Below, piece after piece: positions 1-43,357 of a DNA stretch of 43,357 nt. The stretch is from Clostridia bacterium. Its GTDB lineage: Bacteria; Bacillota; Clostridia; Oscillospirales; CAG-272. Under the pieces are notes generated by a model. It did not search any database, had not been told where the DNA came from, and saw only the letters and a program-made list of their open reading frames with translations. The translations under genes were made by a program, and so were the position numbers. The stretch lies in the NCBI GenBank assembly GCA_017631855.1, contig JAGBSP010000025.1:1-43357 (forward strand), written 5' to 3'. The number at the start of each line of letters is the position of its first letter. Position 1 is the stretch's first letter.

Positions 1-19
1 CACGGTCGGTGGACGGTAA
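1..19 (+). CDS. C-terminal tail of an upstream gene, probably tldD (partial)
   Basis: Reading in the second frame gives Thr-Val-Gly-Gly-Arg followed by TAA at 17-19. The ribosome-binding site of the next gene begins at this stop codon, so the two are probably in one operon. A glycine-rich tail followed directly by pmbA is what the C-terminus of TldD, the catalytic partner of PmbA, would look like. Only five codons are visible, so the identity is inferred from the neighbour rather than seen. Confidence 0.35.
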
Positions 20-28
20 GGAGGCGCT

Positions 29-1372
29 ATGAACTTTGATCAAGTAAAAAATATTCTGGTTTCCGAAGCCGATCGCAGAGGACTTTCGGAATACGAGGTC
101 TATTTTATGGAAACAGGATCGATGGGTGCCGAAACCTTAAAGGATGAGATTTCTTCCTTTTCTTCGGGCGTTCGCGGCGGCGTTTCCTTCCGTTGTATCG
201 TGGGCGGTCGCTTAGGTGCGGCGGCAACCGAGCTGATGGAAGAGCATGAGATGAGAGAGCTTGTAGATCGTGCCGTACAGTATGCGGCGGTGATCGAAAG
301 CGATGATCCTGTGATTTTCTATGATGGCGCGGAGTCTTATGCGACAAAATCGGTTTTGAACGCAGAAACTCCCGATGCGGCAACCTTGAAATCGGTTGCG
401 CTTGAGCTTCAAAGAAAGACCTACGGAGCAAGTGATCTCATTGCAGACGGAACGCAATCGGGAACCTTTGCGGGAACGGTGCGCCGAGCGCTTGTGAATT
501 CTCACGGATTAAATCTTTCGGATGAGTACTCTGCCTCTGGCGCATACGTGCAGGCGGTGGTAGAGAAGGACGGTGAGTCGCAGGACGCGTTTGACTGTTG
601 TCTTGGTTTAGATCCGTGCGATCTCGAGCAGCTTTCTGTCAATGCATCGAAGGATGCCATTGCTAAGATCGGTGCGGAAGAAATTGATTCCGGAAAATAC
701 GACGTGATTATTCAAGGAAAGCAGATGCGCGATCTTCTCTCCACCTTTTCGTCAGTTTTCTCGGCAAAGTCGGCACATCTTGGACTTTCCTTGTTGAAAG
801 GAAAAGAAGGAAGTGCGATTGCAAGCGATGCGGTGACCTTGATCGATGACCCGATGCGCAAGGATTTTTCCGCACAGGCTACGTTTGACGGAGAAGGTGT
901 GGCAACGCAGAAAAAGTCGGTGATTGAACAGGGAGTTTTGACGACACTTCTTTATGATCTCTCTACGGCAAAGAAGGCAGGGAAGATGTCGACGGGCAAC
1001 GGTCAGCGCAAAAGCTACGCAAGTCCCGTTTCGATTTCACCGTACAGCTTTTATTTTGCAGGTGGCGAGCTTTCCGAGGACGAGTTGAAAATTCGTCTCG
1101 ATCATGGCATTTATCTGACTGAGCTTAAGGGATTACACGCGGGCGCAAATGACGTTACAGGAGACTTTTCCATTGAAAGTGCAGGATTTCTTGTGGAAGA
1201 TGGAAAGATTTCCAAGGCGATAAAATCTTTTACGGTGGCAGGAAATTTCTTTGATCTGCTCAAAAATATTGAAGCCCTTTCGGACACGGTCCGCTTCGAT
1301 GCTTCTACGGGCTTTACTTCTTACGGATCGCCCGATGTGCTTGTGCGAAATATGAGCGTGGCGGGAAAATAA
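29..1372 (+). CDS. pmbA: PmbA/TldE, non-catalytic subunit of the TldD-TldE metalloprotease
   Basis: This 447-residue protein has the length and C-terminal signature of the PmbA/TldE branch of the TldD family: a HAGANDVTGDFSIESAGF block around residues 370-390 followed by LVEDGK. In known systems TldD and TldE form a cytoplasmic heterodimer that degrades unfolded peptides and trims leader peptides. The metal-binding HExxxH motif of TldD is absent; the nearest look-alike, HEMREL around residue 73, lacks the second histidine. That argues for the non-catalytic subunit. The start is ATG at 29 with AAGGAGG just upstream. The gene follows a probable tldD end and precedes the independent glyQS promoter. 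Confidence 0.88.
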   Translation: MNFDQVKNILVSEADRRGLSEYEVYFMETGSMGAETLKDEISSFSSGVRGGVSFRCIVGGRLGAAATELMEEHEMRELVDRAVQYAAVIESDDPVIFYDGAESYATKSVLNAETPDAATLKSVALELQRKTYGASDLIADGTQSGTFAGTVRRALVNSHGLNLSDEYSASGAYVQAVVEKDGESQDAFDCCLGLDPCDLEQLSVNASKDAIAKIGAEEIDSGKYDVIIQGKQMRDLLSTFSSVFSAKSAHLGLSLLKGKEGSAIASDAVTLIDDPMRKDFSAQATFDGEGVATQKKSVIEQGVLTTLLYDLSTAKKAGKMSTGNGQRKSYASPVSISPYSFYFAGGELSEDELKIRLDHGIYLTELKGLHAGANDVTGDFSIESAGFLVEDGKISKAIKSFTVAGNFFDLLKNIEALSDTVRFDASTGFTSYGSPDVLVRNMSVAGK

Positions 1373-1385
1373 AAGGGAAAAGCTC

Positions 1386-1414
1386 TTGACTTTTTCTCGA
1401 TTCTATGCTACAAT
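1386..1414 (+). promoter_or_regulatory. sigma-A promoter of glyQS
   Basis: TTGACT (1386-1391) and TACAAT (1409-1414) are separated by exactly 17 nt. The leader from the expected start near 1421 to the glyQS ATG is only about 54 nt. That is too short for a T-box riboswitch, which many Firmicute glycyl-tRNA synthetase genes carry. Confidence 0.8.
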
Positions 1415-1474
1415 ACTGTATTATAATAATTTAAAGATAATTTTTTGACAAAAGAAAAGGAAGGATCAACGATC

Positions 1475-2878
1475 ATGCAAAACACGGAAAAGACAATGGA
1501 CAAGATCGTGGCTCTGTGTAAGACCCGCGGCTTTATTTTCCCCGGCTCCGAAATTTACGGTGGCTTGGCAAACACTTGGGACTACGGTCCTCTTGGCGTA
1601 GAGCTCAAGAATAATGTCAAGAAAGCTTGGTGGAAAAAGTTTGTTCAAGAGAACAAGTATAACGTAGGCCTTGACGCCGCCATTCTGATGAATCCTCAGA
1701 CATGGGTAGCATCGGGACACTTGGCAGGCTTTTCGGATCCTCTCATGGATTGCCGTGAGTGCCACGAGCGTTTTCGCGCAGACAAGCTGATTGAAGAGTG
1801 GTGCTCGGAGAATGCTTTTGAGCTTCCCAAGCCCATCGACGCATTTACGCATGCAGAGATGAAGGAGTTTGTTGAGGAACACAATATTCTTTGTCCCACC
1901 TGCGGCAAGCATAACTTTACCGATATCCGTCAGTTCAACCTGATGTTTAAGACCTTCCAGGGTGTTACCGAGGATGCGAAGAATACCGTATATCTCCGTC
2001 CCGAAACAGCACAGGGAATTTTTACCAACTTTGTTAACGTACAGAGAACGACGCGTAAAAAGATGCCTTTCGGTATCGCACAGATTGGTAAGTCCTTCCG
2101 TAACGAGATCACTCCCGGAAACTTTATTTTCCGCGTTCGTGAGTTCGAGCAGATGGAGCTTGAGTTCTTCTGTAAGCCCGGTACTGACCTCGAGTGGTTC
2201 AACTATTGGAGAAGCTTCTGCCACAACTGGCTTTTGGCAATCGGCTTGAAGGACGAAAATCTCCGCCTTCGTGACCACGATCCCGAAGAACTTTGCTTCT
2301 ATTCCAAGGCAACGACCGACTTTGAATTTCTCTTCCCGTTTGGATGGGGCGAACTCTGGGGTGTCGCTGACCGTACCGACTATGACCTTACGCAGCATCA
2401 GAACACCTCGGGCAAGGATCTGACCTATTTCGATCAAGAAACGAATGAGCATTACATTCCTTATGTTGTTGAACCCAGCCTTGGTGTAGAGAGAAGTGTT
2501 CTAGCTGTTCTTTGTGATGCATACGATGAAGAAATCGTTGATCCTGAAAAGAATGATACCCGTGTGGTAATGCATCTGCATCCGTTCCTCGCACCCTTCA
2601 AGGCAGCAGTGCTTCCTCTGTCGAAGAAGCTTTCTGCGGGTGCGGAAAAGATCTTCGAGGAGCTCTCCCGCGACTTCTCCGTGGATTACGATGAAGCAGG
2701 ATCGATCGGTAAGAGATACCGCCGTCAGGATGAGATCGGAACTCCCTTGTGTATTACTTACGATTTCGATTCCGAAACCGACGGTTGTGTTACCGTTCGT
2801 GACAGAGATACGATGGAGCAGGTTCGTATTCCGATTACCGAGCTCAAGTCTTATATCGAAAAGGTTATCGCGTTCTAA
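1475..2878 (+). CDS. glyQS: Glycyl-tRNA synthetase, single-chain alpha2 type
   Basis: This 467-residue class II aminoacyl-tRNA synthetase charges tRNA-Gly with glycine in the cytosol. The N-terminal [20 protein letters not shown] block is typical of the homodimeric (archaeal/eukaryote-like) GlyRS rather than the alpha2beta2 GlyQ/GlyS enzyme. Two CxxC pairs (CREC and CPTC) form a probable zinc-binding insert. Motif 2 is seen at [19 protein letters not shown] and motif 3 at GVERS, followed by an anticodon-binding domain. ATG 1475 is chosen because AAGGAAGG lies about 10 nt upstream; an in-frame extension to 1445 has no such site. Codon choice is strongly biased, as expected for high expression. 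The gene has its own promoter and terminator. Confidence 0.96.
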
Positions 2879-2890
2879 TCGTGATAACTT

Positions 2891-2938
2891 CATACAAAAA
2901 GAACCCCGACCGAATTCGGTCGGGGTTCTTTTTGTATG
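2891..2938. terminator. Bidirectional terminator in a perfect 48-nt palindrome
   Basis: The 48 bases are their own reverse complement. The GC-rich core GAACCCCGACC pairs with GGTCGGGGTTC around a central GAATTC, flanked by A5 on one side and T5 on the other, so it terminates glyQS (plus) and the convergent substrate-binding protein gene (minus). The minus-strand stop codon lies at the palindrome's edge. Confidence 0.93.
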
Positions 2939-4849
2939 TTATGCTTCGGCAACAGGCTCGGAAGCATCTTCCTCTTCCTCTTCAGAAGGGATATAGAGCT
3001 GATAATCCTTCATCTTCAGTTTAGCAAACTTCGGAGAACCGTAGTAGTCAAACTTAACGCGGGAAAGCACGTCTTTGTTGACGAGCATTGCGTTCTGATT
3101 ATAAACAACCGGAATGATGGGAAGGTCTTCCATCAAAATCTCTTCTGCTTCGTGGAGCAGAGTAGCGCGCTTTTTGGCATCGGTTTCCTCAAAGGCATCG
3201 TTAATCTTTTCGTCGAAATCAGGATTGTTATAACCGGTAAAGTGAACGGGAATATTAAAGGTAGTGCTGTATTTCTCAATTGCAGCGCCACCGGTGTAAT
3301 ACTTCGCAAAAGGAGCGAGTACGGTGAGCGGATCGGGCGTGAATGCTACGTAGTCGATCGCAGCAACTTCAAACTTGCCCTGCTTGTAATTTTCTGCAAA
3401 GACGTCATCCTTAACGCCAAGCAGAGGTTCGCCGGTAGCTTTCTGGATATCCGAGTTGTTGATCAGCTTTTCCGGTACAAGAGCAACGTGGAATCCGAGT
3501 TCGTTCCAAGCTTCTGTGACCATTTCTGCGATTGCAACGTGAACATCGTCATAAGCGGGAACCGAAATGGAGAACATAAATTCGGAAGGATCGATACCTG
3601 CTTCATCAAGAGCAGCCTTGGCAGCTTCCATATTTGCGGAGGTTGCCAAAATGTCACCGCCAACCTCACGGAAGAGATCACGCTTGGAATCCTTTTCAAA
3701 GACACCGTAAGGAACGAGTGCGGTAGCAGCTTTTGCAAATACCACTGCTTCTGCAATTGCCTCGCGGTCAATCGCAAGCGAGAGTGCCTTACGAACGTTT
3801 TCGTTAGCAAAGATCTTTTCGCCATGCTGACCTTCAACCAAGGTCGGAGAGAAGGGAAGCTTTCCTTGTTGCATGGATTTGAAAGAGTAGTCCTTGTTGT
3901 AGTAACGAATAACTGCGTTTTCGTTGAGTACGTAAGAATGGGTGCTCATCGCATCCGAAATCTCAGCTACGTCCTTCCAATCTCCGCGTACCGACAGCGG
4001 AATGTCACCAATGAAGAAGAGGTCTCCGTTTTCATAAGCGGACATAATCTCTTCATCGGTTTTGGAGTAGTCGACAATCAAACGGTAGGGACGTACGTAT
4101 TTATCTTCATCGTCTTTTTCCTGATCACGCAGATAATAGGGGTTACGCTCCAGAAGCAGCTTGCCGTCTGTTTCGGAGTAGACAACTTCTCTCACTTTAT
4201 AAGGTCCGCTCGCAGGGAAGATAGCAGGCGATTTTGCCCAGTCGTTATAATCTTCTACTGCATTTACTGCCGTTCTACGAACAGGCGCCAAAGCGAAACT
4301 AGTCAGTTTCAAAAGGAACTGATCGTAATCGATCTTTCCTTCAAAAAAGATGATCAATTCATGCTCGTTGACAGGCTGAATGCCGACGTCATCAATGGAA
4401 ATGTTGCCTTCTTTAGCAGCACGTGCACCCTTGATATCAAACAAAAGCGAAGCACATTCGTAAGAGTTGTTCACATCAAGAATTCTTTGCCAAGTATCTG
4501 CAACGTCATTTGCTTGCAGAACGACCTTGTCCGACCAAGACGTTTCCTTCAAGGTGATGTGCATTTTGTATTCGTTGTTCTTTTCGTCTTCGATGATCTT
4601 ATATTTCTCGACCAAGGATTTCTGTACTTTGCCTTTTGCGTCCAGAACGAAAAGGTTGTCATAAATCAAACTGATAACTCTGAGCGCAGCCTCGTTGCCG
4701 TAAGCGGCAGCAGGGTCAAAGTTATAGAGCGGGTCGGTAAGATACATGGAAATTTGCGCGCCTTTGTCATCGGGATCCTTCGCACAACCAGCGAGAACCG
4801 GAAGAATCATCAACAAACAAAGGATAAGGGAAATGATTCTTTTCATCAT
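2939..4849 (-). CDS. Peptide-type ABC transporter substrate-binding lipoprotein (family 5, OppA/DppA-like)
   Basis: This 636-residue extracytoplasmic solute-binding protein captures oligopeptides or similar ligands for an ABC importer. A lipoprotein signal is clear: MMKR, a hydrophobic stretch, then the lipobox LAGC with lipidated Cys22. The body has the family 5 layout, including NENVRKALSLAIDREAIAE and the C-terminal lobe. The tail ends in an unusual acidic run (EEEEED). Two consecutive ATGs are possible starts, with GGAGGAGG about 12 nt upstream. It is monocistronic, with its own promoter and terminator, and no permease or ATPase gene is adjacent, so its partner components must be elsewhere. 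The ligand cannot be inferred. Confidence 0.88.
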   Translation of the reverse strand: MMKRIISLILCLLMILPVLAGCAKDPDDKGAQISMYLTDPLYNFDPAAAYGNEAALRVISLIYDNLFVLDAKGKVQKSLVEKYKIIEDEKNNEYKMHITLKETSWSDKVVLQANDVADTWQRILDVNNSYECASLLFDIKGARAAKEGNISIDDVGIQPVNEHELIIFFEGKIDYDQFLLKLTSFALAPVRRTAVNAVEDYNDWAKSPAIFPASGPYKVREVVYSETDGKLLLERNPYYLRDQEKDDEDKYVRPYRLIVDYSKTDEEIMSAYENGDLFFIGDIPLSVRGDWKDVAEISDAMSTHSYVLNENAVIRYYNKDYSFKSMQQGKLPFSPTLVEGQHGEKIFANENVRKALSLAIDREAIAEAVVFAKAATALVPYGVFEKDSKRDLFREVGGDILATSANMEAAKAALDEAGIDPSEFMFSISVPAYDDVHVAIAEMVTEAWNELGFHVALVPEKLINNSDIQKATGEPLLGVKDDVFAENYKQGKFEVAAIDYVAFTPDPLTVLAPFAKYYTGGAAIEKYSTTFNIPVHFTGYNNPDFDEKINDAFEETDAKKRATLLHEAEEILMEDLPIIPVVYNQNAMLVNKDVLSRVKFDYYGSPKFAKLKMKDYQLYIPSEEEEEDASEPVAEA

Positions 4850-4912
4850 TGTTGGAAAACCTCCTCCAAAAAATCAAACTGTAATGCCCAAAAGAGGGCT
4901 ATTGTTCATAAC

Positions 4913-4941
4913 ATTATAACATTTTTTTTTACTAAAATCAA
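4913..4941 (-). promoter_or_regulatory. sigma-A promoter of the substrate-binding protein gene
   Basis: On the minus strand, TTGATT (4936-4941) and TATAAT (4913-4918) are 17 nt apart. The leader is about 55 nt long and contains a small GCCC/GGGC hairpin upstream of the ribosome-binding site. Confidence 0.8.
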
Positions 4942-4986
4942 TCGTATTCTGAGAAACATTTTTCCTGTTTTTCATTTTTGGTTAAG

Positions 4987-5016
4987 TGCACAATCCTATT
5001 GATTTTTAATTGTGCA
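4987..5016. repeat. 8-bp inverted repeat upstream of gpr
   Basis: TGCACAAT (4987-4994) and ATTGTGCA (5009-5016) are exact inverted copies with a 14-nt AT-rich spacer, in the 219-nt divergent interval between the substrate-binding protein gene and gpr. It could be a regulator site or a small hairpin. I found no confident promoter for gpr here. Confidence 0.5.
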
Positions 5017-5068
5017 ATTTTTACATAAAAACAGAAGAGTTGTCAAAGAAAATGAAGGAGAAAACAAA

Positions 5069-5926
5069 ATGGAAAGAAGTGTTTTTTATGATCTTGCCTG
5101 TGAAAGCTCTGTAAAAAAGGAATCAGAAGAAAAAAGTATTAAATTTTGGGAAAGCGCCTCGGGGAATCTTCAAATTCGATGGGGGGAAGACGAACATCAT
5201 GGACGCTATGCGGTATTCTTTACGAATCCCCTCTATTGGATGGAAGATGATTATTTTTTGACAGTGCGGGATAAGGTTTCGGAAGAGATTGTAAACTTGT
5301 TTAAAGAGTATATGCCGAAGCAAAAAGAAAGGTCGCTTGAATTGCTTGTGATAGGACTTGGTAATCCAAAAATGACGGCGGATGCGCTTGGCGCGGAGGT
5401 CGTGGAACGGGTAATGGTGACTAGGAAGCTCTACGAGCCTTCGGAATGCTTTTTGGCTATGAGCGTTTCGGCAATTTCTATCGGAGTTCTTGGAACAACG
5501 GGAATTGAAACCTTGGAGCATCTTAGGGCACTGTGTCATCAAATTCGTCCGGATCTCGTGCTTACCGTAGATGCGCTGGCGGCAAAGCGGAGCGAACGCC
5601 TTGGAGCAACAATACAGATATCCTCGGGAGGGATTTCTCCGGGCTCCGGAGTAAAGCAACCTCAAAAACGACTGAGTCGTCAAACCTTGGGCGTTCCCGT
5701 AGTGAGCATAGGTGTTCCTACGGTCATTCACGCGTCTGCAATTCTACGCGAATCCTTCGAAAAGCTGGGGATACTCGAATGGGAGAGCGCGAGAGAGATT
5801 GTGGCACGGGAAGGGGATTTTTTCGTCATGCCAAAGGAAAGTGATCTTCTTTTGCGAGAGTCGGCAAATCTTCTTTCTTCCGCAATCAATCGGGCGTGTG
5901 TGCGGTTTTCGGAGGAGCGCACATAA
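5069..5926 (+). CDS. gpr: GPR endopeptidase (spore germination protease)
   Basis: This 285-residue peptidase of family A25 starts degradation of the small acid-soluble proteins that coat spore DNA when the spore germinates. Family-defining blocks are present: VIGLGNPKMTADALGAEVV and LTVDALAAKRSERLG, which hold the two conserved aspartates needed for activity, and ISPGSGVKQPQKRLS. ATG 5069 is chosen because AAGGAG (5055-5060) precedes it by 8 nt; the frame is open further upstream but without a better site. It is directly followed by spoIIP, the classic Bacillota arrangement. In known spore formers the protein is made in the forespore as an inactive zymogen. Confidence 0.95.
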   Translation: MERSVFYDLACESSVKKESEEKSIKFWESASGNLQIRWGEDEHHGRYAVFFTNPLYWMEDDYFLTVRDKVSEEIVNLFKEYMPKQKERSLELLVIGLGNPKMTADALGAEVVERVMVTRKLYEPSECFLAMSVSAISIGVLGTTGIETLEHLRALCHQIRPDLVLTVDALAAKRSERLGATIQISSGGISPGSGVKQPQKRLSRQTLGVPVVSIGVPTVIHASAILRESFEKLGILEWESAREIVAREGDFFVMPKESDLLLRESANLLSSAINRACVRFSEERT

Positions 5927-5949
5927 CCGAAAAACTCCTCGCATATAAT
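5921..5949 (+). promoter_or_regulatory. Candidate sigma-E-type promoter of spoIIP
   Basis: CATATAAT (5942-5949) matches the sigma-E -10 consensus, as I recall it (CATAcAnT), at all but one fixed position. A weaker -35-like ACATAAC (5921-5927) lies 14 nt upstream, over the gpr stop codon. The ATG of spoIIP is 33 nt downstream. spoIIP is a sigma-E gene in Bacillus subtilis; the assignment here is by motif only. Confidence 0.4.
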
Positions 5950-5982
5950 GAAACGAATGAAAATCGAAGCTCGGGAGGAAAA

Positions 5983-7197
5983 ATGAAAAATCCAGCGTTA
6001 AACTCACCCCAAAAAGTACCGTTATTGGAAGAGACTACACGAGAAAAAATACGCTTTGAGCAACAAAGAGTAAGATGGAAAAAACGATGGTATCGCATCT
6101 ATTTTGCCACGGCAGGAACGGCACTTTTTTTGGCTATCGTGGTACTTTTTCTTGGAATGATTGAAGGAAAAAGCGGATTTCTTTCCTCACTGAGTGCAGG
6201 CTTGATGCGCTTGGAATTTATGGATCTTTCGGGAAAAGAAAAGCCGAAGGAGAAAAACGAAGAGTTGTCCGATGATGAAACGAAAGATGTCTGGTATCCC
6301 GTAGAAAAGCCTTTGCCCGATATTCCTGAAGAAGAAACGCCGAAGAAGGAACCGATGACCTTTGATCAGCTATATTCCTTTGATTATGCCGCGGTACCAA
6401 ACGGAGCGCTTCCCATTCTTCCAATGGATCTTTCACTTTCTTCCTATGGCGCGGGATATATCCAGAATTTTACAGGATTTTCTCCCGATACGGAGGCGTT
6501 GCTTTACGGAGAACTTCGGCGTGATCCTTCGGTGGAATATTTGTCGCGTTCGGACAAGCCCAGTGTTCTGATTTTACACACGCACGGGACAGAGTCATAC
6601 AGCCCCGACGGAGCGATCTCTTACGTGGACGGAGCGGAATCCTTGCGAAGCGAAAATCTCGAAGAAAACGTCGTTTCGGTTGGAAAGGTGTTAGCCGATG
6701 CTCTTGAGTCACGCGGAATTTCGACCATTCATTGTACGGTATTGCACGACCGAGTGCAGTATAAGGATTCGTATGCCCGTGCCGAGGAAACTATTCGTGA
6801 CTATCTTGCCGAGTATCCTTCTATTAAACTTGTGATCGATCTCCATCGTGACGCCGTGATTAAATCTACGGGAGAAATGATTCGTCCCGTAACACTGAAC
6901 GAAAAGGGGGAAGCAACCGCACAGGTGATGTGCGTGGTGGGAAGCTCGTGGAACGGAGAAAAGAACGAGCGCTGGGAAGGGAATCTCGCCTTGGCGCTTA
7001 AATTTCGCGCTGCGTTGAATGAAAAAACACAAAATCTCTGCCGTCCCCCATATCTTCGGGGAGCAACCTATAATCAAGAGCTGGCTCCGTATTCATTGCT
7101 GATCGAGATCGGTGCTTGCGGTAACAGCCTGCTCGAAGCTAAGCGCGCGGCACTCCTAATTGCGGATGCTCTGAGCGAATTGATACCGAAATTGTAA
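5983..7197 (+). CDS. spoIIP: Stage II sporulation protein P, peptidoglycan hydrolase of engulfment
   Basis: This 404-residue membrane-anchored protein is the cell-wall amidase/endopeptidase of the SpoIIDMP machine, which thins septal peptidoglycan so the mother cell can engulf the forespore. A basic N-terminus leads into one membrane segment (around residues 30-55), then an acidic, proline-rich linker and the catalytic domain with VLILHTHGTESYSP, DLHRDA and LIEIGACGNSLLEAKRAA, which carry the expected zinc-binding histidines and glutamates. ATG 5983 follows GGGAGGAA with short spacing. The open frame runs back into gpr but has no better start. It lies 56 nt after gpr. Confidence 0.95.
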   Translation: MKNPALNSPQKVPLLEETTREKIRFEQQRVRWKKRWYRIYFATAGTALFLAIVVLFLGMIEGKSGFLSSLSAGLMRLEFMDLSGKEKPKEKNEELSDDETKDVWYPVEKPLPDIPEEETPKKEPMTFDQLYSFDYAAVPNGALPILPMDLSLSSYGAGYIQNFTGFSPDTEALLYGELRRDPSVEYLSRSDKPSVLILHTHGTESYSPDGAISYVDGAESLRSENLEENVVSVGKVLADALESRGISTIHCTVLHDRVQYKDSYARAEETIRDYLAEYPSIKLVIDLHRDAVIKSTGEMIRPVTLNEKGEATAQVMCVVGSSWNGEKNERWEGNLALALKFRAALNEKTQNLCRPPYLRGATYNQELAPYSLLIEIGACGNSLLEAKRAALLIADALSELIPKL

Positions 7198-7204
7198 AAA
7201 AATC

Positions 7205-7281
7205 TCCAAAAACGGAAAAATATTTCCAAAAACCTCTTTACAAACGAAAAAATATATGGTATAATAATTCCGTAATTGGAA
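7205..7281. promoter_or_regulatory. Candidate operator elements around the S24 repressor promoter
   Basis: Two inverted repeats frame the core promoter: GGAAA-AATA-TTTCC (7214-7227) just upstream of the -35, and TTCC-GTAATT-GGAA (7268-7281) just downstream of the -10. In addition TCCAAAAAC occurs at 7205-7213 and again 20 bp later at 7225-7233, two helical turns apart. GGAA/TTCC half-sites recur throughout. This is a reasonable autoregulatory operator layout, but binding is inferred. Confidence 0.45.
7237..7265 (+). promoter_or_regulatory. sigma-A promoter of the S24 repressor gene
   Basis: TTTACA (7237-7242) and TATAAT (7260-7265) are separated by 17 nt. The predicted transcript start lies inside or next to the downstream GGAA/TTCC inverted repeat. 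Confidence 0.78.
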
Positions 7282-7299
7282 AATGGAGGTTGGCAAGAG

Positions 7300-8112
7300 A
7301 TGGATTATATCGATCGAATCAAACAACTGAAAAACGAGCAGAAGATCACCAACGACCGTCTTTCGGAAATGACGGGAATCCCTCTTGGTACGCTCAGTAA
7401 AATTTTGGCAGGTATTAGCGATTCTCCCAAGCTTGCAAACATTGTTTCTATTGCTGAAGCGTTGGGAAGCTCGCTTGATTACATCGTCAGCGGAGTAGAG
7501 CAAAATCATCATAATTATACGTTGAGCGAGGATGAGATTGCACTGATCGAGGATTATCGCGCGCTTGACGGATTTGGTCGGGAGCTGACGCGTATGGTCG
7601 TCTCCAAGGAGGGGGAACGTGTGCAGAGTACTCTGACGCCGATGATGGAGATCAAGCAGCAAAAGACCGAAAAGAAGACAAGCGCCAAGATCCTCACGCC
7701 AAACTTTGGCGAGGCTCGCCGTACAGGGGTTGGTAAGCGATCAATCCTTCTTTACGATCTTCCCGTTTCGGCAGGACCCGGTGTTTATCTTGACGATGAG
7801 CTAGCTGAAGAAATTCAAGTGCCCGATAACGAGAAAACGCAGGCAGCAAGCTTTGCGTTGCGCATCCAGGGCAACAGTATGGAGCCGAAATATCACGACG
7901 GGGACGTGCTTCTCGTAGAAGATACCGATGCCATCGAAGTGGGCGAGCTTGGCATTTTTATCCTCGATGGAAACGGATATTTCAAAAAGTATGGTGGAGA
8001 TTGCCTGATTTCGCTCAATCCAGAATACGGTGATATTCTTCTCAAAGAGTATGCAGAAGCGGTCTGTTGTGGTCGCGTCATCGGAAAACTCAAAAAGAAA
8101 GTCAGTGTGTAA
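7300..8112 (+). CDS. XRE-family repressor with LexA/CI-type S24 self-cleavage domain
   Basis: This 270-residue two-domain regulator begins with a Cro/CI helix-turn-helix (residues 1-65, with NDRLSEMTGIPLGTLSKIL) and ends with a peptidase S24 domain. The S24 signature GNSMEPKYHDGD supplies the catalytic serine (Ser193) and YFKKYG the lysine (229-230), about 36 residues apart as in LexA. An Ala-Gly pair in LPVSAGPG (158-159) is a plausible autocleavage site. Such proteins repress their targets until RecA filaments trigger self-cleavage. No phage genes are nearby and the DNA-binding domain is not LexA's winged helix, so it is a stand-alone stress repressor of unknown regulon. ATG 7300 has GGAGGT 9 nt upstream. 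Confidence 0.88.
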   Translation: MDYIDRIKQLKNEQKITNDRLSEMTGIPLGTLSKILAGISDSPKLANIVSIAEALGSSLDYIVSGVEQNHHNYTLSEDEIALIEDYRALDGFGRELTRMVVSKEGERVQSTLTPMMEIKQQKTEKKTSAKILTPNFGEARRTGVGKRSILLYDLPVSAGPGVYLDDELAEEIQVPDNEKTQAASFALRIQGNSMEPKYHDGDVLLVEDTDAIEVGELGIFILDGNGYFKKYGGDCLISLNPEYGDILLKEYAEAVCCGRVIGKLKKKVSV

Positions 8113-8128
8113 TTGCATAGAATGTAGT

Positions 8129-8165
8129 CCTTCGGTCAGCGGTTGGCTGACCGAGGGATTTTTTT
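8129..8165 (+). terminator. Intrinsic terminator of the S24 repressor gene
   Basis: A 12-bp stem, CC-TTCGGTCAGC (8129-8140) with GCTGACCGA-GGG (8146-8157), is followed by a run of seven T. Confidence 0.9.
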
Positions 8166-8212
8166 GCTTTTTTTGGGAAAACTAAGAGCAAATCAAAAAA
8201 TGGAGAGATGTT

Positions 8213-9382
8213 ATGCGAAAAATCAAGGTTGTGGAAGTGATTACCGACAGCAATATCGGTGGCGCGGGTGTTTTACTGTGTACTCGATTGAAACATTCCG
8301 ATCGTGCGCGCATTGAAACAGAGGTGATTTTGCCGCAAGGAAGTGCGCTTTTTCCGCGACTTTGCGCGTTAGGTGTTGTTGTGCACGAGATTGACGTTTG
8401 CCGTGACTCTTCCTTTGAAGCGATTGCAATTTTGAAATACGTCGCGCTTCTTCGACGTCTGAACCCTGATCTGATCCATTGTCACGGAGCGCTTTCCGCA
8501 AGGATTGCCGCATGGTTGTGTGGCGTTCCCGTGCGTCTGTATACACGACATTGCGTGTATCCGCTCTCAAAGATGCAAAAAAGCTTGTTGGGAAGGTGTT
8601 TGATTGGACAGGGACAGAGAATACTCTCTCACCGAATGATCGCAGTCGCACATAGTGCAAAGCAGAATTTGTGTGAGATGGGGGTCGCGTCTGATCGGAT
8701 TTCGGTGATTATTAACGGCGTCGAAGCGCTTCGGTCGGTCACCGAAGAAGAAAAAGAAGAGCTCCGCAAGCGTTTGGGGATTCCCAAAGAGGCAACCATT
8801 GTCGGAATTTGTGCGCGTCTTGAGGAGTGCAAAGGGCACTCTTGTTTTCTTGCGGCGGCAGAAAAGCTTTTGCAACAAGATAAAAACTACCGTTTTTTGA
8901 TTTTGGGGGACGGTAGCCTTCGAGCGAAGCTTGCTAAGGAAGCTGAGCAACGAGGCATTGCACCTTTTGTGATATTTGCGGGATTTTGTCAAGACGTTGC
9001 CCCTTACTTTTCTTTGATGAAGATCAACGTTAACTGTTCTGTCGGGACGGAAACCTCTTCTCTTGCACTTTCGGAGGGAATGAGTATGGGAATTCCTGCG
9101 GTGGTGAGTGATTATGGAGGAAATCCGTATATGGTGCGTGATGGAGAAAATGGAATTGTTGTACCGCAAAACGATCCGTCGGCGTTGGCAACGACAATTT
9201 TACGGCTGAGAGAAGATTCCGTTCTTTATGAACAACTCTCACAAGGAGCAAGAAAGCGCTTTCTATCCGAGCTCAATGCCGAGCAGATGACGAAAAAAAC
9301 GGAAGAGCTCTATTGCGAACTCTTCCGTTTAAAAATATTAAATACCAAGAACGGCAGATGCGATGCTAAAATAAATGAGTAA
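8213..9382 (+). CDS. GT4-family glycosyltransferase
   Basis: This 389-residue GT-B-fold retaining glycosyltransferase resembles WaaG/PimA-type enzymes. The N-terminal domain starts with KVVEVITDSNIGGAGVLL and contains LIHCHGALSARIAA. The C-terminal donor-binding domain has VGICARLEECKGHS, FLILGDGSLRAKL and a late TSSLALSEGMSMGIPAVVSDYGG segment that supplies the nucleotide-sugar-binding glutamate. It probably adds a sugar to a lipid carrier or surface polymer at the cytoplasmic face; donor and acceptor cannot be told. It stands alone. ATG 8213 has GGAGAG 5 nt upstream. Its last 45 nt overlap the 3' end of the convergent mgtE, and its final codons also encode the mgtE terminator. Confidence 0.88.
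   Translation: MRKIKVVEVITDSNIGGAGVLLCTRLKHSDRARIETEVILPQGSALFPRLCALGVVVHEIDVCRDSSFEAIAILKYVALLRRLNPDLIHCHGALSARIAAWLCGVPVRLYTRHCVYPLSKMQKSLLGRCLIGQGQRILSHRMIAVAHSAKQNLCEMGVASDRISVIINGVEALRSVTEEEKEELRKRLGIPKEATIVGICARLEECKGHSCFLAAAEKLLQQDKNYRFLILGDGSLRAKLAKEAEQRGIAPFVIFAGFCQDVAPYFSLMKINVNCSVGTETSSLALSEGMSMGIPAVVSDYGGNPYMVRDGENGIVVPQNDPSALATTILRLREDSVLYEQLSQGARKRFLSELNAEQMTKKTEELYCELFRLKILNTKNGRCDAKINE
9293..9330 (-). terminator. mgtE terminator embedded in the glycosyltransferase coding sequence
   Basis: AAACGGAAGAG (9297-9307) pairs with CTCTTCCGTTT (9320-9330) over 11 bp. Read on the minus strand, the stem is followed by seven T (complement of 9293-9299). It starts 8 nt beyond the mgtE stop and lies wholly inside the opposing glycosyltransferase gene. 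Confidence 0.8.
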
Positions 9383-10675
9383 TGCAACGGCATCTACGAT
9401 GGTGGTAATAAAGGGACTTGCCATGACGGTAGGATCAAAACCGAGGCGCTTTGCCAAAATAGGAAGCGAGGCACCAACAAGCTTGGCAATGATGACGGTG
9501 GCAAGGACCGTGAGCGCAACTACCATAGAAACCGAGAACGATGCGCGATCAAGCAGTATCGTTTTTCCAAATACCACGATCGCAAGAACTACACCGCACA
9601 AAAGAGAAACTCGGAGCTCCTTCCATAGAATGCGAAGAATATTTCCCATCCTTAATTCTCCTAGAGAAAGTCCGCGAATGACGGTAACCGACGTTTGTGA
9701 TCCCGCGTTTCCACCCGTGTTCATCAAAAGGGGAATAAAGGCGGTCAGAATTACCATTTGCCCAAGCGCACTTTCATAGTGCGTGATGATCGTTCCAGTA
9801 AAGGTTGCCGAAAGCATTAGGATCAAAAGCCACGGAATACGAGAGAGAAAGGTCGAGAAAACACCGATTTGCAAATAAGGTTTATCGGTAGGTGTAATTG
9901 CCGCCATCATTTCAATGTCTTCGGTTGCCTCTTCCTGAATGACGTCCACGGCGTCATCGACCGTTACGATACCAACAAGACGGTTTTCGCTGTCAACGAC
10001 GGGTAAGGCAAGTAGGTCGTATTTGGAAATGGCGGTGGCGGCGGTTTCTTTATCATCGGTCGTCTTGACACTGATAATTGAGGTCTGCATCAGATTGGAA
10101 ATGAGATCTTCGGATTTAGCAAAGAGAAGGTCGCGCAACTCAATGATGCCGACGAGGGTTTTTCGAGCATCGGTGACGTAGATCACGTATACCGTTTCTT
10201 TGTCGATACCCGTTTTTCGGATATAAGACACGGCTTCTTCGACTGTCAAAGAAGAATAGATGCTGATCCATTCCGAAGTCATGATACTTCCAACGCTGTC
10301 CTCGGGATATTTCAAAAATCGGTTAATTTCTTTGCGTCGCTCGGCGGATGTTGTTTTTAGAATTCGACTGACCACGTTTGCAGGCATTTCTTCCAGAAGG
10401 TCTACAGCGTCGTCGATAAAAAGCTCTTCCATGACACCCGAGAGCTCTTTGTCACTCATACTTCCTACGATTTGCTCTTGCAGCATCGCCGGAAGTTCGG
10501 CAAAAATCTCGGCAGCAGTGTCTTTTTTTAATAATCGAAATACTGTAGGGAGTTCTTCTTCGCTCAAAGTTGCCATAAATTCCGCCGCATCGACCGCGTT
10601 AATTTCATCCAAAGCTTCGATGAGAGCGGCAAATTTTCTTTCGTGCAAAAGCTCTGTCAAGATTTCGATTGTCAT
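9338..10675 (-). CDS. mgtE: Magnesium transporter MgtE
   Basis: This 445-residue Mg2+ channel has the standard MgtE layout: an N-terminal helical superfamily domain (about 1-125), two CBS domains (about 130-250, with DSVGSIMTSEWISI and LLALPVVDSENRLVGIV), a plug helix and five membrane segments. The pore signature NTGGNAGSQTSVTVIRGLSL and the C-terminal DPTVMASPFITTIVDA are present. In the known mechanism the cytoplasmic domains close the channel when Mg2+ is plentiful. AGGAGGTG precedes ATG 10675. It lies 27 nt after ldh on the same strand and probably shares its transcript. Confidence 0.94.
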   Translation of the reverse strand: MTIEILTELLHERKFAALIEALDEINAVDAAEFMATLSEEELPTVFRLLKKDTAAEIFAELPAMLQEQIVGSMSDKELSGVMEELFIDDAVDLLEEMPANVVSRILKTTSAERRKEINRFLKYPEDSVGSIMTSEWISIYSSLTVEEAVSYIRKTGIDKETVYVIYVTDARKTLVGIIELRDLLFAKSEDLISNLMQTSIISVKTTDDKETAATAISKYDLLALPVVDSENRLVGIVTVDDAVDVIQEEATEDIEMMAAITPTDKPYLQIGVFSTFLSRIPWLLILMLSATFTGTIITHYESALGQMVILTAFIPLLMNTGGNAGSQTSVTVIRGLSLGELRMGNILRILWKELRVSLLCGVVLAIVVFGKTILLDRASFSVSMVVALTVLATVIIAKLVGASLPILAKRLGFDPTVMASPFITTIVDAVALLIYFSIASAVLGI

Positions 10676-10702
10676 AAGACACCTCCTGAAAAAGAATAAG
10701 AA

Positions 10703-11674
10703 TTAAATGTTAGAAATAGGACATAAGGATGAAAAACCGAGCTCGTCAAGTACGGAGCCGAGTTTTTCGGCAGAAGCGCGTAAAAGCGTCGCTTCGCGTT
10801 CGTTTAAGGGAATGTCCAAAATTTCCTTGATGCCTTCGCGTCCGAGAACACAGGGAACGCTCAAGGCTACGTTGGAAAGTCCGTAATGCCCGCAAACGAG
10901 AGTCGATACGGGCAAAATGGCGTTTTCGTCGCGTAAAATGGCGGAAACGATCTTTCGGACGGCTTCGGCAATGGCGTAATAGGTCGCTCCCTTGTTTTCA
11001 ATAATACGGTAAGCACTGTTTTTGACGTCAAGAAACAGCGAGTTTAGCGTTTCTTCGCTTCCGTCGCGCTGTGAGCTTTCGCAAAAGCTGTCAAGATCTA
11101 TGCCAGAAACGTTGGCATCCGACCATACGGGGAGCTCGCTGTCGCCGTGTTCGCCGATAATAAAGGAATGGACGTTGCGAAAATCTACGCCGAGATGCGA
11201 GCCGAGCAGATATTTCAAGCGAGCCGTATCAAGCACGGTTCCGGAACCGATGACACGGTGTGGGGGGAATCCGGAAAATTTCATCGTGGCGTAGGTTAGG
11301 ATATCCACGGGATTGGTGACGACCAGAAGAATACATTCCCGATTGTAGGAAACGATCTTCTCCACGATCGATTGGAAAATACGGGTATTACTGCGGACAA
11401 GATCCAAACGAGTTTGTCCCGGCTTTTGACCGCCACCTGCTGCAAGGATAACGATTGACGCATCTGAAAGGTCGGGATAATCGCCAGCATAGATCTCCAT
11501 CGGAGAATGAAAGGGAATTCCGTGACCGATGTCTGCGGCCTCTCCTTCTGCTTTTTTACGGTCAAGGTCAATTAGAACCATTTCGGAAAACAGAGCACTT
11601 TGCATCAGCGTATACGCCGTCGTTGAACCGACGAAGCCGCAACCGATGATGGCACATTTTTTTGGATTGAGCAT
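10703..11674 (-). CDS. ldh: L-lactate dehydrogenase
   Basis: This 323-residue NAD-dependent enzyme reduces pyruvate to L-lactate, a fermentative NADH sink. It has the Rossmann start CAIIGCGFVGSTTAYTL, the substrate-loop GQKPGQTRLDL, in which glutamine rather than arginine marks lactate rather than malate dehydrogenase, VTNPVDILTY, GSGTVLDTARLKYLLG, and the catalytic histidine in IIGEHGDSELPVWS. A small oddity is AGGG in place of the more usual AGAx before the loop. GAGGTG precedes ATG 11674. It lies upstream of mgtE and 59 nt downstream of a small unknown gene on the same strand. I saw no convincing promoter or Rex-type operator immediately upstream. Confidence 0.93.
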   Translation of the reverse strand: MLNPKKCAIIGCGFVGSTTAYTLMQSALFSEMVLIDLDRKKAEGEAADIGHGIPFHSPMEIYAGDYPDLSDASIVILAAGGGQKPGQTRLDLVRSNTRIFQSIVEKIVSYNRECILLVVTNPVDILTYATMKFSGFPPHRVIGSGTVLDTARLKYLLGSHLGVDFRNVHSFIIGEHGDSELPVWSDANVSGIDLDSFCESSQRDGSEETLNSLFLDVKNSAYRIIENKGATYYAIAEAVRKIVSAILRDENAILPVSTLVCGHYGLSNVALSVPCVLGREGIKEILDIPLNEREATLLRASAEKLGSVLDELGFSSLCPISNI

Positions 11675-11733
11675 AGGTTCACCTCAATAAATAAACTATG
11701 ATATTAGTGTGCTCCATTTTACTGAAAATAGTC

Positions 11734-12201
11734 TTAAGAAGAAATACGGCTTAAAAATTCTTTGCTGCGCATAGAAAGCGCTTGCGTTGTTTTGTAAAGG
11801 AGAGATAAGGCAACAGTGTCACCACTTGCGTGGATGATGCGTTGACTTTCTTCAAAATAGGGAGAGAGTGCGTCGGCAGAAAATTGCTCGTAAGCATGCA
11901 TCAATTGCTCACAACGGGAAACAATCTCGGGGAGTTGTTCTTCATTTGCTTTTTCCGAGAGCGGAGAGAGCGAGGAAAGTATTCCTTCCGCCGATTTTAA
12001 AACGTAGGTCAGCGCCATGGCGTACATATAATACGCGGCGGAGGCATTTGATTTTGCATCAACATACGAGGGAAGCCCGTCCTTTACGGATTGTGGGAAT
12101 GTGGTGCAGTAACGATCGCTTGCTTGGATGAGCGCGTCAATCGAGCGCTTCAGAGCTTCTTCTGCCGAAGCAAGCTCGACAAACAGTTCTTGATGGTCCA
12201 T
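11734..12201 (-). CDS. Uncharacterised small helical protein
   Basis: I do not recognise this 155-residue protein. It has no signal peptide or membrane segment and appears almost entirely alpha-helical, with regularly spaced leucine/alanine-rich stretches (for example EEALKRSIDALIQAS, YMYAMALTYVLKSAEGILSS) that suggest a helical bundle. Coding status is supported by AAGGAG about 8 nt before ATG 12201 and by its fit between an upstream terminator and ldh. It may be cotranscribed with ldh and mgtE. Confidence 0.6.
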   Translation of the reverse strand: MDHQELFVELASAEEALKRSIDALIQASDRYCTTFPQSVKDGLPSYVDAKSNASAAYYMYAMALTYVLKSAEGILSSLSPLSEKANEEQLPEIVSRCEQLMHAYEQFSADALSPYFEESQRIIHASGDTVALSLLYKTTQALSMRSKEFLSRISS

Positions 12202-12230
12202 AAGAATCTCCTTGATTCATCAGTAAAGTA

Positions 12231-12269
12231 AAAATAGGAGAGTCGATAGAGTAAACGATCGACTCTCCT
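12231..12269 (-). terminator. Terminator of the ylxM-ffh-rpsP-khpA operon
   Basis: AGGAGAGTCGAT (12236-12247) and ATCGACTCTCCT (12258-12269) form a perfect 12-bp stem with a 10-nt loop. On the minus strand it is followed by ATTTTTAC. Confidence 0.85.
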
Positions 12270-12280
12270 GTTTCAAATCC

Positions 12281-12517
12281 TTATCGGATCTCTACAGTGA
12301 CATCCTTACCATCGGTGGAAGCCGCAGCTCTCATCACGGTACGGATTGCCTTAGCAATTTTTCCGTGCTTGCCAATGACCATTCCCATATCGTCCTCGGC
12401 AACGCTCAATACCAAATCAACCTTCGAGCCGTTCACGGTTTCCTTTACGGAAACTTCGTCGGGGCTATCTACGATTGCCTTGGCAATACCGGTCAAGGTT
12501 TCTTTCAAATCGGTCAT
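12281..12517 (-). CDS. khpA: KhpA, KH-domain RNA-binding protein
   Basis: This 78-residue single KH domain (YlqC family) carries the GxxG loop in MVIGKHGKIAKAIRTV (around residues 45-60). KhpA pairs with KhpB (Jag/EloR) and binds many transcripts, influencing cell elongation and division in Gram-positives. It lies 19 nt downstream of rpsP with only a weak ribosome-binding site, which suggests translational coupling. In Bacilli rimM and trmD usually follow, but here a terminator ends the operon right after khpA. Confidence 0.92.
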   Translation of the reverse strand: MTDLKETLTGIAKAIVDSPDEVSVKETVNGSKVDLVLSVAEDDMGMVIGKHGKIAKAIRTVMRAAASTDGKDVTVEIR

Positions 12518-12536
12518 GTTAGATCACCGGTGCCGA

Positions 12537-12776
12537 TCAGTCAACGATGTTGGACTTCTTCAGCAGAGCCTTTACGGTATCGGTGGGCTGAGCGCCGTTT
12601 GCAAGCCACTTCTTTGCCTTTTCAGCATCGATCTTCAGTTCGTCAGAGCGGGGATTGAAGTGTCCGATCTCCTCGATGAAACGACCGTCTCTGGGAGAAC
12701 GGCTATCAGCGATAATTACGCGGTAGGTAGGAGCCTTCTTTGCACCCATTCTTCTCAGTCTCATTTTTACTGCCAT
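12537..12776 (-). CDS. rpsP: 30S ribosomal protein S16
   Basis: This 79-residue protein is the right length for bacterial S16, with the N-terminal [20 protein letters not shown] and the [21 protein letters not shown] signature. It binds 16S rRNA early in 30S assembly. GGAGG lies 9 nt before ATG 12776. It sits between ffh and khpA, the usual Firmicute neighbourhood. Confidence 0.97.
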
Positions 12777-12838
12777 GATTTGTTTCCTCCAAATGTTAAA
12801 TATAAATATTTTTTATTTTTTATAAAAATCCGTGCGTG

Positions 12839-14176
12839 TTAAAACGGAATTTTCATCTTGCCACGTCCAAAGCGAGCCATCTGCTTCGGATTGGAAAATT
12901 GCTTCATCAGCTTCCGTGTTTGCTCAAACTGACGGAGCAACTTATTGACCTCTTCGACGGTCGTACCGCTACCTGCGGCAATTCGCTTTTTGCGCGATGC
13001 ACCGAGAACCTCGGGCTTTGCTCGCTCGTAGGGAGTCATCGACTTTATGATCGCTTCCATACGCGCTAGCGCCTTTTCATCAACCTGTGCGTCTTTCATC
13101 GCACCAGGCTTCATTCCGGGCATCATACCCATCAACTGTTCGAGCGAGCCCATATTTTTGAGCTGTGCGAACTGGTCGAGATAATCATCGAGGGTAAAGG
13201 TCGATTCGCGGATCTTTCGCTCAAGCTCCTGCGCCTTTTTCTCGTCGTAGGCTTGCTCGGCTTTCTCAATCAGCGAGAGAACGTCGCCCATTCCGAGAAT
13301 TCTCGATGCCATACGATCGGGATGGAAGGGCTCAATCGCGTCGAGCTTTTCACCGACACCGATAAACTTGATCGGCTTGCCCGTAACGTGCTTGACCGAA
13401 AGTGCCGCACCGCCACGCGTATCGCCGTCGAGCTTTGTCAGAATCACGCCCGTGACGTCGAGAAGCTCGTTAAAGGTTTTTGCCACCGTTACGGCGTCCT
13501 GACCGATCATTGCGTCAATCGTCAAAAGAATTTCGGTCGGCTCGACCGTTGCCTTGATCTTCTGTAATTCACCCATCAGCTCCTCGTCAATGTGAAGACG
13601 TCCCGCCGTATCGATAAATAGCATATCGTAGCCCTTTTTCTGGGCGTAGGCAAGACCTTCCTTGGCGATCTTGACGGGGGATTCCTTGTCGCCCATCGTA
13701 AAGACGGGGATCGAGAGCTTTTCACCAACGATTTCGAGCTGCTTGATTGCGGCAGGACGGTAAACGTCACAAGCCACAAGCAGGGGATTCTTTCCTTGCT
13801 TTTTGTAAAGTCCCGCAAGCTTTCCTGCGTGCGTGGTTTTACCCGCGCCCTGCAGACCGACCATCATTACTACCGTCGGAGGCTTGGAGGAGATCGTCAG
13901 CTTGGATTGAGAGCCGCCCATCAGGTTGATCAACTCCTCGTTGACGATCTTTACGATCTGTTGTGCGGGGAGCAGAGATTCGAGAACCTCTGTGCCGACG
14001 GCACGCTCGGATACGGTATTGATGAAATCTTTAACGACCTTGAAGTTTACGTCAGCTTCGAGAAGTGCGAGCTTGATCTCGCGCATTCCCGCTTTGATGT
14101 CGGCTTCGGTCAGCTTTCCTTTGTTGCGGAATTTTTTGAAGGCATTTTCCAGCTTTTCGCTTAAACTTTGAAACAT
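12839..14176 (-). CDS. ffh: Signal recognition particle GTPase Ffh
   Basis: This 445-residue SRP54 homologue has N, G and M domains. With SRP RNA it binds signal sequences of nascent membrane proteins and delivers ribosomes to FtsY. Visible motifs are the P-loop GLQGAGKTTHAGKLA, DTAGRLHIDEEL (G3), TKLDGDTRGGAAL (G4), GVGEKLDAIEPFHPDRMASR, and the M domain with MGSLEQLMGMMPGMKP and PEVLGASRKKRIAAGSG for RNA and signal-peptide binding. ATG 14176 is chosen because MFQSLSEKLENAFKKF is the canonical N-terminus and AAGGTGA precedes it. The frame is open back to 14284 but runs through ylxM. ylxM lies 34 nt upstream. Confidence 0.97.
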   Translation of the reverse strand: MFQSLSEKLENAFKKFRNKGKLTEADIKAGMREIKLALLEADVNFKVVKDFINTVSERAVGTEVLESLLPAQQIVKIVNEELINLMGGSQSKLTISSKPPTVVMMVGLQGAGKTTHAGKLAGLYKKQGKNPLLVACDVYRPAAIKQLEIVGEKLSIPVFTMGDKESPVKIAKEGLAYAQKKGYDMLFIDTAGRLHIDEELMGELQKIKATVEPTEILLTIDAMIGQDAVTVAKTFNELLDVTGVILTKLDGDTRGGAALSVKHVTGKPIKFIGVGEKLDAIEPFHPDRMASRILGMGDVLSLIEKAEQAYDEKKAQELERKIRESTFTLDDYLDQFAQLKNMGSLEQLMGMMPGMKPGAMKDAQVDEKALARMEAIIKSMTPYERAKPEVLGASRKKRIAAGSGTTVEEVNKLLRQFEQTRKLMKQFSNPKQMARFGRGKMKIPF

Positions 14177-14210
14177 ACGATCACCTTCCTTTCGTGTTTC
14201 TTTGTGAGGA

Positions 14211-14546
14211 TTATTCCTTGACGGCTTCTGCCAATCGAAGGATTTCTTGCTGAATTTCCGTGGGGAGCGATTGCTCCTTGGCAAGTTGGCAAAGAGAATT
14301 TGCCGCAGCCTCTACCGAAAGAAGCTTTTTGGCAAGTCCAAGCTTTTCCTCGTAAAAGAAGAGCTCACTTTCCGCTTTTTTGATCAGTCCGCGGACTCCC
14401 TGACGTGAAATTCCGATCTCATCGGCGATTTCCGCTAAAGAATAATCCTCGTTATAGTAAAGATCAAGCACCGATCGCTTATGATCGGTCAAAAGCTCAC
14501 CGTAAAAGTCTAAAAGATAACCGACGTTGAGGTTTTTTTCAAACAT
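14211..14546 (-). CDS. ylxM: YlxM-type SRP-associated helix-turn-helix protein (UPF0122)
   Basis: This 111-residue protein has a sigma-70 region 4-like helix-turn-helix (YNEDYSLAEIADEIGISRQG, around residues 28-48). In streptococci YlxM modulates the SRP, and the gene is nearly always upstream of ffh, as here. ATG 14546 gives the family N-terminus MFEKNLNVGYLLDFYGELL. AAGGAG is about 11 nt upstream. Further upstream extension would run through the promoter. Confidence 0.9.
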   Translation of the reverse strand: MFEKNLNVGYLLDFYGELLTDHKRSVLDLYYNEDYSLAEIADEIGISRQGVRGLIKKAESELFFYEEKLGLAKKLLSVEAAANSLCQLAKEQSLPTEIQQEILRLAEAVKE

Positions 14547-14601
14547 AACGAAGCGCGCTCCTTTTGACAGAAAATAACGGTGTAAACCAAAATGCTTTAC
14601 A

Positions 14602-14630
14602 AGTATACCACACTTTTTTTCATCTGTCAA
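14602..14630 (-). promoter_or_regulatory. sigma-A promoter of the ylxM-ffh operon
   Basis: On the minus strand, a consensus TTGACA (14625-14630) and TATACT (14602-14607) are 17 nt apart. It is one of the strongest promoters in the window and lies just downstream of the tRNA-Leu terminator. Confidence 0.88.
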
Positions 14631-14662
14631 GCGTTTTTTGAAAAAAGTTTTAAAAATATATA

Positions 14663-14710
14663 GAAAATAAAGAGAAAAGCCTCGAGAACCCTTATGTCTC
14701 AAGGCTTTTC
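14663..14710 (-). terminator. tRNA-Leu terminator
   Basis: GAAAAGCCTCGAG (14674-14686) pairs with CTCAAGGCTTTTC (14698-14710) in a 13-bp stem with a single G-T wobble. On the minus strand it is followed by a T-rich stretch. It begins 4 nt after the tRNA 3' end. Confidence 0.85.
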
Positions 14711-14713
14711 AGT

Positions 14714-14800
14714 TGGTGCCGGTGATCGGGGTCGAACCGATACGGTATCGCTACCACTGGATTTTGAGTCCAGCACGTCTGCCAATTCCATCACACCGGC
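14714..14800 (-). tRNA. tRNA-Leu(CAA)
   Basis: This 87-nt tRNA has acceptor stem GCCGGTG (complement of 14794-14800) pairing with CACCGGC, discriminator A and an encoded CCA. The anticodon arm CTGGA-CTCAAAA-TCCAG gives anticodon CAA, reading UUG. A long variable arm (GATACCGTATC) fits the class II shape of leucine tRNAs. The T arm CGGTTCGACCCCG is standard. Confidence 0.95.
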
Positions 14801-14813
14801 ATATAACGAAGTT

Positions 14814-14843
14814 ATTATATCACAGACCATATAGAAAAGTCAA
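14814..14843 (-). promoter_or_regulatory. sigma-A promoter of tRNA-Leu
   Basis: On the minus strand, TTGACT (14838-14843) and TATAAT (14814-14819) have an 18-nt spacer. The -10 ends 13 nt before the mature tRNA 5' end. Confidence 0.8.
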
Positions 14844-14916
14844 GGACTTTTTCAAAAAAAATTAAAATATTATTTTTCTTTTTTCTTGATTTTCTATTTC
14901 CTTTTTTGGGGAAATG

Positions 14917-14925
14917 TGCTATAAT
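14917..14925 (+). promoter_or_regulatory. Extended -10 promoter of the unknown surface protein gene
   Basis: TGCTATAAT is a consensus extended -10. The best -35 at 17-nt spacing (TTTCCT, 14897-14902) is poor, as extended -10 promoters tolerate. It lies 54 nt upstream of the ATG. Confidence 0.6.
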
Positions 14926-14978
14926 AAAATGGAATATGTTTTACGCATAAGATAGTGAAAGAAAGGAGTACTTTTGCG

Positions 14979-17336
14979 ATGAGAGCTTTTACCCAAAAAA
15001 TGATATCGTTTCTTCTACTTATCGTTATGCTTATGTCGCTTGGTGCGCCGTTGTTAATCGTAAATGCTTCCACCGATCACGAATCGCATCTTGATCCCGA
15101 AAAAGCCTTTCCGATGATGCGGGAAAATTCGATCAATTATACATGTAGATATGACGAACAAAATGATAAGATATTGATCAGCGGAACTGTAAACCACGAC
15201 GTTATGATCGAGCACAGAGAATTTTTCCTTGACGTATATTCTATTGCTCCCGATCAAACGGTAGAAGCGGTTGTGTACTCTGAAGACGCACATCCGAAAG
15301 CGAGTATGGAAATCGCGATCAAGTTCGACTTTTCACTGTCGGCACTGACGATGACCGAGCGTTTTTCTCGCTATGCGATCGTGCTTCGCGCTGCTTCGGG
15401 GGAGAAAATTCTTGGTGCTGAGCCGCAGTATATTCACGTGGAGTCTACTTATGAATATGATTCTGCCGACGATACACCGTATAAAGGGATTTCCTCTGAA
15501 TTGACCTCTATCGCAGGATCGGTCAATGCGGGCACGGCAATCCTTCCTGTATATCTTAATCGATTGCTCAGTAACAACACAGGTGGTATGGTTTACCCCT
15601 TAGAGGACGGCTTTTGCTATTTTGACCGCTCTTACGTCGAGGCGCTGGATGCCCAGACGAGAACCTATTCCGCTACGGGAACCCGAGTGTATTTCCAAAT
15701 TCTTTTGCAAGCAAGCGGTTCGGAGCTTGCTATTGCAAACGGTCAGATAGCAGGCGCAACCTACGATTTTCCTGAGCTTACCCAAAAGGAAAATCTTCAG
15801 AAAATTGCGGCGGCGTCCGAATTTTTGGCAGAGCGCTACGATGACAAGCAAAGCGGACTTCTTTCGGGGCTGATCGTCGGTTCTTCTATCGACCAATCGA
15901 TACGAAGCTATACAGGTGGCTTAACCGTTCATGAATATGGTGAACGCTATGCGTTTTACCTTTTGTGCGTGGCAAGCTCGGCAAGAATGAAAAACGCGGC
16001 GCTTGACGTGTTGATTCCTTTCAGTGCGGTGGATACCTATTCCAATTCAAATGTTACGGTAGCACCGGAAAACTACGATCCTTCAGTTCTGCTCAAGGAA
16101 ATTTTATTCGTGTTGGACAGTCGTTTGGAGGGAGGCTTCTCTTGCGGAACGATGATCGAATCCAATGTTTTACCGCTGTCTCGTATTCCGCAGACGAAAA
16201 CGTTGATTCCAGCTTCTTTGACGAGCGTTTTTACCCCCGAATATCTGTTCTACTATGAAGATTATTTAAAACAATTGCAGAAAGAGACTTCGAGCGCGCC
16301 ATCTCATTTTGTTTACCGCTGGGAAGTACCGAGCTCTCTTGAAGGAAATATTCTTGCCGCAACGTATGGCTATAGCTATTATCGGCTGCTTCGATACGAG
16401 ACGCTTTCTTCCTTTGTCGTTTCCTTTTCCGATGTCACGCAAAAGGAACAGCTTTGTGATCTTGTGCAGATTCTCCGCTATATTGATACGAGCAAGTCGG
16501 AAGAGATTACTGCGCCCCTTCTTTCTTCCTTTGGCAAGCAAAGCTGGGAAGAGGTTTTGCTCATCGAGTCTCTTTCCATACCGAGGGTGCGAGAGGTATA
16601 TCGAATCTCTCCGAATTTTTCGGAGCCGAGTTCTTATCAAGGCTCGTTTGATTACTTTGATTTTTCTGCGGGCAGTATTGGGGATTGGTTTGCGGGCATT
16701 GGTTGTAAACGGCTAAGGCTTGATCTGTTGGACGACAGTATCCGCGGTATTCGCAGTGTGATGTCGAACAATCACGGTCTTGGCGCGTCAGAACTACTTT
16801 GCTTGTATGAATTTCCTGAAAATTTCGTTTATACTCCGTATTTGAAGATTACCATGGAGTTGACGGATACGGGTGCGTCTGCCGATACACTATATGAAAT
16901 TACCGTTTCTCTTGGCAATGACCGAGCTATGATTCTTGCCGAGCAGTTTGTTTCTGCGGGAGAGCGTTGTGAGATTTGGTTGGATCTTCGCGAACTTGAT
17001 GCCGAGGATCTGATGGCAGAATACATCAAAATCGGAGCGGAACCCGTCGAGGGAGAGGCGGAAGAGTTTTCCTTGTGGTTTCTTGGCTTGACGGGATACA
17101 GTGAGGACTATAGCTCGGAAGAATTGTCTGAGTTAATCGATGCGGAGCGCTTACGGATCAGAAATCAAAACGCGGACGAGAACGAAGATGACGGAATGAT
17201 GAGTGCACTTTGGCTTGCGTTCGGCATTCTTTTACTGATTTCCGTATTGGTTCTTGGAATTGTCCTCTTTTTCCGTCGAAAGGATGAAGAAATCTCTGAT
17301 GAGAAAGAACAAAAAAACTTAAACGATAGGGAATAA
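14979..17336 (+). CDS. Uncharacterised secreted, membrane-anchored surface protein
   Basis: This 785-residue protein has an N-terminal signal peptide (basic start, hydrophobic core FLLLIVMLMSLGAPLLIV), a large extracytoplasmic part and a C-terminal membrane segment (LWLAFGILLLISVLVLGIV) with a charged cytoplasmic tail. The first ~130 residues look like a beta-sandwich. The middle, with YFDRSYVEALDAQTRTYS, VYFQILLQA and LSGLIVGSSID, reads like a TIM-barrel glycosidase-type fold and recalls DUF5722 proteins, an uncertain recollection. The part before the anchor looks like a carbohydrate-binding beta-sandwich. A role in cell-wall or glycan handling is only a guess. ATG 14979 has AAAGGAG 10 nt upstream. 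It is 41 nt before dnaE. Confidence 0.65.
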   Translation: MRAFTQKMISFLLLIVMLMSLGAPLLIVNASTDHESHLDPEKAFPMMRENSINYTCRYDEQNDKILISGTVNHDVMIEHREFFLDVYSIAPDQTVEAVVYSEDAHPKASMEIAIKFDFSLSALTMTERFSRYAIVLRAASGEKILGAEPQYIHVESTYEYDSADDTPYKGISSELTSIAGSVNAGTAILPVYLNRLLSNNTGGMVYPLEDGFCYFDRSYVEALDAQTRTYSATGTRVYFQILLQASGSELAIANGQIAGATYDFPELTQKENLQKIAAASEFLAERYDDKQSGLLSGLIVGSSIDQSIRSYTGGLTVHEYGERYAFYLLCVASSARMKNAALDVLIPFSAVDTYSNSNVTVAPENYDPSVLLKEILFVLDSRLEGGFSCGTMIESNVLPLSRIPQTKTLIPASLTSVFTPEYLFYYEDYLKQLQKETSSAPSHFVYRWEVPSSLEGNILAATYGYSYYRLLRYETLSSFVVSFSDVTQKEQLCDLVQILRYIDTSKSEEITAPLLSSFGKQSWEEVLLIESLSIPRVREVYRISPNFSEPSSYQGSFDYFDFSAGSIGDWFAGIGCKRLRLDLLDDSIRGIRSVMSNNHGLGASELLCLYEFPENFVYTPYLKITMELTDTGASADTLYEITVSLGNDRAMILAEQFVSAGERCEIWLDLRELDAEDLMAEYIKIGAEPVEGEAEEFSLWFLGLTGYSEDYSSEELSELIDAERLRIRNQNADENEDDGMMSALWLAFGILLLISVLVLGIVLFFRRKDEEISDEKEQKNLNDRE

Positions 17337-17377
17337 CGTAAATTTATTATACTTAAAAAATTTGGAAAGGAGCAGAT

Positions 17378-20300
17378 ATGGCAGAGTTCGTTCATTTACA
17401 TTTGCATAGTGAGTATAGCTTGCTTGACGGTGCCTGCCGTATCTCGGAAATTCCGATCCGCGCCCGTGAATGTGGACATACGGCGGTCGCGCTGACCGAT
17501 CATGGTGCGATGTATGGCGCGGTAGCTTTTTACCGTGCTTGTAAAAAAGAGGGAATTCATCCGATTATTGGATGTGAGGTCTACGTGGCGCAACGCTCTC
17601 GATTTGAACGAAGCGGAGGTACGGATGGAAAATATCATCATTTAGTTCTGCTTTGCGAGAATGAGATCGGCTATAAGAACCTCATTCAAATGGTTTCTCG
17701 CGGTTATACCGAGGGATTTTACTCGAAGCCGAGAATCGATATGGAGCTTCTTCGTGCGCATTCGGATGGCTTGATCTGTCTTTCCGCGTGTCTTGCGGGA
17801 AAAATTCCTTCTCTCCTTCTTCGTGGGGAATACGAGGAAGCAAAAGTATATGCAGGGGAGCTTGCCGAAATCTTTGGACAAGATCGCTTTTATATTGAAA
17901 TTCAAAACCACGGTCTTGCCGAGCAAACGCAGGTTCTTCCCGAGCTTGTGCGGCTTGCGGAAGAGTGCGGATTGCCTCTTGTAGCAACCAACGACTGTCA
18001 CTATCTGCGCCGTGAAAATGCACAGACCCAAGCAGTTTTGATGTGTATTCAGACCAATACGGTGATTACCGACGGACGTCCCGTGGGATTTGAAACCGAT
18101 GAGTTTTATTACAAAACGACGGCAGAAATGAAAATGCTGTTCGGAAAATACGAGGGGGCAATCGAGAATACAGTCAAGATTGCCGAGATGTGCCAATTTG
18201 AATTTCAGTTTGATCAGCCGAAGTTGCCCACGTTCCGTACGCCAGTAGGCAAAAGCTCGACCGAATATCTGAGGGAATTGACCTTTGTTGGACTGGAACG
18301 CCGTCGTTTGGATGGAACTCTTGTATTGACTAAAGAGAACGAGTCAACCTATCTTGAACGTATCGAATATGAGCTCGGCGTGATTGCAAATATGGGATAT
18401 TCCGACTATTTCTTGATCGTTCAGGACTATGTGGGATATGCCAGAAAATCGGGTATTCCCGTGGGTCCCGGCAGAGGATCCGGAGCGGGGAGCCTTGTGG
18501 CGTATCTGACGGGAATTACCGACGTAGATCCTATCGTTTTTGATCTTCTCTTTGAGCGATTTTTGAATCCTGAGCGCGTGAGTATGCCCGATATTGATAT
18601 CGATTTTTGTTACCATCGCCGCGATGAGGTCATCTCGTATATGTTTGATCGCTATGGCTCGGATCACGTGTCGCAGATCATTGCCTTTGGTACCTTAGCG
18701 GCTCGCGCTGCGATTCGTGACGTTGGAAGAGCTATGGGACTGCCGTACAGTGAGGTGGATCCCGTGGCAAAAGCAATTCCGCAGGAGCTTGGCGTAACGC
18801 TTTCCGATGCTTTGCGCCGCAGTGCGCTTCGCGAGCAATATGAGAACTCGGAAACCGTGAAAAAGCTGGTAGATACGGCGCTTCAGATCGAAGGAATGCC
18901 GCGAAATATTACGGTACACGCCGCAGGTCTCGTCGTGACCGATCATCCCGTCTTTGATTACGTTCCGCTTGCTGTCAGCAACGAAACGGTAGTGACGCAG
19001 TTTGATATGGATACCATCGCAGATCTCGGATTGCTCAAATTTGACTTTTTAGCGCTTCGCTATCTCAGTATTTTGCACGATGCCGAAAAAACGGTTCGCG
19101 CGACCGAGCAAGCTGACTTCGATCTGGAAAAGATTCCGTTTGACGATCAGCCAACCTTTGAGATGATTTCCCGCGGGGAAACGCTGGGACTCTTTCAGTT
19201 GGAATCGGCAGGAATGCGTCAGACGCTCTCGGAACTGAAGCCCGATTGCCTTGACGATATCATTGCGGCAATCGCACTCTACCGTCCGGGACCGATGGAC
19301 TCGATTCCGCAGTATATTGAGGCAAGACATCATCCCCAAAAGGTTCAATACGCCCACCCGATGCTCGAACCGATCCTTCGTTCCACGTACGGATGCACCG
19401 TCTATCAGGAGCAGGTAATGAGTATTTTCCGCGTGATCGCGGGATATACTTACGGACATGCCGATATCGTTCGTCGAGCAATGTCTAAGAAAAAGGCAGA
19501 TGTGCTCGAAGCAGAACGTGAAAGCTTCCTTTCAGGTGCAGAGAAGAACGGTGTGGATCGCCAAACGGCAAGAAAGCTCTTTGACGATATGGCGTCCTTT
19601 GCCAACTATGCCTTCAACAAGAGCCACGCCGCGGCATATGCGGTCATTTCTTACCGTACGGCGTATCTCAAAAAGCATTTTCCAACCGCATATATGGCGG
19701 CGCTGATGACCTCGGTGCTCGGCAATCAAGCCAAGCTTGCCGAATATATCGATGAATGCGAGAAGCACGGAATCCATGTTCTTCCCCCCGACGTCAACGA
19801 AAGTCATATCAATTTTTATCCCAAGGATGGTGACATCGTTTTTGGACTTTTGGCGCTCAAAAACGTCGGACGGCAATTTATTGAAAGCATCATCAAGGAG
19901 CGGGAAGGGCAGTCCTTTTCCGACTTTGAGGATTTTGTCCGTCGTATGGCGCCGTACGATCTCAACAAACGAATGGTCGAGGCGTTGATCAAAGCAGGTG
20001 CTTTCGATCAACTTGGCGTTTACCGAAGTAGATTGCTTGCCTCGCATGAAACGTTGATCGAAATGGTACAGCAAAAGGATCGAAACAATATCGTAGGACA
20101 GCTCGATATGTTTTCGGTCATTCCCGAAGCAAAGGTTGCCGCACCCTCGTTTTCGTATCCGGACATCCCTGAATTTTCAATCAAGGAAAAACTGTTATTG
20201 GAAAAAGAGAGCTCGGGAATGTATTTCTCGGGACATCTCTTAGACACCTACGACCGCCACGCCAAAGCCATTGCGCCGCAAGGAATTGCCGAGCTTATTT

Positions 20301-20893
20301 CTATGGAATCCATACAGGAAAAGCAGAGAGTATCGGCGGCGGGAATCATTTCCTCGGTGACGGTAAAAACGACCAGAAAGAACGAAAAGATGGCGTTTGT
20401 CACCATAGAGGACCGTTACGCATCGATCGAATGCTTGGTATTTCCCAACGTTTATCAGAATTTCGCCCACCTATTGCGTATCGAAGCGGCAATCGGTGTC
20501 CGCGGAAATCTTTCCTTGCGTGACGAAGAGGAGGAACCTAAGATTTTGGTTGCGGAGATCGAGTCCTTGATCGAAAATGAACGCTTTGTTCCTCCTGCGG
20601 CAAAATCGATTTTGAAAGAACAAAAGGAACGGCAAGCAGCCGTTCCCCAAAAAGACGAGATTACTCGTCCGCAGAAAATCACCAAGCTTTATTTGCGCTT
20701 ACCCGATCTTTCGGGCGAGCTTTATGCCAAGACGAAAAATCTCCTTGAGATCTTTGACGGAGAAATCCCCGTTGTGCTTTACGACGTATCAAGCAAATCC
20801 TACGTTCCGTATCGTGGCGGTGCTTGCGTGGACGAATTTCTTCTTGCGGAGCTGAGATCGATGCTTGGAGATGATAACGTTGTTCCAAGATAA
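17378..20893 (+). CDS. dnaE: DNA polymerase III alpha subunit DnaE
   Basis: This 1171-residue replicative polymerase is of the DnaE type, without the internal exonuclease of PolC. The N-terminal PHP domain keeps its metal-binding motifs (HLHSEYSLLDG, LTDHGAMYG, TNDCHYL). The polymerase core has GPGRGSGAGSLVAYLTGITD, the catalytic aspartates in PDIDIDF (about 404-410), the third in LKFDFLALR (about 555), and YRPGPMDSIPQYIEARHH. YGCTVYQEQVM and FNKSHAAAYAVISYRTAYLK are also typical. A C-terminal OB fold (about 990-1060) follows. AAAGGAG precedes ATG 17378. Its stop is 3 nt from the opposing BofC-like stop. Confidence 0.97.
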   Translation: MAEFVHLHLHSEYSLLDGACRISEIPIRARECGHTAVALTDHGAMYGAVAFYRACKKEGIHPIIGCEVYVAQRSRFERSGGTDGKYHHLVLLCENEIGYKNLIQMVSRGYTEGFYSKPRIDMELLRAHSDGLICLSACLAGKIPSLLLRGEYEEAKVYAGELAEIFGQDRFYIEIQNHGLAEQTQVLPELVRLAEECGLPLVATNDCHYLRRENAQTQAVLMCIQTNTVITDGRPVGFETDEFYYKTTAEMKMLFGKYEGAIENTVKIAEMCQFEFQFDQPKLPTFRTPVGKSSTEYLRELTFVGLERRRLDGTLVLTKENESTYLERIEYELGVIANMGYSDYFLIVQDYVGYARKSGIPVGPGRGSGAGSLVAYLTGITDVDPIVFDLLFERFLNPERVSMPDIDIDFCYHRRDEVISYMFDRYGSDHVSQIIAFGTLAARAAIRDVGRAMGLPYSEVDPVAKAIPQELGVTLSDALRRSALREQYENSETVKKLVDTALQIEGMPRNITVHAAGLVVTDHPVFDYVPLAVSNETVVTQFDMDTIADLGLLKFDFLALRYLSILHDAEKTVRATEQADFDLEKIPFDDQPTFEMISRGETLGLFQLESAGMRQTLSELKPDCLDDIIAAIALYRPGPMDSIPQYIEARHHPQKVQYAHPMLEPILRSTYGCTVYQEQVMSIFRVIAGYTYGHADIVRRAMSKKKADVLEAERESFLSGAEKNGVDRQTARKLFDDMASFANYAFNKSHAAAYAVISYRTAYLKKHFPTAYMAALMTSVLGNQAKLAEYIDECEKHGIHVLPPDVNESHINFYPKDGDIVFGLLALKNVGRQFIESIIKEREGQSFSDFEDFVRRMAPYDLNKRMVEALIKAGAFDQLGVYRSRLLASHETLIEMVQQKDRNNIVGQLDMFSVIPEAKVAAPSFSYPDIPEFSIKEKLLLEKESSGMYFSGHLLDTYDRHAKAIAPQGIAELISMESIQEKQRVSAAGIISSVTVKTTRKNEKMAFVTIEDRYASIECLVFPNVYQNFAHLLRIEAAIGVRGNLSLRDEEEEPKILVAEIESLIENERFVPPAAKSILKEQKERQAAVPQKDEITRPQKITKLYLRLPDLSGELYAKTKNLLEIFDGEIPVVLYDVSSKSYVPYRGGACVDEFLLAELRSMLGDDNVVPR

Positions 20894-20896
20894 GGC

Positions 20897-21307
20897 TCAG
20901 TGCGAATAATCCTCGATGAGAGCATTTAGCTCCGCTTTCGTCTTTACCGAAATACCCTCTCCAAGCAGCGCACGGTCTGCTTCGGGGAGGGTTTTTACGT
21001 AGGTGTCAAGAATTTCCAACAGTGTGCCATCCATCGAAAAAACACCGATTTGTCCCCGATATTCCTTAACAAGATATTCTTGCAGCCTTTCTTCTTCCTT
21101 GCTTTCGCTTTCCGTTTCGGAGGATGAATCCTCTTGCGGAAGATACACGTAAATTTCTTTTGTTTCTTCCTTAGGTTGCATCTCTTTGCTTTGACGGAGG
21201 TTTTGAAGTAACATCAAAGTAGTACCCGAGAAAAGACATAGCAAACAAATCGCATAAAAAACGGCAAAGCGCCAAGCTTTTTTTGAACTCTCTTTTTTTG
21301 CTTTCAT
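20897..21307 (-). CDS. Membrane protein with BofC C-terminal-like domain
   Basis: This 136-residue protein has one N-terminal membrane segment (about residues 13-35), an acidic serine/glutamate-rich linker, and a compact C-terminal domain (about 80-136: YLVKEYRGQIGVF, DTYVKTLPEADRALL, IEDYSH) resembling the BofC C-terminal domain found in many Clostridia. In B. subtilis, forespore-made BofC restrains the SpoIVB protease at the sigma-K checkpoint. Homology is judged by eye. A sigma-G-like promoter upstream supports a forespore role. The ribosome-binding site (AAGGGG) is moderate. The dnaE terminator is embedded in this coding sequence. Confidence 0.7.
   Translation of the reverse strand: MKAKKESSKKAWRFAVFYAICLLCLFSGTTLMLLQNLRQSKEMQPKEETKEIYVYLPQEDSSSETESESKEEERLQEYLVKEYRGQIGVFSMDGTLLEILDTYVKTLPEADRALLGEGISVKTKAELNALIEDYSH
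20954..20996 (+). terminator. dnaE terminator embedded in the BofC-like coding sequence
   Basis: ACCCTCTCCAAGCAG (20954-20968) pairs with CTGCTT-GGGGAGGGT (20977-20992) to give a 15-bp stem with one bulged C (20983) and one wobble, followed by TTTTT. It is read in the dnaE direction and begins 61 nt beyond the dnaE stop. On the other strand the same bases encode LPEADRALLGEG of the BofC-like protein. Confidence 0.8.
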
Positions 21308-21336
21308 CCCGCACCCCTTGTTCTTTTCGTTTTTTG

Positions 21337-21366
21337 TAGTATTCCTGTTTTGATGTTTATTTATGC
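21337..21366 (-). promoter_or_regulatory. Candidate sigma-G promoter of the BofC-like gene
   Basis: On the minus strand, GCATA (21362-21366), an 18-nt spacer and AATACTA (21337-21343) fit the forespore sigma-G pattern as I recall it (gnATR-N18-cAtnnTA) at every fixed position but one. It ends 29 nt before the ATG. bofC is sigma-G dependent in B. subtilis. Confidence 0.45.
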
Positions 21367-21409
21367 GGAAAGGGAGGAATAATAAGGAAAAAAGAGGGAG
21401 GAGTATGGC

Positions 21410-23899
21410 GTGGAGGAACTTAAAAAGCAGAAGGAAGAAAAACGCCGCAGTGGCAGGAGTGTGGGACGGTGGTTACTCAAATGGGTGACGGCGCTCCTCC
21501 TTTTTTTGGTCGTTCTTTTTCTTGTGGGAGCATTGATTTTTTGCATTTATGTGGAGAAAAACGTTTCAAAAACGATTGACGAGAGCTTGTTTTCCATCGT
21601 TGGATCAGACTCGGCGACAACACTCTATTATTATGAAGAAACCGAATCCGGCGAGCGACGGGCGGTGGCTATGGATGAGGGGGCGCTTTACGGAGGCTAT
21701 CGCAGTATTTACGTTGATTACGGCGAAATTCCGGAAGACTTGATCAATGCCTTTGTCAGCATTGAGGATAAACGTTTTTGGGAGCATCGCGGTGTGGATT
21801 GGCGAAGAACCCTCTCTGCGGGAGCAAACTATTTTTTGAAATTTAGCGGAAGCTACGGTGGCTCTACGATCACACAACAGCTCATCAAAAATGTCACTGA
21901 TGAGGACGAGTATTCCTTTCAGCGGAAAACGCAGGAGATCTTCTGGGCACTCGATCTTGAAACCAAGATGGACAAAAAAGAAATTCTCGGATTGTATCTT
22001 AACGTGATTAATCTATCACAAGGATGTTATGGTGTGCAGGCGGCGTCGGAATACTATTTTTCCAAGGACGTTTCCGAGCTTTCACTGAACGAGTGCGCGT
22101 GCATTGCCGCCATTACCAACAGCCCGTCCTATTACGATCCCTTGCAAAATCCGGAAAATAACCGTGCAAGGAGACGCTTGATTTTACGAGAAATGTATGC
22201 GCAAGGGTATATTAGCGAGGAGGAGCTGAACGACGCACTCTCAGAGGGGATCGTGCTGAATATCGAAGAAGAGTCGTCGTATGAGGCGATCAATTCCTGG
22301 TACGTCGATATGGTCATCGAGGACGTTATGCGCGATTTGATGAAGGAATACGGATACAGCAGACCGATGGCAAATCTCGTGCTGTATACGGGGGGACTTA
22401 AAATTTATACCGAGATGGATCCCAAGATTCAATCGATCCTCGAAGAATATTACGCAAAGACCTCGCATTTTTACACGCTTGGAGCCGAAGTTACACCGCA
22501 ATCAAGTATGATCGTGCTCGATGCAGAACGCGGAGGAATCCTCGGTGTCGTTGGCGGAGTGGGAGAAAAACGCGCCAATCGAATTCAGAATTTTGCCACA
22601 CAAACGCTTCGTCCCGCAGGCTCGGTGGTAAAGCCGCTGTCGGTCTATGCACCTGCCTTGGAGTATGGACATTTGCTTTGGTCTACTGTGTATGACGACG
22701 TTCCCGTCAATTTTGGAAAATATAATCTTGATCCCGAAAAGGGGAAGATCATCCAGCCCGTGGCGTGGCCCAAGAACTCTACGGGAATTTATCGAGGACT
22801 TACCAACGTCAATTATGCACTAGCGCATTCGGTCAACACGGTTACCGTGCGTGCGCTAGAAGAACTTGGGGTAGAGAATTCCTTTGAATTTCTTTACGAG
22901 TCCCTTGGAATGAAAAGCTTGATCCGAGAAGGAAGCACAGCATCGGGAAGCTATATTACCGATATGGACGTTGCGGCATTGGCGCTCGGACAGATGAATT
23001 ACGGTGTGACAGTCAAGGAGATCACCGCGGCGTATTCTGTCTTTCCAACGCAGGGGATTTACCACGAGGCGCGCTCCTACGAGCAGGTAACGGATGGGCA
23101 GGGGAGTATTTTGCTGGAACGGAAATATCACGGAGAGGCGGTTCTTTCCGAGGGGAATGCCGACGTAATGAATCGTATGCTCGAAAATGTAGTACAGGAA
23201 GGAACGGCAACCTCCATCAGCCTCAAAAGTAAAATCGCTTGTGCGGGAAAAACGGGTACGACGCAGAATAATTACGACCGTTGGTATATCGGCTATACGC
23301 CAAAGGTCATCGGAGGCGTGTGGTATGGCTACGAATACCCGAAAAGCCTTTCCGGAAGCAATCAGTGCTTGAGTATCTGGGATGAGGTAATGACCGAGAT
23401 TCACGAGCAAAAAGGATGGCTTGACGAGAAGCAGGAATTTCGAAGATCGGAAGAGGTGATGGAAGCCGAATACTGTGTGGATTCGGGCAAGCTGCCCACT
23501 GAGGTTTGTCAAAGAGATCCAAGAGGGAATCGGATCGAAAAAGGATATTTTGTTCGGGGGACAGAACCGACGGGCTTCTGTACCTGCCACGTGCCGGTGC
23601 TGTATGATAAAGCCGAGGGCGGAATTGCCTTTGAGGGCGAGTGCGAAAAGGCAGAATACGTCGGACTGATCAGTGTGGTGCGAAGCTTTCCTTGCGAGGT
23701 GACCGTCAGTGACGCGCAATACGTCTGGCGCGAAATCGGAAAGAATGTTTTACCGGAAACCTCGCCAACACTTCCGTTTTTTCACAATTTGCTGGGAGAA
23801 GGTGAATATTGCGGGATTTCCAAGGCTGACGCGCAATATAACCGATTTTGTCGGACGCATTTTAACTATTTTGAATGGAAGCGAAGACAGGAGGAATAG
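21410..23899 (+). CDS. Class A penicillin-binding protein (bifunctional transglycosylase/transpeptidase)
   Basis: This 829-residue PBP1-type peptidoglycan synthase has a short basic cytoplasmic tail and a single membrane anchor (about residues 24-50). The GT51 transglycosylase follows, with the catalytic glutamate in SIEDKRFWEHRGVDWRRT, then GGSTITQQLIKN and KKEILGLYLNVINLSQGCYG. The transpeptidase has SxxK in RPAGSVVKPLS, SVN in AHSVNTVTVR and KTGT in CAGKTGTTQNNYD. It polymerises and cross-links peptidoglycan outside the membrane. The start is GTG 21410 with GGGAGGAG upstream; a nearby ATG at 21405 is out of frame. Which class A PBP it is (vegetative or spore-specific) cannot be told. Confidence 0.95.
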   Translation: MEELKKQKEEKRRSGRSVGRWLLKWVTALLLFLVVLFLVGALIFCIYVEKNVSKTIDESLFSIVGSDSATTLYYYEETESGERRAVAMDEGALYGGYRSIYVDYGEIPEDLINAFVSIEDKRFWEHRGVDWRRTLSAGANYFLKFSGSYGGSTITQQLIKNVTDEDEYSFQRKTQEIFWALDLETKMDKKEILGLYLNVINLSQGCYGVQAASEYYFSKDVSELSLNECACIAAITNSPSYYDPLQNPENNRARRRLILREMYAQGYISEEELNDALSEGIVLNIEEESSYEAINSWYVDMVIEDVMRDLMKEYGYSRPMANLVLYTGGLKIYTEMDPKIQSILEEYYAKTSHFYTLGAEVTPQSSMIVLDAERGGILGVVGGVGEKRANRIQNFATQTLRPAGSVVKPLSVYAPALEYGHLLWSTVYDDVPVNFGKYNLDPEKGKIIQPVAWPKNSTGIYRGLTNVNYALAHSVNTVTVRALEELGVENSFEFLYESLGMKSLIREGSTASGSYITDMDVAALALGQMNYGVTVKEITAAYSVFPTQGIYHEARSYEQVTDGQGSILLERKYHGEAVLSEGNADVMNRMLENVVQEGTATSISLKSKIACAGKTGTTQNNYDRWYIGYTPKVIGGVWYGYEYPKSLSGSNQCLSIWDEVMTEIHEQKGWLDEKQEFRRSEEVMEAEYCVDSGKLPTEVCQRDPRGNRIEKGYFVRGTEPTGFCTCHVPVLYDKAEGGIAFEGECEKAEYVGLISVVRSFPCEVTVSDAQYVWREIGKNVLPETSPTLPFFHNLLGEGEYCGISKADAQYNRFCRTHFNYFEWKRRQEE

Positions 23900-23902
23900 C
23901 AA

Positions 23903-23929
23903 AATCGGCGGCTCTTAGAGCCGCCGATT
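23903..23929. terminator. Bidirectional terminator between the PBP and ABC exporter genes
   Basis: AATCGGCGGCTC (23903-23914) pairs perfectly with GAGCCGCCGATT (23918-23929) around a TTA loop. A T-rich stretch follows on the plus side and TTTTGC on the minus side. Confidence 0.88.
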
Positions 23930-23932
23930 GAT

Positions 23933-25699
23933 TTATTCTTTCACAAACTGACTTTGATAGAGCGTTGCGTAAAATCCGTTCTTTTGGAGGAGTGTGTCGT
24001 GGTTTCCTTGCTCGATCACGTTTCCGTCCTTCATCACGAGGATGACGTCGGCATCCTTGATGGTCGAGAGTCGGTGCGCTACGATAAAGCTCGTCCGTCC
24101 ATGCATCATGGTAGCGAATGCCTTTTGAATACGGATCTCGGTTCGTGTATCGATCGACGAGGTCGCCTCGTCAAGGATCAGCATTTCGGGCAGACAGAGC
24201 ATCACTCTGGCAATACAAAGCAGCTGTTTCTGTCCCTGCGAGAGCATTCCGCCATCTTCGGAAAGGGGCGTATCGTAGCCTTGCGGCAGTCTTCGGATAA
24301 AGCTGTGCGCGTGCGCCGCTTTTGCCGCGGCAACAATCTCTTCCTCGGTAGCATCCGGCTTTCCAAAGGCAATGTTATCGCGGATCGTTCCCTCGGAGAG
24401 CCAGGTGTCCTGCAGAACCATTCCGTACGAGGTGCGGAGCTTTTGGCGAGTATAGTTTTGAATATTCTCACCGTCAAGCAGAATTTCACCCTCATCAACG
24501 TCATAGAAGCGCATCAGAAGATTGATCAGCGTCGTTTTGCCGCACCCCGTGGGACCGACAATGGCTACGTGCTGACCTTCGACCGATTTGAAATCAAAGT
24601 TTTCAATGAGGGGACGGTCAGAGGTATAAGAGAACGAAACGTTGGAAAATTCGACGTTTCCTTTGATTTCATCCGTGGTAACGGGATTTTCTTTGTCGGG
24701 CGTTTGCGTCGGCTCTTCAATCAGTGCAAAAACCCTGGATGCGCAAGCGAGTGCGTTTTGAAGCTCGGTTACAACACCCGAAATTTCATTAAAAGGCTTA
24801 GTGTATTGTGTTGCATAGGAGAGGAAACTCGAAAGCATACCAACCGTCATCACACCCGAGCCGCCAAGACAGAGAAGTGCTCCGACAAAGGCAACGAGTG
24901 CGTAAACGAAACTGTTGACAAAGCGCGTGGAGGGATTGGTGATCGACGAGAAGAAGGTCGCGCGAAGCGAAGCATTTTCAAGCTTTTCGTTAATCTCGTC
25001 AAATTCTTTTTGTACCTCTTCCTCGCGTCCAAATGCCGCCACGACCTTCTTACCTCCAATCATTTCATCGATCAGTGAGGTCTGTTTAGCGCGGAACTCG
25101 GATTGAAGCTTGAACATAGAGAAGGTTCGCTTGGCGATAAATGCCGCTACAAAAAGCGAAAGAGGAGTGACGAGTACAACGATCAGTGCTACGGGAGGAC
25201 TGATCAGGAGCATGAAGAGCAGTGTTCCGATGATCGTGATCACACCGCTGAAAAATTGCGTAAAGCCGAGAAGAAGTCCATCGGCAAATTGATCGACGTC
25301 GGTGATGATCTTGCTCACCACCTCTCCCGTAGGATGCGCGTCGATATAGGATACGGGAAATTCTTGAATACGAACGAAGGCGCGATGGCGAATGTTACGA
25401 ACAATGCCGTAAGTCATACGGTTGTTGAGGACGCCCACAAGCCACTGAAGAAGTCCCGTAATCAAAATGGAAATAAGGATCGTCAGAAGAATTTTTCCGA
25501 TTTTCTCAAGGTCAACGAGTCCCTTAGCGATCGCAAGATCAATGGCACGTCCCACAAGAATCGGAACGTAGAGTGTCAGTGCCACCGAGATGGCGGTGAA
25601 GAGCAGAGAAACAATAAAATGGATGCGGTAAATTTTCAGATAGCGGAGAACCGTACCAAAGGTTTTTACACTTTCCTTGAGATGAACTTTTTTCTTCAT
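23933..25699 (-). CDS. ABC exporter half-transporter, subunit with the catalytically complete Walker B
   Basis: This 588-residue membrane-ATPase fusion has a six-helix exporter domain (about 1-320) followed by a nucleotide-binding domain. It shows Walker A GPTGCGKTTLINLL, Walker B MLILDEATSSID with the catalytic glutamate, and the H-loop VAHRLSTI. The signature motif is atypical, LSQGQ rather than LSGGQ. The adjacent half-transporter has the complementary defects, so the two should form a heterodimer of the BmrCD/TM287-288 type that exports drugs, lipids or peptides. Its ATG overlaps the upstream stop codon in an ATGA, indicating translational coupling. Confidence 0.92.
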   Translation of the reverse strand: MKKKVHLKESVKTFGTVLRYLKIYRIHFIVSLLFTAISVALTLYVPILVGRAIDLAIAKGLVDLEKIGKILLTILISILITGLLQWLVGVLNNRMTYGIVRNIRHRAFVRIQEFPVSYIDAHPTGEVVSKIITDVDQFADGLLLGFTQFFSGVITIIGTLLFMLLISPPVALIVVLVTPLSLFVAAFIAKRTFSMFKLQSEFRAKQTSLIDEMIGGKKVVAAFGREEEVQKEFDEINEKLENASLRATFFSSITNPSTRFVNSFVYALVAFVGALLCLGGSGVMTVGMLSSFLSYATQYTKPFNEISGVVTELQNALACASRVFALIEEPTQTPDKENPVTTDEIKGNVEFSNVSFSYTSDRPLIENFDFKSVEGQHVAIVGPTGCGKTTLINLLMRFYDVDEGEILLDGENIQNYTRQKLRTSYGMVLQDTWLSEGTIRDNIAFGKPDATEEEIVAAAKAAHAHSFIRRLPQGYDTPLSEDGGMLSQGQKQLLCIARVMLCLPEMLILDEATSSIDTRTEIRIQKAFATMMHGRTSFIVAHRLSTIKDADVILVMKDGNVIEQGNHDTLLQKNGFYATLYQSQFVKE

Positions 25700-27417
25700 T
25701 GTTTGTCACCCCCTTCGCTGAATTGAGAGTGATAGATCTCGCGGTAAACCTCACAGGTATCGAGAAGTTCTCTGTGGATACCGAAGCCAACAAGCTCGCC
25801 GTCCTCCATTACGAGAATTTGATCTGCGTGCATGATAGAAGAGGCTCGTTGAGAAACGATGATCTTCGTTGCATCCAATTTGGCGAGAGCGGAGCGAAGA
25901 GATGCTTCGGTCGCGTAATCAAGTGCCGATGCCGAATCGTCGAGAATGAGGAATTTCGGCTCGCGCAGCAGGGCGCGGGCAATCGTTAAACGCTGACGCT
26001 GACCGCCCGAAAGATTCGCACCGTTTTGCTGAACTGGTGTGTCAAGTCCAAGTTCTTTTTCTTCCACAAAATCCTTTGCTTGCGCCATAGCGAGCGCTTG
26101 CCAGAGAGTTTCATCGTCGGCATCGGGATTCCCCCAAAGGAGGTTGGAGCGCACGGTTCCCGTAAAGAGTTGTGCCTTTTGCGGTACGATACCGAAGAGA
26201 GCGCGAAGCTCGTCCTTTTCATAGAGCGCGGTATTTTTACCGTCGATAAACACGCTTCCCTCGGTAGGAAGATAGGTACCGGGGAGCAGTTGAACAAGCG
26301 TCGATTTTCCCGAGCCCGTACTGCCGATGATACCGAGTGTTTCGCCCGCACGAAGCGAAAAGCTGACCTTGGATAACGCCTCGTCCGCACCCTCGTGATA
26401 ACGGAACGAAACATTCTCAAAACAAAGTGCCGTATCCGAGCTTGCTTTTTTGGTGGAGAAATGCTTCTCCTTTTCGGTGGAAGTCATCAGAACGTCGGCA
26501 ATTCTTCGTCCGCTTGCCGCGGCTTTCGTGAGGGTAATGATCAAACTTGCCAGCTTGATCAGCTCAACGAGAATTTGCGACATATAGTTATAAAGAGCAA
26601 TTAGCTCACCTTGCGACAGATCTCCCGAATGGATCGAGATCGCGCCGCCGCGAATGAGAAGAATGACGGCAAGGTTGATGATCACGTAGGTCATCGGGTT
26701 CATTAGCGCAGAGATTCTGCCCGCAAAGAGCTGAATTTTGGTCAGGGCATCGTTGCGCTCGTCAAATTCTGCAATCTCGCCTTCTTCCTTGTGGAATGCT
26801 CGTACAACGCGTGTACCCTTATAATTGGAACGAACCTTTCCGACAACGCGGTCAAGACGTCCCTGCGAACGCTTGTAGATTGGAATACTGACAAGCATAA
26901 TCGAGAAGACAACGGCGGCAAGCACAGGAATGACCACGGCAAAGATCAGAGCAAGTCTTGCGTGTACTGTGAACGCCATAATCATTGCGCCAAAGACGAT
27001 GAAAGGGGATCGCATAAAAAGACGCAGGAACATATTGATTCCCGTCTGCACCGAGTTGATGTCGCTCGTCATTCTTGTGATGAGCGTTGACGTACCGATC
27101 TCGTCGGCAACTGGCTGAGAAAGTGCCTGAATATGAGCGAAAAGCGCGCTTCGGATTTTTGCAGAAACACCGACGGCGGTACGAGCCGCAAAGTATTGCG
27201 CGCTGATGGCACAAATCAGACCAATCACACCGAGCGCGATCATCACACCGCACATGAGGAAAATCTCTCTGTGATCTCCACCGCGAATACCGATGTCTAC
27301 GATCCGAGCAACCGCCAAGGGAACGAGAAGCTCAAAGATCGCTTCTAAGCATTTGAATAAGGGTGCCAAGATCGATTCGATCCGATATCCCTTAAAAAAT
27401 TTGAGTAAATATTTCAA
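25696..27417 (-). CDS. ABC exporter half-transporter, subunit with the degenerate ATP site
   Basis: This 573-residue partner has six membrane helices and a nucleotide-binding domain with Walker A GSTGSGKSTLVQLLPG and a canonical signature LSGGQRQRL. The catalytic Walker B glutamate is aspartate (LILDDSASALD) and the H-loop histidine is glutamine (VSQRASSI). This is the classic degenerate site of heterodimeric exporters; the working site would combine this LSGGQ with the partner's Walker motifs. The start is probably TTG 27417, with GGAGGA 5 nt upstream. The frame continues to 27486 but that stretch contains the promoter. Substrate unknown. Confidence 0.92.
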   Translation of the reverse strand: MKYLLKFFKGYRIESILAPLFKCLEAIFELLVPLAVARIVDIGIRGGDHREIFLMCGVMIALGVIGLICAISAQYFAARTAVGVSAKIRSALFAHIQALSQPVADEIGTSTLITRMTSDINSVQTGINMFLRLFMRSPFIVFGAMIMAFTVHARLALIFAVVIPVLAAVVFSIMLVSIPIYKRSQGRLDRVVGKVRSNYKGTRVVRAFHKEEGEIAEFDERNDALTKIQLFAGRISALMNPMTYVIINLAVILLIRGGAISIHSGDLSQGELIALYNYMSQILVELIKLASLIITLTKAAASGRRIADVLMTSTEKEKHFSTKKASSDTALCFENVSFRYHEGADEALSKVSFSLRAGETLGIIGSTGSGKSTLVQLLPGTYLPTEGSVFIDGKNTALYEKDELRALFGIVPQKAQLFTGTVRSNLLWGNPDADDETLWQALAMAQAKDFVEEKELGLDTPVQQNGANLSGGQRQRLTIARALLREPKFLILDDSASALDYATEASLRSALAKLDATKIIVSQRASSIMHADQILVMEDGELVGFGIHRELLDTCEVYREIYHSQFSEGGDKQ

Positions 27418-27457
27418 ATCCGTCCTCCAAAAACGAAAAAATGACGTTATTTTATAT

Positions 27458-27486
27458 ATTATAATATAAAACAAAAAATTTTTCAA
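27458..27486 (-). promoter_or_regulatory. sigma-A promoter of the ABC exporter operon
   Basis: On the minus strand, TTGAAA (27481-27486) and TATAAT (27458-27463) are 17 nt apart. It diverges from the tRNA-Val promoter about 20 bp away. Confidence 0.78.
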
Positions 27487-27504
27487 CCTTTTTTCAAAAA
27501 ACTA

Positions 27505-27533
27505 TTGCATTTTGAAAAAAAGTGTGATATAAT
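27505..27533 (+). promoter_or_regulatory. sigma-A promoter of tRNA-Val
   Basis: TTGCAT (27505-27510) and TATAAT (27528-27533) have a 17-nt spacer. The -10 ends 12 nt before the mature tRNA. I see no other vegetative promoter before the four-helix-bundle gene. Confidence 0.8.
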
Positions 27534-27545
27534 AGTCACCGTTGC

Positions 27546-27622
27546 GGAGGCATAGCTCAGCTGGTTAGAGTGCATGCTTGACATGCATGAGGTCACTGGT
27601 TCGATTCCAGTTGTCTCCACCA
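27546..27622 (+). tRNA. tRNA-Val(GAC)
   Basis: This 77-nt cloverleaf has acceptor GGAGGCA pairing with TGTCTCC (one G-U), D arm GCTC/GAGT, and anticodon arm CATGC-TTGACAT-GCATG with anticodon GAC, which reads GUC and GUU. The T arm is ACTGG-TTCGATT-CCAGT, with discriminator A and encoded CCA. Confidence 0.95.
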
Positions 27623-27658
27623 AAAAATAAGCAACCCAGTCGGGTTGCTTATTTTTTA
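27623..27658 (+). terminator. tRNA-Val terminator
   Basis: AAAAATAAGCAACCC (27623-27637) pairs perfectly with GGGTTGCTTATTTTT (27642-27656) around AGTC, ending in a six-T run. It abuts the hairpin array, and its trailing ATC (27658-27660) matches the end of the array linkers. Confidence 0.9.
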
Positions 27659-27659
27659 T

Positions 27660-27859
27660 CCAATCCGAAGGATTGGTATGTAATCAACGGGCAAAGCCCG
27701 TTGGATGTAATCTGCGCCTCGCGCAGTATGGCATCACGCGTTAGCGTGTATTCTCCCGCCTTCGGATTGATCACATACACGGCGTTGCCGTGATTACATA
27801 CGCGACTTCGTCGCAATGACATTCCGCAACAAGTTGCGGATTTCATACACCCCTTCGGG
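27660..27859 (+). repeat. Tandem array of about nine short hairpins with conserved, mirror-inverted linkers
   Basis: Stems and loops in order: CCAATCC-GAA-GGATTGG (27660-27676); AACGGGC-AAA-GCCCGTT (27686-27702); CTGCGC-CTC-GCGCAG (27712-27726); CACGC-GTTA-GCGTG (27735-27748); a weak CCG-CCTT-CGG (27756-27765); CACGGC-GTT-GCCGTG (27778-27792); GCGAC-TTC-GTCGC (27802-27814); TCCGCAAC-AA-GTTGCGGA (27823-27840); a weak CCC-TTC-GGG (27851-27859). The period is 21-28 nt. Linkers are TATGTAATC, GGATGTAATC and TATGGCATC in the left half, and GATCACATA, GATTACATA and AATGACATT, the reverse complement, in the right half. Stems are unrelated in sequence, so the architecture and not the primary sequence is what is conserved. 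It fills the gap between tRNA-Val and a four-helix-bundle gene. Confidence 0.85.
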
Positions 27860-27886
27860 CTGATTGGGACGCGAAAGGAACAAACT

Positions 27887-28240
27887 ATGGCAAAAAATCT
27901 TCTACTTGAATATTCCGAAGAACTTGCGACTAAATGTGAATTGTTGTGCAAATCCATAAGCGGTAACGCCAATACCCTTTTTCAGCTTCGTAAATCCTCG
28001 TCAAGCGTATTTGCTAATATTACCGAAGCTCAATATCCGCAAAGTCTTGCCGATATGCTTTCTAAATTCAAGATTGCAAGAAAAGAGTGTGCTGAAACAG
28101 AAAGTTGGCTAAAATTACTGTATAATACAAAAGTGATTGACGAAGCAAATTTCAAAACTTACCGCAACCTCTGTGGAAGAATACAGAGAATGCTCATTTC
28201 ATCGTGCATCACAATAGAAAAGAAAATTGATAATAAATAA
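27887..28240 (+). CDS. Four-helix-bundle protein (S23 / Avd-like)
   Basis: This 117-residue basic protein matches, by length and pattern (KCELLCKSISGNANTLFQLR, SSSVFANITEAQ, KIARKECAETESWLKLL, LISSCITIEKK), the four-helix-bundle family encoded in 23S rRNA intervening sequences. That family includes Avd, the accessory protein that binds reverse transcriptase and RNA in diversity-generating retroelements. Orphan copies are common and their function is unknown. Here neither an rRNA gene nor a reverse transcriptase is present; instead a structured hairpin array lies immediately upstream, which may be its RNA or DNA partner. AAAGGA (27874-27879) lies 7 nt before ATG 27887. No promoter of its own is visible. 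Confidence 0.85.
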   Translation: MAKNLLLEYSEELATKCELLCKSISGNANTLFQLRKSSSSVFANITEAQYPQSLADMLSKFKIARKECAETESWLKLLYNTKVIDEANFKTYRNLCGRIQRMLISSCITIEKKIDNK

Positions 28241-28278
28241 AAACAACCAATACTTGATGGGTATTCTCGAATTATGAT

Positions 28279-28307
28279 TTCAAATCAAGAAATAAGTATG
28301 GTATAAT
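28279..28307 (+). promoter_or_regulatory. Probable promoter of the XRE regulator
   Basis: TATAAT (28302-28307) has a weak TTCAAA (28279-28284) 17 nt upstream. It lies 29 nt before the regulator's ATG. Confidence 0.55.
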
Positions 28308-28336
28308 ATAATAAAAAACACCAAGGAGATTACATT

Positions 28337-28711
28337 ATGGCTACTTTTTCTGAAATATTCAAAGCATTACGCAAAGATAAACAACTGACACAGGAGCAGA
28401 TTGCTGAAATTTTTGGAGTTTCTCCGCAAGCGATCAGTCGTTGGGAAAATGCAGTCTCTTATCCGGATATCACACAACTACCCAATATAGCAGCATATTT
28501 TGAAACGACTGTTGATGATTTACTTGGCATAAAGAAAACCGTTAAAAAGCAAAAAATAATATATTTTCAATTCAGATGGCAAGAGAATGCCAATGCAATT
28601 AATGAATATTTAGAGGACGGGTGGATGGTTAAAGAAATGCACACACATCCTCTTACAGACGGACAGCATCCCGAAGGTGTGGTACTAATAGAGAAAACAA
28701 TATTAAATTAA
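28337..28711 (+). CDS. XRE-family regulator with a small C-terminal domain
   Basis: This 124-residue protein has an N-terminal Cro/CI helix-turn-helix (LTQEQIAEIFGVSPQAISRW, about residues 17-36, then YPDITQLPNIAAYFETTVDDLLG). A short basic linker leads to a C-terminal segment of about 50 residues (FQFRWQENANAINEYLEDGW, then GVVLIEKTIL) that looks like a small beta-alpha-beta domain of the DUF4177 sort, perhaps sensing a ligand. AAGGAG precedes ATG 28337 by about 9 nt. It is AT-rich compared with its neighbours, as an accessory cassette might be. A 34-codon ORF follows at once. Target unknown. Confidence 0.85.
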   Translation: MATFSEIFKALRKDKQLTQEQIAEIFGVSPQAISRWENAVSYPDITQLPNIAAYFETTVDDLLGIKKTVKKQKIIYFQFRWQENANAINEYLEDGWMVKEMHTHPLTDGQHPEGVVLIEKTILN

Positions 28712-28756
28712 TGCGGCATCTTTTTGTCAAAACACCTTAAAAAAGGAGCAAAAACA

Positions 28757-28861
28757 ATGGAAATTCTTGAAGCGATATTTTCAATGTTTGGCGATTCAAT
28801 ATTTTATAAGTTTTTTAAACGAATGGAAAGGCGCAGGTCCAAAAAGAAGCGTTTCAAATGA
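28757..28861 (+). CDS. 34-residue basic small protein
   Basis: The ORF encodes a hydrophobic/amphipathic N-terminal half (MEILEAIFSMFGDSIFYKFF) and a strongly basic tail (KRMERRRSKKKRFK). It has a near-perfect AAGGAG 8 nt upstream and follows the XRE gene by 45 nt, so they are probably cotranscribed. The layout (amphipathic helix plus polybasic end) suggests a membrane-surface or nucleic-acid-binding microprotein; I do not recognise a family. Its last 8 nt overlap the spoVB stop on the other strand and its 3' end forms half of the shared terminator. Confidence 0.55.
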   Translation: MEILEAIFSMFGDSIFYKFFKRMERRRSKKKRFK

Positions 28862-28874
28862 GTCGCTTCTTTTT
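28841..28874. terminator. Bidirectional terminator shared by the microprotein gene and spoVB
   Basis: AAAAAGAAGCG (28841-28851) pairs with CGCTTCTTTTT (28864-28874) in an 11-bp stem, with a long T run on the plus side and TTTTT on the minus side. The loop holds both stop codons. Confidence 0.85.
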
Positions 28875-30395
28875 TTCTTTTTTGAAAATTAGCAGTGAAT
28901 TCGTCACAACGAGCAAAAATAAGTATATGCTAAGCGCAAGGGTGATCTGAACGGTGAGAGATATAGGGGATCGAACCGAGATCTTTGCCAAGGAAATCAA
29001 ACAACGGACAGAAGCAGTTGATGCAACGATGCAAAAGAGCGGCTTTGCAATCCAACGGATGGGATGCGGCTTGATCTTTGTGACAGATAGCAGTCGCGCG
29101 ATGCTGAGCGTGGCATTGACGATCTCGGTAAAATACACCGTAACGATATATCCCGTAATTCCAAGCGCGGGGAGGAGCATCCACACGAGGATGACCGAGA
29201 GCATCGCATCGGCAATATTCACTCCCATACAGTATATCTGTTCTCCAAGACCCTTTAGAATCGAATCCACTGAGGTATCAAGGTACATCACGGGGACGAG
29301 CGGAGCGATCATTAAAATAAACTTTCCAGCTCCTACCTCTGGATAGATCACATCGGAAAGCTCTCGCGAGAAGCAGAGCAGGATCCCTGCCGTTCCAATG
29401 GCAAACATCAGCACCGATGAGAAAACACGTTCAACGATCCTCTCGATCCGTGTCGTGTCCTCCATTGCCTTTGCTTGTGCAATTTCAGGAACGAGAAGTC
29501 CCGCAAAAGAGCCCGAAATTGCCGCAGGAAAGAGCACAAGTGGGAAAACCATACTGTGAACGATTCCGTAAGCGGCAAGCGAACGCTCCCGTGAAGCGCC
29601 GCTTCGTTCGAGTCCCCAAGGAATGAGAAGATGCTCAATCGTTACGAGCGCCGAACGGACGTAGGCACTCAGAGCGACGGGAATTGCGGTGGAAAGAAGC
29701 GTCTTTCGCATTGCCCGACCTTCGCACGTGCTGATTTTTTCTCGCGTTTGCACGCCTTTTTCCATGAAATAAAGAGCGGCTTGAAGCAAAAGAGAAATCC
29801 CCTCCGAGGCAACGGCACCGAGCGCAATCGAAAGGCAGGCGCTTTCTACGTCCTTTGCGCCCAATATGCTAAAGAAAAAGATGCACCCGAAAATCCGAAC
29901 GGCTTGCCCTAAGATCACCACTGATGCGTTTTTATATACGCGCCGAACGGCAATAAAATAACCGCTGAGAACCGAAGAAAGTGCCAGCGGAACAAGGGTC
30001 ATCGCCATTGCTTGTAACGGTTTTACGGTACGATTGTCGTGTAGAATCTTTGTTCCGATCATCGGAGCAAAGAAGAAGAGGATGATCGTCGCGCCAAGGC
30101 TGAAGCAGAGCGCATAGACAATGCATTTTTTTACGGTACAACGAACGGCAGGTGTTTTCTTTCCTTGTTCATCGGACACCTCGGCAACGATTTTTGTGGT
30201 GGCAAGTCCGATTCCTGAGGTCGCTACAGTGACGGCAAATCCGTAAACAGTGGAAATGAGCGTGAATATACCCATCGCGACGGCGCCGATCTTATTGGAA
30301 AGATAGACGTTAAAGCTAACAGAAATGGCACGAACGAGAAGCGAAACGACCGTAACGATCAGTCCGCTGACTACAAATTTTTTTAATCGGCTCAT
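28854..30395 (-). CDS. spoVB: Stage V sporulation protein B-like polysaccharide/lipid flippase
   Basis: This 513-residue protein has about 14 hydrophobic segments of the MOP (MATE/MurJ-like) superfamily and the SpoVB N-terminus (MSRLKKFVVSGLIVTVVSLL, then GAVAMGIFTLISTVYGFAV). SpoVB is thought to move lipid-linked peptidoglycan precursor across the membrane for spore cortex synthesis. ATG 30395 is preceded by AAGGGA. The open frame runs another 444 nt upstream but that part is antisense to rubredoxin. A sigma-E-like promoter lies 27 nt upstream of the ATG, as expected for a mother-cell gene. Confidence 0.88.
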   Translation of the reverse strand: MSRLKKFVVSGLIVTVVSLLVRAISVSFNVYLSNKIGAVAMGIFTLISTVYGFAVTVATSGIGLATTKIVAEVSDEQGKKTPAVRCTVKKCIVYALCFSLGATIILFFFAPMIGTKILHDNRTVKPLQAMAMTLVPLALSSVLSGYFIAVRRVYKNASVVILGQAVRIFGCIFFFSILGAKDVESACLSIALGAVASEGISLLLQAALYFMEKGVQTREKISTCEGRAMRKTLLSTAIPVALSAYVRSALVTIEHLLIPWGLERSGASRERSLAAYGIVHSMVFPLVLFPAAISGSFAGLLVPEIAQAKAMEDTTRIERIVERVFSSVLMFAIGTAGILLCFSRELSDVIYPEVGAGKFILMIAPLVPVMYLDTSVDSILKGLGEQIYCMGVNIADAMLSVILVWMLLPALGITGYIVTVYFTEIVNATLSIARLLSVTKIKPHPIRWIAKPLFCIVASTASVRCLISLAKISVRSPISLTVQITLALSIYLFLLVVTNSLLIFKKEKKKRLI

Positions 30396-30422
30396 AAAAA
30401 ATCCCTTCGATCTTTTTGTAAA

Positions 30423-30451
30423 ACTATATGTGACAGAAAAAAGGAATAGAC
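30423..30451 (-). promoter_or_regulatory. Candidate sigma-E promoter of spoVB
   Basis: On the minus strand, GTCTATT (30445-30451), a 14-nt spacer and CATATAGT (30423-30430) match the mother-cell sigma-E pattern as I recall it (kmATATT-N14-CATAcAnT) with few mismatches. The rest of the 253-nt gap to rubredoxin holds only the rubredoxin promoter and an orphan GGGGAGGTGA with no convincing ORF. Confidence 0.5.
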
Positions 30452-30573
30452 GGTGTTTGTGAAAAATTACAGAAGAGAGGGACAGAATATACAAAAAATA
30501 AGGGGAGGTGATTTTTAAAAAATATTGATTTTGCCAAAAATATGCGGACGTCTTGAAATCTTCAAAAAAATTC

Positions 30574-30602
30574 TTGACAAGAAGAAAAAGAGGTATTATC
30601 AT
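30574..30602 (+). promoter_or_regulatory. sigma-A promoter of the rubredoxin gene
   Basis: Consensus TTGACA (30574-30579) and TATCAT (30597-30602) are 17 nt apart. The ATG is about 46 nt downstream of the -10. Confidence 0.75.
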
Positions 30603-30648
30603 ATAAATACTCAATTTAAAAACTCTTATACGAAACGAGGAGGAATAA

Positions 30649-30819
30649 ATGAAATACGTATGTGAGCTTTGTGGATATGTGTATGATCCCGTACTCGGAG
30701 ATCCCGACAACGGAATTGAGGCAGAAACCGATTTTGAGGATATTCCCGAAGATTGGGTTTGCCCGCTGTGCGGTGCAACCAAGGAGGATTTTGAGGCGCA
30801 AAACGATAGCGACGAATAA
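30649..30819 (+). CDS. Rubredoxin
   Basis: This 56-residue electron carrier has one iron bound by four cysteines in two knuckles, CELCGY (residues 5-8) and CPLCGA (38-41), with the conserved [23 protein letters not shown] context. In anaerobes rubredoxin donates electrons to peroxide- and superoxide-detoxifying enzymes such as rubrerythrin. GAGGAGG lies 5 nt before ATG 30649. It is monocistronic, with its own promoter and terminator, and lies antisense to the spurious upstream extension of spoVB. Confidence 0.96.
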
Positions 30820-30847
30820 CTCCTTACTTTAATGTTCACGAATAACG

Positions 30848-30879
30848 AAAGGCGTTGGAAACATTCTAATGCCTTTTTT
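30848..30879 (+). terminator. Rubredoxin terminator
   Basis: AAAGGCGTT (30848-30856) pairs with AATGCCTTT (30868-30876) with one G-T wobble and runs into six T. The polA -35 begins 9 nt later. Confidence 0.8.
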
Positions 30880-30887
30880 GATTTGTC

Positions 30888-30917
30888 TTGACAAAAAGGG
30901 TGAAAAAATGCTATACT
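30888..30917 (+). promoter_or_regulatory. sigma-A promoter of polA
   Basis: Consensus TTGACA (30888-30893) and TATACT (30912-30917) have an 18-nt spacer. The transcript would start about 40 nt before the polA ATG. Confidence 0.8.
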
Positions 30918-30962
30918 ATATCATGGATAAAAGTGAAAAAACGAGTCTTTTGGAGGCTTTTT

Positions 30963-33503
30963 ATGAAAAAAATGTTAGTCATTGACGGAAACAGCATTCT
31001 CAACCGTGCCTTTTACGGAATTCGACTTCTGACCAATAAGGACGGACTTTATACCAACGCAATTTACGGAATGGTGACGATGATTTCACGACACGTTGAA
31101 ACGCTTTCTCCCGATTATTGCGCGGTGGCGTTTGACCTTAAGGCACCAACCTTTAGGCATAAAATGTATGATGGATATAAAGCGAACCGAAAGGGAATGC
31201 CCGAAGAGCTTGCCGTTCAGCTTCCGTACGCCAAGGAATGTATGGCGGCACTCGGAATGACGGTCGTTACTTGCGAGGGATACGAGGCGGACGATATTCT
31301 CGGTACGCTTGCCGATACAATGAGCAGGAAGGACATCGAGGTATACGTTTTGACGGGAGATCGAGATTCCTTACAGTTGATTGATGACCATATTTCTGTA
31401 TTGCTCGCAAAAACAAAAGAAACACTTCTGATGAATAGCGAGGCGTTTCAAAATCAATACGGAATTACTCCCGATTGCTTTGTCGACGTCAAGGCGCTGA
31501 TGGGTGACTCTTCGGACAATATTCCGGGTGTTGCGGGTATTGGAGAAAAGACGGCGCTTAAACTGATCGCGGAGCATCGAAGTGTGGCAAAGCTTTATGA
31601 AAATTTAGAGAACGCAGGACTTTCGGACGGACTGAAGAAAAAGCTGGAAACAGGTCGTGAGATGGCAGATCTTTCCAGAAAACTTGCAGAAATTTGCCGC
31701 AGTGCTCCCATCTCGACAGAGGCGGAAGACTATGTGTATGGCGGTCCTCTTGCGTCGGAGTTGAAGGCGCTCTTTGTAAAGCTGGAATTTACAGCGCTTA
31801 TTAAAAAATTCGGCTTGGATCACGTAGATGTTTCCTCAAGCGACACCCAAGAAACGAAACCGGAGATTCCTGCGGTCAACGTGCAGGGAACTTGCGCCCT
31901 GTGTGAGCTTTCCGGAGAGCTTCTTTCCGTTTCTCTTGCAGAAAACGTGCTTTCGATCTTTGACGGCACGCGTGTTTGTGAGGTAGCGCTGAGCGAGGAA
32001 AACGGGGAAAAGATTCAGACGCTCTTGAATGATAGAAAAGTGCTTTGCTATGATTCCAAGCGCTTATATACGGAGCTGAAGCAAAAAAATATTTTGCTGT
32101 CGCGTCCCGTGTTTGACTGTATGCTTGCGGCGTACGTTCTTGATTCCAACCGTGCATCCAAATCGCTTGAGGAGCTTTCGGTACGTTATCTGGGCGAATC
32201 CTTACAAGAGGGCGAATCGGTAAGCGTATTGGTTTGGAAGCTCTCTGCGGTCTTAAAAAAGGAGATCGATGAGAACGGATTTTCGGATCTTTTGTGGAAC
32301 ATCGAGCTTCCTCTTGCGTTTGTGCTTGCGGAAATGGAAGCAGAAGGATTTTGCATTGATCGGCAGGGAATCGAAGCTTACGGAGAAACGCTTTCCGAGG
32401 CGGCAAAGATTCTTCAGGAAAGAATTTACAGCTACGCGGGAGAAGAGTTTAACATTTCCTCACCGAAACAGCTTGGCGAGGTGCTTTTCGAAAAAATGGC
32501 TTTGCCGAAATCTCGTAAGACCAAAACGGGATATTCCACCGATGCGGAAACTTTGCAAAAGCTGATTTCTCGTCATCCGATTATTGAGGATATTCTTGAA
32601 TATCGCCAAGTAACCAAGCTCAAATCGACCTATGCCGACGGACTTTCCAAGGCAGCGGATGCTTCGGGGCGTGTGCACAGTATTCTCAATCAGACGGGAA
32701 CGGCAACGGGACGTCTGTCTTCGTCTGAGCCGAATCTGCAGAATATTCCCATACGCACCGAGCTTGGACGCCAATTTCGACGTTTCTTTATTCCAAAAAA
32801 CGAGAACTACGTTCTGATCGATGCCGACTATTCCCAGATCGAGCTTCGCCTTCTGGCGCATATTTCGGGAGATCGGAATATGATCGACGCCTTCCTTTCG
32901 GGGGAGGATATTCACACGATGACGGCGGCAAAGGTGTTTGGCGTTTATCCCGAGTTGGTTACGTCAGATCTGCGTAAAAAAGCAAAAGCCGTCAATTTCG
33001 GTATTCTTTACGGAATCGGAGAATATTCGCTTTCCGAGGATCTTGGAATTTCCAGAGCACAGGCAAAGGAGTATATCGAAAGCTATTTCACGCAATTCGG
33101 AGGCATTCGTTCCTATCTTGACAGCGTTCGCGAGGAAGCCAAACGAGATGGCTTCGTAACGACCTTTTTCGGGCGCAGAAGATATATTCCCGAGCTTGCT
33201 TCTTCCAATAAAAATCTTCAGCATTTCGGTGAACGTATCGCTATGAACAGCCCGATTCAGGGAACTGCGGCGGACGTGATCAAAATTGCGATGATTCGCG
33301 TTGCGAACGAACTGAAGGAAAAGGGACTGGATGCCAAATTGATTTTGCAGGTACACGACGAATTGATCTTGGAGGCGCATAGAGATTGTGCTGAAGAAGC
33401 AAGAAACCTTCTTGTGTCTTGTATGGAGGGGGCGGCAACACTTTCCGTACCGTTATCGGTCGAAGCTGCTATTGGAAATGATTGGTTTGAAGCAAAGAAT
33501 TAA
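30963..33503 (+). CDS. polA: DNA polymerase I
   Basis: This 846-residue repair and Okazaki-fragment polymerase has an N-terminal 5'-3' exonuclease (about 1-290: MLVIDGNSILNRAFYG, YEADDILGTLA, LTGDRDSLQLI, KALMGDSSDNIPGVAGIGEKTA). A middle domain lacks the acidic DxE and later carboxylates of proofreading, so 3'-5' exonuclease activity is probably lost, as in Bacillus and Thermus enzymes. The C-terminal family A polymerase has motif A DADYSQIELRLLAHIS, motif B KKAKAVNFGILYGIGEYSL and motif C VHDELILE. ATG 30963 with GGAGG 6 nt upstream is chosen; the open frame upstream overlaps the promoter. Confidence 0.97.
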   Translation: MKKMLVIDGNSILNRAFYGIRLLTNKDGLYTNAIYGMVTMISRHVETLSPDYCAVAFDLKAPTFRHKMYDGYKANRKGMPEELAVQLPYAKECMAALGMTVVTCEGYEADDILGTLADTMSRKDIEVYVLTGDRDSLQLIDDHISVLLAKTKETLLMNSEAFQNQYGITPDCFVDVKALMGDSSDNIPGVAGIGEKTALKLIAEHRSVAKLYENLENAGLSDGLKKKLETGREMADLSRKLAEICRSAPISTEAEDYVYGGPLASELKALFVKLEFTALIKKFGLDHVDVSSSDTQETKPEIPAVNVQGTCALCELSGELLSVSLAENVLSIFDGTRVCEVALSEENGEKIQTLLNDRKVLCYDSKRLYTELKQKNILLSRPVFDCMLAAYVLDSNRASKSLEELSVRYLGESLQEGESVSVLVWKLSAVLKKEIDENGFSDLLWNIELPLAFVLAEMEAEGFCIDRQGIEAYGETLSEAAKILQERIYSYAGEEFNISSPKQLGEVLFEKMALPKSRKTKTGYSTDAETLQKLISRHPIIEDILEYRQVTKLKSTYADGLSKAADASGRVHSILNQTGTATGRLSSSEPNLQNIPIRTELGRQFRRFFIPKNENYVLIDADYSQIELRLLAHISGDRNMIDAFLSGEDIHTMTAAKVFGVYPELVTSDLRKKAKAVNFGILYGIGEYSLSEDLGISRAQAKEYIESYFTQFGGIRSYLDSVREEAKRDGFVTTFFGRRRYIPELASSNKNLQHFGERIAMNSPIQGTAADVIKIAMIRVANELKEKGLDAKLILQVHDELILEAHRDCAEEARNLLVSCMEGAATLSVPLSVEAAIGNDWFEAKN

Positions 33504-33520
33504 CGTGTGGAACTGAAGGA

Positions 33521-33541
33521 AATATTTTTCTGAAAAATATT
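33521..33541. repeat. AT-rich hairpin after polA
   Basis: AATATTTTT (33521-33529) and AAAAATATT (33533-33541) are perfect inverted copies around CTG, 17 nt past the polA stop. There is no T run afterwards. It may be a weak end signal for polA or part of the hydrogenase control region. Confidence 0.45.
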
Positions 33542-33556
33542 GTGAAAAAATCGCAA
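33540..33556. promoter_or_regulatory. Rex-like inverted repeat upstream of the hydrogenase promoter
   Basis: TTGTGA-AAAAA-TCGCAA is an imperfect inverted repeat ending 6 nt before the -35. It resembles the redox repressor Rex operator (TTGTgAAnnnnTTcACAA) but is 17 rather than 18 nt long and the right half is degenerate. Rex often controls hydrogenase genes; this is suggestive only. Confidence 0.3.
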
Positions 33557-33562
33557 AAAATA

Positions 33563-33591
33563 TAGACATTTTTTATATTTTATAGTATAAT
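33563..33591 (+). promoter_or_regulatory. sigma-A promoter of the hydrogenase operon
   Basis: TAGACA (33563-33568) and TATAAT (33586-33591) are 17 nt apart. The roughly 90-nt leader contains GACAAAAAT twice (33615-33623 and 33635-33643), exactly 20 bp apart. Confidence 0.75.
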
Positions 33592-33685
33592 GATATATGA
33601 TTATAGGTAAAAAGGACAAAAATGTGTCGAATAAGACAAAAATCCCCTCTTTTGCCGAGTTTTTCTTCTAAAAAGGAGCCTCACA

Positions 33686-34042
33686 ATGCAGATTAAAAAA
33701 ATTGCGGAATTGTTAAATGCAGAAATTCTTTGCGGAGCAGATCGCGTGGACAGCGTGGCAAATTCTGCTTTTGCTTGTGATATGATGAGTGACGTTCTTG
33801 CATTTGTCAGAGATCAGGGTGTACTGCTGACAGGGCTTTGTAATCCTCAGGTCGTTCGTACGGCTGTGATGATGGATATGAAATGCATTGTGTTTGTTCG
33901 CGGAAAAAGACCGACCGAAGAAGTTGTTCGCTTGGCGGACGAAAGCGGCATCGTTGTGATGGCAACCGAGGAAAGAATGTACGCATCTTGCGGTGTTCTC
34001 TACGCGAATGGTTTGCCGGGAGGAGAGATCGCAAATGGATAA
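33686..34042 (+). CDS. DRTGG-domain-like protein, first gene of the hydrogenase operon
   Basis: This 118-residue protein (MQIKKIAELLNAEILCGADR, CDMMSDVLAFVRDQGVLLTG, then CIVFVRGKRPTEEVV) has the pattern of the stand-alone DRTGG proteins that accompany [FeFe] hydrogenase clusters in Clostridia and Thermotogae. DRTGG domains also occur in phosphotransacetylase and HPr-kinase-like proteins and are thought to bind a small ligand. No catalytic motif is visible. AAGGAG precedes ATG 33686. Its end overlaps the next gene by 8 nt (ATGGATAA), indicating translational coupling. A role in sensing or regulating the hydrogenase is inferred from position. Confidence 0.75.
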   Translation: MQIKKIAELLNAEILCGADRVDSVANSAFACDMMSDVLAFVRDQGVLLTGLCNPQVVRTAVMMDMKCIVFVRGKRPTEEVVRLADESGIVVMATEERMYASCGVLYANGLPGGEIANG

Positions 34043-34454
34043 GGTTAATTTTCATTTTGAGATCGATGGAGAGAACTTTACCTCTGCGGGAGAAGCCTCG
34101 GTGCGCATCAAAAAGATGCTTCGAGAGATGGGATTTACTCCCGAGATTATTCGCCGCGTTTCGGTGGCAATGTACGAAGGCGAGATCAATATGGTGATTC
34201 ATGCCAACGGTGGAGAAGCTGATGTAAACGTCTTTTGCGATCGAATAGAGATTATTCTTGCCGACCGTGGCCCGGGCATCCCGAATATTGACCTTGCAAT
34301 GCAAGAGGGGTATTCCACCGCACCAGACAATATCCGATCGCTTGGCTTTGGTGCAGGTATGGGACTGCCGAATATGAAGCGATATACTGATGATATGAAA
34401 ATAGAATCCGAGGTAGGAAAGGGAACGACAATTGTGATGACAGTAAATGTGTAA
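34035..34454 (+). CDS. Anti-sigma-factor-like ATPase (RsbW/SpoIIAB-type GHKL fold)
   Basis: This 139-residue protein is built on the histidine-kinase-like ATPase fold. It shows the N box (VAMYEGEINMVIHANGG), G1 (ILADRGPGIPNIDLAMQ) and G2 (GFGAGMGLPNMKRYTDD). Proteins of this kind phosphorylate anti-anti-sigma factors on serine or bind sigma factors, but no STAS or sigma gene is adjacent. Family members recur in HydABC/HydS clusters, where they may pair with the PHP phosphatase. ATG 34035 is preceded by GGAGGAGAG. Confidence 0.85.
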   Translation: MDKVNFHFEIDGENFTSAGEASVRIKKMLREMGFTPEIIRRVSVAMYEGEINMVIHANGGEADVNVFCDRIEIILADRGPGIPNIDLAMQEGYSTAPDNIRSLGFGAGMGLPNMKRYTDDMKIESEVGKGTTIVMTVNV

Positions 34455-34455
34455 C

Positions 34456-34490
34456 CCCTTTTTCTAACGGAAAACAATTAGAAAAGAGGT
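34456..34490 (+). promoter_or_regulatory. Hairpin that can mask the ribosome-binding site of the HydS-like gene
   Basis: TTTTCTAA (34460-34467) pairs with TTAGAAAA (34478-34485), and the stem extends through a T-G wobble and two C-G pairs into GAGG of the ribosome-binding site AGAGGT (34485-34490). When folded it would hide the site 5 nt before ATG 34496. Confidence 0.45.
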
Positions 34491-34495
34491 AGCAA

Positions 34496-35758
34496 ATGTC
34501 ACACAATAAGCATTCTGTTACACTGGATATTTCAAGATGTAAGGGTTGTACGAACTGCATCAAACGCTGTCCAACCGAAGCAATTCGTGTCCGCGACGGT
34601 CATGCGATTATTAAGGAAGACCATTGCATCGACTGCGGCGAATGTATTCGCCTTTGCCCGTATCAAGCGAAGAAAGCTACATACGACCGTTTGGAGGATT
34701 TCTCTAACTACAAATTTAAAATCGCGATTCCCGCACCTGCCTTGTACGGTCAGTTTGAGGAGCTTGATGACGTTGACGAGATTTTGACGGCATTGCTTGC
34801 TTGTGGCTTTGATGCTGTGTTTGAGGTATCGCGCGCGGCGGAATTAATTACCGAATATACGCGCCGCTATATGAAGCGCGAGGATCTGCCGAAGCCGATC
34901 ATAAGTTCGGCGTGTCCCGCTATCGTGCGCTTGATTTCCTTGAGATTTCCTTACTTAGTGGATCATCTGCTTCCGATTATGCCGCCGATTGAATATGCGG
35001 CTCGTCTGGCGAGAGAAGAGGTGCTGAAAACGCATTCGGAGCTGAAAGACGAAGATGTTTGTGTTCTTTTCGTTTCTCCGTGTCCTGCAAAGGTCAGCTA
35101 TGTGAGAAATCCCCTTGGCGTAAAACAAAGCGCAGTGACAGGTGCTGTGGCGATCAGTGATCTTTACTTTAAGATTCGTGCCAAACGAAAAGAAATCAAG
35201 GATATTGCTCCGTTATCGCAGACGGGAATTATTGGGTTGAATTGGGCAGGCTCGGGCGGAGAAGCAACTTCGCTTCTGACCGATAAATATTTGGCGGCAG
35301 ATGGAATTGAGAACTGCATTCACGTGCTGGATGAGATCGAGCACGGAACGCTTCACGATCTTGAATTCGTTGAACTGAACGCCTGCATCGGCGGCTGTGT
35401 CGGCGGTGCTTTGAACGTAGAAAATCCCTTTATTGCAAAAGCACGGCTTCGATCTCTTCGTAAATATCTTCCAATTTCGCGCAATCGTGTCAAGGAGCTT
35501 GATGCGATTCCCGAGGACATCTTTTTGACCGAGACAATGGATCGCAGTACGACAATGCGTTTGGCTGACGACCGAATGACGGCAATTGCAAAGATGGCGA
35601 AGATTGAATTGATTTATAAGGATCTGCCTCATTTGGATTGCGGCTCTTGCGGCGCGCCAAACTGTCACGCATTGGCAGAGGACATTGTCAAAGGAGATGC
35701 CGAGCGGCAGGATTGCTTGATTCAGCTTCGTGAACATTACGAGAAGGATAACAAATAA
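34496..35758 (+). CDS. HydS-like putative sensory [FeFe] hydrogenase
   Basis: This 420-residue protein has two 4Fe-4S ferredoxin motifs (Cys15/18/21/25 and Cys44/47/50/54), a compact hydrogenase domain and a C-terminal 4Fe-4S motif (Cys382/385/390 and 407, in DCGSCGAPNCHALAEDI). H-cluster signatures are L1 SSACPAI (Ala139-Cys140), L2 SPCPAKV (Cys196) and L3 ELNACIGGCVGG (Cys297, Cys301). Four cluster ligands are kept, but the first cysteine of the usual TSCCP, the proton-relay residue, is alanine. This is the hallmark of group C/D hydrogenases such as HydS, which sense rather than turn over H2. It probably reads H2 or redox state and informs the neighbouring ATPase and phosphoesterase; that link is inference. 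Confidence 0.82.
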   Translation: MSHNKHSVTLDISRCKGCTNCIKRCPTEAIRVRDGHAIIKEDHCIDCGECIRLCPYQAKKATYDRLEDFSNYKFKIAIPAPALYGQFEELDDVDEILTALLACGFDAVFEVSRAAELITEYTRRYMKREDLPKPIISSACPAIVRLISLRFPYLVDHLLPIMPPIEYAARLAREEVLKTHSELKDEDVCVLFVSPCPAKVSYVRNPLGVKQSAVTGAVAISDLYFKIRAKRKEIKDIAPLSQTGIIGLNWAGSGGEATSLLTDKYLAADGIENCIHVLDEIEHGTLHDLEFVELNACIGGCVGGALNVENPFIAKARLRSLRKYLPISRNRVKELDAIPEDIFLTETMDRSTTMRLADDRMTAIAKMAKIELIYKDLPHLDCGSCGAPNCHALAEDIVKGDAERQDCLIQLREHYEKDNK

Positions 35759-35781
35759 AATACGCAAGGAGAAACGGCAAT

Positions 35782-36108
35782 ATGACGGTCAAGGAATTGG
35801 CAAATGCGTTTGATTATGAAATTCTTTGTTTGCCCGATGAAGCAAGAGAGATCCGAGGCGGATATGCGGGCGATCTTTTGAGCTGGGTCATGGGAAAGCT
35901 TGACGCCGACAGCGCATGGGTAACTATTATGTCGAACGTCAATATCATCGCGGTAGCGACCTTGACTGATCCGTCCTGCATCATTCTTTCCGAAGGAGTT
36001 TCTCCCGATGAGGGGGTGCTTGCTCGCGCAGAGCAACAGGGAATCAATCTTCTGTCCGCCAAAAAAACGACCTTTGAGGTCTGTGCGGACCTTGCGTCGA
36101 TGCTATGA
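35782..36108 (+). CDS. Second DRTGG-domain-like protein
   Basis: This 108-residue protein (MTVKELANAFDYEILCLPDE, then IRGGYAGDLLSWVMGKLDAD and PSCIILSEGVSPDE) is a paralogue-like partner of the first gene of the operon, with the same length and pattern; GGYAGDLLS is the counterpart of the DRTGG motif. Such pairs are usual in HydS-containing hydrogenase clusters and may bind a nucleotide or other ligand. AAGGAG lies upstream of ATG 35782. Its stop overlaps the next gene's start (ATGA). Confidence 0.75.
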   Translation: MTVKELANAFDYEILCLPDEAREIRGGYAGDLLSWVMGKLDADSAWVTIMSNVNIIAVATLTDPSCIILSEGVSPDEGVLARAEQQGINLLSAKKTTFEVCADLASML

Positions 36109-36848
36109 CTCCTTATTATTACGATCTGCACGTTCATTCGTGTCTGTCGCCTTGTGCAGATGACGATATGACCCCCAATAATATCGCGGGAATGGCAGCG
36201 CTCAAGGGATTACAGCTTCTTGCGCTAACCGATCACAATTCCTGCAAAAACTGTCCCGCCTTTTTTGAGGCGTGTCGCAGGCAAGGAATTGTGCCGATTG
36301 CGGGAATGGAGCTTTCCACAGCAGAGGACATTCACTTGATTTGCTTGTTTGAGAATTTAGAGCAGGCAATGACTTTTGATGAAGTGATCGAACATCATCG
36401 GATGCAGCTTCCCAATCGCCCCGAAATCTTCGGGAATCAATTGATCCTTGACGGAGAGGATGAGCCGATCGGCATAGAAGAAATTTTGCTGATTTCCGCT
36501 ACCGATCTTCCCATCGAGGAGGCGATCAATTTAGCAAGAGCTTATGGGGCGCATGTACATCCGGCACATATTGATCGAGAATCGAATGGAATTGTCGCAA
36601 TTCTCGGAGATATCCCCGAAGAATACGGTTTTTCCGCTTTTGAATTAAAGGAAGCGGAAAAGTTGGAAGAATCATTGGCTCGCTTGCCTCAAATTCGGAA
36701 GGAAGCGATTCTCGTTTCCTCCGATGCGCATAGGCTTTGGGAGATCAATGAAGCAGAGCATAGTATTTTTCTTGAGGACGAGCCCTATAGCTCGGCACTC
36801 GTACGGCATCGGTTTTTTGAATATCTGACCGATCTTGCCAATTACTAA
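36105..36848 (+). CDS. PHP-domain phosphoesterase
   Basis: This 247-residue protein has a PHP metal-dependent phosphoesterase domain with motifs DLHVHSCLSPCADDD (residues 7-21), LALTDHNSCKNC, IAGMELSTAEDIHLICLF, AHVHPAHID and LVSSDAHRL, which together supply the expected histidine/aspartate metal ligands. Substrate unknown. Given the ATPases in the operon, it could act as the phosphatase of a phosphorelay, or on a nucleotide. It is coupled to the preceding gene by a 4-nt overlap. A 53-nt AT-rich gap separates it from hydC. Confidence 0.85.
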   Translation: MTPYYYDLHVHSCLSPCADDDMTPNNIAGMAALKGLQLLALTDHNSCKNCPAFFEACRRQGIVPIAGMELSTAEDIHLICLFENLEQAMTFDEVIEHHRMQLPNRPEIFGNQLILDGEDEPIGIEEILLISATDLPIEEAINLARAYGAHVHPAHIDRESNGIVAILGDIPEEYGFSAFELKEAEKLEESLARLPQIRKEAILVSSDAHRLWEINEAEHSIFLEDEPYSSALVRHRFFEYLTDLANY

Positions 36849-36901
36849 TGGATTTATTTAAAATAAATAAATTAAAATAAATACGGAGGATTTTTTTCAA
36901 C

Positions 36902-37396
36902 ATGAAAAAGAATTTGACCACAGTAATGTTCCGTGGTACGAAAGAACAAGAAGAGCAGCTTTACGCTGTGATCGAAAAGTACCGCGAAACCCCCGGAGCA
37001 TTGATGCCGATTCTTCAGGAAGCTCAGGAAATCTACGGATATCTGCCGATCGAAGTTCAGCGTATGATCGCTCTTCGTATGGGAATTTCCATGGAGGAAG
37101 TCTACGGCGTAGCTACCTTCTATTCCCAGTTTGTTCTCAACCCCAAGGGTGAGATCGCAATCGCTGTTTGTCTGGGTACCGCTTGCTACGTTAAGGGAAG
37201 CGGCGAGATCTTGGATAAGATCACGCAGATTCTTGGACTGCCCGCAGGCTCGACCACGTCGGACGGAAAGTACTCGCTTGAGGCAACCCGTTGCATCGGA
37301 GCGTGCGGACTTGCTCCCGTTCTGACCATTAACAATGAGGTATACGGAAGACTCGTTCCTTCGGATATGGAAGGAATTCTTGCCAAGTATAAATAA
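36902..37396 (+). CDS. hydC: HydC, NuoE-like [2Fe-2S] subunit of the bifurcating hydrogenase
   Basis: This 164-residue thioredoxin-fold ferredoxin is homologous to the 24-kDa subunit of complex I. Its four cluster cysteines lie in CLGTACYVKG and RCIGACGLAP. An N-terminal helical part (GALMPILQEAQEIYGYLPIEV) is typical. It works with HydB and HydA in coupling NADH and ferredoxin oxidation to H2 formation. GGAGGA lies 11 nt before ATG 36902. From here to hydA, codon use shifts to AAG, AAC, TAC and CTC/CTT, as in highly expressed genes, unlike the upstream regulatory genes. Confidence 0.94.
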   Translation: MKKNLTTVMFRGTKEQEEQLYAVIEKYRETPGALMPILQEAQEIYGYLPIEVQRMIALRMGISMEEVYGVATFYSQFVLNPKGEIAIAVCLGTACYVKGSGEILDKITQILGLPAGSTTSDGKYSLEATRCIGACGLAPVLTINNEVYGRLVPSDMEGILAKYK

Positions 37397-37405
37397 GCTT
37401 CACCT

Positions 37406-37954
37406 ATGAAGGAATTATCTTTAAATATTCTTGACGTTGCCAAGAATTCGGTAACGGCAGGTGCTTCGCTGGTTCAAATCAGCCTTCTTACCGATGCGTC
37501 GGGTTGGATGACCTTGACGATCGCGGATGATGGCTGCGGAATGAGCAAGGAAACTCTGCAAAACGTAACCGATCCCTTCTATACCACGAGAACCACTCGC
37601 AAGGTGGGACTTGGTTTGCCGCTTCTCAAGCTTGCTACGGAGCAGACGGGAGGATCCCTCCACATCGAATCCTCGCAAGAGCAGGGAAGCAGCGGAACTA
37701 CGCTTGTAGCACGGTTTGATACGACGAGTATCGACTGTATGCCCGTGGGGGATATTATTTCCACGATTTGTATTCTGATTGCGGGAAGTCCCGAGATCGA
37801 TTTTGAGTTTTCCGACGTCACACCGACGCGAGAGGTTTCTTTGAAAACGAAAGAGCTTCGCGAGGTGCTTGGCGGGGAGATTTCTCTGGCGGAACCCGAA
37901 ATTCAAGGCTGGATGAGAGAATATTTACAGGAACAATACACTTCTGAAGCATAA
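37406..37954 (+). CDS. Histidine-kinase-like ATPase of the hydrogenase operon
   Basis: This 182-residue GHKL ATP-binding protein has the N box (LSLNILDVAKNSVTAGASL), G1 (IADDGCGMSKETL), F box (DPFYTTRTTRKVGLGLPLL, covering G2) and TGGSLHIES. A C-terminal extension of about 60 residues lacks a phospho-accepting histidine domain, so it is not a standard two-component kinase. Homologues sit between hydC and hydD-like genes in many Clostridia; their function there is not established. It begins 9 nt after the hydC stop with no clear ribosome-binding site, suggesting coupling to hydC. Confidence 0.88.
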   Translation: MKELSLNILDVAKNSVTAGASLVQISLLTDASGWMTLTIADDGCGMSKETLQNVTDPFYTTRTTRKVGLGLPLLKLATEQTGGSLHIESSQEQGSSGTTLVARFDTTSIDCMPVGDIISTICILIAGSPEIDFEFSDVTPTREVSLKTKELREVLGGEISLAEPEIQGWMREYLQEQYTSEA

Positions 37955-37998
37955 AAATCAGTTTTAAATTTGATAAAATATAGGGAGGAATTCACACT

Positions 37999-38373
37999 AT
38001 GAAATCTTTGGCAGAGCTTGCTGCAATCAGAGAAAAGATGCAGAGCAAGGTTGCCCTTCGCGAAGGAGAGGCTTCTTTGAGAGTTGTTGTCGGTATGGCT
38101 ACCTGCGGAATCGCGGCAGGTGCAAGACCCGTACTGAACGCATTCGTAGACGGAGTTAACAACGCAAATCTGACCGATAAGGTTACGGTAACGCAGACCG
38201 GTTGTATCGGTATTTGTCAGTACGAGCCCGTTGTCGAGGTCTTTGAAGAGGGTAAGGACAAGGTTACTTACGTTAAGCTCGACGCACAGAAGGCAGCTGA
38301 AATCGTTGAAAAGCATCTCAAGGGCGGTAACGTCGTTACCGAGTACACCATCGGTGCTTATAAGAAAGACTGA
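37999..38373 (+). CDS. HydD-like thioredoxin-fold [2Fe-2S] ferredoxin protein
   Basis: This 124-residue protein of the thioredoxin-like [2Fe-2S] family has VVVGMATCGIAAGARPVL and VTQTGCIGICQYEP. It has only three cysteines in cluster-binding places rather than four, because the first pair is reduced to one. I believe this is typical of the HydD-type genes found in Hyd operons; whether a cluster is bound is uncertain. GGGAGG lies about 10 nt before ATG 37999. It is probably a component or assembly factor of the hydrogenase. Confidence 0.82.
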   Translation: MKSLAELAAIREKMQSKVALREGEASLRVVVGMATCGIAAGARPVLNAFVDGVNNANLTDKVTVTQTGCIGICQYEPVVEVFEEGKDKVTYVKLDAQKAAEIVEKHLKGGNVVTEYTIGAYKKD

Positions 38374-38398
38374 ATCTTAGGAAAGGAAAGAAAAAACT

Positions 38399-40213
38399 AT
38401 GATTAGATCACACGTTTTGATTTGTGGCGGTACGGGTTGTACTTCTTCCAACAGTCTGAAGATTCAGGAAGCAATGAACAACGAGCTGACCGCGATGGGT
38501 CTGGAAAACGAAGTCAAGGTTGTCGTTACGGGCTGCTTTGGTCTTTGTGCCCTTGGACCGATTATGATCGTATATCCTGAAGGAACGTTCTACAGCAACG
38601 TAACGATTGCTGACGTTCACGAGATCGTTGAGGAGCACCTCCTCAAGGGTCGTCCTGTAGAAAGACTTGTATATCACGAGGAGAATGAGAGCAAGCATCA
38701 TGCTACCTCGCTTTCCGAAACGACTTTCTACAAGAAGCAGAAGAGAATTGCACTGCGTAACTGCGGTGTTATTAACCCCGAGAACATTGACGAGTATATC
38801 GCAATGGACGGTTATCAGGCGCTCGGTAAGGTTCTGACCGAAATGACGCCCGATGACGTAATTCAGACCATTCTCGATTCCGGACTTCGCGGACGCGGAG
38901 GCGGCGGATTCCCCACGGGTCTGAAGTGGAAGTTCGCTTCGGGTAACCGCGGCGGCATTAAGAAGTTCGTTGCTTGTAACGCAGACGAGGGTGACCCCGG
39001 TGCATTTATGGACCGTTCGATTCTCGAGGGCGACCCCCACGCAGTTCTCGAGGCAATGGCAATCGCAGGTTATGCGATCGGTGCTGACGAGGGTTACATT
39101 TACGTTCGTGCTGAATACCCGATTGCAATCAAGAGATTGGAGATCGCAATCAAGCAGGCTCGTGAGTATGGTCTGCTCGGCACCGATATCTTCGGAACCG
39201 GATTTAACTTTGACATTCAGCTTCGCTTTGGTGCTGGTGCATTCGTTTGTGGTGAGGAAACCGCTCTGATGACCTCGATCGAGGGTAACCGTGGCGAGCC
39301 TCGTCCCCGTCCTCCGTTCCCCGCAGTGAAGGGTCTGTTCGGTCAGCCGACCGTCCTCAATAACGTAGAAACCTACGCAAATATTTGCCAGATCATTCTG
39401 AATGGTGCCGACTGGTTTAAGACCATGGGTACCGAAAAGTCCAAGGGTACGAAGGTATTCGCACTCGGCGGTAAGATCACCAACACCGGACTTGTTGAGG
39501 TTCCTATGGGAACGACGCTTCGTGAGGTTATCGAGGAGATCGGTGGCGGTATCCCGAACGGCAAGAAGTTTAAGGCTGCTCAGACGGGTGGTCCTTCGGG
39601 CGGATGTATCCCCGCTTCCTTGATCGATACTCCTATCGACTATGACAACCTGATCGCGATCGGATCGATGATGGGTTCGGGTGGACTTATCGTTATGGAC
39701 GAAGACACCTGTATGGTTGACTTGGCTCGCTTCTTCCTTGACTTTACGGTAGACGAGTCCTGCGGTAAGTGCACGCCCTGCCGTGTCGGTACCAGAAGAC
39801 TTCTCGAAATCCTCGATAAGATCATCGCAGGTAACGGCGAACTGGAAGACCTCGACCGTATGGAAGAGCTCGCAAACTACATCAAGAGCGCATCGCTCTG
39901 TGGACTTGGACAGACGGCTCCGAACCCTGTTCTCTCTACGATCCGTTACTTCAGAGATGAGTACGTTACGCATATCGTTGACAAGAAGTGTCCTGCCGGC
40001 GTATGTAAGAACCTGCTCCAGTTCAAGATTGACCTTGATAAGTGTATCGGATGCGGTATGTGTGCAAAGAACTGCCCCGCAGACGCGATTATTAGAACCG
40101 ATTACATTGCTCCCGGTCACAAGCTCGCATCCTTTGAGATTGATCCCAAGAAGTGTGTCAAGTGCGGCGCTTGTATGGAAAAATGTAAGCCCCATGCAAT
40201 TTACAAGGACTAA
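38399..40213 (+). CDS. hydB: HydB, NADH- and flavin-binding subunit of the bifurcating hydrogenase
   Basis: This 604-residue NuoF-like protein has an N-terminal thioredoxin-fold [2Fe-2S] domain (CGGTGC and TGCFGLC). The NADH/FMN domain shows RGRGGGGFPTGLKWKFA, CNADEGDPGAFMDRS and CGEETALMTSIEG. An N3-type 4Fe-4S site follows (ESCGKCTPCRVGTRRLLEIL), then two C-terminal 4Fe-4S ferredoxin motifs (CIGCGMCAKNCP and CVKCGACMEKC). In HydABC this subunit is where electrons from NADH and reduced ferredoxin meet. AAAGGA lies upstream of ATG 38399. Strong codon bias indicates high expression. Confidence 0.96.
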   Translation: MIRSHVLICGGTGCTSSNSLKIQEAMNNELTAMGLENEVKVVVTGCFGLCALGPIMIVYPEGTFYSNVTIADVHEIVEEHLLKGRPVERLVYHEENESKHHATSLSETTFYKKQKRIALRNCGVINPENIDEYIAMDGYQALGKVLTEMTPDDVIQTILDSGLRGRGGGGFPTGLKWKFASGNRGGIKKFVACNADEGDPGAFMDRSILEGDPHAVLEAMAIAGYAIGADEGYIYVRAEYPIAIKRLEIAIKQAREYGLLGTDIFGTGFNFDIQLRFGAGAFVCGEETALMTSIEGNRGEPRPRPPFPAVKGLFGQPTVLNNVETYANICQIILNGADWFKTMGTEKSKGTKVFALGGKITNTGLVEVPMGTTLREVIEEIGGGIPNGKKFKAAQTGGPSGGCIPASLIDTPIDYDNLIAIGSMMGSGGLIVMDEDTCMVDLARFFLDFTVDESCGKCTPCRVGTRRLLEILDKIIAGNGELEDLDRMEELANYIKSASLCGLGQTAPNPVLSTIRYFRDEYVTHIVDKKCPAGVCKNLLQFKIDLDKCIGCGMCAKNCPADAIIRTDYIAPGHKLASFEIDPKKCVKCGACMEKCKPHAIYKD

Positions 40214-40231
40214 GAAAGGAGAATTGTGGAC

Positions 40232-41974
40232 ATGGAAACTATTAACGTTAAAATTAACGGCGTAGATTATGCTGTGCCGAAGGGATCCACGGTTCTTGAG
40301 GCTGCCAGAGCAGCTAAGATTGAGATTCCTACGCTGTGTTACTTGAAGGACATCAACGAGATCGGCGCTTGCCGTCTCTGCCTTGTCGAGGTATCTGAGG
40401 GAGGCCGTCCTTTCCGTATGGTAACGGCTTGCGTATATCCCGTATCCGAGGGAATGGTTGTTTTGACCAACACCCCCAAGATCAATAAGTCGAGAAAGAC
40501 GAACCTTGAGCTCCTGCTCTCGAACCACGACCGCAAGTGTCTGTCCTGCGTACGCAGCACGACCTGTGAGCTCCAGAAACTCTGTAACGAGTACGGAGTG
40601 GACGAGGAAGCATTCATGGGAACGAAGAATGAGTACAAGATCGACAAGTCGACTCCCATTATTCGTGACAACAACAAGTGTATCCTTTGCCGCCGTTGCG
40701 TTGCCGCTTGTAAGAACGTACAGGAAATCGGCGTCATCGGTGCAAACGACAGAGGATTTGATACCCACATCGGATCGATCTTTGAAAAGTCGCTCAGCGA
40801 AACGAGCTGTATCAACTGCGGACAGTGTATCGTTGCTTGTCCCGTTGGCGCACTCTATGAGAGAGACGATACCGATCAGATTCTTGATGCGATCGCAGAT
40901 CCTAACAAGCACGTTCTCATCTGTACCGCTCCTTCGGTTCGTGCACAGATCGGCGAGTGCTTCGGCTTTGAGCCCGGTACCGATTGCGAAGGCAAGATGG
41001 TTGCAGCGCTCAAGCGCCTCGGATTTGACGGCGTATACGATATGAACCTGACCGCTGACCTGACCATTATGGAAGAAGCAACCGAGTTCCTTGGCAGAGT
41101 CAACAATGGCGGTGTTCTGCCTATGATCACCTCTTGCTCGCCCGGTTGGATCAAGTACTGCGAGCATTACTATCCCGAGTTCACCGAGAACCTTTCTACC
41201 TGTAAGTCTCCTCAGCAGATGTTCGGCGCAATCGCAAAGACCTACCTCGCTGAAAAGATGGGCTGGAAGGCAGAGGATATCTTCTTCGTTTCTGCAATTC
41301 CTTGTACCGCAAAGAAGTTCGAGGTTGCAAGACCCGGACAGTCGGCAGCAGGTGTTCCCGACGTTGACGTCGCAGTAACCACCCGCGAGGTTGGCAGAAT
41401 GATTCAGAAGGCAGGTATCGACTTCAAGGCACTCAACGACGAGGCATTTGACGATCCGTTCGCATTCGGAAGTGGAGCAGGCGCAATCTTTGGTGCTACC
41501 GGCGGTGTTATGGAGGCTGCTCTCCGTACGGCTGCTGAAGTGATCGAAGGTAAGCCTCTCGAAAAGCTCGACTTTACCGAGGTTCGTGGCGTTGAAGGCG
41601 TAAAGACGGCTTCCTACAAGCTCGGCGATCTGACGCTCAACGTTGCAGTTGCTTCGGGCACGGCAAACGCAAAGAAGGTTCTCGAGGCTGTAAAGGCAGG
41701 AGAACTTGACGTTCAGTTCATCGAGATTATGGCTTGTCCCGGCGGATGTGTCAATGGCGGTGGTCAGCCCATTCAGCCTGCAGCTGTCAGAGAAACGATT
41801 GACCTTAAGACGGTCAGAGCCGCTGTTCTCTACAACGATGACGTAACCTGTGACGTTCGTAAGTCGCACGAGAACTCCGCGGTTAAGAAGCTGTATGACG
41901 AATTCCTTGGCGAGCCTAACAGCCACAAGGCACATGAGCTTCTTCATACCCACTACGTAAAGCGCGGTCTCTAA
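40232..41974 (+). CDS. hydA: HydA, catalytic [FeFe] hydrogenase subunit
   Basis: This 580-residue H2-evolving subunit has an N-terminal plant-type [2Fe-2S] domain (CRLCLVEV), a His-Cys 4Fe-4S site (HDRKCLSCVRSTTC) and two 4Fe-4S motifs (CILCRRCVAAC, CINCGQCIVACP). The H-cluster domain has L1 TSCSPGW (about 300-306), L2 PCTAKKFE and L3 EIMACPGGCVNGGGQP. L1 has serine where monomeric enzymes have a second cysteine; I recall this as usual in HydABC-type enzymes. ATG 40232, 10 nt after AAAGGAG, is preferred over GTG 40226, which is only 4 nt away. It is the last large gene of the operon. Confidence 0.96.
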   Translation: METINVKINGVDYAVPKGSTVLEAARAAKIEIPTLCYLKDINEIGACRLCLVEVSEGGRPFRMVTACVYPVSEGMVVLTNTPKINKSRKTNLELLLSNHDRKCLSCVRSTTCELQKLCNEYGVDEEAFMGTKNEYKIDKSTPIIRDNNKCILCRRCVAACKNVQEIGVIGANDRGFDTHIGSIFEKSLSETSCINCGQCIVACPVGALYERDDTDQILDAIADPNKHVLICTAPSVRAQIGECFGFEPGTDCEGKMVAALKRLGFDGVYDMNLTADLTIMEEATEFLGRVNNGGVLPMITSCSPGWIKYCEHYYPEFTENLSTCKSPQQMFGAIAKTYLAEKMGWKAEDIFFVSAIPCTAKKFEVARPGQSAAGVPDVDVAVTTREVGRMIQKAGIDFKALNDEAFDDPFAFGSGAGAIFGATGGVMEAALRTAAEVIEGKPLEKLDFTEVRGVEGVKTASYKLGDLTLNVAVASGTANAKKVLEAVKAGELDVQFIEIMACPGGCVNGGGQPIQPAAVRETIDLKTVRAAVLYNDDVTCDVRKSHENSAVKKLYDEFLGEPNSHKAHELLHTHYVKRGL

Positions 41975-41993
41975 AAAATAATTTCTAATAAAA

Positions 41994-42023
41994 ACTGCAA
42001 GGATTCTTCGGAATCCTTGCGGT
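41994..42023 (+). other. UUCG-capped hairpin after hydA, without a T tract
   Basis: ACTGCAAGGATTC (41994-42006) pairs with GAATCCTTGCGGT (42011-42023) over 13 bp with one wobble, closed by the very stable C(UUCG)G tetraloop. There is no T run, so it is not an intrinsic terminator. It more likely protects the hydA 3' end or separates it from the next small gene. Confidence 0.7.
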
Positions 42024-42050
42024 CATAAAATTCAAAAAGGAGATCAGAAA

Positions 42051-42230
42051 ATGAAAAACAAAAAGTTGATTATTTACGCAGCGATCGCAGCTGCAGCTGT
42101 TGCAACGATTACCACCATCATCGTTCTTGCAGTTCATCACAAAAAGAAGAAAAAGCTTGCTGAAGAAGAATTCGACTTCTTTGAGGAGCTTGAGGATGCT
42201 GCAGAAGAAGCAGCAGAGCTTGCTGAATAA
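42051..42230 (+). CDS. 59-residue single-pass membrane microprotein
   Basis: The protein has a short basic start, one membrane helix (LIIYAAIAAAAVATITTIIV), a basic stop (HHKKKKK) and a strongly acidic, probably helical tail (LAEEEFDFFEELEDAAEEAA). AAGGAG lies 8 nt before ATG 42051. It sits between the UUCG hairpin and a true terminator, so it is probably the tail of the hydrogenase transcript. Codon choice is as optimised as in hydA. I do not recognise a family. The positive-inside pattern could place the acidic tail in the cytoplasm, where it might dock a soluble partner. Confidence 0.7.
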   Translation: MKNKKLIIYAAIAAAAVATITTIIVLAVHHKKKKKLAEEEFDFFEELEDAAEEAAELAE

Positions 42231-42235
42231 ACAAT

Positions 42236-42265
42236 AAAAGCCTCTCGTAAAACGAGAGGCTTTTT
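42236..42265 (+). terminator. Terminator of the hydrogenase operon
   Basis: AAAAGCCTCTCGT (42236-42248) pairs perfectly with ACGAGAGGCTTTT (42252-42264) around AAA and continues into T. A-rich bases on the other side make it usable in both directions. Confidence 0.9.
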
Positions 42266-42280
42266 CTTGCTTCAAAAAGA

Positions 42281-42322
42281 TAAAAGAGAAGACGCCAAAG
42301 AGATTTGCATCTCTTTGGCGTC
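42281..42322 (-). terminator. ppdK terminator
   Basis: GACGCCAAAGAGAT (42291-42304) pairs perfectly with ATCTCTTTGGCGTC (42309-42322). On the minus strand it is followed by a T-rich stretch (TTCTCTTTTATC). It lies just past the ppdK stop. Confidence 0.82.
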
Positions 42323-42335
42323 GATTTTGTTTGAA

Positions 42336-43357
42336 TTACTTGAGAGCAGCCTGAGCAGCAGCCAAACGTGCGATCGGCACACGGAAGGGCGAGCAGGATA
42401 CGTAGTCAAGTCCGAGCGAGTGGCAGAACTCAACAGAGGAAGGATCTCCGCCGTGCTCACCGCAGATACCTACGTGGAGGTTCTTGTTTGCGGGCTTACC
42501 GAGCTTGAGAGCCATATCCATCAGCTTGCCAACACCGTTCTGGTCGAGCTTTGCGAAAGGATCGTTCTCGAAGATCTTTGCATCGTAGTAAGCGTTGAGG
42601 AACTTACCTGCGTCGTCACGAGAGAAGCCGAAGGTCATCTGAGTGAGGTCGTTCGTACCGAAGCAGAAGAAGTCTGCGTTGGCAGCGATCTCGTCAGCGG
42701 TCAGACAAGCTCTGGGAATCTCGATCATGGTACCAACCTCGTAGTCAAGCTCAACGCCTGCAGCAGCAAGCTCAGCGTCAGCGGTTGCAACAACAACAGC
42801 CTTCACGTACTTCAGCTCCTTTACGTCGCCAACCAGAGGAATCATGATCTCGGGCTGAACCTTCCATTCGGGATGAGCCTTCTGGGTGTTGATTGCAGCG
42901 CGGATTACTGCAGTGGTCTGCATCTTAGCGATTTCGGGGTAGGTGACTGCCAGACGGCATCCACGGTGACCCATCATCGGGTTGAACTCGTGCAGCGATG
43001 CGATGATCGACTTGATGTCCTCAACGGTCTTACCCTGAGCGGCTGCGAGAGCAGCGATGTCTTCCTCAGTGGTAGGAACGAACTCGTGGAGGGGGGGATC
43101 CAGGAAACGGATACATACGGGAGTTCCCTCGAGAGCCTCGTAGAGAGCCTCGAAGTCGCTCTGCTGGTAGGGAAGAATCTTTGCAAGAGCAACTTCTCTC
43201 TCCTCAGCAGTGTCAGCACAGATCATCTCACGGAATGCTGCGATTCTGTTTGCCTCAAAGAACATATGCTCGGTACGGCAAAGACCAATACCTTCTGCAC
43301 CAAGTTCACGCGCCTTTTTAGCATCGGCAGGGGTGTCTGCGTTAGTACGGACCTTCA
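42336..43357 (-). CDS. ppdK: Pyruvate phosphate dikinase, C-terminal part (cut by the window end)
   Basis: About 340 C-terminal residues of PPDK, which interconverts pyruvate, ATP and phosphate with phosphoenolpyruvate, AMP and pyrophosphate. The visible part is the PEP/pyruvate-binding TIM barrel: VRTNADTPADAKKARELGAE, GIGLCRTEHMFFEA, FNPMMGHRGCRLAVTYPEIA, MIEIPRACLTADEIA, FFCFGTNDLTQMTFGFSRDD and the catalytic cysteine in GICGEHGGDPSS, then SPFRVPIARLAAAQA. The ATP-grasp and phosphohistidine domains lie outside the window. Codon use is highly optimised. In anaerobes PPDK often works in glycolysis with pyrophosphate. Confidence 0.97.
   Translation of the reverse strand, partial: KVRTNADTPADAKKARELGAEGIGLCRTEHMFFEANRIAAFREMICADTAEEREVALAKILPYQQSDFEALYEALEGTPVCIRFLDPPLHEFVPTTEEDIAALAAAQGKTVEDIKSIIASLHEFNPMMGHRGCRLAVTYPEIAKMQTTAVIRAAINTQKAHPEWKVQPEIMIPLVGDVKELKYVKAVVVATADAELAAAGVELDYEVGTMIEIPRACLTADEIAANADFFCFGTNDLTQMTFGFSRDDAGKFLNAYYDAKIFENDPFAKLDQNGVGKLMDMALKLGKPANKNLHVGICGEHGGDPSSVEFCHSLGLDYVSCSPFRVPIARLAAAQAALK

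Follow-up and report, generated by a model that had tools for sequence, protein, structure and literature searches.

The described elements closest to the locus analysed here are the 23S rRNA intervening sequences (IVSs). In Coxiella, the available text of PMC4990558 describes the IVS as a selfish element that carries an open reading frame (ORF) for S23p, has tandem heptamers ahead of that ORF and is bounded by terminal inverted repeats that form a 28-bp stem; the same text states that the function and origin of IVSs are unclear. The element found in the 43,357-nt stretch of DNA under study (the window) shares with the IVS a PF05635/S23p ORF and, in our reading, the character of a small selfish element. 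However, it lies outside rRNA, behind a tRNA terminator; inverted words are present, but all stand on the 5ʹ side of the gene, in the order S-L-Sʹ-Lʹ; mini-hairpins separate the words; and copies without a gene exist. IVSs are also cut out of the precursor RNA by RNase III. Because an IVS is defined by its location in rRNA, the window element is classed here as an IVS variant and not as an IVS.

REP and BIME elements with RAYT are likewise small, inverted extragenic palindromes, but their stems are constant, whereas those described here vary (135 distinct hairpins in 42 arrays). Unlike in a CRISPR array, the variable units are palindromic and the repeats invert at the centre; the original prediction, which set constant words with variable paired stems apart from CRISPR, REP and BIME, holds on these points. 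The SDR elements of Nostoc, reportedly described by Elhai et al. in 2008, are said to be hairpin repeats of 21–27 nt with compensatory changes, often located inside heptameric tandem repeats. By that description, they form one-sequence families, whereas neighbouring stems in the window are unrelated. The heptamer tandem repeats of cyanobacteria are named STRR. Repeats of the heptamer TAACTGA are intergenic 7-nt tandem words found in Cyanobacteria and Bacteroidetes (PMC4679880), and the terms helix bundle, S23 and intervening sequence are absent from the available part of that paper. The likeness to such heptamer repeats lies in a period of 7 around PF05635 genes. Unlike in STRR/TAACTGA repeats, the words in the window are not head-to-tail but are separated by variable hairpins; head-to-tail words occur in plasmid relatives. 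Neither hairpin arrays like these nor PF05635 genes outside rRNA linked to heptamer or hairpin arrays were found in the open-access literature.

The array occupies window positions 27658–27873 on the + strand, between the terminator of a tRNA-Val(GAC) gene and a PF05635 gene. The tRNA gene (27546–27622, + strand; ARAGORN and Rfam) and its terminator hairpin (27622–27657, + strand; a 16-bp perfect stem) are flanks rather than parts of the element, and the array abuts the 3ʹ foot of the terminator. Between 27660 and 27859 there are seven perfect hairpins (stem of at least 5 bp, loop of 3–4 nt), compared with a mean of 0.46 and a maximum of 4 in 2000 dinucleotide shuffles, which bears out the predicted hairpin array; hairpin density here is the highest of the whole window. 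The fold energy of the array has a z-score of −5.1 as RNA and −6.2 as DNA, with equally low values in 0 of 200 shuffles each. Hairpins start at 27660, 27685, 27712, 27735, (27759), 27778, 27802, 27824 and 27850, 19–27 nt apart.

All parts of the array, in the order S, L, Sʹ, Lʹ, are given here on the + strand. The S segment (27658–27676), with hairpin 1 (CCAATCC GAA GGATTGG), is complementary to 27759–27771. It is followed by the left half (27677–27735), in which the words TATGTAATC (27677), GATGTAATC (27704) and TATGGCATC (27727) alternate with hairpins at 27685–27703 and 27712–27726, and then by hairpin 4 (27735–27748; CACGC GTTA GCGTG, with a GNNA loop). At the centre, Sʹ (CCTTCGGATTGAT, 27759–27771) is the reverse complement of the start (ATCCAATCCGAAGG, 27658–27671) save for one base. 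The right half (27769–27848) contains the inverted words GATCACATAC (27769), ATTACATAC (27793), AATGACATTC (27815) and ATTTCATAC (27840), with hairpins at 27778–27792, 27802–27814 and 27824–27839. A last, weak hairpin (CCCCTTCGGG, 27850–27859), which has a strong counterpart in relatives (CACGCCTTCGGCGTG), ends 27 nt ahead of a gene for a 117-aa protein, and the array closes with the 3ʹ end motif GATTGGGACGCG. The two units originally rated as weak are thus the centre and this last hairpin. The linker words switch strand midway, from TATGTAATC on the left to GATTACATAC on the right, so that the linker pattern first proposed, YATGTNATY, describes the left half, and the right half carries its reverse complement. 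This strand flip, the complementarity of start and centre, and the tie between the array and the neighbouring IVP gene had all gone unrecognized. In the window, only two tRNAs exceed the Rfam gathering score and the array matches no Rfam family, in agreement with the statement that no named element has this layout.

The gene behind the array (27887–28240, + strand) encodes a four-helix-bundle protein of 117 aa that matches Pfam PF05635 (23S rRNA-intervening sequence protein; E 2.8e-18) and NCBIfam TIGR02436 (four helix bundle). Its AlphaFold2 model (pLDDT 93.8) was matched by Foldseek to 2rld of the S23 family (TM 0.85) and to 2gsc, as well as to Avd of diversity-generating retroelements (DGRs; 4dwl, TM 0.79) and the DGR ribonucleoprotein 8ub7, with TM 0.78–0.79 for these two. 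The likeness of PF05635 to Avd is also stated in the available part of PMC10053308, and the L068 homologue gives a weak HMM match to Avd (E 3e-4, below the cut-off). PF05635 is present in 23 of 30 genomes of the genus; the genome that contains the window has several such proteins, each with its own word (the window, L082 and L095). Among four neighbouring proteins scanned, there are 0 transposases. A Cro/C1-type HTH gene follows the four-helix gene directly (28337–28711) and has its own promoter-like site at 28279–28307.

The first outcome set to refute the original prediction, a lack of other loci with the same linker and stem grammar, did not occur: the grammar recurs in many genomes. A search of 59 genomes, the window's own included, gave matches in 12. 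In its own genome a second array lies behind another tRNA gene (L002) and a partial array adjoins one with GTGAAATA/TATTTCAC linkers (L003). Searching the genus for a TATATCATC array gave matches in 19 of its 30 genomes, and one genome (G010) had 11 matches. From the window subfamily, 42 distinct arrays were extracted. Between arrays the linkers of both halves change jointly (TATGTAATC/GATTACATAC, TATATCATC/GATGATATAC, TATGGAATC/GATTCCATAC), as do start and centre. Moreover, most PF05635 genes read in the genus have upstream arrays of the same grammar with other words, including AATGATG, GTGATG, GTGAAGT, ATGAAGC, GTGAAAT, GTTATGA, TGAATTG and GTGATAT.

The association of arrays with PF05635 genes is evident beyond the genus. 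A PF05635 scan of named genomes yielded 576 confirmed loci, and of the best 80, 79 are titled Clostridia or a subgroup, many from the ruminant gut. Together with 43 of the 56 PF05635 rows of the genus, and after loci with less than 300 nt upstream were removed, these best 80 gave 114 Clostridia loci. An inverted word was scored when an exact 7-mer occurred at least twice on the left and its reverse complement at least twice on the right within 450 nt. Upstream of the gene, 97 of the 114 loci have inverted words, 98 have at least five perfect hairpins and 110 have either, compared with 0, 4 and 4 downstream and 1, 0 and 1 in block-shuffled sequence; the upstream hairpin count can take in tRNA and terminator hairpins that are absent from the downstream control, to which the inverted-word count is not equally exposed. 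Removal of three near-duplicates left 111 loci, many still related, with corresponding counts of 94, 95 and 107 upstream and 0, 4 and 4 of 102 downstream. The arrays also favour one kind of target on one side: of 98 loci, 66 have a tRNA gene (16 isotypes) on the same strand no more than 650 nt upstream and 1 has one on the opposite strand, and over that distance downstream none of the 114 has a tRNA gene. In the window subfamily, 38 arrays come with enough sequence to tell; the gene is present at 9 and missing at 29. Genome G018 has 11 matches to TATATCATC arrays, but both PF05635 genes detected in it (L069, L090) belong with different words, so that these TATATCATC arrays are orphan and perhaps non-autonomous.

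Words and proteins segregate together. On a tree of the protein with 88 of 107 rows labelled, in which words were merged into classes by hand and L115 was left out, the word class changes 18 times; the minimum is 14, and shuffled labels give a mean of 56 and a lowest value of 49 in 300 trials. Labels set by hand include L062, L015 and L079–L081, not all of which are in the tree. Start and centre likewise belong together. An S-Sʹ reverse-complement match of at least 8 nt is present in 77 of 96 arrays (32 of 94 with a narrower start window), as against 34 of 1920 shuffled centres; with starts and centres swapped, it is found in 126 of 1294 pairs from other-word loci and 99 of 127 within a word. 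A match of at least 7 nt is absent in 18 of the 96. Sʹ could have arisen as another copy templated on S, or it could act as a guide-like loop and pair with the 5ʹ side.

The array is probably the 5ʹ portion of a small selfish element that is related to the 23S rRNA IVSs but extra-ribosomal. Its stems vary in sequence yet are nearly perfect. In the 42 arrays, the 135 hairpins contain 876 pairs; of the 35 transition mismatches, 20 are G-T and 15 A-C; stems were counted up to the first other mismatch, so only transition mismatches enter these figures. Read blindly as palindromes, 42 right-half cells have 187 of 211 pairs Watson-Crick, 8 G-T, 4 A-C and 12 other. Among cells differing at one or two pairs, 25 differences are two-sided and 8 one-sided, so the second outcome set to refute the original prediction, stems that change without compensatory pairing, did not occur either. 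Additionally, the cassettes CGCAACAAGTTGCG, AATGCTTCGCATT and ACGCCTTCGGCGT reappear in different arrays and positions, which suggests shuffling.

The loops follow a strand rule. On the strand with the TCA word, 93 of 177 3-nt loops are GNA and 11 are TNC, 49 of 107 4-nt loops are GNNA (29 GNRA, 20 GNYA) and 12 are TNNC, and the closing pair is C-G in 236 of 284 loops. On the + strand, GNA/GNNA and TNC/TNNC loops number 55:6 in halves where the word is TCA (64 other loops) and 13:89 where it is TGA (54 other; Fisher 7e-24), in the 89 of 97 loci with a word that remain after 8 with neither TCA nor TGA were left out; loops of neither class make up 118 of 281. In the arrays of the 42-array subfamily that have a recognised centre, left halves give 18:1, with 28 other loops, and right halves 0:24, with 18 others. 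Within the window array, left hairpins 1 (GAA) and 4 (GTTA) and one to two on the right, including 27802–27814 (TTC), follow the rule, and the remaining clear hairpins have loops of neither class. TCA words are in the left half in some families and in the right half in others, for which the model gives no account. GNA and GNNA loops on G-C stems are described as extraordinarily stable, nuclease-resistant DNA mini-hairpins in the available part of PMC4686876. As a single transcript would present one of the two halves in the other polarity, the strand rule points to single-stranded DNA in which each half is used on the strand opposite to that of the other, like the two ends of an element.

The same data bear on a structured non-coding RNA or 5ʹ leader that is read from the tRNA side and bound by the four-helix protein for self-regulation. 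The low fold energy as RNA (z −5.1), the 29 GNRA loops among 49 GNNA loops, the window's lack of a promoter-like site between array and gene, and the membership of the relative Avd in a ribonucleoprotein (8ub7, by its title) would all suit such a leader. However, selection on RNA should favour G-U over A-C on the transcribed strand and does not show: the ratio is 20:15 in the subfamily and 121:106 in all families, with 126:103 in control sequence. Half of every array has the loop type of the other strand, 20 of the 49 GNNA loops are GNYA, several other loci have promoter-like sequence between array and gene (read by eye), and gene-less copies are common. An RNA leader is therefore unlikely, and the RNA function implied by the original prediction is disfavoured by the wobble counts and by the opposite strands of the loop types in the two halves.

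The words could instead be operators or partition sites in double-stranded DNA, recognized by the four-helix protein or by some other DNA-binding protein, with the hairpins as incidental palindromic spacers. Words that are constant within a protein clade and co-vary with it, at a spacing of 19–27 nt, are as such sites would have them. Yet palindromes with GNA loops closed by C-G, and a strand rule on top, are unexpected of spacers, and arrays made only of heptamers have no spacers at all; we consider this explanation quite improbable.

The hairpin directly before the array appears to have a separate origin at tRNA sites. At 65 of 70 tRNA loci and at 22 of the 32 remaining ones, the array follows a hairpin of at least 10 pairs. 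That the element makes this hairpin at tRNA sites was considered and rejected because tRNAs scored as array-less also have long terminators (a stem of at least 12 in 21 of 24, in a list that still contains arrays missed by the criterion, e.g., L106, L111, L027 and L029); at these sites it looks like an ordinary terminator. At six protein-gene sites, namely five similar methyltransferase 3ʹ ends (L093, L078, L116, L084, L086) and one GMP synthase (L112), the array is preceded by a hairpin in which coding sequence forms the left arm and an inverted copy of it the right; Pfam was run for L093 and L116 (PF05958, uracil-methyltransferase family) and for L112. These hairpins are near-perfect in four cases, L093, L078 and L116 among them, and imperfect in two (L084 and L086, by eye). 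Hairpins with such a coding arm would be expected from snap-back synthesis. The other GMP synthase locus, L080, in which the hairpin comes after the stop codon, does not fit.

A hairpin cluster that terminates transcription or insulates the tRNA gene would account for the position directly behind tRNA terminators, and hairpin clusters have been proposed as terminators (available part of PMC8355165). This explanation is very unlikely: a long hairpin and a T-run already follow the tRNA, a scan of 27450–28350 found 0 terminator-like sites (weak evidence, as it passed over the tRNA hairpin too), heptamer forms exist without hairpins, and some sites are located at protein-gene 3ʹ ends, between operon genes or in rRNA.

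Heptamer forms link the arrays to elements on plasmids and in rRNA. PF05635 proteins were found in 36 plasmid records, 27 of which were fetched; hosts include Nostoc, Anabaena, Planktothrix, Treponema, Bernardetia and Chlorohelix. Within 150 nt of the gene, exact period-7 runs of at least 12 nt occur upstream in 12 and downstream in 12 of the 27 loci, compared with 0 inside the gene, 0 far upstream and 1 far downstream. Only lags 7 and 14 are seen, one lag-8 case aside. Runs of at least 7 nt on one side are present in 21 of 27 and absent in 6, the control figures above referring to the other threshold. Where both sides have runs, the upstream and downstream words are usually reverse complements, as in L207 (TAATTCG.. 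/ ..CGAATTA) and L219 (ACAGGTG / CACCTGT); L202 has same-sense copies as well. In a draw from the phylum (199 genomes searched, 35 with matches, 29 loci read), lag-7 runs of at least 7 nt flank the gene on either side in 18 of 29 loci and are absent in 11, and other lags (4–6, 8–13) give 0–4; such lag-7 runs lie inside the gene in 3 of 29 and far downstream in 3 of 29, and runs of at least 12 nt number 4 upstream, 5 downstream and 1 inside. Two PF05635 genes of this draw (L237, L245) lie inside LSU rRNA and are bounded on either side by inverted heptamers, which in L237 are GAGGTTAGATGTTAGAGGTTAGAAGTTGGA and a near complement of it, so these IVSs share the plan of the element. At L089, L090 and L100, tRNA-Arg terminators are followed directly by TTTTTCA/TTCTTCA-type sequence, which in L089 is a run of heptamers without hairpins.

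The presence of copies at many unrelated sites supports mobility of the putative element. At the cas2-cas1 junction, the gene and its heptamers are in place in two cyanobacterial plasmids, from Anabaena cylindrica (L202) and Nostoc sp. TCL26-01 (L209), whereas in two Nostoc plasmids (L224, L225) cas2 and cas1 are adjacent and the element is absent. This comparison rests on annotation and reading of the sequences, the scripted alignment being messy. Because filled and empty sites differ in the cas1 3ʹ end, the comparison speaks for presence and absence rather than for a clean insertion with exact ends or a target duplication.

A DGR- or group II-type retroelement with the four-helix protein as an Avd-like partner of a reverse transcriptase would fit the matches to Avd 4dwl and 8ub7, but it is highly improbable given that PF00078 reverse transcriptases occur in only 7 of the 30 genomes in the genus (5 of the 23 that have PF05635 and 2 of the 7 that lack it) and that the window's own genome, 85.5% complete, has 0 matches.

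Under the favoured explanation, an extra-ribosomal relative of IVSs, the element consists of an inverted array of a word of about 7–9 nt and one four-helix-bundle gene of the IVP/S23/Avd fold, and it sits directly behind stem-loops at gene 3ʹ ends, mostly tRNA terminators. When single-stranded, during replication or as a copying intermediate, the TCA-word strand of each half would form a succession of mini-hairpins, typically C(GNA)G. The words that space these hairpins would be bound by the cognate four-helix protein, and the hairpins would protect and space the words in turn. The protein-DNA complex would then protect the two ends and present them for copying to a new stem-loop. Stems could vary freely and stay paired if one arm is templated on the other, through snap-back or template-switch synthesis, and recombination between words held in common would shuffle the cassettes. 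Arrays that lack the gene would be non-autonomous copies. Hairpins that form in single-stranded DNA and arm-to-arm copying free of function would both fit the sequence. Other observations that count against this explanation are the many loops of neither class, the differing cas1 3ʹ ends, the arrays with no S-Sʹ match of at least 7 nt, the varying half in which TCA words lie, the mismatch of arrays and genes in G018, and the plasmid and phylum loci without a period-7 run.

More tentatively, the elements may form a distinct class of mobile DNA, with one gene and with ends that are inverted word arrays, moved or maintained as single-stranded DNA by a word-reading four-helix protein and renewing its stems by snap-back; its members would include the 23S IVSs and at least some heptamer repeats from Cyanobacteria, Bacteroidota and other groups. 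The ends would be telomere-like, each with the same word in the same strand polarity. If true, this would give ʻorphanʼ four-helix proteins a function and heptamer repeats an origin, and a mobile element in which no transposase, integrase or reverse transcriptase can be recognised would attract wide interest. The arrays connect three questions that look separate: where 23S IVSs come from and how they move, what the ʻfour helix bundle proteinʼ (TIGR02436) does, and how heptamer repeats arose. As protein clades go with their own words, binding, word swapping and presence or absence of the element can be assayed directly.

Further observations concern the arrangement and neighbours of the copies. 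Entire arrays are tandem-duplicated at L015, L077 and L088, at L015 with part of a terminator-like sequence between the copies. A role in anti-phage defence was considered and set aside, as three of the proteins have no PADLOC match, though some plasmid copies lie in cas or restriction operons. Four-helix genes with heptamers are located between cas2 and cas1 and between cas6 and cas4 (L202, L209 and L219, the last from Anabaena sp. 90), and this location may explain why the 23S rRNA IVP is among the domains listed in a CRISPR survey (available part of PMC10910872). Other plasmid four-helix genes (L197, L205, L206, L215) are part of restriction-like operons, each placed between two genes annotated as hsdS-type and HsdR, DUF1156 and Swt1 HEPN, or helicase and N-6 DNA methylase.
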